Of a stretch of 40,159 bases of DNA, positions 1 through 40,159 are shown piece by piece; the first letter of the stretch is position 1; each line of letters begins with the position of its first letter. The translations under genes were made by a program, and so were the position numbers. Source of the stretch: a virus. The notes under the pieces were generated by a model, which ran no database searches, was not told where the DNA came from, and saw only the letters and a program-made list of their open reading frames with translations. The stretch covers positions 1 through 40,159 of IMG/VR virus record IMGVR_UViG_3300023094_000006, one strand, 5' to 3'.

Positions 1-127
1 CGGTCTACCGCAACCGTAGCCAGATGTCCGCTTCCAGGAACGGCTACCTCGATGCGCTCAACGACATTGTGAACCGGGCTAACGAAGCCAACCAACAGCT
101 TCCGTCCAGCATCATTCAGTGGATCGA
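1..127. repeat. Terminal direct repeat, left copy (assembly overlap of a circular genome)
   Basis: Bases 1-127 are identical to 40033-40159. An exact overlap of this length at the two ends is what a k-mer assembler leaves on a circular or circularly permuted molecule. The unique genome is therefore about 40,032 bp. A reading frame (39981 to 140) crosses the join without interruption, which supports circular closure. It need not be a physical terminal repeat of the virion DNA. Confidence 0.95.
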
Positions 128-140
128 AGACAACGCGTGA
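1..140 (+). CDS. Small hypothetical protein, 3' part of a gene that starts at 39981
   Basis: This is the C-terminal portion of a 63-residue protein whose ATG is at 39981. Joining 40032 to 1 gives one open frame ending in TGA at 138-140. The product is hydrophilic and Asn/Gln-rich, ends in WIEDNA, and has no domain I recognise. Its stop overlaps the GTG (137) of the next gene in a GTGA arrangement, which implies translational coupling. Confidence 0.75.
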   Translation, partial: VYRNRSQMSASRNGYLDALNDIVNRANEANQQLPSSIIQWIEDNA

Positions 141-460
141 CCACCACCAAACACGGCACAGCCTCCGCCTACTTCAACGGCTGCAGCTGCCAGCCGTGCA
201 CCCAAGCAGGCGCCAAGGCCAGGGCCGAGGGCAACCATGAAGCATACCGGGCCGGCAAGACCCGCAAGCCTCCGCTCTTCGTAGAAGGCGATCGCACTAC
301 TCCCTTCGATGAAGAAGATCAGCGGCATGGCACGGTCAGTGCCTACTCCATGGGCTGTCGGTGTGCCTGGTGCCGGGCCGCGGGAAAAGCCTACCGGGAC
401 TCCCGCAAGTCTGGCAAGCCCCTGCCCAAAGACTGGAATGCCCGCTATGCCCAGGCTTGA
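137..460 (+). CDS. Small protein with two HGTxSAY...GCxCxxC Cys repeats
   Basis: A protein of about 107 residues read from GTG 137, chosen because it overlaps the preceding stop (GTGA). A GTG at 119 in the same frame would add six residues. It holds two copies of one motif: HGTASAYFNGCSCQPC near the N-terminus and HGTVSAYSMGCRCAWC about 60 residues later. Each has three closely spaced Cys after a conserved His and Tyr, so each could bind a metal. Similar single units sit beside HNH genes in actinophages, from memory. The next gene, an HNH nuclease, starts inside the 3' end of this one. The role is unknown; nucleic-acid binding is an inference from the Cys pattern. Confidence 0.7.
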   Translation: MTTTKHGTASAYFNGCSCQPCTQAGAKARAEGNHEAYRAGKTRKPPLFVEGDRTTPFDEEDQRHGTVSAYSMGCRCAWCRAAGKAYRDSRKSGKPLPKDWNARYAQA

Positions 461-854
461 CCGCGATCCCGAAGAGCTGAAGTACAGAGCTCAGCGCCGG
501 TGGGGTCCGCGCAACGGCTGGCAATGCGTGTATTGCGGAACCAAGCTAACCCTGCTCAATTCGCAAGTCGACCACTTCTTCCCATACTGGCTAACCAAAG
601 ATTCCTCACCTAGAAATCTCGTGCCCTGCTGCCGGACTTGTAACCACGCCAAACGCGGACGCCAGCCAGCCGAGTGGATGCACGCAGTCGGCGTCCCGGC
701 CAACGTCATCAAGTTCCTGATGGAGGTCTATGAAGTACACCCCTGGCGCCGTTACGACACCCTAGTCTTCCCCGTGACATCCCTGAACTACGCGGCCGGC
801 ATGCACCTTCCAGCGGGCCCTAGGCAGCAAAAAGCCTACAAACCGATCCGTTAG
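447..854 (+). CDS. HNH endonuclease
   Basis: A protein of about 135 residues with a clear HNH nuclease core: CVYCGTKL (first Cys pair), then VDHFFPYW (catalytic DH), then RNLVPCCRTCNHAKRG (Asn and second Cys pair). Family members cut DNA using one divalent metal, with zinc held by the two CxxC pairs. The start is uncertain between ATG 438 and ATG 447; longer extensions read through the preceding gene out of frame and look artificial. The stop TAG (852-854) lies in the first bases of the inverted-repeat element. In tailed phages such genes may act as mobile homing nucleases or help packaging; this one is far from the terminase. Confidence 0.85.
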   Translation: MPRLDRDPEELKYRAQRRWGPRNGWQCVYCGTKLTLLNSQVDHFFPYWLTKDSSPRNLVPCCRTCNHAKRGRQPAEWMHAVGVPANVIKFLMEVYEVHPWRRYDTLVFPVTSLNYAAGMHLPAGPRQQKAYKPIR

Positions 855-983
855 GGCAGTTTCAGGGCGGTTAGGGTAGTTAGGGCACGTCGTTCCCTAT
901 TAGTCCTTAAGAAATAGTATTGATAAGGGGGTTATAGGGATTCACTCGCCCTAACTGCCCTAACTACCCTGAAACCGCCCTAA
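851..983. repeat. Telomere-like nested inverted-repeat element, copy 1 (candidate replication origin)
   Basis: A 36-nt left arm (851-886) and a 36-nt right arm (948-983) are inverted copies matching at 32 of 36 positions. Each arm is built from TTAGGG-like units separated by short spacers. The central 54 nt (888-941) contain an inner inverted pair, TTCCCTAT (893-900) and ATAGGGA (934-940), around an AT-rich stretch with AAATAGTATTGA. The same architecture recurs at 28049-28176, where the core matches at about 47 of 54 positions. Iterated binding units flanking AT-rich DNA resemble the origins used by P4-type primase/helicases, and such an enzyme is encoded here. That function is inferred. Confidence 0.8.
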
Positions 984-1010
984 GCCCTAAAACACGATAA
1001 GGTAACCAAC

Positions 1011-1274
1011 ATGACAGCAAACGACACCAAACCAGCCCCGGCAGCCGCCATCGTCTTCCCAGGCGATGACGGGCACATCGTCCTCAGAGTCTTCGCAACC
1101 CGCAAAGACTATCCATTCAGCCGCAAGAAGACAGCCCTCACGGCCCTTGAGAGCATCCGCCAAAACAGCGGCCTCAGCCAGTTCTACATCGGCTCGCCGT
1201 CCAACCGCAATGCCTACGGCTCCCCGCATGACCGTGACGGCGAGTACGTCCCTGGCACCGAGGTCATCGCCTAG
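1011..1274 (+). CDS. Hypothetical protein (87 aa)
   Basis: An 87-residue hydrophilic protein starting at ATG 1011, with a weak AAGG ribosome site about 10 nt upstream. It is the first gene after the inverted-repeat element. Its central part (KKTALTALESIRQ, then FYIGSPSNRN) suggests a small mixed alpha/beta fold; from memory it recalls the short DUF1508-like domain, but I cannot confirm that. The stop TAG shares its G with the GTG of the next small gene (TAGTG), which indicates coupling. Confidence 0.65.
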   Translation: MTANDTKPAPAAAIVFPGDDGHIVLRVFATRKDYPFSRKKTALTALESIRQNSGLSQFYIGSPSNRNAYGSPHDRDGEYVPGTEVIA

Positions 1275-1432
1275 TGGGCCAGCACACCGTCGCCTTAGCC
1301 CGCCGGGTGATCGCATCCCGCGCCCACCTCAACGACCTCCTCGCAACTGACGCCCACCCAGCCTCCATCAGCTTGGCGCGCCTCGACCTCGAAGAAGTCC
1401 AGCGCGAAGCCACCCGCCTGATGAGCGCCTAA
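1274..1432 (+). CDS. Small hypothetical protein (52 aa), GTG start
   Basis: A 52-residue frame from GTG 1274 to TAA 1430-1432. The start overlaps the previous stop (TAGTG), the usual sign of translational coupling in this genome. The sequence is Ala/Arg/Leu-rich and probably two short helices (ARRVIASRAHLNDLL, then LDLEEVQREATRLM). No known domain. Coding is supported by tight packing and by GC-rich third positions like those of the neighbours. Confidence 0.6.
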   Translation: MGQHTVALARRVIASRAHLNDLLATDAHPASISLARLDLEEVQREATRLMSA

Positions 1433-1481
1433 ACCCACAACTAAATAGTCCACCCACCCACTCAACAAAGGAAACAGCCAT

Positions 1482-1748
1482 ATGCAGTTCGTCACCGAAG
1501 TAGTCGAGATGTTCGACAGCGAGCACTGGATCATCTACACCAACGTCAGTGTCGCCGTCGTCTCCCTCGCCGTCGTCATCGTCACCTTCCTCTCGCTCCG
1601 CGAAAGCAACCGCCACACGGAGCACATCAGCGACAACACCGCGGACAACGCCCAGGAGTCCGAAGAGCGCATCGCCAAGATCGCCATCGCCGCCTTGCAC
1701 GCTGAAGAGCAGGACCACGAGACACCAAGCACCTCCCCGACCAACTAG
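1482..1748 (+). CDS. Small single-pass membrane protein
   Basis: An 88-residue protein with a ribosome site (AAAGGAAA) before ATG 1482. Residues of about 20-42 (VSVAVVSLAVVIVTFLSL) form one hydrophobic transmembrane segment, followed by a basic Arg residue and a polar, charged helical tail rich in Glu and Ala. It resembles the small N-terminally anchored proteins common in phage accessory regions. Function unknown; a membrane role in host takeover or exclusion is only a guess. Confidence 0.65.
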   Translation: MQFVTEVVEMFDSEHWIIYTNVSVAVVSLAVVIVTFLSLRESNRHTEHISDNTADNAQESEERIAKIAIAALHAEEQDHETPSTSPTN

Positions 1749-1812
1749 CTCCACCCGCACGCCACAATAAACACGTCAAGCTTCACCCAACCAAACAGAA
1801 CGGAATAAACCC

Positions 1813-2265
1813 ATGAGCAAGACCACCACCAAGCTCTCCGACCTCGTCCCGGCCCGTACCGCCGGCCAGCTGCCGTCCTCGCGTACCGAGAGCCTGCTGA
1901 CCGACGCCCTCGCATCGGACGACATCGACACCGTCAAGGCGAACCTGATGCACGTCTGGGGTCACTACCAGTCGCTCGAGTTCTTCATCAACGACGTCGA
2001 GGCCAACATCAAGGCCCTCAACGGCGCGCTCAACGACCCGGACGTCGAGAACGACATCGACCCCATCACCCTCGCCGCCGGCTTCTACAACACGGCCGGC
2101 ATCGGCATGGCTTACGAGACGGCCCACGAGTCCGGCGGCCTGGGCATGCTCCTCGGGCTGACCGTGCCCGAGTCTCTCCGCCTGGCCTACTCGGACCTCG
2201 ACTTCAGCGACCCGTCGGAGACCGACAACATCGCCAAGGCCGTCGACCTCGACACCGACGACTAA
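1813..2265 (+). CDS. Hypothetical acidic protein (150 aa)
   Basis: A 150-residue acidic protein starting at ATG 1813 after a short purine-rich site (ACGGAAT). The N-terminus is Thr/Ser-rich; the middle (VWGHYQSLEFFINDVEANIKAL) is helical; the C-terminus is strongly acidic (ends DLDTDD). No signal peptide, membrane segment or known motif. A strong hairpin follows the stop, so this is probably the last gene of the first transcription unit. Confidence 0.7.
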   Translation: MSKTTTKLSDLVPARTAGQLPSSRTESLLTDALASDDIDTVKANLMHVWGHYQSLEFFINDVEANIKALNGALNDPDVENDIDPITLAAGFYNTAGIGMAYETAHESGGLGMLLGLTVPESLRLAYSDLDFSDPSETDNIAKAVDLDTDD

Positions 2266-2282
2266 CTCCCACCAAGTCGTCT

Positions 2283-2316
2283 GCCCGCGGGGTATACAGA
2301 CCGCTACCCCGCGGGC
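2283..2316 (+). terminator. Strong GC hairpin, probable terminator
   Basis: A perfect 12-bp stem (2283-2294 with 2305-2316) and a 10-nt loop lie just after the stop at 2265. There is no U-run, as is common for actinobacterial terminators. A -10 box for the next gene starts at the very next base, so the hairpin separates two units. Confidence 0.65.
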
Positions 2317-2322
2317 TAGAAT
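2317..2322 (+). promoter_or_regulatory. -10 box TAGAAT of a probable leaderless promoter
   Basis: TAGAAT at 2317-2322 is followed by exactly 6 nt and then the ATG of the next gene at 2329, so transcription would start at or next to the A of the start codon. There is no Shine-Dalgarno sequence. The same spacing occurs at five other genes in the window. Confidence 0.6.
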
Positions 2323-2328
2323 CAAACC

Positions 2329-2517
2329 ATGGACAACAACGAGACCCACACTCACTGGCTCGTCCTCACCACCGAAGGCCGTGAGTTCTCCCTCCACCTT
2401 CTGGCCGATCGTGACCGTGCCGATCGCTCAGCCGCCCTCATCGGCGGAACCGTCATCCCATACACCCCTACCGAATCCACCTACTGGAAAGGCGCCGGCC
2501 CGCATTATGACCACTGA
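2329..2517 (+). CDS. Hypothetical protein (62 aa), probably leaderless
   Basis: A 62-residue protein from ATG 2329, directly behind a hairpin and a TAGAAT box with no ribosome site, so probably translated from a leaderless mRNA. The sequence (WLVLTTEGREFSLHLL, then SAALIGGTVIPYTPTES) predicts a small beta-rich fold. No domain recognised. It opens a new transcription unit that runs into the DHFR/ThyA genes. Confidence 0.65.
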   Translation: MDNNETHTHWLVLTTEGREFSLHLLADRDRADRSAALIGGTVIPYTPTESTYWKGAGPHYDH

Positions 2518-2544
2518 CGACCAGCTCGCACTCACCGAGCACCG

Positions 2545-2781
2545 GTGCCCACCCTCACGGCCAATGACCGCTGTGACGTCCGCGACTGCGGAGCCCAGGC
2601 CTACGTCAGCGTCGACTTCCCGGCGCTCCAGTCCAACCTGCTCTTCTGCGCGCACCACTTCGCCGCATACGAGCCAGCCCTCAAAGCCCTCATTACCGCG
2701 ATCGTCATCCACGACGAGCGCTGGACCCTCTTCACCAACGAAACCCCTCAGAACCGCCACAAAGGAGACAACCATGCCTGA
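2545..2781 (+). CDS. DUF7455-like putative zinc-binding protein
   Basis: A 78-residue protein with the actinobacterial DUF7455 pattern: TANDRCDVRDCGAQAYVSV near the N-terminus and LLFCAHHFAAYEPALK further on, so two Cys plus a C-x-x-H/H pair could hold one zinc. GTG 2545 is the only start codon in this frame after the upstream stop at 2515-2517. An ATG at 2507 that overlaps the previous stop lies in another frame, so the N-terminus is not settled. The last 8 nt overlap the next gene. Family function is unknown. Confidence 0.7.
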   Translation: MPTLTANDRCDVRDCGAQAYVSVDFPALQSNLLFCAHHFAAYEPALKALITAIVIHDERWTLFTNETPQNRHKGDNHA

Positions 2782-3007
2782 ACTCACCAACGACCAGATC
2801 GAGACCGAAGCCGCCAAGCTGTTCGACGCCGAGACCGCCGAAGTCATGGCCTTCGGCAAGGCAGTCCTCGCCGCAGTAGGTGAAAGCCCCGACACGCTCG
2901 ACAAGTTCGAGACCTTCACCAACGAGACGTCCTGGGACAAGGCCGACGACACAACCAAGGACATGTACCGTCAGGCCGTCATCAACGGCGAACGCGCCAA
3001 TGACTGA
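2774..3007 (+). CDS. Hypothetical acidic protein (77 aa)
   Basis: A 77-residue acidic, mostly helical protein. ATG 2774 is preceded by a strong AAAGGAGA ribosome site at about 7 nt, which decides this start over the long in-frame extension upstream (Ser/Thr/Pro-rich, shadow-like). It overlaps the preceding gene by 8 nt and the DHFR gene by 8 nt, so the three are probably translationally coupled. No known motif. Confidence 0.7.
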   Translation: MPELTNDQIETEAAKLFDAETAEVMAFGKAVLAAVGESPDTLDKFETFTNETSWDKADDTTKDMYRQAVINGERAND

Positions 3008-3605
3008 GTCGCGGGCCGCCAAGGTCCAAGCCGTCTGGGCGGAAACACTCTCCCCCAGCGGCAACCTCATCATGGGTGACTCCAAGACCAACGGCCTGCC
3101 CTGGCCTACCAACCGCGCTGACCTCCGGCACTTCCGCGAGACCACCCGCAACACAGTCATGGTCATGGGTCGGCGCACCTTCGAGTCGCTCCCCGAGCTC
3201 CTCAAGACGCCTAAGTCCACCGCTGAGCGCCCGCTCGTCGTCCTGACCGAACACGTCGGGGCGGCTATGCGTATCTGGAGTGATTACCAGAACTCTGAAA
3301 TCGTTCCCATCGTCCCCGCGGGCCCGGACACGACAGTCGACCACGTCATCGCCATCGCGGGCATCCGCTGGCCAGGCAAAAACCTCAGCATCATCGGAGG
3401 CGCCGGCGTCATCGAGCTCTTCGAACCCGCCACGGACACCATGGTCATCTCATCCATCCAGCCGGCTTACCACTACGAAGGCGACGTCAAGTCACCATTC
3501 ACCCCGCCGTGGAGCGTCAATGACAACTTCGCCGTCAACAACAGCGACTCCCGCGCCCTCGCCCCCGACTTCACCACCTACGTCTACCGCTACGAAAGGG
3601 TCTAA
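3000..3605 (+). CDS. folA: Dihydrofolate reductase
   Basis: A 201-residue protein starting at ATG 3000, overlapping the previous stop. DHFR reduces dihydrofolate to tetrahydrofolate with NADPH in the cytosol. Visible family marks: NGLPWP with the following NRADLRHF (substrate loop and acidic Asp), VMVMGRRTFESLP (the MGRxTxxS NADPH motif at about residues 55-64), a PLVVLT strand, and LSIIGGAGVIELF (the GG cofactor-loop motif). It is longer than the usual ~160 residues because of a C-terminal extension. Its stop overlaps the start of the ThyA-like gene (TAATG), a classic pairing: DHFR recycles the dihydrofolate made by reductive methylation. Confidence 0.9.
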   Translation: MTESRAAKVQAVWAETLSPSGNLIMGDSKTNGLPWPTNRADLRHFRETTRNTVMVMGRRTFESLPELLKTPKSTAERPLVVLTEHVGAAMRIWSDYQNSEIVPIVPAGPDTTVDHVIAIAGIRWPGKNLSIIGGAGVIELFEPATDTMVISSIQPAYHYEGDVKSPFTPPWSVNDNFAVNNSDSRALAPDFTTYVYRYERV

Positions 3606-4549
3606 TGCGTTACGGCCAACACCACTTCCCCTTCGAGATGCTCCTCAACGAGGTAGCCCTCGAGGGCGAGCTCCGCACTGACCGGACCGGCACAGGCACC
3701 AGGAGCATCTTCTCGCCCAACCCCCTTCGCTTTGACCTCTCGGGCGGGCACGTCCCCCTCATCACCTCCAAGGCGGTGCCCTGGAAGATGGCTACTCGCG
3801 AGTTCATGTGGATGCTGTCAGGCAGCACTTCAACCCGCGACCTCGCCGAGGCCTCTCCCGCCATGGCCCGCATCTGGGACAACTGGGCAGACGCCAACGG
3901 AGACCTAGGACCGACCTACGGCGCCCAGTACCGCAACGCCGGCGGCTCGCTCTCCACAGGCGACCTTTCCCCCTTCCCCTCAGGCGAATGGGCGGCAAGC
4001 CAGCAGGCGGGCCTGAAGCACGACTACGGAGTAGACCAGCTCGCGCGCATCGTCAAGATGCTAGCCAAGACGCCTGACACCCGTCGGGCCGTCATCTCCC
4101 TCTGGTCCGTACCCGAGCTGGATGACATGGCCCTGGAGCCCTGCATGGTCCTCTTCCAGTTCTCACTCCGGGGGCCCAACCTCAACGAGCTCCACGTCCA
4201 GGTCTATCAGCGCTCGGCCGACATGATGCTCGGTGTCCCGTTCGACCTCTACCAGGCCGGCCTCCTCGCCCACCTGGTCGCCCGCGAGCTCACCCTCATC
4301 ACTGGTCGCGTCATCACCGCGGAAGGCATGACCTGGTCTGCAGGTGACGCACACATCTACCTCAACCAGCTGGGCCCCGTAGAAGTCCAGCTCAACCAGT
4401 GGGCCAACGCGGAGGTGATGCAGGCTAGAATATCAATAGACCCGTTCCCAAGCCTTCGTCTCCTCGACGGCAGCCTGGAAGCTGGCCACATTAACGTCCT
4501 CAACTACAACCCCGAGCCGGCAGTCGGCGGCGGGCAGATCGCTATCTAA
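3605..4549 (+). CDS. ThyA-fold pyrimidine methylase; Asp in the specificity position suggests a dCMP-type enzyme
   Basis: A 314-residue protein of the thymidylate synthase fold (usual length 264-316). Motifs: DRTGTGTRSIF (phosphate-binding Arg), EFMWMLSG (conserved Glu), IWDNWADANGDLGPTYG, RRAVISLWSVPELDDMALEPC (catalytic Cys180), YQRSADMMLGVPFD, GDAHIYLNQ, and a C-terminus ending IAI. In dUMP-specific enzymes the PF motif is followed by Asn (E. coli Asn177); here it is Asp. Asn-to-Asp at this position is known to give dCMP methylation in engineered ThyA, and phage T4 dCMP hydroxymethylase has Asp there naturally. DHFR next door and the intact C-terminal Ile favour methylase over hydroxymethylase. 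dTMP synthesis remains possible. Confidence 0.85.
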   Translation: MRYGQHHFPFEMLLNEVALEGELRTDRTGTGTRSIFSPNPLRFDLSGGHVPLITSKAVPWKMATREFMWMLSGSTSTRDLAEASPAMARIWDNWADANGDLGPTYGAQYRNAGGSLSTGDLSPFPSGEWAASQQAGLKHDYGVDQLARIVKMLAKTPDTRRAVISLWSVPELDDMALEPCMVLFQFSLRGPNLNELHVQVYQRSADMMLGVPFDLYQAGLLAHLVARELTLITGRVITAEGMTWSAGDAHIYLNQLGPVEVQLNQWANAEVMQARISIDPFPSLRLLDGSLEAGHINVLNYNPEPAVGGGQIAI

Positions 4550-4557
4550 GGAACCCC

Positions 4558-4821
4558 ATGACCGAGCCACTCTCGCTATTCGCGCAGTACGTCCACCTCT
4601 CGCTCAACGCACTCGAGGACGCCAAAGTCTTGGAGTCCGAATCCAACAACGCCTCAGCCGGCCGGGCAATCGCAGCCGCTCAAGTCTACGCCACGCTGGC
4701 CCAGGCCGAGGGTGCCATCAAGACGGCCCAGCTCGTCACGGCCGCCTTGGCCGCTACCATGACCGCCGGCCAAGCCCACCAGCTAGCTAGTGCCGTAGAC
4801 GTGCTCACAGACCCCCAGTAA
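4558..4821 (+). CDS. Hypothetical Ala-rich helical protein (87 aa)
   Basis: An 87-residue protein with a TAAGGAA site before ATG 4558, 8 bp after the ThyA-like gene. Ala is very frequent and the sequence (AGRAIAAAQVYATLAQAEGAIKTAQLVTAALAATMTAGQ, quoted only as a region of residues about 32-70) predicts long amphipathic helices rather than membrane segments. No domain recognised. Confidence 0.65.
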   Translation: MTEPLSLFAQYVHLSLNALEDAKVLESESNNASAGRAIAAAQVYATLAQAEGAIKTAQLVTAALAATMTAGQAHQLASAVDVLTDPQ

Positions 4822-4859
4822 CCGACCACTCAACCAACCATCTAAGGAATCTACATACC

Positions 4860-6041
4860 ATGAAGAAACTCACCACCCTGGCCGCTACCGTCTCGGTAGC
4901 CCTGGCCCTGTCGGTATCCGCGGGCCAGCTGGCCTTCGCCGACGACACCATCCCGACCGAGGAGGTCGCATCATCGCCAGTCATCGCAGAGGCCCCGCCG
5001 GAGACTACTGTCTCGACTGGATCCAGCCCCGCTACATCCGCCGTTGGCGCACCATCCCCCGCTACACAGGAGAAGGCCCTAACGCCCTCACCTGGATCAG
5101 AAGCATCGGAAGCCAGCCCCGCCATCTCGGCCGCCCCCATTACTCCGGTGACCCCCACGGCATCAACCCCAGCCCTCGCCTCCGTACCTTCGCCCGCAAC
5201 CGGTGAGTTCTTCTGGGCCATGCCGAACGGCGGCACCCCGGACCACGTCACCTACGACCAGACCTACTCCCCCCAGGGCGCAGTCACCCCGGGCGTCTGC
5301 TACCAGGTCGACACCTACCTCCTGAGTGAGGCGCCCAAGTTCACAGCTGACGGCAAGCTGACCCTGGGCGAGGACTACCAGAACGACTCCCAGCGTGGAG
5401 CCATCTCCTGGCGCTTCGTATGCGTTCCGGCACTCCCCACCCCGCCCGCCACTGTCGTGACCATCACGGTCCCCACCCTGGCCCCGACCCCGCCGACCTG
5501 CGACACCGCGGGCACTCTGCCCTTCCTCTCCAACCCGGCAGCTCAGAACCCCAACGGCTACGAGTTCCCGGGCCAGGGCTTCCGCGTCTACATCAGCCCC
5601 GCATTCTCAGGTCCGGGCGTCTACACCGCGACCATCCAGAAAGTCGGCGCAGGCTTCGACCCCGCCTTCCCCAAGGGCACCAAAGTCGTCGGCGCTACCA
5701 CCCAGACGCTGACCGTCCTCGCGGCCACGGGCTTCCAGTCAACCGACGCATCGGCCCCGTGCTACGTCACCCCGCCGGTCATCCCGGATGAGCCGACCGT
5801 CCCCGAGACGCCCACCACCCCGGCAACCCCGGTAACGCCCGCCACTCCTGAGCAGACTGTCCAGGCGCCCGTCGCCCCGGTCGAGCACGCCGTCACCAAG
5901 CAGACCCCGGCGCCTGCGGACAGCCTGGCCTACACCGGCCAGGATGGCTACAACTGGCCCGCCCTGTTCGTCGCCCTCGCGCTCGCCCTCATCGGCACCC
6001 TCGCCCTCATCTTCGAATCCCGCCGCAACAAGAACGTCTAG
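4860..6041 (+). CDS. Secreted, sortase-anchored surface protein (signal peptide and LAYTG sorting signal)
   Basis: A 393-residue protein with a Sec signal peptide: MKK, a hydrophobic stretch to about residue 22, and a likely cleavage after AFA (residue 27). Residues 28-120 and about 300-350 are Pro/Thr/Ala/Glu-rich linkers like wall-spanning stalks. The middle holds a globular part with four Cys (GVCYQ, FVCVP, TCDTAG, APCYV) that could form two disulfides. The C-terminus has LAYTG at 356-360, a hydrophobic span, and a charged tail ESRRNKNV: the layout of a sortase substrate, with LAxTG as used by actinobacterial class E sortases. The host would anchor it to peptidoglycan. A role in superinfection exclusion or surface change is inferred. 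Ribosome site TAAGGAA. Confidence 0.85.
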   Translation: MKKLTTLAATVSVALALSVSAGQLAFADDTIPTEEVASSPVIAEAPPETTVSTGSSPATSAVGAPSPATQEKALTPSPGSEASEASPAISAAPITPVTPTASTPALASVPSPATGEFFWAMPNGGTPDHVTYDQTYSPQGAVTPGVCYQVDTYLLSEAPKFTADGKLTLGEDYQNDSQRGAISWRFVCVPALPTPPATVVTITVPTLAPTPPTCDTAGTLPFLSNPAAQNPNGYEFPGQGFRVYISPAFSGPGVYTATIQKVGAGFDPAFPKGTKVVGATTQTLTVLAATGFQSTDASAPCYVTPPVIPDEPTVPETPTTPATPVTPATPEQTVQAPVAPVEHAVTKQTPAPADSLAYTGQDGYNWPALFVALALALIGTLALIFESRRNKNV

Positions 6042-6050
6042 GAGCCTCCC

Positions 6051-6236
6051 ATGATCGTCATCCTCATCATCTTCGCCATCATCGTCGCCCTGGGCATCAT
6101 CGCCCTCAACGCCGCCATCCTCCACACCGCGGTCCCGGCCCTCCTGGCCGACGCAACCAACTGGTGGGCCTGGGTCGGCGTCCTGATCGTCCTGGGGCTC
6201 GTCTTCGGCAGCTCGCGGGTTGGCAAGGGCAAGTAG
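6051..6236 (+). CDS. Small two-helix membrane protein
   Basis: A 61-residue hydrophobic protein with an AGGAG site 9 nt before ATG 6051. It has an N-terminal membrane segment (VILIIFAIIVALGIIALNAA) and a second one (WAWVGVLIVLGLVFGSS), ending in a basic tail. It lies 9 bp after the surface-protein gene and is probably co-expressed. It is holin-like in size but is far from the endolysin, so an accessory membrane role is equally likely. Confidence 0.65.
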   Translation: MIVILIIFAIIVALGIIALNAAILHTAVPALLADATNWWAWVGVLIVLGLVFGSSRVGKGK

Positions 6237-6238
6237 CC

Positions 6239-6415
6239 ATGGCCTCCCTCGCCCTCACCCCGCTGGCCAAAGCCCAGGCAGAGCTCACCGCCCAGCTTGT
6301 CGGCCAAGCAGTCCGCGAGGCCCTCGCCGAAGACCGGGCACTCCGGGCTACAGTATCAAGTGCTGATAGTTACGGCAACGTCTACACTCGTCAAGACCCA
6401 GACCACATCAACTAA
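6239..6415 (+). CDS. Small hypothetical protein (58 aa)
   Basis: A 58-residue frame from ATG 6239 to a TAA ending at 6415, two bases after the membrane-protein stop. The N-terminal half is an Ala/Leu/Gln helix (LAKAQAELTAQLVGQAVREAL); the C-terminal half is polar. No recognised domain. The start is chosen by adjacency to the upstream stop; a longer frame from 6164 would overlap the upstream gene heavily. Confidence 0.55.
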   Translation: MASLALTPLAKAQAELTAQLVGQAVREALAEDRALRATVSSADSYGNVYTRQDPDHIN

Positions 6416-6425
6416 GGAATACGCC

Positions 6426-6569
6426 ATGGCAAAGCAGTTCACCGTGGTCGGCAAGAAGCGCGTCTATCGCGTGCCGGCCAAGTCCATCCAGCAGCTCACC
6501 CGCGCTCTCCGCGCCTCGGGCATCGTCTGGCAGGCCATCCACGAAGACAAGGAAGAGGTAGCAGCATGA
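6426..6569 (+). CDS. Small basic hypothetical protein (47 aa)
   Basis: A 47-residue protein with a TAAGGAA site before ATG 6426. It is basic (FTVVGKKRVYRVPAKSIQQLTRALRAS) and could bind nucleic acid, but there is no clear fold signature. It overlaps the next gene by four bases in ATGA form (6566-6569). Confidence 0.65.
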   Translation: MAKQFTVVGKKRVYRVPAKSIQQLTRALRASGIVWQAIHEDKEEVAA

Positions 6570-6925
6570 CCGCCCTCAAAAACGGTGACCGCGTGCACGT
6601 CGAGTTCGGCGGCGTGATCCAGGACGAGTACCCGTCTGACGCCAGCGTCTACATCCTGCCCGATGGCTCAGACACCACAGCCCTCGTGCCCAACAAGCTC
6701 ATCACCAAGTCCGCCCCAGCCCTACCGACCACCATCGGCTCAGTCATCCTGGTCACCCAGTTTCTAGGCCCAGTCAACGACAGCTGGACCGGCATGCTCC
6801 ATTCGGACGGCTGGCGCACAGGCGTCGATGTCTCAGCCGTCTACACGCCCGACCTGTTCCCCGATGACTTCGCCTTTGAAGTCCTCTACACCCCCACCAC
6901 AACATCAGCATTCGAAGGAGCCTAA
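6566..6925 (+). CDS. Hypothetical protein (119 aa)
   Basis: A 119-residue protein coupled to the previous gene by an ATGA overlap. The N-terminal half (LKNGDRVHVEFGGVIQDEYPSD) looks like a small beta-barrel and the rest is also beta-rich. No catalytic motif, signal or membrane segment. It belongs to a run of small unknown genes from 6239 to 8432. Confidence 0.65.
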   Translation: MTALKNGDRVHVEFGGVIQDEYPSDASVYILPDGSDTTALVPNKLITKSAPALPTTIGSVILVTQFLGPVNDSWTGMLHSDGWRTGVDVSAVYTPDLFPDDFAFEVLYTPTTTSAFEGA

Positions 6926-6927
6926 CC

Positions 6928-7143
6928 ATGGCATTCAGCAAGCGCACCAAGCAGTCTCTCTCCACCCAGCTCGTCTCCAAGGCCGAGTCCCTCCGGACCA
7001 AGCAGGCCCGCGAGGCCGAAGCTTCGCAGTCCTTCGCAGCCCTCTCCAAGGATGCGTCCCTCGCGAGCGCTGAGGCTTCCCGCCATGCAGCCGCCGTCGA
7101 GAAGGCGACCGACATCCTGACCACCGCAGGCGTCGAGCTCTAA
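6928..7143 (+). CDS. Small helical hypothetical protein (71 aa)
   Basis: A 71-residue protein, rich in Ala, Ser, Lys and Glu, likely one long helix or coiled coil (residues 15-60). ATG 6928 has a GAAGGAG site about 8 nt upstream. Its stop shares an A with the next ATG (TAATG at 7143). No domain recognised. Confidence 0.65.
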   Translation: MAFSKRTKQSLSTQLVSKAESLRTKQAREAEASQSFAALSKDASLASAEASRHAAAVEKATDILTTAGVEL

Positions 7144-7409
7144 TGCCTGTCCGCCAGAAGTTCTACGTGCTCCAGAGCTACTCTGGCGTCGAGGTTGCAG
7201 GGTCCGAGCACAATGACAGGGCCCTGCAAGACGAGGCTGACCGCATCGGCGGAACCATCATCGACCCCGCCGGCAACATCGTCTACGATGCCACCTCAGC
7301 CGAGGCAGCCAAGGCAGCCGAGTCAGCCGATCGCTCGGCCTCCCGTGCCGTCTCCCCCATCGCAGCGGCCCTCCAGGCCAAAGAGGCTGTAGACCACAAC
7401 CGCGCGTAA
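7143..7409 (+). CDS. Hypothetical protein (88 aa)
   Basis: An 88-residue protein starting in the TAATG overlap. The first half (FYVLQSYSGVEVAGSEHNDRALQDEADRIGG, a region of residues 6-36) looks like a small alpha/beta module; the second half is Ala/Ser-rich and helical, perhaps disordered. Function unknown. Confidence 0.65.
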   Translation: MPVRQKFYVLQSYSGVEVAGSEHNDRALQDEADRIGGTIIDPAGNIVYDATSAEAAKAAESADRSASRAVSPIAAALQAKEAVDHNRA

Positions 7410-7492
7410 CCACGAGCTTCCCGCGTCAACGCAACTACCGCCTGCTAGCCAGCGGCGATTCCCGAACTACTCACAAGTAAGGATACAGACCC

Positions 7493-7864
7493 TTGAGAAA
7501 ATCAAAGCCCCTCTACGGCCGCGGTATCGTCATTGACACCTACGACCAGCCGGCTGAGCTCCGCGATCGCCCCACCACCGTGGCAATCCTGACCGCGGAT
7601 ACAGAGCTGCCAGGCTGGTTGTTCCCAGCCTTCCAAGACGCCTATGAAGAAGGCTCCAAACTCCACCGCGTTCTGGGCGGCAAGATCAACGACGACAACA
7701 CTTCGGAAATCGTCCTCGCGTACGCCGGCACCAAGGGGCGCGACGAAGACATGGGGCAAATCAGAGCGCGCCTAGCAAGCACTGTCCTGACCCAGCTGCT
7801 TCTGCCGGCCCACGTAACCTACACCCTCCGCTACTGGCTTGACCCCGAAAGGACCGCCGAATGA
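7493..7864 (+). CDS. Hypothetical protein (123 aa), TTG start
   Basis: A 123-residue protein starting at TTG 7493, supported by a GTAAGGAT ribosome site about 9 nt upstream. It overlaps the next gene by four bases (ATGA at 7861). Sequence marks such as GRGIVIDTYDQP and LTQLLLPAHVTYTLRYWL show no known family. The 83 bp before it hold no gene. Confidence 0.6.
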   Translation: MRKSKPLYGRGIVIDTYDQPAELRDRPTTVAILTADTELPGWLFPAFQDAYEEGSKLHRVLGGKINDDNTSEIVLAYAGTKGRDEDMGQIRARLASTVLTQLLLPAHVTYTLRYWLDPERTAE

Positions 7865-8271
7865 GCACGCTCGTCCGCTCCATCCCGACCGCCATCACCG
7901 AGAACAGCCTGCTGGCCACGCCCTTCCGGGTCATCATCCCGCGGCAGCTCGACCGCGAAGACGCCATGGCCGTATACGAGGCCCTGAAGTCTGACCCCAA
8001 CATCAAGCTCCAGGACCCCTTCTTCTTGGCCGACGTATCGTCCGTCTTCCCGGGCGTTCGCTACGACGCCGAGTCCTGGGCCATGGACCTGCAGCCGGTA
8101 GCCAACATCATCGACGCCCTCTCCGCAGAAGACGATGAACTCACGCACGATTTCCCCGACTATGAGAACCCCTACACCGGGGCCTTTGTAGAAGTCGACG
8201 TGCCAGAAGCCCTAGAAGACGTCGCTGAAGCCCTTGCCGTAGACGACCTCACCCAGCCACCCACCAACTAA
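7861..8271 (+). CDS. Hypothetical acidic protein (136 aa); its 3' end is duplicated downstream
   Basis: A 136-residue acidic protein coupled to the previous gene (ATGA). The C-terminal third, from ANIIDAL to the end with VEVDVPEALEDVAEALAVDDLTQP, recurs in altered form at 8864-9001, where an HNH gene has taken the place of the N-terminal part. The stop shares bases with the next start (TAATG at 8271). No known domain. Confidence 0.65.
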   Translation: MSTLVRSIPTAITENSLLATPFRVIIPRQLDREDAMAVYEALKSDPNIKLQDPFFLADVSSVFPGVRYDAESWAMDLQPVANIIDALSAEDDELTHDFPDYENPYTGAFVEVDVPEALEDVAEALAVDDLTQPPTN

Positions 8272-8432
8272 TGCGCCGGCATCGCAGAGCCTACACCGCC
8301 GGGCCCATCGAGCTATGGACGCCGGCCAGTACCAGGCCATACCTCTGGGCATTTGGCTACGTGCGAGACTACTCAACCACCTGGGCAGACTACTCAGTGC
8401 ACGGCTTCACCGTATACATACCAACCGACTGA
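8271..8432 (+). CDS. Small hypothetical protein (53 aa)
   Basis: A 53-residue frame starting in the TAATG overlap with the previous gene and ending in TGA at 8430-8432, five bases before a strong hairpin. It is Arg- and aromatic-rich (YTAGPIELWTP, then VHGFTVYIPTD). The bases coding YTAG recur near the end of the second HNH gene (about 9568-9580), which suggests that gene too was joined to a copy of this locus. Confidence 0.55.
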   Translation: MRRHRRAYTAGPIELWTPASTRPYLWAFGYVRDYSTTWADYSVHGFTVYIPTD

Positions 8433-8437
8433 TACCC

Positions 8438-8483
8438 GCGGGTATAAGCACTACTGGCCTACACCAACAGTGCTTATACCCGC
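8438..8483 (+). terminator. Long perfect hairpin, probable terminator
   Basis: A perfect 15-bp stem (8438-8452 with 8469-8483) and a 16-nt loop follow the gene ending at 8432. A run of C, not U, comes next. A similar hairpin with a similar C-run lies at 9021-9054, and each stands before a tRNA-like/HNH module. Termination is likely; processing of the tRNA region is another possibility. Confidence 0.65.
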
Positions 8484-8537
8484 CCCCCCAAAGATGCTAT
8501 ATACATATGGAGAGACTAAATAGCAGCCTCTCCATAA

Positions 8538-8627
8538 GGGCTGATAAGGATTGCCCGCATACTGACCCACGCAAACGCCTATGCTCAGTCACTGCGGATA
8601 CCGAGGGTTCGACTCCCTCACAGTCCA
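8538..8627 (+). tRNA. tRNA-like element with intact T arm, probably degenerate
   Basis: A canonical T arm is present: stem GAGGG (8603-8607), loop TTCGACT, stem CCCTC (8615-8619). The 3' strand CAGTCC can pair with GGGCTG at 8538-8543, giving a 90-nt unit of class II tRNA size. The parallel element at 9098-9189 pairs GGGCCG with CGGTCC, a compensating change that supports this pairing. I cannot fold a convincing D or anticodon arm, so the anticodon is not assigned. The 3' end lies one base before the HNH start codon. Confidence 0.4.
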
Positions 8628-8628
8628 C

Positions 8629-8889
8629 ATGCCAGACCGCAAGCAACGAGGTAGCGACTACCGCTGGAAGCGCACAGCCAAAGCTCAGCGCGCTAAGCGA
8701 TTGCCCTGCTTCCACTGCGGCCAGCCAATAGACTACAACCTCAAGTGGCCTGACCCTCAGTCCTTCAGTGCTGACCACCTCAAGCCGTGGGTCAATCACC
8801 CTGAGCTTCGCTACGACCCAGGTAACGTGGTGTCTAGCCACTTGCTCTGCAACCAGGTAAAAGGCCGACATCGTGGATGCCATCGATGA
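8629..8889 (+). CDS. HNH endonuclease, copy A
   Basis: An 86-residue compact HNH nuclease: LPCFHCGQPIDY (Cys pair), FSADHLKPW (catalytic DH) and NVVSSHLLCNQ (His and CN). The N-terminus is basic (DRKQRGSDYRWKRTAKAQ). ATG 8629 is chosen because copy B starts with the same residues. The two copies differ at about four of the first 74 positions, then diverge completely. The start codon lies just after a tRNA-like 3' end and has no ribosome site. The C-terminal residues after QVKG come from the sequence of a duplicated neighbouring gene. Likely a mobile nuclease. Confidence 0.85.
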   Translation: MPDRKQRGSDYRWKRTAKAQRAKRLPCFHCGQPIDYNLKWPDPQSFSADHLKPWVNHPELRYDPGNVVSSHLLCNQVKGRHRGCHR

Positions 8890-9001
8890 CCCTGACGGCG
8901 ACTACCTGGACACCTGGGTAGAAGTCGACGTGCCAGAAGCACTTGAGGGCCAGGTCGAGGCGCTGGCTGTAGATGACCTCACCCAGCCGGCTCTCGGCTA
9001 A
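8864..9001 (+). pseudogene. Truncated duplicate of the 3' end of the gene at 7861-8271
   Basis: In the frame ending at TAA 8999-9001 the translation begins ADIVDAIDD and continues through VEVDVPEALEGQVEALAVDD, matching the C-terminal third of the 7861-8271 product. At least 22 consecutive bases around 8918-8940 are identical between the copies. The N-terminal part is missing; its place is taken by HNH copy A, whose last codons overlap this frame. A 42-residue product from GTG 8873 is possible. Confidence 0.65.
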
Positions 9002-9020
9002 CATCCGCGGCAGCATAATG

Positions 9021-9054
9021 CAGGGGCTCATATCTACTCGGGTATGAGCCCTTG
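9021..9054 (+). terminator. Hairpin, probable terminator
   Basis: A 12-bp stem with one wobble pair (9021-9032 with 9043-9054) lies 20 bases after the duplicated fragment's stop and is followed by TTCGT and a C-run. It is equivalent in position to the hairpin at 8438-8483. Confidence 0.55.
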
Positions 9055-9097
9055 TTCGTCCCCCCCAAGGACCTCTTATAGGATGTAGCAAGAGTAA

Positions 9098-9189
9098 GGG
9101 CCGATATGGATGGCCTGCATACTGACCTCCCACTCCAAGTAACCGGCTCAGTCACTGCAGATACGTGGGTTCGAATCCCACACGGTCCA
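9098..9189 (+). tRNA. Second tRNA-like element, probably degenerate
   Basis: The T arm is perfect: GTGGG (9165-9169), loop TTCGAAT, CCCAC (9177-9181). CGGTCC at 9183-9188 pairs with GGGCCG at 9098-9103. It shares GCATACTGACC and GCTCAGTCACTGC with the element at 8538-8627, so the two are duplicates. The stretch between these shared parts differs in length and no standard anticodon arm is visible. It could be a relic or a tRNA-like RNA. Confidence 0.4.
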
Positions 9190-9202
9190 CCAGGCAGTGC
9201 AC

Positions 9203-9227
9203 AGCGGTTCGATTCCGTGGCTAGGAT
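9203..9227 (+). pseudogene. Possible tRNA 3' fragment (T arm only)
   Basis: AGCGG, loop TTCGATT and CCGTG (9203-9219) form four of the five pairs of a T arm, followed by seven bases in acceptor position. No matching 5' strand is visible upstream. It lies between the second tRNA-like element and the complete tRNA-Gln, so it is probably a recombination leftover. Confidence 0.3.
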
Positions 9228-9247
9228 GGAACCTGCCTGCCGCTCAT

Positions 9248-9318
9248 TCCCCTGTCGTCTAATGGCAGGACATCAGGCCCTGACCCTGATGATGGTGGTT
9301 CGAGTCCATCTGGGGGAG
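9248..9318 (+). tRNA. tRNA-Gln (anticodon CTG)
   Basis: A complete 71-nt cloverleaf. Acceptor 9248-9254 pairs with 9311-9317 (two G-U pairs), D stem GTCT/GGAC with a GG-containing loop, anticodon stem TCAGG/CCTGA with loop CCCTGAC, four-base variable loop, T stem GGTGG/CCATC with loop TTCGAGT, and discriminator G. The anticodon reads CTG, for CAG codons. Position 33, almost always U in tRNAs, is C. No CCA is encoded. The HNH copy B start codon is four bases after the 3' end, and the acceptor strand TGGGGGA is the only ribosome-site-like sequence for it. Confidence 0.85.
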
Positions 9319-9321
9319 CAC

Positions 9322-9609
9322 ATGCCAGATCGTAAGCAGCGCGGTAGTGACTACCGCTGGAAGCGCACAGCCAAGGCTCAGAAGGCCAAGCGACTGCCAT
9401 GCTTCCACTGCGGTCAGCCTATCGACTACACTCTGGTCTGGCCTGATCCACAGTCGTTCAGTGCTGACCACCTCAAGCCTTGGGTCAATCACCCTGAGCT
9501 GAGGTATGACCCGGGTAACGTGGTCTCAAGCCATCTGCTTTGCAACCAGACAAAGGGTAGTTCTGAGCACTACACCGCCGGGCTAGGTAATCTCTCCGAA
9601 GTCTTCTAA
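9322..9609 (+). CDS. HNH endonuclease, copy B
   Basis: A 95-residue near-duplicate of the HNH protein at 8629-8889, with the same CFHCGQPIDY, SADHLKPW and SSHLLCNQ motifs. The first 74 residues differ at about four positions; the C-terminal part (SSEHYTAGLGNLSEVF) is unrelated to copy A. ATG 9322 follows the tRNA-Gln 3' end. The YTAG residues and their DNA resemble the start of the gene at 8271, so this copy also appears fused to a fragment of that locus. Likely a mobile nuclease linked to tRNA genes. Confidence 0.85.
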   Translation: MPDRKQRGSDYRWKRTAKAQKAKRLPCFHCGQPIDYTLVWPDPQSFSADHLKPWVNHPELRYDPGNVVSSHLLCNQTKGSSEHYTAGLGNLSEVF

Positions 9610-9955
9610 GTCGGGGGGTAATCCGGCACGGGCCGGGTAGCGGGCTAAATCCTGTAGACCGACGCCCACCGGCTCAACTCCCGGCAACAGACTGTGTGTG
9701 TACGGAGCAGGCACCCCTTCACGCGGATACTCTGCCCGCCCCACCCCCATACTCCCGCCCCCTCGGTGTAGCCGGCTCGGACCCTTCGCCCCAACATCCT
9801 GGGGCGCCGGCCCGCCGAGCATTGAACTCGAGGCTGGCGGAGTTGCTGCCCTGGCCAGCAACCCGAGGACGACGGTCCTCTGCCAGGCACGTGCTTCCCC
9901 CGCCAGCAGCGTAACTTCGTCAGCTGGCGGGGGCTCATTCAATTAGGAGTAAGCG
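9610..9955 (+). other. Structured non-coding region before the packaging genes (candidate leader RNA and/or packaging site)
   Basis: About 345 bp with no convincing gene but dense hairpins: 9788-9793 with 9800-9805 (6 bp), 9842-9848 with 9856-9862 (7 bp, 7-nt loop), 9865-9870 with 9875-9880 (6 bp, 4-nt loop). GCTGGCGG at 9833-9840 can pair with 9900-9907 and would then enclose the last two. Those same bases also form the terminator-like stem 9897-9933. Being just upstream of the small terminase gene, the region may also hold the late promoter and the packaging site. These roles are inferred. Confidence 0.6.
9897..9933 (+). terminator. Terminator-like hairpin with a competing upstream partner
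   Basis: A perfect 11-bp GC stem (9897-9907 with 9923-9933) ends 23 bases before the small terminase ATG. Its 5' strand can pair instead with GCTGGCGG at 9833-9840, an exact copy of 9923-9930. This is the layout of an attenuator. No U-run follows. Confidence 0.55.
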
Positions 9956-10282
9956 ATGGTCGCCTCCAAAGCAGGCCCGCTTCTCGCGGCATTCAACCAA
10001 GCGGTCAAGGATAACAAGCACCTTGAGCCCGTCGACAACGCCACAATCGAAGCCGGCCGGTCAATCGCCAAGGCAATTGACGACATTACGGCCGATCCCG
10101 AAGCGTCAGCGACTGACAAAACCAAGGCTTTGTACCTAACACCCCACCTCATCAGCATTCTCCGCGAGCTCCTCGCCACGCCCGCTGCCCGCAAAGCACT
10201 CGGCGTGGCGGCCGCCGACCAGAAGAAAGCTGGCCGCTTGAGCCTCATCAAGGACAACGCCAAGGCCACAACCACCAAGTAG
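9956..10282 (+). CDS. Terminase small subunit (putative)
   Basis: A 108-residue helical protein with a TAGGAGT site before ATG 9956, directly upstream of the large terminase gene. The pattern of an Ala-rich N-terminal helix, IDDITADPE linker, KALYLTPHLISILRELL helix and ARKALGVAA near the C-terminus matches small terminase proteins of actinophages, which bind the packaging site and deliver DNA to the large subunit. The call rests on that resemblance from memory and on position; sequence conservation in this family is low. Confidence 0.7.
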   Translation: MVASKAGPLLAAFNQAVKDNKHLEPVDNATIEAGRSIAKAIDDITADPEASATDKTKALYLTPHLISILRELLATPAARKALGVAAADQKKAGRLSLIKDNAKATTTK

Positions 10283-10290
10283 GAGACGCC

Positions 10291-11850
10291 ATGGCGCAGG
10301 GATTGCTGGGTAATCAGGTCCCGCGGGTCTTCACTCCGCCCCTCCGAGAGCTCAACGAAGAGACCTCGCTCGGCTTCGCGCTCATCGCCTTCGCCCAAAT
10401 GCTGGGCATCCCGCTCCTCCCGTGGCAGCAGTGGCTAGCCATCCACATGCTCGAGCTCCTGCCCAACGGCCAGTTCCGCTTCCGCACGGTCGTCCTCCTG
10501 GTCGGCCGGCAGAACGGCAAGTCCACATTTGCCCAGCTACTGGCCCTCTTCTTCATGTACGTCGTGGAAGTTCCGCTAGTCCTGTCGACCGCGCAGAACC
10601 TAGACATCGCCGAAGAGGTCTGGGCTGGCGGGGTTGAGATCGCCAACGGCGACGAAGAGCTGGTAATGCAGGTCGCTCGAGTAGTCCAGCAGCGAGGTTC
10701 CAAAGCTCTCGAGCTGGTCAACGGTTCCCGCTGGAAAGTCCAAGCCGCCACACGTCGCGGTGGTCGTGGTTTGTCCGGTGACCTCGTCCTTCTAGATGAG
10801 CTCCGCGAGCACCAGACCTGGGACGCATGGGCTGCAATCTCCAAGACCACGATGGCCCGCGACAACGCCATTGTCTTCGCCCTCAGCAACGCGGGTGACA
10901 TCTCTTCCATCGTTCTGCGCCACCTCAGGATGCAGGCTCACAAAGCGCTCGGTGACCCCGACGGCTTATGGATTGATCCAACCACTGGTGAGCCAGTCCA
11001 AGAAGAACTGGTTGACCTGGACGAGGATGAACTACCAACCGATGAGTCTCTGGGCATCTTCGAATGGTCAGCCGCACCGCATCGCTCAGTTCGCGATCGC
11101 GCCGGCTGGCAAGAAGCCAACCCATCACTAGGCTACACCATCTTCGAGCGCGCTATCGTCGCGGCCTTGGCCGACCCCGAATGGGTGTTCCGAACTGAGG
11201 TACTCTGCCAGTGGTTCGACGGCGCCATCGAAGGCCCGTTCCCCAGCGGCTCATGGCCGGCGTCGACCGACCCAGAATCAAAACTGGCCGACCAGACCCG
11301 TGTCGTCTACTGCGTGGACATTGCATGGGATCGCTCCACCACGCGAATCGCCATCGCCGGCTTTCGCCCCGACGGCAAAGTGCATAGTGAAGTAATCGCC
11401 TCGCGCCCAGGCACCGAGTGGGTAATCCCGTGGCTTGAATCACCAGACCGCACCCGCACCCCCGACGGCGTAGTCTGGCAAGTCAACGGCGCCCCAGTGT
11501 CCAGCCTCACCGACGACTTCAGAAAGTCCAAGCTGCCGCTCATCGAGTGGGCAGGCTCAGACCTGAGTCGAGCCACCGGCCAGTTCTATGACCTCGTCTC
11601 TCACCTAGACGATCAAGAACAACGAGACCCCGGCATTTTCCACCGCCCCCAGCCGGCACTGGACATCGCCGCGAATACCGCCCTTCCCAAGACCTCCGGC
11701 GACGGCTGGCTCTGGGACCGCTCAAAATCACCGGCTGATATCAGCCCGCTGGTCGCAATGACCGGCGCCGTCTGGGCCCTCCTGAACAAGGAAGTGGTCA
11801 ACAAGACGTCAGCCTACGAAGGCAATGACGCAGACGTAACTATGCTTTAG
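10291..11850 (+). CDS. Terminase large subunit
   Basis: A 519-residue packaging motor protein. The ATPase half has Walker A VGRQNGKST at 71-79 and Walker B LVLLDE at 165-170, the final Glu being catalytic. The coupling motif follows in ALSNAGD. The C-terminal half carries the RNase H-like nuclease, with VVYCVDIAWD providing an active-site Asp. Terminases translocate DNA into the prohead through the portal and cut it. ATG 10291 has an AGGAG site. An 8-bp gap separates it from the portal gene, so the two are co-transcribed. Confidence 0.95.
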   Translation: MAQGLLGNQVPRVFTPPLRELNEETSLGFALIAFAQMLGIPLLPWQQWLAIHMLELLPNGQFRFRTVVLLVGRQNGKSTFAQLLALFFMYVVEVPLVLSTAQNLDIAEEVWAGGVEIANGDEELVMQVARVVQQRGSKALELVNGSRWKVQAATRRGGRGLSGDLVLLDELREHQTWDAWAAISKTTMARDNAIVFALSNAGDISSIVLRHLRMQAHKALGDPDGLWIDPTTGEPVQEELVDLDEDELPTDESLGIFEWSAAPHRSVRDRAGWQEANPSLGYTIFERAIVAALADPEWVFRTEVLCQWFDGAIEGPFPSGSWPASTDPESKLADQTRVVYCVDIAWDRSTTRIAIAGFRPDGKVHSEVIASRPGTEWVIPWLESPDRTRTPDGVVWQVNGAPVSSLTDDFRKSKLPLIEWAGSDLSRATGQFYDLVSHLDDQEQRDPGIFHRPQPALDIAANTALPKTSGDGWLWDRSKSPADISPLVAMTGAVWALLNKEVVNKTSAYEGNDADVTML

Positions 11851-11858
11851 GAGACCAC

Positions 11859-14126
11859 ATGGGCCAGCTAGCTGACGCAGTCAAAGCGGCAGCCTCAGTA
11901 ATCTGGGGCACCGGCCCGGTCTCCATCGGAGATTCCGCGGGCCCGGTTGCCGGCGGAGATGTCTTCACCGGCTTTGACGCCGGCGTTGCTCGAAGCATCG
12001 TGGACAGCATGGCGGCTGGAGACCTCTACACCACTCAGCCGCATCTGCGCACCGTCGTATCCTTCGTCGCCCGCAATGGCGCTCAGCTCGGACGGCATGT
12101 CTACTCTGATGGCGAAGATGGCAGGGTCCGAGTAAAGGACTCTATCGCCGCGTCGGTGCTCACGCACCCCAACGACTATATGTCCGGCTACGACCTGTTC
12201 AATATGCTCTTCAGCGAGCTGGCCCTCTACGATATGGCCATCTGGGTTCCGGTCTACCGCGACAGTCGCTGGCAGATCGATCCCATTCCAGGTGAGTGGG
12301 TGACCGGCATCCGTAAGGCCTCGGCCTTCCAGACCGACGGCTACCAAGTCAAGTACCCGACCAAAAACACCGTCGAGTTCCTGCCCGCCAAAGACGTCAT
12401 CGTGTTCCGCGGCTACAGCCCCGGCGGATTCCAGCGCGGAAGCTCTGCCGTCACGTCTCTCCGCGGGACGCTCGGCGAGCAAGTTGCGGCCATGGACTTC
12501 CGCTCCCAGATGTGGAAGCGAGGCGGCCGAGTCGGCATGTTCATGACTCGCCCGGCCGACGCACCCACGTGGTCGCCAGAAGCTAAGGCCAAGTTCATTC
12601 AGAACTGGCGCAACAACTGGTCAGGCGGTGGCTCAAGCGCCGGCTCCACCCCGCTTCTCGAAGACGGCATGAAGCTAGAGCGCATCGGCTTCAACGCCAA
12701 AGAGGAGCAGTGGCTGGAAGCCGCGACTCTGTCGCTGTCCACCGTTGCAGGCGCATACCACGTACCGCCGGCTATGGTCGGCGTGTCAGGCTACAACTCC
12801 TTTGCGTCAGTCAAAGAGTTCCGCAAGATGCTCTACACCGAAACCCTCGGCCCGAGCATTGCTCAAGTCGAAGACACCATCAACAACTTCCTCTTCCCGT
12901 TCATCGGTGAATCAAGCGCCCATTACTTCGAGCTGAACATTGGCGAGAAGCTGCAAGGTGACTTCGACGAGCAGGCCTCCGTACTGCAGGCTGCAGTCGG
13001 CGGACCGTACATGACCGTCAACGAAGCGCGCGCCAAGAACAACCTGCCCAAGGTTGATGGCGGCGACGACCTTCTTGCGCCCCTCAACATGGGTGCGGCC
13101 GGCAACAACGGACCTCTGGCCGATGAGCCGATCGACACAACCGAGACCCCTGACACCGAAGCACCGGCCCCAGTGACCGACGCTTCAGGCATGACCACTG
13201 ACGACATAGTTGCCCGCGTCAACGCGGCAGCCGTCCTCATCCGGTCTGGCTTCGACCCTGAAGCCGCGCTTGCCGCTGTCAACCTCAGCCCGATCACCCA
13301 CCTCGGCCTGCTGCCTGTCACAGTGCAGAAGCCGCTGAACCCCGATGGAGACGTCGACGAGGAGCTGGTTGCAGATGTTGCAACTACTCCACCAAAGTCG
13401 GCCCACCAAGCCCACACCGACGGTGAGCTAGCAATCAAGGCCAAGCGCCGGCCAGCAGCCCCCAGTGCCAGCAGCCTCAACGCGCTGGCCAAGGACATGG
13501 CCCAGCTGATGAAGCGCCAACAGGCCGACATCGCTGACAAGATCAAGCCCGGCCAGAAAGCAGACCCATCATGGTGGAACCAGAAGAAGTGGAACCGGGA
13601 GCTGAGCGGGATTCTTCAGCCGCACATGGCGAACATCAGTGCTGGTGTGGCAAGGACGACTGCTGGTGCTAAGGGGCTAGACCCCAAAGACTACAGCGTC
13701 GGTCGCACCACGAACTTCCTGAAGGCCGTGGCTGACAGCCGTGCAGACCTCATCAACACCACCACACGTGAAGCACTGGTCAAGGCCGCGGCTGACTCGG
13801 ACGCCGAGTCTCTGCCAGACGCCATCAACCACGTCTTCACCGTCGCGACCGAATCGCGGACCAAGGATGCAGCCCACACAATGGGCACCATGCTCGCGGC
13901 CTGGGCCGTAACTGAAGTGGCCCGCCAGCTGGTGCCGGATAAAGAGCCCACCAAAACCTGGGTCTCATCTGGTCTGCCTGACTCACGCCACGGAGACATG
14001 GACGGCGAGACTGTCGGCCTAGACGAGAAGTTCTCCAACGGCGCCGATTGGCCAGGTGACCCGGTACTGGGCGCCGAAGGCGTATCCAACTGCGGTTGTG
14101 GCGTCGACATCAACTACGACAAATAG
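11859..14126 (+). CDS. Portal protein fused to a MuF-like head morphogenesis domain
   Basis: A 755-residue protein. The first ~400 residues are an HK97-type portal (HPNDYMSGYDLFNML, then AAMDFRSQMWKRGGRVGMF and VAGAYHVPPAMVGV), which forms the dodecameric DNA channel at the capsid vertex. Residues of about 410-530 are a Pro/Ala-rich linker. The C-terminal part is MuF-like, ending SGLPDSRHGDMDGETV, a PGDP turn and SNCGCGVD, the usual conserved end. Fused portal-MuF proteins occur in actinophages. Ribosome site TAGGAGA before ATG 11859. Confidence 0.9.
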   Translation: MGQLADAVKAAASVIWGTGPVSIGDSAGPVAGGDVFTGFDAGVARSIVDSMAAGDLYTTQPHLRTVVSFVARNGAQLGRHVYSDGEDGRVRVKDSIAASVLTHPNDYMSGYDLFNMLFSELALYDMAIWVPVYRDSRWQIDPIPGEWVTGIRKASAFQTDGYQVKYPTKNTVEFLPAKDVIVFRGYSPGGFQRGSSAVTSLRGTLGEQVAAMDFRSQMWKRGGRVGMFMTRPADAPTWSPEAKAKFIQNWRNNWSGGGSSAGSTPLLEDGMKLERIGFNAKEEQWLEAATLSLSTVAGAYHVPPAMVGVSGYNSFASVKEFRKMLYTETLGPSIAQVEDTINNFLFPFIGESSAHYFELNIGEKLQGDFDEQASVLQAAVGGPYMTVNEARAKNNLPKVDGGDDLLAPLNMGAAGNNGPLADEPIDTTETPDTEAPAPVTDASGMTTDDIVARVNAAAVLIRSGFDPEAALAAVNLSPITHLGLLPVTVQKPLNPDGDVDEELVADVATTPPKSAHQAHTDGELAIKAKRRPAAPSASSLNALAKDMAQLMKRQQADIADKIKPGQKADPSWWNQKKWNRELSGILQPHMANISAGVARTTAGAKGLDPKDYSVGRTTNFLKAVADSRADLINTTTREALVKAAADSDAESLPDAINHVFTVATESRTKDAAHTMGTMLAAWAVTEVARQLVPDKEPTKTWVSSGLPDSRHGDMDGETVGLDEKFSNGADWPGDPVLGAEGVSNCGCGVDINYDK

Positions 14127-14136
14127 GAGTACCCGC

Positions 14137-14226
14137 ATGAGCGGACAGAACGACACCACATCCGCCGGCGGTTACCAAGTTCCCGTCGACCCCATGGAAG
14201 ACCTACAGTGCGAAGGATGTCAGTAA
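14137..14226 (+). CDS. Micro-protein with C-terminal CxxC (29 aa)
   Basis: A 29-residue frame with a good AGGAGT ribosome site before ATG 14137, fitted exactly between the portal and protease genes. It ends LQCEGCQ, a single CxxC that could bind metal only as a dimer or with a partner. The next gene's GTG lies one base after its stop. Translation is plausible, function unknown. Confidence 0.5.
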   Translation: MSGQNDTTSAGGYQVPVDPMEDLQCEGCQ

Positions 14227-14227
14227 C

Positions 14228-14968
14228 GTGGACCTCAAATCCCTGAACCTGAGTAACCTCAAGGCAGGCACCGAAGACGGCCTGGCCGACGGGCAGTTCC
14301 TCGCATATGCTTCCACATGGACCCGCGAGCCGGATTCGTACGGAGACATCGTAGCCAAGGGCGCGTTCGGCGAGACGCTGACAGAATGGAAAGACTCGGG
14401 CAACGAGCTCCCCATCCTGTTCGGCCACCGCATGGACGACCCCGACTACTGGCTCGGTGGTGCCGTCGATATGAAGGAAGACGACCACGGACTCCTAGTC
14501 CTCGGCCAGTTCGACCTCGACAACCCCAAGGCCAAGCAGGTCTATCGCATGGTCAAAGGCCGGCGTATCTCGCAGATGAGCTTCGCCTACGACGTCCTCG
14601 AAGACGGCGTAGTTGACCTAGGCAACGACAAGACTGCGCGCGAGCTCCGTAAGCTGAAGCTCTACGAAGTCTCCATCGTGCCCATCGGCGCCAACCAAGA
14701 CACCGAGATTCTGGCCGTCAAGGCGCAGATTGACAGCATCAAAGCTGGCAAAGCAATCTCGACCAAGAACCTCGACCAGCTCATTGCTGCTCGTGACTCC
14801 CTCGACGCGGTCATCTCCGCGGCCGAGGATACCGACTCTGAAGCCGGGACCAGCTCGGACGACTCGCAGATCGCTGAGGGCCAGGAGGCCAAAGCTGCTG
14901 CCGCTCGTCGCAAGTCCGTACTCGCACAGGTCGCCTATACGCTCAGCACACTGCCGAGCATCAACTAG
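14228..14968 (+). CDS. Prohead maturation protease
   Basis: A 246-residue protease of the HK97 prohead (S78/U35-like) type, which cleaves capsid proteins during maturation. Marks: AYASTWTREPDSYGDIVAKGAF (residues 26-47), LFGHRMDDP with the catalytic His67, and RRISQMSFAYDV with the Ser at 115 or 118, followed by LYEVSIVPIGANQDT. The tail is Ala/Ser/Glu-rich and may serve as scaffold. GTG 14228 is used, immediately after the micro-protein stop; AAGGATGTCAG upstream is a modest ribosome site. It precedes the capsid gene as expected. Confidence 0.88.
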   Translation: MDLKSLNLSNLKAGTEDGLADGQFLAYASTWTREPDSYGDIVAKGAFGETLTEWKDSGNELPILFGHRMDDPDYWLGGAVDMKEDDHGLLVLGQFDLDNPKAKQVYRMVKGRRISQMSFAYDVLEDGVVDLGNDKTARELRKLKLYEVSIVPIGANQDTEILAVKAQIDSIKAGKAISTKNLDQLIAARDSLDAVISAAEDTDSEAGTSSDDSQIAEGQEAKAAAARRKSVLAQVAYTLSTLPSIN

Positions 14969-14986
14969 ACAGAAAGGCCCAGTAAC

Positions 14987-16183
14987 ATGGACCCCAAGAA
15001 AGAACTGGCCGAACTTCAGGCCAAGCTGTCGGCGATCGTCGCTGGCGTCAAGGCCTCTGGCCGCGACCTCACGGACGCCGAGACCACCGACCTCGAGACC
15101 GGGACTGCCCGCATCCTCGAGCTCAAGTCCAACATCGAGCGCGGCGAGAAGAACGCGCTCCTGATGAAGTCCGTTGCGGACCTCGCAGGAACCGTCGACG
15201 CCGTCGAGCCCGGCACCCAGGACCAGCCGGCTGCAAAGTCCGCCACCCTCGGCGAGCACTTCGTCAAGAGCGGAGCGGCCGCTGAGTTCGCCAAGGGCTC
15301 GGGCCAGCGCACCGTTTCGGCGCCCGAGTTCAAGGCCGCGGCTGACGTCAACGTCGCCGGCACCAACGGCAAGATCCAGTATGGCGGCGTAGTTGACACC
15401 CCGCTTCGCCGGCTGACCATCGCCGACCTGCTCGGTAAGGGCTCGATGTCCATGACCAGCCTCACCTACTGGGTGCAGGGCGCGGTCGAGGGTGCACCAG
15501 CAACTGTCGCGGAGAACGGCCTCAAGCCGTCCATCCACTTCAACTTCGCCCCGGTCACTGAGGCCCTGTCCAAGATCGCGGTCATCACCAAGATCAGCGA
15601 CGAGGCAGTGCAGGACACCGACTACCTGGTGTCTGTCATCAACTCGCAGCTCGTCGGCCGCCTGCAGATTGTCGAAGAGGACCAGCTCCTCAACGGCGAC
15701 GGCACGGCTCCGAACGTGCGGGGCCTGCTCAACCGCTCGGGCATTCAGACCTACGCGACCACGGCAACCTACTCCGCAGCTAAGGGCTTCGACGGCATCT
15801 TCCACGCCATGACCCTGGTCTCGACCGGTTCGGCGCAGGAGACGGCTGATGGCATCGTCATCAACCCCGCCGACTACGAGACCCTGCGTCTCGCCAAGGA
15901 CGGAGAGCAGCGGTACTACGCCGGTGGCCCGTTCGACGGCGGCAACCCCGGTCTCTGGGGCGTGCGCACCATCGTGACCCCGGCCATCGCGGCCGGCACG
16001 GTTCTGGTCGGCGCCTTCGGCACCGCAGCTCAGCTGTTCCGCAAGGGCGGCATCACGGTCGACTCGACCAACTCCAACGAAGACGACTTCAAGTACAACC
16101 GAGTCGCGCTCCGCGCGGAGGAGCGCATCCTTCTGGCCGTCTACCGCCCAACGGCGTTCGTCAAGGTCACGCTCACCGCGTAA
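14987..16183 (+). CDS. Major capsid protein (HK97 fold)
   Basis: A 398-residue capsid protein. The N-terminal ~95 residues are a charged coiled coil (ELAELQAKLSAIVAGVK), the delta domain removed after assembly. Typical HK97 segments follow: EALSKIAVITKISDEAVQDT, QIVEEDQLLNGDGT, then ADGIVINPADYETL, and the C-terminal ERILLAVYRPTAFVKVTL. The gene has an AGAAAGG site. A hairpin after the stop probably reduces read-through, in keeping with high capsid expression relative to downstream genes. Confidence 0.93.
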   Translation: MDPKKELAELQAKLSAIVAGVKASGRDLTDAETTDLETGTARILELKSNIERGEKNALLMKSVADLAGTVDAVEPGTQDQPAAKSATLGEHFVKSGAAAEFAKGSGQRTVSAPEFKAAADVNVAGTNGKIQYGGVVDTPLRRLTIADLLGKGSMSMTSLTYWVQGAVEGAPATVAENGLKPSIHFNFAPVTEALSKIAVITKISDEAVQDTDYLVSVINSQLVGRLQIVEEDQLLNGDGTAPNVRGLLNRSGIQTYATTATYSAAKGFDGIFHAMTLVSTGSAQETADGIVINPADYETLRLAKDGEQRYYAGGPFDGGNPGLWGVRTIVTPAIAAGTVLVGAFGTAAQLFRKGGITVDSTNSNEDDFKYNRVALRAEERILLAVYRPTAFVKVTLTA

Positions 16184-16201
16184 TCTCCCGCAGTACCTGG
16201 G

Positions 16202-16245
16202 GGCAGAGCAGGCAGTCGACACTACAGACTGACACTCTGCCCCTG
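16202..16245 (+). terminator. Hairpin after the capsid gene
   Basis: A 9-bp outer stem (16202-16210 with 16237-16245) encloses an inner 5-bp stem (16215-16219 with 16229-16233). It is the only structure in the gap between the capsid gene and the next gene. It may be a partial terminator or an mRNA-stabilising 3' end. Confidence 0.6.
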
Positions 16246-16269
16246 GGCTCCCAACTTTAGGAGGCTAAC

Positions 16270-16425
16270 ATGCCGCTGAAAGAATATGAAGTAGACGGCC
16301 GGACGTATCTCTTCGAAGATGCCGACGTGCCAGAAGGCGCCACCGCCGTCGAGGCGCCGGCCAAGCCGGCTAAGGCTGCTACCGCCCCCAAGAACAAAGC
16401 GGCTACGGCCGAAGACACCAAGTAA
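16270..16425 (+). CDS. Small Lys/Ala-tailed protein after the capsid gene (51 aa)
   Basis: A 51-residue protein with a very strong TTAGGAGG site before ATG 16270. It starts MPLKEYEVDGRTYLFEDAD, a short beta-rich piece, and ends in an Ala/Lys/Pro tail. Small proteins of this kind commonly follow the capsid gene in actinophages; they may decorate heads, but I cannot assign a role. Confidence 0.65.
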   Translation: MPLKEYEVDGRTYLFEDADVPEGATAVEAPAKPAKAATAPKNKAATAEDTK

Positions 16426-16439
16426 GAAGGATGGGGCCC

Positions 16440-16988
16440 ATGGCTTTCGCAACTCCTGCCGACCTGTCGGCCTACACCATGGGCCTCATCTCTCCTACCG
16501 ATGACCGGTCACAGGTCATCCTTGATGGCGCAACCAAAGCCATCCAGAACTACGCCGGCTGGAACATCGCACCGGCCGAAGACCTGACTGTCTATCTGGA
16601 CGGCGGGACTGAAGAGCTCTTCCTCCCCACGCTCAAGCTCAACTCCGTGGCGTCAATCACGGTAGACGGCTCAGCCGTCACAGACTTCGAATGGTCTCGT
16701 CGCACAGGCAACGTCCGACTCAAAGACCACTGCTCATTCCCGGAAGTGTACGGCAGCATTGTAGTTGCCTTCAATTCCGGCTACGCCGAAGTGCCGGCTG
16801 ACCTGAAGCAAATCGTTCTGCAAGTGAGCTCGATCGCACTCAGCTCGCCAACAGGCGCTACCCGCGAGCAGGCCGGCCAGGTCAGCATGCAGTGGGCCAC
16901 CACCGCCCCGGGCGTTTCAGGCGGGCTCACCCTCCTGGACCGAGACTTCGTGACACTCAGCCACTACCTCCTCCCCAAGGAGTCCTAA
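16440..16988 (+). CDS. Head-tail connector (adaptor, HK97 gp6-like)
   Basis: A protein of about 182 residues. ATG 16440 is preferred because AAGAAGG lies 9 nt upstream; ATG 16431 would put that site against the start. The pattern (N-terminal helices ILDGATKAIQNYAGW, then a beta part LKLNSVASITVDGS and a final helical part YAEVPADLKQIVLQVSSIAL) is that of gp6/gp15-like adaptors that form a ring under the portal. Position agrees. Overlaps the next gene at TAATG. Confidence 0.8.
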   Translation: MAFATPADLSAYTMGLISPTDDRSQVILDGATKAIQNYAGWNIAPAEDLTVYLDGGTEELFLPTLKLNSVASITVDGSAVTDFEWSRRTGNVRLKDHCSFPEVYGSIVVAFNSGYAEVPADLKQIVLQVSSIALSSPTGATREQAGQVSMQWATTAPGVSGGLTLLDRDFVTLSHYLLPKES

Positions 16989-17317
16989 TGCTGCCGTCGT
17001 TCATGGCTAAGCCGTTCTACCGGAAACGCTACCCAGCAACCAGCGACCACGGAACCACCCGCCCCGACTACACGGCAACCCCAACCTCGGTGCTATTCCG
17101 CGGCAGCATACAGCCAGGCACCGGAACCACCGACACGATCAATCGCAACGGCGCAGAAATCGTCAAAACTATCTTTGCCCAGCCGGGTTCAGATGTCAAG
17201 CACGATGACCTCATCACCCTGGCCGACGGAGATTACTTCGTCAACGGTGAACCCGAGCGGTGGGACGTCGGCATCCTTGACCACATGGTCATCCACCTCT
17301 CACGCTGGAGCGGCTAA
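16988..17317 (+). CDS. Head closure / stopper-like protein
   Basis: A 109-residue protein starting in the TAATG overlap at 16988. The N-terminal part is basic (MAKPFYRKRY) and the remainder is a small beta-rich barrel (VLFRGSIQPG, then LADGDYFVNGEPERWDV), as in stopper proteins that close the portal-adaptor channel. The assignment relies on gene order and size. Its stop overlaps the next start (TAATG at 17317). Confidence 0.65.
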   Translation: MLPSFMAKPFYRKRYPATSDHGTTRPDYTATPTSVLFRGSIQPGTGTTDTINRNGAEIVKTIFAQPGSDVKHDDLITLADGDYFVNGEPERWDVGILDHMVIHLSRWSG

Positions 17318-17589
17318 TGGCCTTGACCGGAACCCACATCACCAAGCTCCGCATCAACAGTGCGGGTGTAGTCGCAATCCTCAAAGACCCCAAAGTCGCG
17401 GCTGACTTAACCAACCGGGCTGAACGTATTGAAGCGGCCTTACCCACCGACAACGGTGAAGAGTGGAAAGTCAACAGCTTCATGGGTCACGACCGCGCAC
17501 AAGCCACTGTGCGGACCGGCAACGTCCAAGCACGACTAGCATCGGCTGAAGACAACGCGCTCATCCGTGCGCTAGACGCGGGAAGGTAA
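17317..17589 (+). CDS. Neck / tail-completion protein (HK97 gp10-like)
   Basis: A 90-residue protein in the position of the HK97 gp10-type connector. It has a short N-terminal strand, a helix (LTNRAERIEAAL) and a beta hairpin (AQATVRTGNVQARLAS), features of the neck proteins joining head and tail. It is shorter than the usual 110-140 residues. Two bases separate it from the next gene. Confidence 0.6.
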   Translation: MALTGTHITKLRINSAGVVAILKDPKVAADLTNRAERIEAALPTDNGEEWKVNSFMGHDRAQATVRTGNVQARLASAEDNALIRALDAGR

Positions 17590-17591
17590 GC

Positions 17592-17990
17592 ATGGCAGAC
17601 CAGCTACTGACCAGCGCCGACGTCGAGCAAGCCATCATAGATGAGCTGACTCCACTCTACGTAATCGGCACCAGCATCCCAAACTCCAAGCCGGCCGTCT
17701 TCCTTCGGGTAGTCGCAGTCGGCGGAGTCCCGCAAAATCTAGTGACCGACAAGCCGACCGTATCGCTCGAAGCCTTCGCACTCAAAGAGTCCGTCGCGCG
17801 AGCTACGCTCGACAGCGCCTTGGCGCGCCTTGAACTTGCTGCCCGCAAAGGCCGCATAGGAAACGAAACCTGCTACGAGCTAGAGGTCTTTGCGCTTCCA
17901 CAGAACTACCCTCTGCCGTCAGTGCCCACGCACACACGGTACATCTCAACGATTGCTCCGGCCATCCGCCGGCGTGTCACTTCCATCTAA
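17592..17990 (+). CDS. Tail terminator-like protein
   Basis: A 132-residue alpha/beta protein with GGAAGG before ATG 17592. Order and features (DVEQAIIDELTPLY helix, FLRVVAVGG strand, TVSLEAFALKESVARATLDSALARL helix and long C-terminal strands) fit the tail terminator that caps the tail tube. It precedes the major tail protein directly. Confidence 0.7.
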   Translation: MADQLLTSADVEQAIIDELTPLYVIGTSIPNSKPAVFLRVVAVGGVPQNLVTDKPTVSLEAFALKESVARATLDSALARLELAARKGRIGNETCYELEVFALPQNYPLPSVPTHTRYISTIAPAIRRRVTSI

Positions 17991-17998
17991 GGAGCATC

Positions 17999-18586
17999 AT
18001 GGCAGTCAACGCCAATAACGTCTTCATCGGCGCGCCGGATCAGTCAACGACCGGCGCCATTCTCTCGGGCCCCGAGGTCACCACCATCCCAGACTCGATC
18101 GATGACGTCGTCCTCTCGGGCCTGACCGACTCCGGGTATGTCAACGAAGACGGCGTGACCATCACGCCAGAAGACACCACCGAGTCAATCAAGGATTGGT
18201 CGGGCGCAGAAATCCGACGCATCCTCACCGAGTTCACAGGCACCATCGCGTGGACACATCTCGAGCTCTCGGCTGGAGCTGCTCGCAACTACTTCGGAGA
18301 CGACAACGTCGAGCTCTCGCCGGCGACCGAAGATCACGGAAACCAGATCAAGGCAAGCCTAGGCAAGAACGAGCTGGATGTCAAGAGCTGGGTGTTCAAG
18401 ATCAAGGACGGCGACAAGCGCGTCCTGGTGCTCGTGCCCCGCGGACAGATCAGCTCGCGCGGTGAAATCCCCCTGACTGCAACGGGCGCAATCACTCTGC
18501 CCGTCGAGCTGGCCACCTACCCGGACGCACTCGGCCAGAACATCTACATCTTCACCGACGACGGCGTCTTCTCCGCCGGCGCGTAA
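17999..18586 (+). CDS. Major tail tube protein
   Basis: A 195-residue beta-rich protein with a TAAGGAG site before ATG 17999. The beginning (NNVFIGAPDQSTTGAILSGP), the middle (ETTEFTGTIAWTHLEL-like region around residues 75-90) and VLVLVPRGQISSRGEIPL match tail tube proteins that stack as hexamers along the tail. Position between terminator and chaperones agrees. About 215 non-coding bases with strong hairpins follow. Confidence 0.85.
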   Translation: MAVNANNVFIGAPDQSTTGAILSGPEVTTIPDSIDDVVLSGLTDSGYVNEDGVTITPEDTTESIKDWSGAEIRRILTEFTGTIAWTHLELSAGAARNYFGDDNVELSPATEDHGNQIKASLGKNELDVKSWVFKIKDGDKRVLVLVPRGQISSRGEIPLTATGAITLPVELATYPDALGQNIYIFTDDGVFSAGA

Positions 18587-18616
18587 GCCCATGGTGAAAA
18601 AGGGTTTGTAGTAGCC

Positions 18617-18783
18617 GGAGACCAAACCAGAAACCCCGAAAGACACAGGCCCCGTGCAACCCACGGAGGTGCAAGCTGTTAGGGTCTCCAAGGCAATAAC
18701 CTAGGGTGGCAATCGGGAGCCTGCCACCCTAGGTAACCTTCAGCATTCGTAAGATGCTGAAGATTCGGCTCCCATATCTTCAG
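18617..18783 (+). terminator. Multi-hairpin terminator region with alternative pairings
   Basis: A stem joins 18617-18623 to 18683-18689. A perfect 13-bp hairpin follows (18699-18711 with 18722-18734), then a perfect 9-bp hairpin (18738-18746 with 18754-18762). The 3' strand of the latter also belongs to an 8-bp alternative, 18757-18764 with 18776-18783, which is followed by TTT. The two last hairpins exclude each other. Placed after the major tail gene, it should reduce transcription of the tail chaperone and tape measure genes. Confidence 0.65.
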
Positions 18784-18801
18784 TTTAGAAAGGCTCCTCC
18801 C

Positions 18802-19107
18802 ATGACTTACAAGGTCCCCGAATCCAAGCGATCCATCGCTCAGAACCGTTTCGAGTTCGAACTCCCCGACGGCACTGAGGTCTCCATGCCCAAGGCCAAG
18901 TACCTGACCGTCGGCCAGATCGAAAAGCTCAACGGTCTGGGCGGCGAAGTCTCGTTGATTGACGTGCTCGAGCTCTTCGACGAAAAGGGCCCCGCCGAGG
19001 CCGTGCGCACCCTGGACTCTGAGCAGCTGGCCGACCTCATGGAGGCGTGGCAGGTAGACAGCGGCATCAAGGTGGGGGAATCCTCGGCCTCCGAGCCCAA
19101 CTCCTAG
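18802..19107 (+). CDS. Tail assembly chaperone, short form
   Basis: A 101-residue protein from ATG 18802 with GAAAGG about 12 nt upstream. The sequence (RFEFELPDGTEVSMPKAKYL, then LIDVLELFDEKG) is typical of the first tail assembly chaperone, which coats the tape measure protein before the tube polymerises. It lies between the major tail and tape measure genes and is followed by an overlapping frame entered by -1 frameshift at 19074-19080. Confidence 0.88.
   Translation: MTYKVPESKRSIAQNRFEFELPDGTEVSMPKAKYLTVGQIEKLNGLGGEVSLIDVLELFDEKGPAEAVRTLDSEQLADLMEAWQVDSGIKVGESSASEPNS
19074..19095 (+). promoter_or_regulatory. -1 programmed frameshift site
   Basis: The heptamer GGGGGAA (19074-19080) is read G GGG GAA in the chaperone frame. 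Two bases later a perfect 5-bp stem starts (19083-19087 with 19091-19095). Slipping back one base moves translation into the frame that is open to 19514. Confidence 0.85.
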
Positions 19108-19514
19108 CCGACCCGCAGACTAGGCTTGCACTTCAGTACGACCTCCTAGTCCGCGGCTATACGCTAGATGACCTAGGCACGGAGGCCTTCTCCTGGTATG
19201 ACCTACTGGCGATCGCCAAGTTCATCCAGACAGATCACACCTCGGCACTCTCAATTCACATCCATGGCCAGACCTGGTCGATGGAGTCGCAGCTCCTCGC
19301 AATCGTCGCTGACGCTACAGCCGTCGGCAACTGGCAGCGAGCAGGCCGCCGCTCTGCACCAAAGCCTAAGCGCATTCCGCGCCCCTGGGAAAAGCCGAAG
19401 ACCACAGCTCTCGGCCGCGGTGCAATCCCCATCAACAAGTTCAACGACTGGTGGGATTCTGCGCGCACTAAGCGCGCTAGCCGCAAGGCTGCAAAGAAGC
19501 CCCCTACCTCCTAA
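19074..19514 (+). CDS. Tail assembly chaperone, frameshift extension
   Basis: This frame has no good start of its own and is expressed as a fusion with the short chaperone (total about 237 residues from 18802). The new part begins GILGLRAQLLADPQTRLALQYDLL and ends in a basic Lys/Arg/Ala tail. The pair of products in an unequal ratio is required for tail assembly in siphoviruses. The stop lies inside the 5' strand region of a terminator hairpin. Confidence 0.85.
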   Translation, partial: GGILGLRAQLLADPQTRLALQYDLLVRGYTLDDLGTEAFSWYDLLAIAKFIQTDHTSALSIHIHGQTWSMESQLLAIVADATAVGNWQRAGRRSAPKPKRIPRPWEKPKTTALGRGAIPINKFNDWWDSARTKRASRKAAKKPPTS

Positions 19515-19530
19515 GCGAAGTAGGGGGCTT
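19497..19530 (+). terminator. Intrinsic terminator-like hairpin
   Basis: A perfect 11-bp stem (19497-19507 with 19520-19530) with a 12-nt loop overlaps the chaperone stop codon and is followed by CCCCTTTCT. It probably lowers transcription into the tape measure gene. Confidence 0.7.
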
Positions 19531-19561
19531 CCCCTTTCTGCCCCAAACTTTAGGAGCCCTC

Positions 19562-21490
19562 ATGCCCACAGGAGTTGAACTCGCCACCGCATGGGTGCGC
19601 CTCACTCCCACCATGGAGGGCGTCCAAGGCGAAGTCGCCAAGTCCTTCAGTGGCGTCGACGCAGCGGCTGAAACCTCCGGCAAGTCAGCCGGCTCCAAGT
19701 GGTCGACGGGTGCCAAGGCCGCCGTCCTCATCGGCGGAGCGGCGATCGTCACCGGCCTGGTCAAGGTCTTCAACACTGGATTCGAAGAGTTCACCTTCGG
19801 TGAGAAGCTCAATGCCCAGACCGACGCGCTGGTCAAGAACACCAAGTTTGCGCTAAGCACCGAGGCTATCGGCGACTACACACTCGCCCTGTCCAAAGTC
19901 TCGGGCGTTGAAGAGGAAGCTCTGCAGGCCGCAGGTAACAGCATCATCAAGTTCGGCGGCGTCTCAGCCGAGAACTACAAGCGGGCCGTTGCGTCAGTCA
20001 ACGACCTCGCCGCCTCAGGCAAGGATGCGGCCGCATCAGGTGAGCTCCTAGGTAAAGCCCTAGCCGACCCAGCCACTGCAGCCGCCAAGCTCAAGCGCGC
20101 TGGCGTGTCTCTGACCGAACAGCAGCAAGCGCAGATCAAGACGTTCACAGAAGCGGGCGACAAAGCCGGCGCCCAAGGCGTCATCCTCGACGCGCTCGAA
20201 GGAACCTACGGCGGGCTGGCAGAGAAAGTCGGGGGCACCACAGAGGGCAGCATCAACAAGCTCAACAACTCCTTCGACAACATGGCAGGCGACCTGGTCG
20301 CCACGCTGATGCCCGCCATTTCCGGCCTGGTCAGTGGCCTAGACGGATTCATCGGCTTCCTCAGTGATAACCAGCCGCTGATGTACATCTTCATCGGCAT
20401 CATCGGCCTGCTGACCATCGCCTTCATTGCCATCACCGTGGCAACCTGGGCCATGAACACCGCCCTGCTAGCCAACCCGATCACGTGGATTGTCTTGGCC
20501 ATCGTAGCGGCCGTGGCCATCCTAATAGCCATCATCGTCTTGCTAGTCACTAACTGGGATACAATTGTCAAGTTCCTCTCTGAGGTCTGGGGCAATATCG
20601 TAGACTGGCTAATCAGCACACTAGAAGCCATCGGCTCATTCTGGAATGACATCTGGACCAACGTCTCTAGCTTCTTTGTGACGGTCTGGACGGCCATTGT
20701 GTCCTTCTTCACGGACATCTGGAATGGCCTAGTAGACTGGTTCATGGGTCTGCTCATCGCATACGGCCAGTTCATCATCAACACCATCAACGGCATCGCC
20801 GCCGTGTGGAACACAGTGTGGACGGCTGTGGTTGACTTCTTCCGCGGACTGTGGGATGCAGTCGTGAGCTGGTTCACCACCCTGCTAACGGGCTGGGGCA
20901 TCATCATCTCGACAGCCCTCAACGTCATCTCGACAGGGTGGAAGACCGTATGGAACGGCATCGTGTCGTTCTTCACCGGTCTCTGGGGCGGACTGACCGG
21001 CTTCGTAGGCGGAGTGCTTGACGGCATCAGCAACGCGATCAGCAACGCGCTAAGCTTCATCGGCCGGACCTGGAACGATATGTGGTCGGGCATGGTGAAC
21101 TTCCTGTCGGGCGTGTTTTCCAACGTGGTAGGCGTCGTAAAGAAGCCCATCAACGGGATCATCAGCCTCATCAACGGCGCGATCGGTGCGATCAACGGAA
21201 TCAAAGTCAGTATCCCTGACTGGGTGCCCGGGCTCGGCGGTCAGACGCTTGGCTTCAACATCCCCAAGATTCCCATGCTGGCAACTGGTGGAACCATCAC
21301 CACTGCCGGCTACTCAATCGTTGGCGAGAACGGGCCAGAGCTTCTCAAGCTCCCCAAGGGCGCTCAGGTAAATCCGGACTATGATGATATTCCAGATAGC
21401 AAAGGCACGACCTTCAACAACTACGCCCCCCTCGGACAGTCGCCTGCCCAGGCACTGACCGAGTTCTCCAACCGCGCGAAGGGGCTCTAA
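19562..21490 (+). CDS. Tape measure protein
   Basis: A 642-residue protein with TTTAGGAG before ATG 19562. It sets tail length and is ejected with the DNA. An N-terminal soluble helical region with KFGGVSAENYKRAVASVNDLA-type repeats (residues of about 130-215) precedes a strongly hydrophobic part (about 275-335, with LLTIAFIAITVATWAM and WIVLAIVAAVAILIAIIV) and a series of Trp-containing repeats of the form W..I..F......W. The C-terminus has the ATGG and VGENGPELLKLPKGAQV motifs usual in these proteins. At about 1.5 angstrom per residue the tail would be just under 100 nm. Confidence 0.93.
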   Translation: MPTGVELATAWVRLTPTMEGVQGEVAKSFSGVDAAAETSGKSAGSKWSTGAKAAVLIGGAAIVTGLVKVFNTGFEEFTFGEKLNAQTDALVKNTKFALSTEAIGDYTLALSKVSGVEEEALQAAGNSIIKFGGVSAENYKRAVASVNDLAASGKDAAASGELLGKALADPATAAAKLKRAGVSLTEQQQAQIKTFTEAGDKAGAQGVILDALEGTYGGLAEKVGGTTEGSINKLNNSFDNMAGDLVATLMPAISGLVSGLDGFIGFLSDNQPLMYIFIGIIGLLTIAFIAITVATWAMNTALLANPITWIVLAIVAAVAILIAIIVLLVTNWDTIVKFLSEVWGNIVDWLISTLEAIGSFWNDIWTNVSSFFVTVWTAIVSFFTDIWNGLVDWFMGLLIAYGQFIINTINGIAAVWNTVWTAVVDFFRGLWDAVVSWFTTLLTGWGIIISTALNVISTGWKTVWNGIVSFFTGLWGGLTGFVGGVLDGISNAISNALSFIGRTWNDMWSGMVNFLSGVFSNVVGVVKKPINGIISLINGAIGAINGIKVSIPDWVPGLGGQTLGFNIPKIPMLATGGTITTAGYSIVGENGPELLKLPKGAQVNPDYDDIPDSKGTTFNNYAPLGQSPAQALTEFSNRAKGL

Positions 21491-22341
21491 TGATCGATTC
21501 TAAAGTCCGCCTCACCGGCAACGGCTACACGGTCACCCTCAAAGACTCGGCTGACGGCCTACACCGCCAGCCGGGCGGGGGCGGCTGGGGCATGGCCCCA
21601 GTAGTAAACTCCTGGTTCGAAGGCGCGGGAGACGGCGAGCAGCTGAGAGGCGTACGCCGAACCCGCCGTGAGTTGCAGATACCCATCTCAGCATTCGGTG
21701 CGGACAGAGCAGAAGTTGAAGACAACATTCGCTCACTAGTCCGAGTAATCCGCGGGCCCTTCCAAGTTCACGTAGACTACTCCAATGGCGAGTCCTTCTG
21801 GATTGAAGCCACATACGACAGCGGCCTAGAGGGCGTATACACAGTCGCGCCAGAGCACTGGAACGAAGCCACAATCATCCTCAAGTGCCCTGACCCGTAC
21901 TGGACCAGCGACGCAAGCCAGGCCTTTGTCATTGCGCCAACACCTGCGGACGCGCCATTCATCCCGCTTCTGGCGGGCCTCCACGTAGCATCGGCAGCCG
22001 CCTTCGGCACCGTGGGTGTGAGCAACGTCGGAGACGTTGAGTCTCGCCCGACCTGGATTATCCACGGACCGGGCGCAGCTTTGCATATCGCGGTTAACGG
22101 AGTGGGCCTGGTTCTAAACAAGACCTTCCTATCTACGGACATCGTGACTATCAAATACGAAGGCGGCGGCTGGACCATCAAAGACCAAGCCGGCGTGAAC
22201 CAATATCCCTACCTGGACCCGGCGCCAGTGTTCCCCGTGCTACCACCAGGTGGCTCCATCGTGACCGCCTCGATGACAAGCACGGGCACCGAAACCTACA
22301 TCCAGTGTGTCTATCCAGAACGACGAGAGGTCGTGTACTAA
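21490..22341 (+). CDS. Distal tail protein (Dit-like)
   Basis: A 283-residue protein starting in the TAATG overlap with the tape measure stop. The N-terminal ~130 residues (VVNSWFEGAGDGEQLRG, then RELQIPISAFG and a PFQVHVDYSNGE strand) and a second beta domain (PTWIIHGPGAALHIAVNG) match Dit-like phage tail proteins, which form the ring joining tube and tip. Gene order agrees. Confidence 0.8.
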   Translation: MIDSKVRLTGNGYTVTLKDSADGLHRQPGGGGWGMAPVVNSWFEGAGDGEQLRGVRRTRRELQIPISAFGADRAEVEDNIRSLVRVIRGPFQVHVDYSNGESFWIEATYDSGLEGVYTVAPEHWNEATIILKCPDPYWTSDASQAFVIAPTPADAPFIPLLAGLHVASAAAFGTVGVSNVGDVESRPTWIIHGPGAALHIAVNGVGLVLNKTFLSTDIVTIKYEGGGWTIKDQAGVNQYPYLDPAPVFPVLPPGGSIVTASMTSTGTETYIQCVYPERREVVY

Positions 22342-22342
22342 A

Positions 22343-24292
22343 ATGAGTATGGCTCCCGACTATCTCGTTGAAGTCCGTGACAGTTCCTTCACGCGACTGG
22401 GCCAGATCGCCCCAGAGTTTCTTGACCTCAAGCTGTCTGAAGTATTCCGAGGCGTAGGCGCCTGGGAGATGAAGCTGCCCGCAGAACACCCCCTCCTAGA
22501 CGCCCTGAAGTCCAAAGGCTCGGGCATCGTAGTAACCCAGCGATCAAGCGGCTATGTCTTCAGCGGGCGCATGCAGTCCTGTGTGCTAAGCCAAGACGCC
22601 ACCGACCCGGTCGGCACCTGGAAAATCTCGGGTGTAGACGACAACGTAATAGCCGCGGCCACGCTGGTCTACCCAGACCCCGCCCACGACGCAAGCGCCC
22701 AAACGACTGGCTACTGGGTAACCACCGGTCCGGGCGAAACCGTCATGCGTCAAGCGGTCCAGCTCAACGCCGGCTCGGCGGCAATAGCTTCACGCAAGTA
22801 CGCATGGCTGAGTGTCCCGGCAACCTCAGGCACCGGCACGGCAGTCTCCACCTCCTCGCGCTTCGACGTCTTGGGCGACCTGCTCACGTCAATCGGCATC
22901 CAGTCTGGACTCGGCTGGCGCTTCGCGGCGTCGGCAACCGGCGTCACCTTCTTGACCTACCAGCCGTCGGACAAGACAGCTCTAGTCCAGCTAGACATTA
23001 GAAACGGCGGGCTCACCTCTACTGAACTAGGCTTCTCAGCCCCCACGGCTACAGAAGTTCTGGTCCTCGGTCAAGGCGAAGGCGCCGGCCGAACAGTGCG
23101 TAAAGTCTCTACCGTCTCGTCGCTTGCAGAAGCCACAGCATGGGGCCTACGTTGGGAGCAAAGCAAAGATCAGCGAAACACTGACGACCCTACAGAGCTT
23201 CAGAAAGCTGGAGAGGAAATCCTCTCCGAGACTGGCACGACTATCCACTCTCTCAAGCTGTCGCCGTCAGACGCACCGAACCAGCGTCTTGGCGTAGACT
23301 GGGGACTGGGTGACAAGATCACAGTCGTCATCGATGGCCAACCGACTCAGGCCATTGTCACAGAGATAGCCACCAGCATAACCTCCGCGGGGCTGATCCG
23401 CCAGGCCACAGTAGGCGACCCCATCGGGTTCGACTGGGAAGCTAAAGTCGGCTCAGCCATTCGCCAGCAAGACACGCGCATTGGCAACCTCGAAACTCTC
23501 GTAGACGCCGGCGTATCGTGGGGCGGAATCGATGGCAAGCCTGCCGCCCTTTCCCAGCCGGGCGTCTTCGCGGATATTGCCGACATCAAAATGACGGCCC
23601 GCCTAACTGCGCCTGCAGGTTGGCTTCTGTGTGACGGCTCGTCAGTATCCAGAACAACATACTCAGCCCTCTTCTCCACGCTTGTACAGTCCATCGGTGT
23701 AGCTACAGTCACGGTGGCCTCCCCCGGCGTATTCACCAAAACGGCGCACGGGCTGGCGGTCGGCGACAAAGTCTCACTGACTACCACAGGCGCGCTACCA
23801 ACCGGCCTGACGCAATTCACGTCGTACTTCGTAATAGCAGCAGGGCTGACGGCCAACACCTTCCAACTGTCAGCCACTCAGACTGGCGCCGGGATCGTAA
23901 CTACCGGCACCCAAAGCGGCGTGCACACCGTCTGGCTAGCGCCATATGGACTAGTCGACGCGACCACCTTCCGCACCCCAGACATGCGAGGAAAAACCCC
24001 AGTCGGCGTTGATGCCTCGCAGACAGAGTTCATCAAGCGCGGAATCGCTGGGGGCGCCAAGACGCACCAGCTAGACATCTCGCAGATGCCTAGCCACCGC
24101 CATACAGGTAACTCTGCAGACGGAGGAAACTTCGGCTACGCAGAAGCTGGTGGCCCGACCCTGTTCACCATGGGCTATGGCCCTACCCGTCTGAACACGG
24201 GCATAGCCACATCACTAGTTGGTGGAGACCAGCCTCACAACAACCTCCAGCCGTATAGCGCGGTCAACTTCATCATCTACGCCGGCGTCTAG
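22343..24292 (+). CDS. Tail hub protein (Gp37-like) fused to a tail-collar domain with an insert
   Basis: A protein of about 649 residues from ATG 22343. The N-terminal ~380 residues resemble the siphovirus ReqiPepy6 Gp37-like hub (YLVEVRDSSFTRLGQI, later LGVDWGLGDKITVVIDG). The C-terminal part is a phage tail-collar domain: APAGWLLCDGSSVSRTTYSALF, then RTPDMRGKTPVGVD, a SQMPSHRHTGN His motif and QPHNNLQPYSAVNFIIYAG. Between the collar's first and second motifs lies a ~75-residue insert starting ASPGVFTKTAHGLAVGD, itself like a repeat domain of tail fibres. Fusion puts a receptor-type module directly on the hub. Confidence 0.85.
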   Translation: MSMAPDYLVEVRDSSFTRLGQIAPEFLDLKLSEVFRGVGAWEMKLPAEHPLLDALKSKGSGIVVTQRSSGYVFSGRMQSCVLSQDATDPVGTWKISGVDDNVIAAATLVYPDPAHDASAQTTGYWVTTGPGETVMRQAVQLNAGSAAIASRKYAWLSVPATSGTGTAVSTSSRFDVLGDLLTSIGIQSGLGWRFAASATGVTFLTYQPSDKTALVQLDIRNGGLTSTELGFSAPTATEVLVLGQGEGAGRTVRKVSTVSSLAEATAWGLRWEQSKDQRNTDDPTELQKAGEEILSETGTTIHSLKLSPSDAPNQRLGVDWGLGDKITVVIDGQPTQAIVTEIATSITSAGLIRQATVGDPIGFDWEAKVGSAIRQQDTRIGNLETLVDAGVSWGGIDGKPAALSQPGVFADIADIKMTARLTAPAGWLLCDGSSVSRTTYSALFSTLVQSIGVATVTVASPGVFTKTAHGLAVGDKVSLTTTGALPTGLTQFTSYFVIAAGLTANTFQLSATQTGAGIVTTGTQSGVHTVWLAPYGLVDATTFRTPDMRGKTPVGVDASQTEFIKRGIAGGAKTHQLDISQMPSHRHTGNSADGGNFGYAEAGGPTLFTMGYGPTRLNTGIATSLVGGDQPHNNLQPYSAVNFIIYAGV

Positions 24293-24320
24293 CCCAAGGC
24301 CCTAAGAGAGGACCGCAAGA

Positions 24321-25067
24321 ATGGCACTCATCGCATACCCCTTCGACGCCCAGAATATCACTGAGGCAGATTACGGCGCGCTCATCGGCGCGGGCCTCGC
24401 GTCAGGCGTGGTCGGCCACCCCGGCACCAACCACTTCAAAGTCGTGGCGTCAACCGGAATGGTCCTGACCGTAACCTCTGTCGGAGGCGCCTCGCTGGCG
24501 CTGGTCCGCGGGCACGCATGTGTCATGACAGCCAACTCCAGTGTGACTGTTGCCACTGCAGACGTCGGCGCGCGTGCGGATCTAGTAGTCCTGCGCATGG
24601 ACTACGCGGCCAACTCAATTGCCCCAGCCATCAAGAAGGGCACATCCGGCAGCCCCACCCCACCCAGCCCGACGTGGGGTGTCTCAGGAATCTACGAAAT
24701 CCCCTTGGCCGTAGTGGCCGTTGCGGCTAGTGCAGTCAGCATCAACAACGGAAACATCACTGACGCGCGATCGTTTGCCGGTTCAACAGTAGGCGCCTGG
24801 ACAACCGATCAGCGCCCCACCGGAAAGCCAGCCATCGGGTACAACCTGACAGCTGCGGCCTGGGAAGCATCTCTCGACGGTGTCACATGGGTAACCATCT
24901 CGCTGGCAACCCACACACTAGACAGCCACCCAGGCAGTCCACTGTCCATCGGCAAAGGCGGAACAGGCGCCAGCACTTCGCTAGACGCCCAGAAGAATCT
25001 GGAAATCTACGCGCAATCATCGGCGCCAGCGCACGCTCTCGGGCGTATCTGGATAAAGCTACCGTAA
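24321..25067 (+). CDS. Minor tail / fibre protein
   Basis: A 248-residue beta-rich protein starting at ATG 24321 (AGAGAGG upstream). The N-terminal part resembles baseplate upper-like fibre domains of actinophages (YPFDAQNITEADYGALI, then ADVGARADLVVLRMDY). A GKGGTGAST motif near residue 215 is common at fibre-domain borders. Located among tail-tip genes, so probably part of the adsorption apparatus. Confidence 0.7.
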   Translation: MALIAYPFDAQNITEADYGALIGAGLASGVVGHPGTNHFKVVASTGMVLTVTSVGGASLALVRGHACVMTANSSVTVATADVGARADLVVLRMDYAANSIAPAIKKGTSGSPTPPSPTWGVSGIYEIPLAVVAVAASAVSINNGNITDARSFAGSTVGAWTTDQRPTGKPAIGYNLTAAAWEASLDGVTWVTISLATHTLDSHPGSPLSIGKGGTGASTSLDAQKNLEIYAQSSAPAHALGRIWIKLP

Positions 25068-25077
25068 GGACCTTCAA

Positions 25078-26166
25078 ATGGCATCTTCAGGTGCAACCTC
25101 CGGAAACTTCTCTGGCAGAACTAACTTTGACCTGGCCATGTACGTCTACCTGGCGGGCACTTCAGGCAACTCCTCCTACTGGTACTGGGAACTTCACGCC
25201 AGACAGCTCAGCGGCTCAGACTCCTACAACCTGAATGAAAACGGATGGAGTGCATACGTAAACGGCCAGGGCTTCGGCGGCACCCACACGCTAGACTTCC
25301 GCGGGGCAACTAACGACATCCTCCTTGGTTCTGGCTACACCGGCTGGATTGCGCACGACTCGTCAGGCAACCTGCTCGTGTCGTTCTCAGCGTCCATGAG
25401 TGCCGCGACATTCGGCAGCGCCTCACTGTCGGGCGGCTTCTGGGCTGACCGAATCACGCAGGTTCCGTCAGCCCCGCCGGCCCCAGTGCTCGTCAGCAAA
25501 ACGGCAACCACCTTCAGCGCCCAGATTTACTACTCGGCAGACAACGGCGGCAGCGGCATCGTAGGCCTTGTAGCTCAGCTTGCCACAGACCCAGGGTTCA
25601 CCAACATCATCGTGTCGCGGGCAACCAGCGCAGGCACTGAAGCAATGACCGGCCTAACGCCGGCCACGGCGTACTACTTTAGGTATGTCAACTACAACTA
25701 CGTAGGCTACAGCCCAGTAAGCCCGACCCTGGTAGTGAATATGGGGGTAGCGGTTCCAACCGCCCCGCTGACTCCGTCAGCAACCAACCTCGCCCCAACG
25801 GGTCTCACCCTCAACTGGACCGCCCCAAGCAACACAGGTGGAGCGGCAGTCACAGGCTACCGAGTTACTCGCGCACTAAACTCCGCCTTCACCGTAGGCG
25901 TTGTGCAGTTCACTCAGGGCGCGTCGCTAAGCATGGCGTTCACCGACCTGCTGCCCAGCACCACGTACTACTTCAAAATTGCGGCCACCAACAGCGCCGG
26001 CTACGGCCCGGACTCGGCGGTGCTGACGGTTACCACCGTCTCCGGTGTCTCGTATTCCACGGGCACAAGCTGGCAGGCGGCAGGCATCTTCGTATCCAAC
26101 GGCACCGACTGGCTGCCGGCAGAAATCCTAGTATCAGACGGCACTAACTGGGTTGCAGCTATCTAA
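25078..26166 (+). CDS. Minor tail protein with fibronectin type III domains
   Basis: A 362-residue protein. An N-terminal ~135-residue beta domain is followed by two Fn3 domains: one from about residue 138 (with MTGLTPATAYYFRYV) and one from about 228 (with LTLNWTAPSNTGG and LLPSTTYYFKIAATNSAGYGP). A C-terminal tail repeats the pattern FVSNGTDWLPA and LVSDGTNWVAA. Fn3 domains are common in phage tail fibres and are thought to bind carbohydrate weakly. The stop is eight bases before the endolysin start codon. Confidence 0.85.
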   Translation: MASSGATSGNFSGRTNFDLAMYVYLAGTSGNSSYWYWELHARQLSGSDSYNLNENGWSAYVNGQGFGGTHTLDFRGATNDILLGSGYTGWIAHDSSGNLLVSFSASMSAATFGSASLSGGFWADRITQVPSAPPAPVLVSKTATTFSAQIYYSADNGGSGIVGLVAQLATDPGFTNIIVSRATSAGTEAMTGLTPATAYYFRYVNYNYVGYSPVSPTLVVNMGVAVPTAPLTPSATNLAPTGLTLNWTAPSNTGGAAVTGYRVTRALNSAFTVGVVQFTQGASLSMAFTDLLPSTTYYFKIAATNSAGYGPDSAVLTVTTVSGVSYSTGTSWQAAGIFVSNGTDWLPAEILVSDGTNWVAAI

Positions 26167-26174
26167 GGAGCCAC

Positions 26175-26957
26175 ATGGCTAACCTCGTACAAATCCCGTG
26201 GCAGCCGACTCTCTGGCTTACGCCACAGACCCTGGCCCGCCTGGTCACCGCCTCGCGCATCCTTGGCCGCAACATCTACCTCAACGGCAGCGACGCCGCC
26301 TGGCGATCCTACGCCAGCCAGAAATACCAATGGGACCTGAACGGCCACAACCCGGCCAAGGCAAATAACCCGGATGTCGGCGACCGCGTGCACATGCGGG
26401 GCGCGGGCCTCGACGTCCCAACAGACGCCAAAACTCAGGCGGCTATGAAAGCTGCCGGCTTCGTTCGTGACAAAAACGAAACCTGGCACTGGAGCGACCC
26501 CAACTGGCGCAACATGCCAATCATCGAAACCAATACGGGAACAGCCGGCGGCGGCAGTTCCGCAATAGGAGGATTCCTCATGGCGCTCTCAGACGCTCAG
26601 CAAGACCAAATGTATAAGGCGCTGGTCCAGCCAACTGCCGACGGCAATGCCTACTACAAGACCGACGCAATCATGAACATTCTCCGCCTCGAGGTGGAGA
26701 CTGCCATCGCGGCAATTGCTGCCGGCGGCATCGCGTTCCCAGGTGCGTCATACAACGCATTCGTGGCAATCGTCAACACCGTCCGCGGAGCCGCGGGCCA
26801 AGAGCCCGTAGACGTCGATGAGAAAGAGCTCGCCGCCCAACTGGCGCCGGCACTCGCGCCACTACTGGCTGAGAACGTGGGCACGCTCACCGACGCCACA
26901 GTAGATGAGCTGGTACAAAAGCTGCTGGACGAGCAGGCAAAGCGCCTGGCCAAATAG
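26175..26957 (+). CDS. Endolysin with M15-type peptidase domain
   Basis: A 260-residue protein with a TAAGGAG site. Residues 20-111 are an M15 D-Ala-D-Ala peptidase-like domain: HMRGAGLDV supplies His73 and Asp80, and ETWHWSD supplies His105, the three zinc ligands in the family. It should cut peptide cross-links in host peptidoglycan at lysis. The C-terminal ~130 residues are Ala-rich helices (LAAQLAPALAPLLAENV), possibly a wall-binding or oligomerisation part. No signal peptide, so export needs the holins downstream. Confidence 0.8.
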   Translation: MANLVQIPWQPTLWLTPQTLARLVTASRILGRNIYLNGSDAAWRSYASQKYQWDLNGHNPAKANNPDVGDRVHMRGAGLDVPTDAKTQAAMKAAGFVRDKNETWHWSDPNWRNMPIIETNTGTAGGGSSAIGGFLMALSDAQQDQMYKALVQPTADGNAYYKTDAIMNILRLEVETAIAAIAAGGIAFPGASYNAFVAIVNTVRGAAGQEPVDVDEKELAAQLAPALAPLLAENVGTLTDATVDELVQKLLDEQAKRLAK

Positions 26958-26958
26958 C

Positions 26959-27441
26959 ATGAGCCAATCAGACGAGCGCGCATTCCAGACAATGCCGCGA
27001 CCACCGCGAACCAAAGCACAGAACCGGCCCACGCGCTTCCAGCTCTGGGCCTGGAGTCAGGTGCTACAATTCCAAGTAGGATTGACCGCAACCTACGTGG
27101 CGGCAATCTACTTCGGGGTGTCGGCGCTAATCGCAACAGCGCCAGCATTCATCGAGACGGCCCCAGAGGGCTACGCGTTCCTCTGGGCTATTGCCCTCAT
27201 CATCGGGGCAGTCACCGGCAGCGTCGGCTCCATCAGCCGCCGCAAGCTCTTCGAGCGGCTCGAGCTCATAGGCAGTTCTCTCGTGTCATTGACGATCGGC
27301 AGTTACGCTTCGGTCCTCCTCTTCATCGCATATGGTCTCGGTGACACAACTCGCATCTCTGGAGGCGCGGGCTTCGTTGCCCTCTCAATCCCGTTCATCG
27401 TCCGCACTCTATGGCTGGCGTCGCAAGCACTTCGAAAGTAG
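26959..27441 (+). CDS. Multi-pass membrane protein in the lysis cassette (holin candidate)
   Basis: A 160-residue protein starting at ATG 26959 just after the endolysin stop. About four hydrophobic segments are visible (TYVAAIYFGVSALIA, YAFLWAIALIIGAVTG, LTIGSYASVLLFIAYGL, FVALSIPFIVRTLWLAS), with a basic N-terminus. Position beside the endolysin suggests a holin or a membrane helper of lysis. Confidence 0.65.
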   Translation: MSQSDERAFQTMPRPPRTKAQNRPTRFQLWAWSQVLQFQVGLTATYVAAIYFGVSALIATAPAFIETAPEGYAFLWAIALIIGAVTGSVGSISRRKLFERLELIGSSLVSLTIGSYASVLLFIAYGLGDTTRISGGAGFVALSIPFIVRTLWLASQALRK

Positions 27442-27448
27442 GCCGTCC

Positions 27449-27832
27449 ATGCTGGTTCCAACAGACTGGATTGCCCCAACAATCACGGGCATCTTCGGCC
27501 TAGTGCTTGCTATAGTTACAGGAGTCCTCGCTAGCCGAGGTCGCCGGCTGGGTAACCGCGAAAGCCGGATGCCCGACGTCACGGACCTCTGGGTCCAGCA
27601 AGAGCAGGACCGGCGGATGCGCCAGCTAGTAGAAGACCTCTGGTGGAATGTCCGCCGGGCCTTCCAATCCTACTACCGGCGAGTAAACTCCGCGGCCTTA
27701 GCCCTCCACCTGCCGGCCGACAAAATGGCGGCATTCGAGCTGACCAAGCGTGAGCTCTCGGCAATCGAGTCAGAGCTACCCACAGAACCAACCGATCGGC
27801 CCATCCCGACCGGACCACCTCCAACCCACTAG
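27449..27832 (+). CDS. Single-pass membrane protein in the lysis cassette
   Basis: A 127-residue protein from ATG 27449. One transmembrane segment (residues of about 8-27, ITGIFGLVLAIVTGVLA) is followed by a basic, helical, soluble part (LWVQQEQDRRMRQLVEDLWW) and a Pro/Thr-rich end. It is reminiscent of LysM-less spanin-like or holin-like proteins in actinophage lysis cassettes; no certain assignment. Confidence 0.6.
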   Translation: MLVPTDWIAPTITGIFGLVLAIVTGVLASRGRRLGNRESRMPDVTDLWVQQEQDRRMRQLVEDLWWNVRRAFQSYYRRVNSAALALHLPADKMAAFELTKRELSAIESELPTEPTDRPIPTGPPPTH

Positions 27833-27840
27833 GAGAACAC

Positions 27841-28044
27841 ATGGCAGAGCACGTAGCCACCAAGCCTACCAAAGCAATCGTAGCAGCAGTCGTCGCTGGC
27901 GTCACCGCCGTCGCAACGGGCCTCGAGACCCTCATCCCGGACCCGACCGTGCAGCTTGTCTGCCAAATCGTGACGCTCGTCGCAGGCGCCGTCACCTCCA
28001 GCGTCGCGGTCTACCAGACCACCAACGCCCCGGTAGACGACTAG
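27841..28044 (+). CDS. Small holin-like membrane protein
   Basis: A 67-residue protein with a TAGGAGA site before ATG 27841. Two hydrophobic segments (AIVAAVVAGVTAVATGL and LVCQIVTLVAGAVTSSVAVY) are separated by a short PDPT turn, the layout of class II holins. It is the last gene before the terminator at 28178-28212. Three membrane proteins after the endolysin mean the actual holin must be tested. Confidence 0.65.
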   Translation: MAEHVATKPTKAIVAAVVAGVTAVATGLETLIPDPTVQLVCQIVTLVAGAVTSSVAVYQTTNAPVDD

Positions 28045-28048
28045 TCCC

Positions 28049-28176
28049 AGGGCAGCTTCAGGGTAGTTAGGGTAGTTAGGGCGCGTCGTTCCCTATTACT
28101 CTCTAGGAAATAGTATTGACTAGGGGGTTATAGGGAAACACCCGCCCTAACCGCCCTAACCGCCCTAACGTGCCCT
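28049..28176. repeat. Telomere-like nested inverted-repeat element, copy 2
   Basis: Second copy of the element at 851-983. The left part (about 28049-28083) has three TTAGGG-like units and the right part (about 28143-28176) the complementary CCCTAA units. The core (28084-28137) matches copy 1 at about 47 of 54 positions, including GTCGTTCCCTATTA and GGGGGTTATAGGGA. It stands between the lysis cassette and the late-operon terminator, 27 kb from copy 1. Confidence 0.8.
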
Positions 28177-28177
28177 A

Positions 28178-28212
28178 GCCCCCGCATCTCGGAATCCCCG
28201 GGTTGCGGGGGC
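28178..28212 (+). terminator. Intrinsic terminator at the end of the late operon
   Basis: A perfect 9-bp GC stem (28178-28186 with 28204-28212), followed by CTTCTTA. It separates the lysis genes from the replication region, whose first promoter follows within 15 bases. Confidence 0.8.
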
Positions 28213-28222
28213 CTTCTTACGT

Positions 28223-28228
28223 TAGAAT
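28223..28228 (+). promoter_or_regulatory. -10 box TAGAAT of a probable leaderless promoter
   Basis: TAGAAT is followed by exactly 6 nt and then ATG 28235. There is no ribosome site. It is the first promoter candidate after the late terminator and would drive the replication operon. Confidence 0.65.
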
Positions 28229-28234
28229 AAGTCT

Positions 28235-28336
28235 ATGACTAATTACACCTGGCGCAGCCTCCTCCGCATCATCGCCGAGGAGTGGCGCAACATGCGTGAA
28301 CGCTGGGGCAACCAAGGCCGCTACCACGAAGACTAG
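28235..28336 (+). CDS. Micro-protein (33 aa), probably leaderless
   Basis: A 33-residue basic helical peptide (RSLLRIIAEEWRNMRERWG) starting at ATG 28235 directly behind a -10 box and ending at TAG 28334-28336. AGGAGT around its stop serves the next gene. It may be a genuine small protein or a leader peptide that opens the operon. Confidence 0.55.
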   Translation: MTNYTWRSLLRIIAEEWRNMRERWGNQGRYHED

Positions 28337-28343
28337 GAGTCTC

Positions 28344-28784
28344 ATGACTAACAACAATCCACACGGCTACAAAGTAGGGGATGAACTCAGGGCCACAGGC
28401 ATAGAGTACCCCGACAACGTCCGTGATCGTGTCTTTACAGTAAAGCGCTTCTCACACAACGGATACCCGGTATTCGGCGAACTAAGCTGGATTGCCGACG
28501 AAGATGCTGACGGCGGCCTCTGGTCCACCGAGCCGGCCAGCCAGTCAACTCCCGACATGGTCAACCACCCGCCCCACTACACGGGCGACCCGAGTGGCGT
28601 CGAGTGCATCACCATCACCCGCCATCGGAACTTCAACATCGGCTCCGCGTTCAAGTACCTCTGGCGCAATGGTCTCAAAGATGACCCCGCCCAGTCTGCC
28701 CGCGCCAAGCAGATAGAAGACCTACGCAAAGCCATCTGGTACATCGAAGACGAGATAAAGCGCCTGGAGTCACTCGATGACTGA
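28344..28784 (+). CDS. DUF3310 protein (SaV-like)
   Basis: A 146-residue protein with AGGAGT before ATG 28344. The N-terminal half is a small beta-rich region (GYKVGDELRATGIEYPDNVRD), and the C-terminal half is a DUF3310 domain: VNHPPHYTGDPSGVECI, then FNIGSAFKYLWRNGLKDD and DLRKAIWYIEDEI. DUF3310 proteins are widespread in phages, often next to nucleotide and replication genes, without a firm function. Its stop overlaps the next ATG by 8 nt. Confidence 0.85.
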   Translation: MTNNNPHGYKVGDELRATGIEYPDNVRDRVFTVKRFSHNGYPVFGELSWIADEDADGGLWSTEPASQSTPDMVNHPPHYTGDPSGVECITITRHRNFNIGSAFKYLWRNGLKDDPAQSARAKQIEDLRKAIWYIEDEIKRLESLDD

Positions 28785-28845
28785 CACCCCCTGCGATGAC
28801 CCGTACTGCGGAAACTGCGGAGCATACAAGCGCCCGCCAGCATGA
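28777..28845 (+). CDS. Zinc-knuckle micro-protein (22 aa)
   Basis: A 22-residue frame overlapping the genes on both sides (ATGACTGA upstream, ATGA downstream). Three Cys in CDDPYCGNCG make a compact metal-binding pattern. Such tiny Cys peptides recur in this genome. Translation by coupling is plausible but unproven. Confidence 0.45.
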   Translation: MTDTPCDDPYCGNCGAYKRPPA

Positions 28846-28982
28846 GCCGCATCGACGCGCTCTCGCATGAGCCCGACCCATCGCCTGAAGACGACTACGA
28901 CGGCTATGACCGCAACGACCCCAAGCACCCCACCTACCGCGACCGCCTGCTCCGGGCCGCTGAAATGAAAGGCCCTCAGTGA
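28842..28982 (+). CDS. Small acidic hypothetical protein (46 aa)
   Basis: A 46-residue protein in an ATGA overlap with the micro-protein and a GTGA overlap with the exonuclease gene. Its first half is acidic (EPDPSPEDDYDGYDRND), and its second half is a basic helix (YRDRLLRAAEMK). No domain recognised. Its GTGA junction fixes the start of the next gene. Confidence 0.5.
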   Translation: MSRIDALSHEPDPSPEDDYDGYDRNDPKHPTYRDRLLRAAEMKGPQ

Positions 28983-29983
28983 ACACTCCTGCCAAGCAGA
29001 AGTCAATCCGCTTCATCACCCGAGAAGACCATAAGCTCTACATCCACCCGCAGACCGGCGACTTCATTCCCGGCGTCACGTCCACCATCGACAACCTGCC
29101 CAAGCCGTTCCTCAAGGCCTGGGGCCAGAAGCTGGTAGCTCAGGAAGCGATCGCCAAATATGAGCAGGTCGGCCGTCTCGCAGACGTCGACCCCGAAGCG
29201 GCAGTTAACTGGCTCAAAGCTGCCCCCAACCGATTCACGGCGCACGCCGCTAAAATCGGACACATCGCCCACGGCTACTTCGAAGACATGGCCCTAGGCA
29301 ACAGCGTAGGCAAAGTAGACGCCGAGCTCCAGCCGTTCGTGGACCACTTCGATGACTACCTACAGACCATGCAGCCAGAGTTCCTCCTCCTCGAGGAAGG
29401 CATCTGGTCGGAAAAGCACGACTACGCCGGCACCTTCGACGCCATCGCCCGCTACAGCAACCCGGACATCTATCTCAAAATGTTCACGCCAGACGGCGTG
29501 GAAGAGCGACCACTCGTCGGCGTTGCCTGGCAGGACAACAAGACAACCCGATCGGGCGTCCACCCCGAAGTCGGCCTGCAGCTCGCGGCCTACCGACACG
29601 CCGAGTACGTCCTCCGACCAGACGGCACGGTGGCTCAGAACCGACCGGGCGACTTCGCCCTCGTGCTCCACGTCCGACCCGAGGGCTGGGAGCTTGTGCC
29701 AGTCGAAGCAGGTATCCCAGAGCTGAACGTCTTCCTCAACTTGCGCTCGATCACGGACTACACCCGCGAGCACAGCAAGAAGATCATCCACGCCCCCGTG
29801 GCCGGCAACCGAATCCGCCGCCGTAAGCGAGCCTCCAGCAAGGAAGACCCCATCGTGCTTCACCAGATTCATGACGAGCCGGTCAAGGAAAAAACGTTCT
29901 TTGAGCAATTAGCCGGGGTCGAGGCTATTGTCAAAGAGGCAAATACCCAGACGCCGAAGCCGCAGAAAGCCATCGAAGCGTGA
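28979..29983 (+). CDS. Cas4/RecB-like PD-(D/E)XK exonuclease
   Basis: A 334-residue nuclease. Motifs in order: GHIAH (residues 94-98), Glu140, GTFD with Asp154, QDNKTT with Asp186-x-Lys188, and QLAAY with Gln201, the set of the RecB/Cas4 family. The Cas4-type Cys cluster is absent from what I can see. Phage relatives are thought to process DNA ends in replication and recombination. The basic stretch RIRRRKRAS near residue 280 may help DNA binding. GTG 28979 is set by the GTGA overlap. Confidence 0.85.
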   Translation: MNTPAKQKSIRFITREDHKLYIHPQTGDFIPGVTSTIDNLPKPFLKAWGQKLVAQEAIAKYEQVGRLADVDPEAAVNWLKAAPNRFTAHAAKIGHIAHGYFEDMALGNSVGKVDAELQPFVDHFDDYLQTMQPEFLLLEEGIWSEKHDYAGTFDAIARYSNPDIYLKMFTPDGVEERPLVGVAWQDNKTTRSGVHPEVGLQLAAYRHAEYVLRPDGTVAQNRPGDFALVLHVRPEGWELVPVEAGIPELNVFLNLRSITDYTREHSKKIIHAPVAGNRIRRRKRASSKEDPIVLHQIHDEPVKEKTFFEQLAGVEAIVKEANTQTPKPQKAIEA

Positions 29984-30366
29984 GCCTCGATAAGCCGTGG
30001 ACTGGTGAGGGCCTAGACGATTTCACCAGCTGGCTCGGCCACACCGTCTACAACGAAGGCCTTGTCTATCGAGGTGATGCAGACTTCGAGCAGCTTGGCC
30101 CGCGAGGACTCCTCACGGTGATCGAGTTCAAGAAGGCCAAAGAGAAGCCGGTCGGCAGGGGCCAGCTGGCGTGGCTCAGAGTCCGAGCCCGCCAGGAGAA
30201 GACAGAAGTCCGCATCGTCCGCGAGCTGACCGACGATTACGACAACCCGGACCGACGCGTCTGGGTATGGGACCCGCTCAAGAAGTCAAGCGAAGCACAG
30301 GAAATGACCCTCAGCCACTTGGCCGCATGGGTCGACTCCCGAGCCTACCGACCTGCTAAGCTGTAG
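29980..30366 (+). CDS. Putative PD-(D/E)XK nuclease (VRR-NUC-like)
   Basis: A 128-residue protein coupled by GTGA to the exonuclease gene. GDADF (Asp35), VIEFKK (Glu49-x-Lys51) and GQLAWL (Gln62) form a likely nuclease core in the spacing of VRR-NUC-like small nucleases. No HTH or zinc motif. It would act with the preceding exonuclease on DNA intermediates. The 3' end overlaps the convergent minus-strand gene by 11 bp. Confidence 0.6.
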   Translation: MSLDKPWTGEGLDDFTSWLGHTVYNEGLVYRGDADFEQLGPRGLLTVIEFKKAKEKPVGRGQLAWLRVRARQEKTEVRIVRELTDDYDNPDRRVWVWDPLKKSSEAQEMTLSHLAAWVDSRAYRPAKL

Positions 30367-30556
30367 GGTCAAAGCCTCCGCGCTTCAGATCGCCCAGCAG
30401 ATTCAACCATGCCCGGCGGTCTGAAGCGGTGCCGGCAGCAGTGGCCACCCGTCGCCCGTTCAGACTGAAGAGGATATGGCCCTTGCCCGAGATACGCACC
30501 TCAAAGCCCTGGGCCTCAGCCTGACGAATAAGTCGCTTGAGTTCTTTCTTGTTCAT
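30356..30556 (-). CDS. HicA-like small RNA-binding/toxin-fold protein (orphan)
   Basis: A 66-residue basic protein on the minus strand, starting at 30556 and read from a leaderless-type promoter. LIRQAEAQGFEVRISGKGHILFSLNGRRV resembles the HicA core as a region of residues 9-37: a helix, a strand pair with the catalytic-type GKGHI His, and further strands. DRRAWLNLLGDLKRGGF forms the closing helix. HicA enzymes cleave mRNA and are held by HicB; no HicB-like gene is adjacent. It may be a tamed relative with another role. Confidence 0.6.
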   Translation of the reverse strand: MNKKELKRLIRQAEAQGFEVRISGKGHILFSLNGRRVATAAGTASDRRAWLNLLGDLKRGGFDPTA

Positions 30557-30562
30557 ACTTCT

Positions 30563-30568
30563 ATTCTG
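30563..30568 (-). promoter_or_regulatory. -10 box CAGAAT (minus strand), leaderless type
   Basis: Read on the minus strand, CAGAAT is followed by 6 nt and the ATG at 30556. No ribosome site is present. Same geometry as the other leaderless-type promoters here. Confidence 0.5.
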
Positions 30569-30655
30569 CCGTCTAGCCCGGCAAATAGTAACCCCCACAT
30601 CTCGGGAGCCGGCCGCATGAAACGCGGGCTCCGTCATTTACCGATCGCCTCAACC

Positions 30656-30661
30656 TAGAAT
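30656..30661 (+). promoter_or_regulatory. -10 box TAGAAT of a probable leaderless promoter
   Basis: TAGAAT, exactly 6 nt, then ATG 30668. No ribosome site. It should drive the dNTP pyrophosphatase, kinase and SSB-like genes as one unit ending at the terminator 32433-32463. Confidence 0.65.
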
Positions 30662-30667
30662 GGACAC

Positions 30668-31174
30668 ATGACCGACAACTCAGACCTCCAGCGCTTGCTT
30701 GACACGCAGGAGTCCCTTCAACGCATCATCACCGGCGAATCCCCCGGTGACTTCCTCCCAGAGAACGTAAACGCCGCAGTTCATACCATCAGCATGAACG
30801 TCCTCGCGCTGACAGACGAACTGCACGAGCTCCTAGCAGAGACGTCCTGGAAGCCGTGGGCCAAAGGTGACTACATCAACCTGACCGCCGCCAAGAGCGA
30901 GGCCATCGACGCCCTGCACTTCCTGCTCAACATCTTCCTGACGCTGGGCATGGACGCAGACGAAGTCCTCGAGAAGTACATAGCCAAGAACGCTAAGAAC
31001 ATCTCACGCCAGGAAGCCGGCTACGACGGCGTCAGCACCAAGTGCCCAGGCTGTAAACGCGCCCTGGACGACGACGGCGTCGAATGCTACCTCGCACCCC
31101 AGCCCATCGCGGACGCTGGCCCCGACTACGTCTACTGCGCCAAGCTCCGCACCTACGTCAAGGTGCCGGCATGA
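30668..31174 (+). CDS. All-alpha dNTP pyrophosphatase (dUTPase/dCTPase, MazG-like) with C-terminal zinc ribbon
   Basis: A 168-residue protein. Residues of about 50-105 hold the metal-binding pattern of all-alpha NTP pyrophosphatases: ELHELLAE (ExxE), a conserved WKPWAKGDY and KSEAIDALHFLLN (ExxD). Relatives turn dUTP or dCTP into the monophosphate; the T4 dCTPase is thought to belong to the same superfamily. The C-terminal region adds a Cys cluster (STKCPGCKRALDDDG, then GVECY and YVYC) that may bind zinc. It is coupled by ATGA to the kinase gene. The substrate is not decided by sequence; dCTP would fit the modified ThyA-like enzyme at 3605-4549. Confidence 0.75.
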   Translation: MTDNSDLQRLLDTQESLQRIITGESPGDFLPENVNAAVHTISMNVLALTDELHELLAETSWKPWAKGDYINLTAAKSEAIDALHFLLNIFLTLGMDADEVLEKYIAKNAKNISRQEAGYDGVSTKCPGCKRALDDDGVECYLAPQPIADAGPDYVYCAKLRTYVKVPA

Positions 31175-31686
31175 TGTCGTCCATGAAGCCGTTCATCATC
31201 GTCCTCGAGGGTGCTGACGGAACTGGCAAGACGACCGCCGTCCAGGCCGGCCAGGCCTATGCCCACAGCCAAGGCATGGAAGTCAGGTCCATTCACAACG
31301 GGCCCGACGACGCCGACCTGCCGGGCAGTCTATACCGCCACTATCGCGCCCAGCTTCTTGACGCCATCGACTTCCGCGACCAAGGCATCTCGACCTTCAT
31401 CGACCGCAGCTTCCTCAGCGAAGCCATCTACGGAGGCGTCTACCGCGGCAACTCACGCATATCCAGCTTTGGGCTGATCCGCCTAGAGAACCTGGCGCGC
31501 CATCACGGCATCGAGCTCATGGCCTTTGAGGCACCTGACGGTCTGCGCAAGACCCGCATCGAAGAGCGCGGAGAAGTCTGGGACGAGTACAAAGACCCCA
31601 CGATCGGCGAGCTCTACACCGAATACTTCCGGCTGCACACCAGCTGGATCACTGCCGACAGACTGTCGACAACTCTCAATAACTAG
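31171..31686 (+). CDS. Deoxynucleoside monophosphate kinase (thymidylate kinase-like)
   Basis: A 171-residue P-loop kinase starting in the ATGA overlap at 31171 (ATG 31174 possible). EGADGTGKTT at residues 13-22 is the Walker A of thymidylate kinases, followed by FIDRSFLSEAIYGG (the DR motif for the nucleotide) and an Arg-rich LID-like region (RKTRIEERGEVWDEYKD). It phosphorylates a dNMP with ATP. Next to a dNTP pyrophosphatase it probably handles dTMP or a modified pyrimidine monophosphate, as the T4 gp1 kinase does. Confidence 0.8.
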   Translation: MMSSMKPFIIVLEGADGTGKTTAVQAGQAYAHSQGMEVRSIHNGPDDADLPGSLYRHYRAQLLDAIDFRDQGISTFIDRSFLSEAIYGGVYRGNSRISSFGLIRLENLARHHGIELMAFEAPDGLRKTRIEERGEVWDEYKDPTIGELYTEYFRLHTSWITADRLSTTLNN

Positions 31687-31698
31687 GAGACACACTCC

Positions 31699-32418
31699 AT
31701 GCTAAAAATCAATAACGCCTCAACCGAAGAGACCACCGAGCAGTCCGACGTAGTCGGCCGCTTCCGCTCTGGTTACCAGATCGATGGTACGCCGGCTTCG
31801 CTTCACTCCTTCCGCATCACAACGGGAGACGCCAAGCTGTCCAAGGAGATCGCCAAAGCATTCGGCGTCGACAAGGACAAGGCTCCAGGCCCTCAGGAAT
31901 GGGATGCAGCCGGCGAGGACTACATCGAAGTCTTCACGACCACTAGCTCAGTCAACATCATCCTTGCGGGTCCGGGTGACTACAAGTCCAGCCTGGTCCG
32001 CCGCACCAAGGACGGCGACTTCATGTACGCCACCGACGGCGAGGTCATCACGGCCGTCGGTGAGGACTTCGAAGACGAGTACGAGGTAGGCAACCCCGAC
32101 CCACAGCTCGAACAGGACCTGGACACCCGCAAGTCCAAGGCCAAGAAGGGCCTCGGCTCCAGCCCAGACATCCGCGTCAAGTTCACCATCGAAGACCACG
32201 AGGACTGGGGCGTCTTCGAGTTCCGCTCCGGCGGCTGGTCGCTGGTCCACAACGACCCGGAGCCCAAGCTGCGTCGCCTCCCGGAGGGCCCGATCAAGGC
32301 CGTCCTGAAGCTGACCACGGTCGAAGGCAAGAAGTTCACATGGACCAAGCCTGAGCTCCTGATCCGCGGATCAGTCGGTGCGGTCGAGAAGCCGGCCGTA
32401 GGCGACACCCCGTTCTAA
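31699..32418 (+). CDS. Putative ssDNA-binding protein
   Basis: A 239-residue protein with TAGGAGA before ATG 31699. It is predicted beta-rich (VVGRFRSGYQIDGTP, then SVNIILAGPGDYKSSLVRR), has an acidic middle and ends GDTPF. That tip resembles the DDIPF-type C-terminus of bacterial SSB proteins, which recruits replication partners. Similar actinophage proteins are annotated as ssDNA-binding or Gp3-like, from memory. A terminator directly follows. Confidence 0.6.
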   Translation: MLKINNASTEETTEQSDVVGRFRSGYQIDGTPASLHSFRITTGDAKLSKEIAKAFGVDKDKAPGPQEWDAAGEDYIEVFTTTSSVNIILAGPGDYKSSLVRRTKDGDFMYATDGEVITAVGEDFEDEYEVGNPDPQLEQDLDTRKSKAKKGLGSSPDIRVKFTIEDHEDWGVFEFRSGGWSLVHNDPEPKLRRLPEGPIKAVLKLTTVEGKKFTWTKPELLIRGSVGAVEKPAVGDTPF

Positions 32419-32432
32419 CCAGAACATAGCAA

Positions 32433-32463
32433 AGCCCCTGACACCTACAAAGTGTCAGGGGCT
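32433..32463. terminator. Bidirectional terminator between convergent genes
   Basis: A perfect 12-bp stem (32433-32444 with 32452-32463) and 7-nt loop, with A-rich bases before and T-rich bases after. It lies between the SSB-like gene (+) and the small minus-strand gene ending at 32476, so it can serve both. Confidence 0.85.
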
Positions 32464-32475
32464 CTTGCTAGTTAG

Positions 32476-32682
32476 TCAAGCGTTCGGGTGCTTTGCGTGG
32501 AACAGCTCGCTGTAGTACTTGCTTTCCCAGCGACGAACAGCCGGCATGCTCGTGTAGGCCATCTCGTTCCATTCGGCAAAGCGCGCAACCGACAGGTCGT
32601 TGGCAAAACCGAACTGGCCGTTGATTCGGGCGGTCGCAACCGCGTAGGCGAGGGGCTGGTTGGCGTTCATGTTCTTGTTCAT
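32476..32682 (-). CDS. Small hypothetical protein on the minus strand (68 aa), probably leaderless
   Basis: A 68-residue protein starting at ATG 32682, with TATAAT exactly 6 nt upstream and no ribosome site. Upstream bases are almost the same as those of the gene at 33131 (AATAGTAATATGAACAA), and both proteins begin MN-rich, so promoters and start regions seem duplicated. The sequence (AYAVATARINGQFGFANDL, then WESKYYSELFHAKHP) has no known domain. Confidence 0.65.
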   Translation of the reverse strand: MNKNMNANQPLAYAVATARINGQFGFANDLSVARFAEWNEMAYTSMPAVRRWESKYYSELFHAKHPNA

Positions 32683-32688
32683 ATTACT

Positions 32689-32694
32689 ATTATA
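32689..32694 (-). promoter_or_regulatory. -10 box TATAAT (minus strand), leaderless type
   Basis: A consensus TATAAT on the minus strand, 6 nt before the ATG at 32682. It is the best match to the bacterial -10 consensus in this set. Confidence 0.65.
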
Positions 32695-32747
32695 GTGGTG
32701 CACACACCCACAAGGGAAGCCCTTTATCCAAGGAGTTAGTCGGGAGC

Positions 32748-33077
32748 ATGCCAAATCCTAATCCCCACGGAGCCGTCTTCGAGTCGGCCGTCCGTGACTA
32801 CCTACGCGCCCAAGGCCTTGTTGCCGTCAAGCCCCGTCAGACAACACGGCTAGACGTAGGAGACATCCACCTCGAGGATGACATCGTCGTCCAAGCCAAG
32901 CACTGGAAGAACATCGCCGGGGCACTCCGCGAAGGAACGGCAAGCGCCCAAGACCAGGCCCGCCGGGCCAAGCGCCCTATCGGTGTCTCCGTCATCAAGA
33001 AGCCGCGTGCCCCCATCGCCGATGCCTACGTAGCCATGCCCCTTCACGTCTTCGCGACCCTGCTTCGCGCCCGGTAA
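32748..33077 (+). CDS. Holliday junction resolvase-like PD-(D/E)XK nuclease
   Basis: A 109-residue protein with GGAG before ATG 32748. Glu12 in GAVFESAVRDYL, Asp39 in LDVGDI and QAKHWKN (Gln49-x-Lys51) give the restriction-endonuclease/Hjc-type fold seen in small phage resolvases, where Gln can replace the second acidic residue. It could resolve branched DNA before packaging. Divergent from the minus-strand gene upstream; the 66 bp between them hold the minus-strand promoter. Confidence 0.7.
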   Translation: MPNPNPHGAVFESAVRDYLRAQGLVAVKPRQTTRLDVGDIHLEDDIVVQAKHWKNIAGALREGTASAQDQARRAKRPIGVSVIKKPRAPIADAYVAMPLHVFATLLRAR

Positions 33078-33118
33078 AGTCCCTACATAAAGTGGTGCTG
33101 TTAGTCCGCCAAGCAGTG

Positions 33119-33124
33119 CACAAT
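33119..33124 (+). promoter_or_regulatory. -10-like box CACAAT, leaderless type
   Basis: CACAAT, 6 nt, then ATG 33131. The flanking AATAGTAATATGAACAA is nearly the same as at the minus-strand gene at 32682, where the box is TATAAT. No ribosome site. Confidence 0.5.
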
Positions 33125-33130
33125 AGTAAT

Positions 33131-33379
33131 ATGAACAACAACAAGAACGTCCTGAAAGTAATTGCTGCCCGACCCACCGGGTACCGTGAGTCCTTCGCGG
33201 TCCTCGACATCGACCAGATGGAAGACATCACCACTCAGGCAGTCACCGACCAGCAGAACGGTGTGACCGTCATGAAGGGTATGGCGAACCTCGCCACTGT
33301 CGCAGAGAAGGCACACTACAAGAACTCCTGGATGGCGTCCTTCTCCATCAACGGCTTCCCCAAGAACTTCAACAAGTAA
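33131..33379 (+). CDS. Small hypothetical protein (82 aa), probably leaderless
   Basis: An 82-residue protein from ATG 33131 with a leaderless-type box and no ribosome site. It starts MNNNKNVLKVIAARPTGYRE and contains FAVLDIDQMEDITTQAV, beta-strand and helix alternating. No known domain. It lies in a cluster of small genes ahead of the primase. Confidence 0.6.
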   Translation: MNNNKNVLKVIAARPTGYRESFAVLDIDQMEDITTQAVTDQQNGVTVMKGMANLATVAEKAHYKNSWMASFSINGFPKNFNK

Positions 33380-33403
33380 CCCACCAAGAGAACGGAACAG
33401 ATC

Positions 33404-33556
33404 ATGACGACCCTACTCATCCGCAAAGACACCAAGCAAGCATTCGCCGGTGCCGCAAAGCTCCCCATGCTCGACTCGGCGGAGTCCCTCGCCAAGTGGG
33501 TCGACGCCCTAAACGAGACGACCGGCTGGAAGAAGTACGGAGTGGCCGCAGCATGA
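33404..33556 (+). CDS. Small hypothetical protein (50 aa)
   Basis: A 50-residue frame from ATG 33404 to TGA 33554-33556, with AGAGAACGGAA upstream as a weak ribosome site. The sequence (LLIRKDTKQAFAGAAKL, then SLAKWVDALNETTGWKKYG) predicts a strand and two helices. It overlaps the next gene by four bases (ATGA). Confidence 0.55.
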   Translation: MTTLLIRKDTKQAFAGAAKLPMLDSAESLAKWVDALNETTGWKKYGVAAA

Positions 33557-33831
33557 CCGTCATCATCGACACCGAAGAGTGCATCCACGGCCTGATCGGG
33601 TGCGCCACCTGCGAAGGCATCGACGAAGGCTCCGGCCCCAACAGCGATCGCTCCGCGGGCATCGTAAACCCGTGGACCAAGACGGCCAATCGCATCGCCA
33701 AAGACATGGGCCTCACCTCCCGCCAGGCCGCCAACCTGACCGGCCGCACCGTCAACCAGATGAGCGCTCGTCGTATCAACCACCTCGGCATGACTGGCTA
33801 CGCCGGCTATCGCCCCCACCCGCATAGCTAG
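33553..33831 (+). CDS. Small hypothetical protein with Cys motif and basic helical part (92 aa)
   Basis: A 92-residue protein in ATGA overlap with the previous gene. The N-terminal ECIHGLIGCATCEG carries a C-x-H...C-x-x-C cluster that could bind zinc. The C-terminal half (RIAKDMGLTSRQAANLTGRTVNQMSARR) looks like a small helix-turn-helix of DNA-binding type. Regulatory function is an inference. A terminator hairpin follows. Confidence 0.6.
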   Translation: MTVIIDTEECIHGLIGCATCEGIDEGSGPNSDRSAGIVNPWTKTANRIAKDMGLTSRQAANLTGRTVNQMSARRINHLGMTGYAGYRPHPHS

Positions 33832-33843
33832 CCTCACCCCGTT

Positions 33844-33876
33844 GGCCTCGTCTGCTGAGTACTCGCAGGCGAGGCC
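33844..33876 (+). terminator. Hairpin terminator before the primase gene
   Basis: A 7-bp outer stem (33844-33850 with 33870-33876) continues into a 4-bp inner stem (33852-33855 with 33865-33868), followed by TTCTCC. It closes the small-gene unit. Confidence 0.7.
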
Positions 33877-33895
33877 TTCTCCAGTTTCCGCATGG

Positions 33896-33901
33896 CACAA
33901 T
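33896..33901 (+). promoter_or_regulatory. -10-like box CACAAT for the primase operon
   Basis: CACAATAG resembles the box at 33119-33124. Here a leader of about 23 nt with a GAAAGG ribosome site separates the expected start site (about 33908) from ATG 33931, so this mRNA is not leaderless. Confidence 0.45.
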
Positions 33902-33930
33902 AGAACTACACTGCCTATCGAAAGGCCCAC

Positions 33931-36381
33931 ATGGTCAACATCAAGATCACTCCTCCGGGGCCGCCTCTCTCGGAACTCCTCGCCCAGCTCAAGAACGTCT
34001 CGGAAGAGCGTGACGGCTGGATCGCCAAGTGCCCCGCTCATGACGACGCCAAGGCCTCACTCAGAGTCACAGTCTCAGCAGAGACCGGCAAAGTGCTGGT
34101 CCACGACCGAGCTGGCTGCAAGACAGTCGACATCATGCACGCCATCGGCCTCAAGGTCAAAGACCTCGCCGGCATGGAGGCAGACGTCCACCCCTCCCAC
34201 GATGCCCAGTCGACTGATGCCCTGCCTGAAGCACCCGAGCTGGCGAGCCTGGCCACCGTCCTAGACGGTTACGCGTCCACGCTGGCCACCCCGTCAGGCG
34301 CCCCCGCCCTCGCCTATGCCGCCCAGCGATTCGGCGTCGAGCCTGAAGACGCCCGCCGCATTGGCCTCGGCTACACCACAGAGCTCGGCGGCGGGCCTCG
34401 CCTCGTCGTGCCCTTCCGCGACAAGGACGGCAAAGCCCTAGGCTTCCAGGCCCGAGCCCTCAACGACGTGGCCAAGATTCGCTGGACCGGACCTATCAAC
34501 CCGGACAACGCCAGCTGGTCTCGCATCGGCTTCTTCCCGGGCGGAAGCGGCTGGCCAGAAGTCATTGTCACCGAAGGCCCAGGCGATGCCCTCACCGCCA
34601 TGGCTGCGGGCTATGACGCCATCGCGGTCCGAGGTGCCGGCCTCGCCAACAACGAAGCCACCACCCTGGCCCTGGTCGAGATGCTCCGAGGACGTGTAGC
34701 CATCATCGCAGGCGACGGTGACGCAGCCGGCCGGAACTTCTCTGCCACCATCACGGAGGCCCTACTCGAGCATGACATCGAGACCAAAATCCTCCGCCTC
34801 AAGGAGGACCGCGACCTAACCGACTGGCGTCGAGATGACCCGGCTGGTTTCGCCCAGTCACTAGTCAAGTACGTCAAGGCGCTCACTCCGCTTACGGCTG
34901 AGCAGGCCGAGATGATGGCCTGGAATACCGACCTCTACACCCTCAGCGACATTGGAGGAGCACGCTACCTTCGAGACTCCATGTCTGCCAAAGGCCGAGC
35001 CCTCCGCTACACGACAGCCACCGGCTTCCTCCAGCTTGAGCGAGGCATCTGGACGCCCAAGTCAGACACCCAGGTCCGAACCATCGTCCAGTCCATCGGC
35101 GACGACCTCCGCACTATCTGGGAAGCAGCCAAGCGAACAGCCACCAAGACCAAGGAGCAGGCCGACTACAAGAGAGCCAACGACTTCGGGGACTTCATGC
35201 AGTACGCCCAGTCGTCGCGAGGTATTGAGTCCATCTTCAAGGAGCTCAAGTCCGTCACGGGTGTCCACGCCGACATCGAAGACTTTGACAAATACCCGTA
35301 CTATCTGGCCGTCCGCAACGGCATCGTGGACCTCCGCGACGGTAGCCTCATCCCTCACGACCCCGCTCTCCTCCTGACCCGCCGCATCGATCACGACTAC
35401 GACAAGAACGCCAAGGCCCCTCGCTGGCTGAAGTTCCTGGAAGAGGTGTTCCCTGACCAGCCCGAAATGCCGGCCTACCTCCAGCGCCTAGTCGGCTATG
35501 GCATCACGGGTAACGTCGATGAACAATGCTTCGTGGTCAACTACGGCACAGGCTCCAACGGTAAATCAATCTTCACCGACACCCTCACCGACATCTTCGA
35601 GCCCATCACCACCACCACGCCATTTTCCACCTTCGAAGCTCGCCGAGGCGACGGAGTCCCAAACGACCTGGCAGCATTGGCCGGGGCGCGCCTGGTCATG
35701 GCACCCGAGGGTAACCAGGGAAAGCTGATGGACGAGGCCCTACTCAAGCGAGTCACTGGCCGCGACCTCATTGCGGCCCGCTTCCTCCGCCGGGAGTTCT
35801 TCACCTTCCGCCCACAGTTCCTGCTCTTCATGTCATCCAACTACCGCCCGGCATTCAAGGGCCAGGACGAGGGCCTCTGGCGACGAGTCAAGCTGCTTGA
35901 GTGGCGACGGCACTTCGACGCCAATGAGCGTGACCCCAAGCTACCGGAGAAGCTGCTAGCCGAAGCGGCGGGCATCCTGGCGTGGGCAGTGGCGGGCGCT
36001 GTCGAGTGGTACGCCAACGGACTGCAAGAGCCGACCGCGGTGGCTGAGGTGACAAGCGACTACCGTGTCCAGTCAGATGCGCTCAACGGCTTCCTGCCGG
36101 GCGTCTTCGAGCAGGGCGACGATACCAACTTCGTCCCGCGCACCGACCTCTTCCGAGCCTTCCAAGACTGGGCCGACGAAGGCAACTTCCGGGACATGCA
36201 GTCCTGGTCGTCTCGTGCCGTCTACCGCGCCATCGAAGAGCGAGGCTTCCCCAGCCACCGCAAGAATGGCGTCATCGGGTTCAAGCGAATCAAGCGGGTA
36301 GAAACCCCGTCACAGCTGGCTAAGGTTGAACTGAACCAAGCCGCTCCGCCACTGACCGGCCCAACTCTCGAGGACCTATGA
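33931..36381 (+). CDS. Primase-helicase (zinc/TOPRIM primase plus D5/P4-type SF3 helicase)
   Basis: An 816-residue replication protein. The N-terminal primase part has a zinc site (KCPAHDDAKASL, then VHDRAGCKT), followed by a TOPRIM domain with VIVTEGPGDA (about 211-220) and AGDGDAAG (about 260-267). A D5-N-like part comes next (ADIEDFDKYPYYLAVRNGI). The C-terminal SF3 helicase has Walker A GTGSNGKS at 539-546 and FLLFMSSNYRPAF with the sensor Asn. Such proteins make primers and unwind DNA, and P4-type members also recognise origin repeats. Coupled by ATGA to the polymerase gene. Confidence 0.93.
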   Translation: MVNIKITPPGPPLSELLAQLKNVSEERDGWIAKCPAHDDAKASLRVTVSAETGKVLVHDRAGCKTVDIMHAIGLKVKDLAGMEADVHPSHDAQSTDALPEAPELASLATVLDGYASTLATPSGAPALAYAAQRFGVEPEDARRIGLGYTTELGGGPRLVVPFRDKDGKALGFQARALNDVAKIRWTGPINPDNASWSRIGFFPGGSGWPEVIVTEGPGDALTAMAAGYDAIAVRGAGLANNEATTLALVEMLRGRVAIIAGDGDAAGRNFSATITEALLEHDIETKILRLKEDRDLTDWRRDDPAGFAQSLVKYVKALTPLTAEQAEMMAWNTDLYTLSDIGGARYLRDSMSAKGRALRYTTATGFLQLERGIWTPKSDTQVRTIVQSIGDDLRTIWEAAKRTATKTKEQADYKRANDFGDFMQYAQSSRGIESIFKELKSVTGVHADIEDFDKYPYYLAVRNGIVDLRDGSLIPHDPALLLTRRIDHDYDKNAKAPRWLKFLEEVFPDQPEMPAYLQRLVGYGITGNVDEQCFVVNYGTGSNGKSIFTDTLTDIFEPITTTTPFSTFEARRGDGVPNDLAALAGARLVMAPEGNQGKLMDEALLKRVTGRDLIAARFLRREFFTFRPQFLLFMSSNYRPAFKGQDEGLWRRVKLLEWRRHFDANERDPKLPEKLLAEAAGILAWAVAGAVEWYANGLQEPTAVAEVTSDYRVQSDALNGFLPGVFEQGDDTNFVPRTDLFRAFQDWADEGNFRDMQSWSSRAVYRAIEERGFPSHRKNGVIGFKRIKRVETPSQLAKVELNQAAPPLTGPTLEDL

Positions 36382-38246
36382 GAACACTGACCCACGTCAT
36401 CGACGGCGAGACCTGCTTCATTCGCGTACCCGAAAACGATGACGACATCCGGCTCTTCATGAACTGGATGTCCAAGCACTCGCGCGAGCCATTGGCCATC
36501 GATACCGAGACCACTGGCCTCCGCGTCTTCGGCAATGGATTCGAAGCACGCCTAGTCCAGATCGGATCAACCGTCGAAGCCTGGGTAATCAGAGGCGTTC
36601 AATTCCGCGACTGGATTCAGCACGCCGTCAGAGCGCACCCTCAATGGGTCGCTCACAACTTTGCTTTTGATGCACAAGTCCTAGAGCGCACCATTGGATT
36701 GACCATTGAAGAAATGACCCCCAAGCTTTTCGACACCATCATCCTCTCAAAGCTGATCGAGCCCCACCGCGCAGGCGGCCACAAGCTCAAGCCACTGGCC
36801 GTCCAGTACGTCGACCCAAACGCCGTCGACACCCAGGAAGACCTCACAGCCCGCTTCCGCGAGCTGGGCTTTACCAAAGAGACCGGCTGGACAGGCATCC
36901 CCATCGACGATGAGCTCTATCTCCGGTACGCCGGCCTAGACGTGCTCTACGACGCACGCCTCCTCAAGGTGCTGGTCCCCAAGGCCAAAGCCCTGATGCT
37001 GACTGAGCTCTCACAGTTCGAGCACACCATCCAGGGTTACCTGAACATCATGCGCCGGCGGGGCCTGCGTGTCGACCTCGACTATGCGGCCAGCCAGCGG
37101 GAAATCTTCCTCCAAGAATCTGCCGAGCACCTAGCGATCGCCCGCAACCAGTTCGGCCTGGACAACCTCAACTCGCCCAAGCAAGTACAGGAGGCCCTCC
37201 TAGCCTCGGGCGCGGAGCTCACTGAACGCAACCCCTCCGGCTCATTCAAAGTCGGCAAGGAAGTCCTGCTACCGCTGGCCGGCATGGATGAATACTGGGG
37301 AGACATCGAAGGCTTCGAGAACCCCAACGAACTCGCCATGCACATTGCCCGCGGCAAACGGGCTGAGCGCTTCGGCAACGCCTACCTAGGCAAGTTCATA
37401 GACCTGGCCGACCCCAACGGCCGTATCCACCCGGACATCACAGGTCTGCAGGCCCGCACCTCTCGCATGGCTGTCTCCGACCCGCCACTCCAGCAACTGC
37501 CGTCCAAGGACTGGAAAGTCCGCCGGGCCATCCTCGCCGACCCGGGACAAGTCATCATCTCCGCTGACTACGCCCAGATCGAGATGCGCCTAGTCGCCGC
37601 GATGGCTGACATCCGCCGGATGAAGGAGGCCATCGAGAATGGGCTAGACCTCCACGGCTACACCGCGGAGCTCGCCTACGGCCCGGACTACACCACCCAA
37701 AACCGCACGCATATGAAAGGAGCAGGCTTTGGAATTGTCTATGGTGGCGGCGCCAAGGGCCTGGCGCCTAAGCTAGGCATCAGCCTCTCGCAGGCAACCT
37801 CGGTAGTGAAGGCCTACAACAGGGTCTACCCCGAAATCAAGCGGTGGTCCAACAAACTACAGCGTGATGCGCGGGCCAACCACATGATGATGCGCTCACC
37901 AACCGGCCGCATCCTGGCTCTCGACCGCGATAGAGTTTACGCCGCGATCAACTACCAAGTCCAGTCCACAGCGGCCGACGTTCTGAAGAACGCACTAGAA
38001 GCACTCTTCCTAGCCGGCCTAGGCGACCACCTCCTCATGCCGGTCCATGACGAAATCATTGCCCAAGCCCCGGAGGCAGACGCTCCAGAAGTATCCCGGG
38101 CCATCGCGAAGGCAATGGAGACTACAGTTATGGATATGCACCTTGACGCCGATAGCGAAGTCTACGGCTTCAGCTGGGGCCACGGCCATGACTACGCAGA
38201 TGCTGCCACCTTGGCCACACCACTATTCACCAATCGCCCAAACTAA
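36378..38246 (+). CDS. DNA polymerase, family A, with 3'-5' exonuclease
   Basis: A 622-residue DNA polymerase I-type enzyme lacking the 5' nuclease. The exonuclease has IDTETTGL (Asp42, Glu44), WVAHNFAFDAQVL and RYAGLDVLYDARLL. The polymerase has motif A SADYAQIEMRL, motif B RTHMKGAGFGIVYGGG (the Arg, Lys, Phe and Tyr in normal spacing; Phe in the position that decides ddNTP discrimination) and motif C PVHDEI. It replicates the phage genome with the primase-helicase just upstream. Confidence 0.95.
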   Translation: MRTLTHVIDGETCFIRVPENDDDIRLFMNWMSKHSREPLAIDTETTGLRVFGNGFEARLVQIGSTVEAWVIRGVQFRDWIQHAVRAHPQWVAHNFAFDAQVLERTIGLTIEEMTPKLFDTIILSKLIEPHRAGGHKLKPLAVQYVDPNAVDTQEDLTARFRELGFTKETGWTGIPIDDELYLRYAGLDVLYDARLLKVLVPKAKALMLTELSQFEHTIQGYLNIMRRRGLRVDLDYAASQREIFLQESAEHLAIARNQFGLDNLNSPKQVQEALLASGAELTERNPSGSFKVGKEVLLPLAGMDEYWGDIEGFENPNELAMHIARGKRAERFGNAYLGKFIDLADPNGRIHPDITGLQARTSRMAVSDPPLQQLPSKDWKVRRAILADPGQVIISADYAQIEMRLVAAMADIRRMKEAIENGLDLHGYTAELAYGPDYTTQNRTHMKGAGFGIVYGGGAKGLAPKLGISLSQATSVVKAYNRVYPEIKRWSNKLQRDARANHMMMRSPTGRILALDRDRVYAAINYQVQSTAADVLKNALEALFLAGLGDHLLMPVHDEIIAQAPEADAPEVSRAIAKAMETTVMDMHLDADSEVYGFSWGHGHDYADAATLATPLFTNRPN

Positions 38247-38257
38247 GGAACAAACCC

Positions 38258-38461
38258 ATGGCCGCATTGAGACATTACGTGCACTTCCGCGACACCCCCG
38301 ACGTAGAGGGCCTATGCCCGAAATGCTTCAACCCAGCATTGAAAACATACGTTCTCGAGGTGATCGACCTCGACGGCATCACCATGATTGGCGAGCGTAT
38401 TGCATGTCGCGACTGCAAAGTCTGGGTTGAGCCCTTGAAGGAGTACGCCCATGACGAGTAA
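38258..38461 (+). CDS. Small zinc-ribbon protein (67 aa)
   Basis: A 67-residue protein with TAAGGAA before ATG 38258. Two CxxC pairs, GLCPKCFNP and IACRDCKVW, about 26 residues apart with beta strands between them, make a classic zinc ribbon. It may bind DNA or a replication protein; its place in the polymerase operon fits. The 3' end overlaps the next gene by 11 bp. Confidence 0.7.
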   Translation: MAALRHYVHFRDTPDVEGLCPKCFNPALKTYVLEVIDLDGITMIGERIACRDCKVWVEPLKEYAHDE

Positions 38462-38753
38462 ACCCCCGACACTAGAAGTCTTCACGGGAACAGTCCTCCG
38501 CGTTCGCCAGCTCCTGGCCGACATCGGCGATGCTCAATGGCGGGCCGGCAAGTCGCCAGTCCCCAAAGAAGACACCACCGAACGGAGTCGTGGCCTGACC
38601 AGCGACCCAACCCCCAACATCGTGGTGGACACTCGCCGCATGGAGCTGCGCAAAGCCGTCCTAGAAGCCGAGTCAGCTCTTGAGTTCGCCGGCCGCAAGC
38701 TCCAAGCCGCAGAGCGCCATCTCCATGCTGCATTCGAAAGTTGGCAGGGATGA
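38451..38753 (+). CDS. Helical hypothetical protein (DUF7169-like)
   Basis: A 100-residue protein starting at ATG 38451 (AAGGAG site). A conserved-looking SDPTPNIVVDTRRMELRKAV stretch is followed by a long helix with Ala, Glu and Arg (LESALEFAGRKLQAAERHL) ending in SWQG. Actinophage proteins with the same end pattern are known as DUF7169, from memory; function unknown. The stop overlaps the next ATG. Confidence 0.65.
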   Translation: MTSKPPTLEVFTGTVLRVRQLLADIGDAQWRAGKSPVPKEDTTERSRGLTSDPTPNIVVDTRRMELRKAVLEAESALEFAGRKLQAAERHLHAAFESWQG

Positions 38754-39025
38754 CCGGGCAAACATACAACAATAGACGGCACTACTGGAAGCAGCGCGGA
38801 ATCAAAGACATTGAGAAAGCTCAAGAGCTCTGGGATAACCGACTCGAGACAGGATGTTACATCTGCGGCACTACAGCGGGCAAGCTTTGTATCGATCATG
38901 ATCACAATACCGGTGAACCCAGAGGCATCCTTTGCGACACGCACAATAGGGCCCTAGGCCTATTTGGCGACAACCCAGAGCTCTTGCGCCGGGGCCTCTA
39001 TTACCTAACAGGAGAAGCAGACTGA
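38750..39025 (+). CDS. Recombination endonuclease VII-like nuclease
   Basis: A 91-residue protein of the endonuclease VII family (His-Me finger). CYICGTTAGKLCIDHDHNTGE contains the Cys pair and the DHDH catalytic element, followed by RGILCDTHNRALGLFGDNPELL. The T4 relative cuts Holliday junctions and branched DNA before packaging. ATG 38750 overlaps the previous stop (ATGA). The stop overlaps the sigma-factor ATG. Confidence 0.88.
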   Translation: MTGQTYNNRRHYWKQRGIKDIEKAQELWDNRLETGCYICGTTAGKLCIDHDHNTGEPRGILCDTHNRALGLFGDNPELLRRGLYYLTGEAD

Positions 39026-39762
39026 TGGACGACCTCTTCAAGACCCGCGCCAACTCAATCTCCCTACCCCTACTCGAGGAGCGCGCCCTCATCGAAGCCG
39101 CCCAGCAGAACAACGCCTTCGCCGGCGACGCCGTCTGGGCCCTGCTCTTCCAGTACCGCGGGCTCCTCCAGCAAATCGCCTACAACGTCCAGAAGTCCGT
39201 CAGAGGCATGCCGGCCGAGCAAGTTGAAGACCTGCAAGCGGACCTAGTCCTCGCGGCCGTCGAAGCTATCAAGTCCTTCGACCTCCTCAAGTTCACTAGG
39301 CTCAGCCAAGTCCTCCCCGGCCACCTGAAGAGCCGAGCCTCCGAGATGACCACAGCCCTGTCCATCCCCAAAGGCATGCTGGCCCGCTGGTTCAAAATCT
39401 GGCGAGCCGCTGAGCAGGACTTCACCGAGGGCGCCCGTCTAGCCCCGACCATGGGCATGAGCGCTAACACCTTCCGAGCCATTCAGCACGGACTCGTCGC
39501 CGCAGATTCAGAATGGGCAAGCGTCCCGTACTCGGGCGCCCTCCCAACCGCAGACGAAGAGACCTACCGACTTGCCTATCAAGCCATGGCCGTTCTTTCT
39601 CAAGGCGAGCGATCGGTGATCGAGCTCACCTATGGGTTCGCCGGCGAGCCCAAGACCGACGAAGAGGTAGCCCTAATTCTCGATAGCACCAAAGGCACGG
39701 TCAAGTCACAACGCCAGCGAGCGATCCTCAAGATGCGAAAGGCACTAACAGAAGATGGATAA
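39025..39762 (+). CDS. Sigma-70 family RNA polymerase sigma factor
   Basis: A 245-residue protein. The N-terminal part holds a region 2-like helix bundle (LLQQIAYNVQKSVRGMPAEQVEDLQADLVLAAVEAI). The C-terminal ~60 residues are region 4: LSQGERSVIELTYGFAG, TDEEVALILDSTKGTVKSQRQRAILKMRKAL, a helix-turn-helix for the -35 element. No region 1.1, so it is a compact factor that redirects host RNA polymerase, probably to late phage genes. Encoded last in the replication operon and coupled to endonuclease VII. Confidence 0.82.
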   Translation: MDDLFKTRANSISLPLLEERALIEAAQQNNAFAGDAVWALLFQYRGLLQQIAYNVQKSVRGMPAEQVEDLQADLVLAAVEAIKSFDLLKFTRLSQVLPGHLKSRASEMTTALSIPKGMLARWFKIWRAAEQDFTEGARLAPTMGMSANTFRAIQHGLVAADSEWASVPYSGALPTADEETYRLAYQAMAVLSQGERSVIELTYGFAGEPKTDEEVALILDSTKGTVKSQRQRAILKMRKALTEDG

Positions 39763-39889
39763 AGAAACACTAGACGCCGTCCGGGCAATCATCCAGGCCC
39801 GCATAGCCAAAACCAAGTGGGCCGACGACGCCCGCAAGCTAAGAACCTTGCTGGCTGAAATCGAACAGCTACGGCAGCACACGCCGTAA
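39755..39889 (+). CDS. Small basic helical protein (44 aa)
   Basis: A 44-residue frame overlapping the sigma-factor gene by 8 nt. It is a single charged helix (DAVRAIIQARIAKTKWADDARKLRTLL, residues of about 7-33). By position it might modulate the sigma factor, but there is no motif to show that. A terminator hairpin follows at once. Confidence 0.5.
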   Translation: MDKETLDAVRAIIQARIAKTKWADDARKLRTLLAEIEQLRQHTP

Positions 39890-39894
39890 ACCCC

Positions 39895-39931
39895 GGGAGC
39901 TCCCGAGATAATTACTATCTCGTGGGCTCCC
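39895..39931 (+). terminator. Intrinsic terminator of the replication operon
   Basis: A 6-bp stem (39895-39900 with 39926-39931) and a 7-bp inner stem (39904-39910 with 39916-39922) with a 3x3 internal loop, followed by TTTCTCGTTT. It ends the long operon that starts near 33900. Confidence 0.85.
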
Positions 39932-39980
39932 TTTCTCGTTTCCGCGCGTCAAAATAAACACACTAGCAAAGGAGAACATC

Positions 39981-40159
39981 ATGGCCCTCATGATTAGCGA
40001 GCAAGCATCCAACCGTCTGCAGGCGACGCGTCCGGTCTACCGCAACCGTAGCCAGATGTCCGCTTCCAGGAACGGCTACCTCGATGCGCTCAACGACATT
40101 GTGAACCGGGCTAACGAAGCCAACCAACAGCTTCCGTCCAGCATCATTCAGTGGATCGA
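39981..40159 (+). CDS. Small hypothetical protein, 5' part of the gene that continues at 1-140
   Basis: ATG 39981 has a strong AAAGGAGA site 8 nt upstream. The frame runs off the window end and continues at base 1 of the circular molecule, giving 63 residues in all. The protein starts MALMISEQASNRLQATRP. It is the first gene of the accessory region on the circular map. No domain recognised. Confidence 0.75.
   Translation, partial: MALMISEQASNRLQATRPVYRNRSQMSASRNGYLDALNDIVNRANEANQQLPSSIIQWI
40033..40159. repeat. Terminal direct repeat, right copy
   Basis: Exact copy of bases 1-127; see the left copy. It should be counted once when the genome is circularised. Confidence 0.95.

Follow-up and report, generated by a model that had tools for sequence, protein, structure and literature searches.

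Which nucleotide does the ThyA-like enzyme of this phage modify, and what would its product mean for the phage DNA? The window, i.e. the whole stretch of 40,159 nucleotides analysed here (IMG/VR virus record IMGVR_UViG_3300023094_000006), encodes on its plus strand (3605..4549) a ThyA-family enzyme of 314 amino acids, a predicted dCMP C5-methyltransferase whose clade is called thymidylate synthase in GenBank annotation. Our preferred reading, to which we give a probability of roughly 70%, is a pathway leading from dCTP to dCMP, 5-methyl-dCMP and 5-methyl-dCTP, by which 5-methylcytosine would take the place of cytosine as the phage DNA is synthesised.

The family assignment of the enzyme is clear from the Pfam Thymidylat_synt profile (PF00303, E 1.3e-67) and from the predicted structure (mean pLDDT 75.7, pTM 0.80), which matches M. 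tuberculosis ThyA with Z 28.5 and rmsd 2.5 over 263 residues and E. coli ThyA with Z ~28, both overlays spanning residues 7-314. T4 gp42 was absent from the best 50 structural matches listed, which is no evidence against a likeness to it. For the active site we aligned the enzyme with an E. coli ThyA sequence that was checked at positions 58, 94, 143, 146, 147, 166-168, 177, 207 and 209 (positions 92 to 177 are henceforth E. coli positions unless a residue of the window enzyme is named). The alignment shows that Glu58 (E66 in the window enzyme), Trp80, Tyr94 (Y105), Cys146 (C180, the catalytic nucleophile, codon 4142..4144, plus strand), Arg166 (R203), Ser167, Asp169, His207 (H250) and Tyr209 (Y252) are all kept, and the C-terminus (QIAI, or KPAV in most relatives) retains a ThyA-like tail. 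Two positions depart from this pattern. Asp214 (4244..4246, plus strand) takes the place of Asn177 of E. coli ThyA, the dUMP/dCMP switch, and Met181 (4145..4147, plus strand), the residue next after the catalytic Cys, replaces His147, the other position at which enzymes of modified-cytosine phages stand out. The enzyme thus lacks the Asn177 and His147 of dUMP-specific thymidylate synthases and has the Asp177 of Xp12-type dCMP methyltransferases, as do AXL1 and DoCa6. The first-pass annotation, made from the sequence alone, had claimed both the Asn-to-Asp switch and an otherwise intact catalytic site (Cys180, the Arg and Glu sites, HIY); the comparison with E. coli ThyA that it proposed upholds both, with Asp and not Asn in the specificity site. 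The exchange of His147 for Met had escaped it. A single PF00303 gene is present in the window, and searches there for a second ThyA, a ThyX, a dCMP deaminase or a DNA C5-methyltransferase gave nothing.

The window is closest to the cluster EB phages of Microbacterium (genera Dismasvirus and Armstrongvirus) and to Curtobacterium phages. It seems circularly permuted with respect to these relatives, with the terminase near base 10000. A shared backbone of structural genes is found in about 100 phage records (94 Microbacterium, 7 Curtobacterium), and 83 records in the phage collection carry a protein 60-80% identical to the ThyA-like protein; some phages are counted twice, being entered under separate accessions, and residues were read in a subset. 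This subset comprised 11 distinct clade members, namely the window, six IMG/VR contigs and the isolates Didgeridoo, Brahms, Dismas and Curtobacterium phage Shayna. Every one of them has Asp177 together with Met147 (11/11), at roughly 57-66% identity to the window enzyme where measured. Since Asp177 is kept across isolates and IMG/VR relatives, Asp214 is no sequencing error. The next sister, contig L046, combines Asp177 with Pro147. When 84,980 genomes of bacteria and archaea were scanned by peptide pattern, a method that reaches close relatives only, neither a bacterial homolog of the ThyA-like protein nor any indication of a prophage origin came up. Elsewhere in the window, 31699-32418 matches a recombination-directionality-factor-like family (PF18897), in a group of phages described as lytic and without integrase.

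The MetaGPA study, which set contigs from a modified-cytosine selection against unmodified contigs, named 177 and 147 as the two positions that differ most, and it cites mutant studies in which Asn-to-Asp at 177 redirects ThyA to dCMP (PMC8670742). We surveyed both positions by two specificity-motif scans of 2.9 million viral contigs, which gave 84 Asp and at least 120 Asn stretches; the combined set had 214 scorable rows, E. coli included and a few contigs present twice. Among the matches listed, every Asn177 enzyme had His147 (121/121), against 58/93 of the Asp177 enzymes, the remaining 35/93 having Met (15), Thr (9), Pro (6) or other residues (5), and the 15 Met147 rows all fell in the window's clade. 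This association gives a Fisher value of 2.5e-15 for the matches listed, ignoring kinship, and it is partial in that many Asp177 enzymes retain His147. On a tree of 171 enzymes, built with columns 92, 143, 144, 147 and 177 left out, position 177 changes at least 17 times, and the window's clade forms one supported group (9 rows, SH-aLRT 99) placed apart from the Xp12-like enzyme, whose row has a long branch. About 2/9 independent tree pairs were informative for the association with 147, all in the expected direction and not significant, so that we use the 147 link as supporting evidence only. Several other enzymes (L091, L035, L070, L026, L046, L074, L099 and L022) pair Asp177 with an unusual residue at 147 (Pro, Leu, Tyr or Cys) and represent further candidate dCMP-modifying lineages.

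We infer that dCMP is very probably the main substrate of the window enzyme. The cytosine-substrate reading put forward in the first-pass annotation is actually firmer than was claimed there, given Met147, the relationship of the pyrophosphatase to gp56, the kinase homolog described below and a conserved clade of some 100 records. A conventional dUMP thymidylate synthase with a tolerance for Asp, serving to raise the dTMP supply, would agree with the Pfam and GenBank labels and with the frequent occurrence of dihydrofolate reductase (DHFR) in phages with ordinary ThyA; we regard it as unlikely, because Asp177 and the loss of His147 are both fixed in the clade, published mutants tie Asp177 to dCMP, and a gp56-like pyrophosphatase is present.

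As for the group added to dCMP, the signature of T4 dCMP hydroxymethylase consists of an acidic residue (Asp or Glu) at the third position ahead of the catalytic Cys and a Ser or Thr at the second position ahead of the Tyr (PMC6400193). The window enzyme has its own Leu177 (4133..4135, plus strand) and Pro103 at these places, as in methylating ThyA, versus Asp145 at the first of them in the T4 enzyme. The signature is not perfectly clean, as Xp12-like enzymes have Ser at 92, and hence Asp143 alone separates them from hydroxymethylases. A DHFR gene (3000..3605, plus strand, PF00186, E 7.6e-16) lies directly upstream, its TAA stop overlapping the ATG of the ThyA-like gene (TAATG). Dihydrofolate is what remains after methylation, and tetrahydrofolate after hydroxymethylation (PMC6400193), which is why DHFR fits methylation; the absence of the hydroxymethylation signature together with this overlap leads us to predict methylation. 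As a general marker of cytosine modification DHFR had to be rejected, being equally frequent beside Asn-type (10/39 contigs) and Asp-type (10/38) enzymes, and none is annotated in Shayna. The preference for 5-methyl-dCMP over hydroxymethyl-dCMP in the first-pass annotation therefore stands by way of the missing T4 signature, whereas its DHFR argument is weak.

A dCMP hydroxymethylase, giving DNA with 5-hydroxymethylcytosine, is about as improbable as the ordinary synthase. It would share Asp177 with T4 gp42 and suit a gp56-like pyrophosphatase, and one kinase homolog does adjoin a hydroxymethylase-type enzyme, but it is at odds with Leu/Ile three before the Cys and Pro at 92 in the places of Asp and Ser, with the retained C-terminal tail and with an overlapping DHFR gene, hydroxymethylation yielding tetrahydrofolate and not dihydrofolate. 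No glycosyltransferase or other decorating enzyme was recognised among the window proteins scanned.

The predicted gp56-like dCTP/dUTP pyrophosphatase (30668..31174, plus strand) matches a dUTPase_2-type profile (PF08761, E 3.4e-16) and is 30% identical to T4 gp56, a dCTPase/dUTPase (E 7e-16). A phage-wide search with it recovered, outside the clade, mainly T-even-type gp56 proteins, and the metal motif EXXE...EXXD of this type is present (E51-x-x-E54, E78-x-x-D81). Its C-terminal CPGC...C tail resembles a zinc ribbon, is missing in T4 gp56 and recurs in Gordonia phage Forza. In Shayna a PRA-PH/MazG-type protein occupies the place of the pyrophosphatase beside the kinase, so that it looks as though what is retained is the function and not the gene itself. 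A dUTPase_2 gene accompanies 8/38 Asp-type and 1/39 Asn-type contigs (p 0.014); we discarded this co-occurrence because the signal comes mostly from the window's clade, without which p is 0.33.

The start of the next gene (31171..31686, plus strand), which encodes a thymidylate-kinase-like P-loop kinase, overlaps the end of the pyrophosphatase gene. The kinase stays below Pfam cut-offs, was recognised through PHROG 761 (E 8e-19) and has as best Foldseek match a dTMP kinase, weakly (E 3.7e-3, TM ~0.5, from a model of middling confidence). Although nearly confined to the window's clade, it has a homolog (29%, E 2.6e-12) in the unrelated contig L094 (L094:1618-2760), where the gene immediately downstream of that homolog encodes a T4-type dCMP hydroxymethylase, a single case that links the kinase family to 5-modified dCMP and suggests that the window's protein may be a 5-methyl-dCMP kinase. 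The pyrophosphatase, kinase and DHFR genes are all present as first described.

In the pathway that we favour, the pyrophosphatase would cut dCTP, and probably dUTP too, to the monophosphate, at once removing normal dCTP and supplying dCMP. Asp214 would orient the cytosine and protonate it at N3 while Cys180 attacks C6; the methylene of CH2-tetrahydrofolate would then be transferred and reduced by hydride, giving 5-methyl-dCMP and dihydrofolate, the latter recycled by the coupled DHFR. The phage kinase may convert the product into 5-methyl-dCDP and a host kinase into 5-methyl-dCTP. This could be incorporated by the phage polymerase, for which the window has a family A DNA polymerase gene (36378..38246, plus strand, PF00476, E 5.6e-58) in this presumed role, and the genome would, as a consequence, resist host restriction enzymes that read cytosine. 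On these grounds the phage DNA probably contains 5-methylcytosine in bulk. A detour in which a host deaminase turns 5-methyl-dCMP into dTMP and leaves the DNA unmodified is very improbable, even if several phages with Xp12-like enzymes, AXL1 included, co-encode a dCMP deaminase, since the window has none and the gp56-like pyrophosphatase and phage kinase indicate dCTP exclusion and phosphorylation of the product. Palindrome and CpG composition proved uninformative as a footprint of modification, with few genomes and no clean unmodified control from the same host (observed/expected 6-mer palindromes 0.93-0.96 in three EB genomes, 0.83 in Arthrobacter phage Kepler, 0.87 in AXL1 and 0.97 in part of T4).

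To our knowledge few phages have all their cytosine replaced by 5-methylcytosine; the classic case is Xp12. One paper reports that 5-methylcytosine stands for every cytosine in Xp12 and that the DNA of its relative AXL1 withstands most restriction enzymes whose sites contain G/C, and it gives the genetic mechanism as unknown (PMC9206674). The Xp12-like enzymes compared here were those of the relatives AXL1 and DoCa6, both with Asp177 and Pro147. Like the Xp12 group (Xp12, AXL1, DLP4, DoCa6), the window has an enzyme of the ThyA family in which 177 is Asp and 147 is not His, genes for DHFR and a nucleotide pyrophosphatase lie close by, and the product is methylated, in our case by prediction. 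Yet it differs from AXL1 in that the two enzymes are only ~28% identical, with Pro147, Ser92 and Asn143 in AXL1, which also encodes a dCMP deaminase, and in that the window's enzyme has a separate place in the tree.

The T4 pathway consists of a dCTPase (gp56), a dCMP hydroxymethylase (gp42) and a dNMP kinase. With it the window has in common the gp56-like pyrophosphatase (30%), Asp at the specificity site and a phage kinase, which may be unrelated to that of T4; unlike T4, its enzyme is without the hydroxymethylase residues, DHFR is coupled to it and no glucosyltransferase was found. The T4 set seen in the first-pass annotation is right as to the relationship of the pyrophosphatase to gp56, but the closest known pathway is that of Xp12, because the predicted product differs from that of T4. 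By analogy, the predicted pathway would work like that of Xp12 with the dCTPase of T4. From canonical ThyA (E. coli, M. tuberculosis), with which it shares the fold over residues 7-314, the catalytic residues and the C-terminal tail, the enzyme is set apart by Asp for Asn177, Met for His147 and a low-confidence insert around residues 114-141. The CMP hydroxymethylases MilA/BcmA likewise have Asp at the cytosine site (PMC5175136); unlike MilA (Ala and Lys), the window enzyme keeps the deoxynucleotide-type Ser204 and Arg160-Arg161 pair. This kind of pathway is known; for the clade, an active site with Asp177 and Met147, and the combination of genes we found no report in the open-licence literature searched. 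Nor did modified bases or restriction tests of cluster EB or EA phages turn up in that literature, which included work on Microbacterium phages.

Cluster EA offers a comparison on the same host. The enzymes of Mercedes (L234:34251-35090), Guetzie (L235:33876-34682) and Garey24 (L236:35578-36345), annotated thymidylate synthase, have the full hydroxymethylase signature (Ser92, Asp143, Thr147, Asp177). Glycosyltransferases are annotated in Mercedes and Garey24 (2/3 EA genomes read), and the two in Mercedes match the TET-associated glycosyltransferase family TAGT (PF20691). We predict from these genes that all three are hydroxymethylcytosine phages. As M. foliorum NRRL B-24224 serves as host to most EB phages and is also infected by Guetzie and Garey24, two phage clusters on one host appear to disguise cytosine differently. 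The chances lean slightly towards the broader generalisation, in which cluster EB and its Curtobacterium relatives (~100 records) would make 5-methylcytosine by a dCMP methyltransferase that arose apart from that of Xp12, with a T4 gp56-like dCTPase, and cluster EA would use a T4-type hydroxymethylase, in some phages with glycosyltransferases. If this is true, a whole cluster of cultured and sequenced teaching-laboratory phages of a soil host, their enzymes now annotated simply as thymidylate synthase, would join the 5-methylcytosine group; Asp177 with Met147 would be a second active-site solution for the dUMP/dCMP switch; the pyrophosphatase-kinase pair would be explained; and comparison of EB with EA on the same host could ask which host defences drive which modification.

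For the open reading frames downstream of the ThyA-like gene (4558-4821 and 4860-6041), profile and homology searches found no connection to modification. The second encodes a Pro/Thr-rich protein of 393 residues whose start resembles a signal peptide and whose end is sortase-like (LAYTG, a hydrophobic stretch and RR). It is absent from the EB relatives checked, but other Microbacterium phages have 'membrane proteins' that share 74-75% identity with its residues 214-302.

Follow-up and report, generated by a model that had tools for sequence, protein, structure and literature searches.

To our knowledge, phage proteins exposed on the surface of infected cells are known mainly as small membrane proteins or lipoproteins of temperate phages. 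Ltp of S. thermophilus TP-J34 is a superinfection-exclusion lipoprotein with the tape measure protein as its target (PMC3952083), and CwpV of Clostridioides difficile prevents phage DNA replication after adsorption (PMC4737114). A different mode of surface display depends on class E sortases of soil Actinobacteria, for which LAXTG is the signal (PMC5148588).

Here we describe a predicted wall-anchored surface protein encoded by a viral sequence of 40,159 nucleotides (IMG/VR record IMGVR_UViG_3300023094_000006, analysed over its whole length and hereafter called the window), which is taken to come from a phage of the soil bacterium Microbacterium. Like Ltp, it is the product of a phage gene and is predicted to be exposed on the infected host; however, Ltp is lipid-anchored and belongs to temperate phages, whereas the window protein carries a sortase signal and KaiHaiDragon, a carrier of the same family, is reported to be lytic. 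As regards membership of the Ltp type, the signal peptide does not end on a lipobox cysteine (the first cysteine of the protein is residue 147), and no described lipoprotein family was found in Pfam or PHROGs. CwpV is likewise a wall-associated surface protein, but the superinfection-exclusion-like effect belongs to CwpV, which is host-encoded and binds the wall in a different mode. The closest anatomy is that of the class E substrates, namely the chaplins ChpA-C, the SCO1860 LAETG protein and the Microbacteriaceae HTP proteins: all share with the window protein a signal peptide, a stalk, LAXTG, a hydrophobic span and a basic tail. In addition, some phage members share the bacterial HTP domain and show a weak match to the SCO1860 model in the tail. 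The window protein differs from the bacterial substrates in being phage-encoded, in lacking the HTP domain and in carrying a domain, called here domain B, that was not found in the bacteria searched.

Anatomy of the surface protein

A preliminary description, made from the sequence alone, had proposed a complete sortase substrate at this locus. The open reading frame was recovered exactly at the proposed position, with an ATG start and a ribosome binding site upstream, and every element of the anatomy was found (Table 1). The signal peptide, read directly, is MKKLTTLAATVSVALALSVSAGQLAFA followed by DD, that is, MKK, a hydrophobic core and AFA/DD. LAYTG lies 38 residues from the C-terminus and is followed by the span and a basic tail containing SRRNK. 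The preliminary description also proposed a four-Cys globular middle: the four cysteines (147, 188, 214 and 301) are present, but they form two separate two-Cys modules, of which the second alone is widely conserved.

Table 1. Features of the surface protein locus (positions in the window).
Feature	Position	Strand	Basis
Ribosome binding site AAGGAA	4844..4849	+	read from sequence
Wall-anchored surface protein gene (predicted)	4860..6041	+	ORF, ATG start, 393 aa; relatives in 85 phage records
Signal peptide, residues 1-27 (AFA/DD)	4860..4940	+	read from sequence
N-terminal Pro/Thr/Ser/Ala-rich stalk, residues 28-112	4941..5195	+	P+T+S+A 69%
Domain A, residues 113-192, Cys147/Cys188	5196..5435	+	one close relative (L009); no confident model
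Domain B, residues 211-304 (about 90 aa at 214-302), Cys214/Cys301	5490..5771	+	alignments, AF2 pLDDT 85
C-terminal Pro/Thr-rich stalk (predicted wall-spanning)	5772..5924	+	P+T+S+A 62% over residues 303-354
LAYTG sorting motif, residues 356-360	5925..5939	+	LAxTG in 21/21 full-length phage members
Hydrophobic span, residues 366-385	5955..6014	+	best 17-residue hydropathy 2.81
Charged tail ESRRNKNV	6015..6038	+	sequence
87-aa ORF between ThyA and two-helix gene	4558..4821	+	no match to Gack gp60

To estimate how often such an anchor occurs, frames of at least 100 aa in the window and in the fetched loci were filtered for L[AP]xTG followed by a span and a basic tail. The filter matched 61 of 3,454 open frames, and all matches listed were copies of the surface gene, its phage relatives, or bacterial surface proteins fetched as relatives. 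As the matches listed were thus all relatives, as domain B and the anchor recur in unrelated phages, and as domain B shows purifying selection (see below), the anchor is not a chance occurrence. Searches with the whole protein gave a weak match in NCBIfam to NF058583, an LAXTG tail model (E 0.0047, below the cut-off), and no family in Pfam or PHROGs at E ≤ 10. A scan for sigma-70 promoters found none.

Domain B recurs in unrelated Microbacterium phages

In the phage collection, 85 records carry domain B at about 65-75% identity, and every one of them is a Microbacterium phage; IMG/VR contigs other than the window carry it too. The carriers belong to unrelated lineages, including Mercedes (40 kb), Krampus (57 kb), Leaf (95 kb) and Magritte (133 kb), as well as Quhwah and KaiHaiDragon (53 kb, cluster EC) and Margaery and Terij (56 kb). 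When the window was compared with 40,000 of the 40,230 bases of Mercedes, and the antisense and shifted frames of the surface-gene stretch were set aside, the surface protein was the sole window protein with a match at E ≤ 1e-6. dN/dS values for domain B between the window and eight relatives were 0.15-0.39, which are rough values (dS was saturated against a ninth); domain B evolves under purifying selection. For domain A, the viral contigs gave a single close relative (L009, 65% over the region) besides a near-identical copy, and the phage collection gave none.

The sorting motif is the constant part of these proteins. LAxTG followed by a span is present in all 21 phage members read over their full length (20 scanned and Kozie gp78) while their N-termini vary, and among the 20 scanned X is Y, Q, E, A, S, V, F or D. 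Three of the 21 (Elener, L060 and Kozie) do not carry domain B. Public records often label members 'membrane protein', and an exported membrane protein that sortase leaves unprocessed would account for that label; we consider this quite improbable, given that LAxTG is kept in every full-length member with X free, as in class E signals.

The family is apparently undescribed: no paper on phage LAXTG proteins was found among the open papers searched. Several LAxTG members, namely Quhwah gp85 (L006 5251-6576), Paschalis gp81 and Potty gp57, are annotated as 'glycosyltransferase' or 'DnaE-like DNA polymerase III alpha'. As judged from their sequences these labels are not supported, and the family assignment corrects them. 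The 877-aa member Magritte gp249 (L004 930-3563), near the end of the 133-kb genome, has several repeated modules after domain B.

Structure and relatives of domain B

The preliminary description pointed to structure prediction of the globular part, and this succeeded for one of the two modules: domain B alone gave a fairly confident AF2 model of mainly beta strands (pLDDT 85, pTM 0.71), whereas the model of domain A stayed under pLDDT 50. The best VIA match of the domain B model was a Rib domain (Z 3.8, 61 residues, 3.9 A), which tied with unrelated entries. Rib domains occur in Gram-positive surface proteins, but they have no sequence match to the surface protein, and the beta arrangement is possibly all that is shared. 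Neither Foldseek against pdb (nothing below E 0.5) nor a sequence search of domain B against solved structures returned a relative, and when both models were searched against a viral library, a protein of Microbacterium phage Cressida was the sole match at E < 1e-3. In the absence of any confident structural match, the fold of domain B points to no role in binding, and the domain could also act as a spacer.

Outside phages, no relative of domain B was found when 84,980 species genomes were scanned with a pattern, when 398 Microbacteriaceae genomes were searched with an HMM, or in plasmids; as a positive control, the same HMM matched phage records that had been left out of the alignment. Domain B is constrained across unrelated phages that infect a single genus, is the one protein similarity between the window and Mercedes, and had no match in the bacterial searches. 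Together this suggests a function specific to phages, with a host-side target that they have in common.

The N-terminal parts of the phage proteins tell a different story. The HTP domain carried by the Mercedes, Krampus, Leaf and Quhwah members, among others, at whose place the window protein has domain A, occurs in bacterial surface proteins with LAxTG or LPxTG. Some of these bacterial proteins have a different two-Cys domain at the place of domain B; in a single HMM-HMM comparison it aligned with domain B over 42 columns (probability 42%, E 2.6e-4), which is suggestive of a relation, and with an ordinary HMM the match was not significant. Judging from these sequences, the phage surface proteins may be captured and remodelled host sortase substrates. 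Five of the loci (L030, L086, L088, L090 and L093) encode uncharacterised Microbacteriaceae surface proteins with the HTP domain and a second two-Cys domain, and the one tested, L086, has no Pfam family above the cut-off. In phage Elener, which infects another host genus, Curtobacterium, a surface protein with an LAFTG motif (gp44, L078 3920-5182) carries the HTP domain and no domain B.

Host sortase and probable wall display

A class E sortase model matched 94 of 100 Microbacteriaceae genomes, 89 of them above the curated cut-off, the host family standing in here for the strain infected by the window phage. The window record and 13 related phage records were searched for a sortase gene, and none was found. 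Since the enzyme is present in the host family and was found in none of these phage records, the phage would depend on the sortase of its host. Display by the infected host, as the preliminary description had proposed, is well supported by the class E signal, the near-universal sortase of the family and the anchor of all 21 relatives, and the infected cell very probably displays the surface protein on its wall.

A candidate exclusion protein

The explanation that best covers the whole, to which we give slightly less than an even chance, is a wall-anchored protein that excludes superinfection or re-adsorption. The phage would make a secreted surface protein during infection; the host Sec pathway would export it and the C-terminal span would retain it in the membrane. 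The host class E sortase, as the signal and the presence of the enzyme suggest, would then cut LAYTG between T and G and link the protein to peptidoglycan, and the stalks would lift both domains, A and B, clear of the wall. We propose that domain B, which hardly differs between many unrelated phages, binds a wall component that is itself conserved, most probably the carbohydrate receptor of these phages. Infected cells, and at a later stage their debris, would then cease to adsorb or admit further phages.

Exclusion as the function, one of the roles that the preliminary description listed beside receptor masking and altered attachment, is our best guess, and a tentative one. It has precedents among surface proteins in Ltp (PMC3952083) and CwpV (PMC4737114), and the carrier KaiHaiDragon, a lytic phage with a latent period of 90 min, uses a carbohydrate receptor (PMC9224216). 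In cluster EC, moreover, the surface gene lies upstream of genes for a sigma factor, a ParB-like protein, a glycosyltransferase and a UDP-glucose dehydrogenase, the last two of which fit a role in exclusion. However, within 90 min the phage would have little time to cover the wall, and the same anatomy is explained by adhesion.

Adhesion is the main rival. As an adhesin or aggregation factor, the protein would make infected cells stick to uninfected neighbours, to biofilm or to plant and soil matter, and progeny would be released beside new hosts. Fibrillar adhesins typically have stalks and exchangeable outer modules on a constant anchor, and the phage family is built in the same way, with long stalks and outer modules that are exchanged; the N-terminal HTP domain of other phage members also occurs in bacterial sortase substrates of the host group. 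Yet no recognised adhesin or carbohydrate-binding domain was found, and adhesin heads usually diversify, whereas domain B is very uniform. We regard an adhesin as rather unlikely, though less so than the other alternatives.

Covalent linkage to the wall would persist on debris, and carbohydrate receptors, to judge from the KaiHaiDragon receptor (PMC9224216), would stay on wall fragments. Both points would also suit a protein that aids progeny release or sets lysis timing with no part in exclusion, either by preventing sticking to debris only or by flooding the cell with substrate that ties up sortase E and lipid II and weakens the wall. Such a role seems improbable: a protein that jams the sortase would not need a conserved ectodomain, whereas here conservation is highest in domain B.

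If the family, present in at least 85 phage records, does borrow the host sortase, phages reported to be lytic would also rebuild the cell exterior, within a cycle of about 90 minutes. More speculatively, lytic actinophages of many unrelated lineages might covalently link a phage-specific receptor-blocking domain to the wall of the infected cell by means of the host class E sortase, as a system of superinfection or re-adsorption exclusion whose outer domains are exchangeable and whose anchor is constant. The idea is directly testable, since KaiHaiDragon and many other carriers grow on the laboratory strain M. foliorum NRRL B-24224, and domain B might serve as a specific probe for the binding targets of Microbacterium phages.

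Genome position of the surface gene

The window phage has a backbone of the Gack, Brahms and Dismas type, with DHFR, ThyA, small genes, tRNA-Gln, HNH and TerS. The surface gene lies between ThyA and the small genes before tRNA-Gln, HNH and TerS; it is thus outside the virion cluster and near a nucleotide gene, in agreement with the preliminary description. The other carriers inspected likewise have it away from the virion cluster, in many cases in a replication or nucleotide region, and in none is it next to head or tail genes. This position argues against a virion surface protein with an incidental signal peptide and anchor, as does the signal peptide with LAxTG, span and tail, which would send the product out of the assembly compartment; such a protein is very improbable.

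A scan of the related phages (all of Gack, Brahms from 30 kb and Dismas from 20 kb) gave no anchor protein. Gack and Brahms have a two-helix gene directly after ThyA, and the window genes that follow its own two-helix gene match Gack gp62 (34/40 identical) and gp63 (29/69). The surface gene thus resembles an accessory gene inserted after ThyA in a Gack/Brahms-like phage. The two-helix gene exists directly downstream of the surface gene (6051-6236, 61 aa), as the preliminary description had noted, and was considered as a partner; this was rejected, as phages that do not carry the surface protein have a similar small gene directly after ThyA. Its product resembles Gack gp59 modestly (score 62; shuffles: mean 36, sd 6, maximum 55), and its score against Brahms gp60 was not above all shuffles. 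Mainly on the strength of its position and of the matching next genes, the two-helix gene is probably part of the phage backbone and outside the surface-protein unit.

In Mementomorivirus, Kozie gp78 (L117 2455-3717), an LAQTG protein whose signal peptide and anchor are of the type seen in the family, lacks domain B. It lies where Margaery and Terij have their domain B protein, before a small HTH/sigma-like gene, and one of its outer domains is common to the IMG/VR loci L020 and L022. In these phages the outer domains are swapped at one fixed locus, with the anchor kept.

Two copies of a published 18-bp EC motif, TAGACTATAGGTGTAAGC, lie around the Quhwah surface gene (L006 2943-2960 and 9287-9304), where zero are expected by chance; they may bear on the timing of surface-gene transcription. 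Elsewhere in the window, positions 8626-8864 and 9319-9557 form a 239-nt direct repeat (84%) that holds two copies of a small HNH endonuclease gene. tRNA-Gln (9248-9319) directly precedes the second copy; Gack and Dismas list one copy after their tRNAs.
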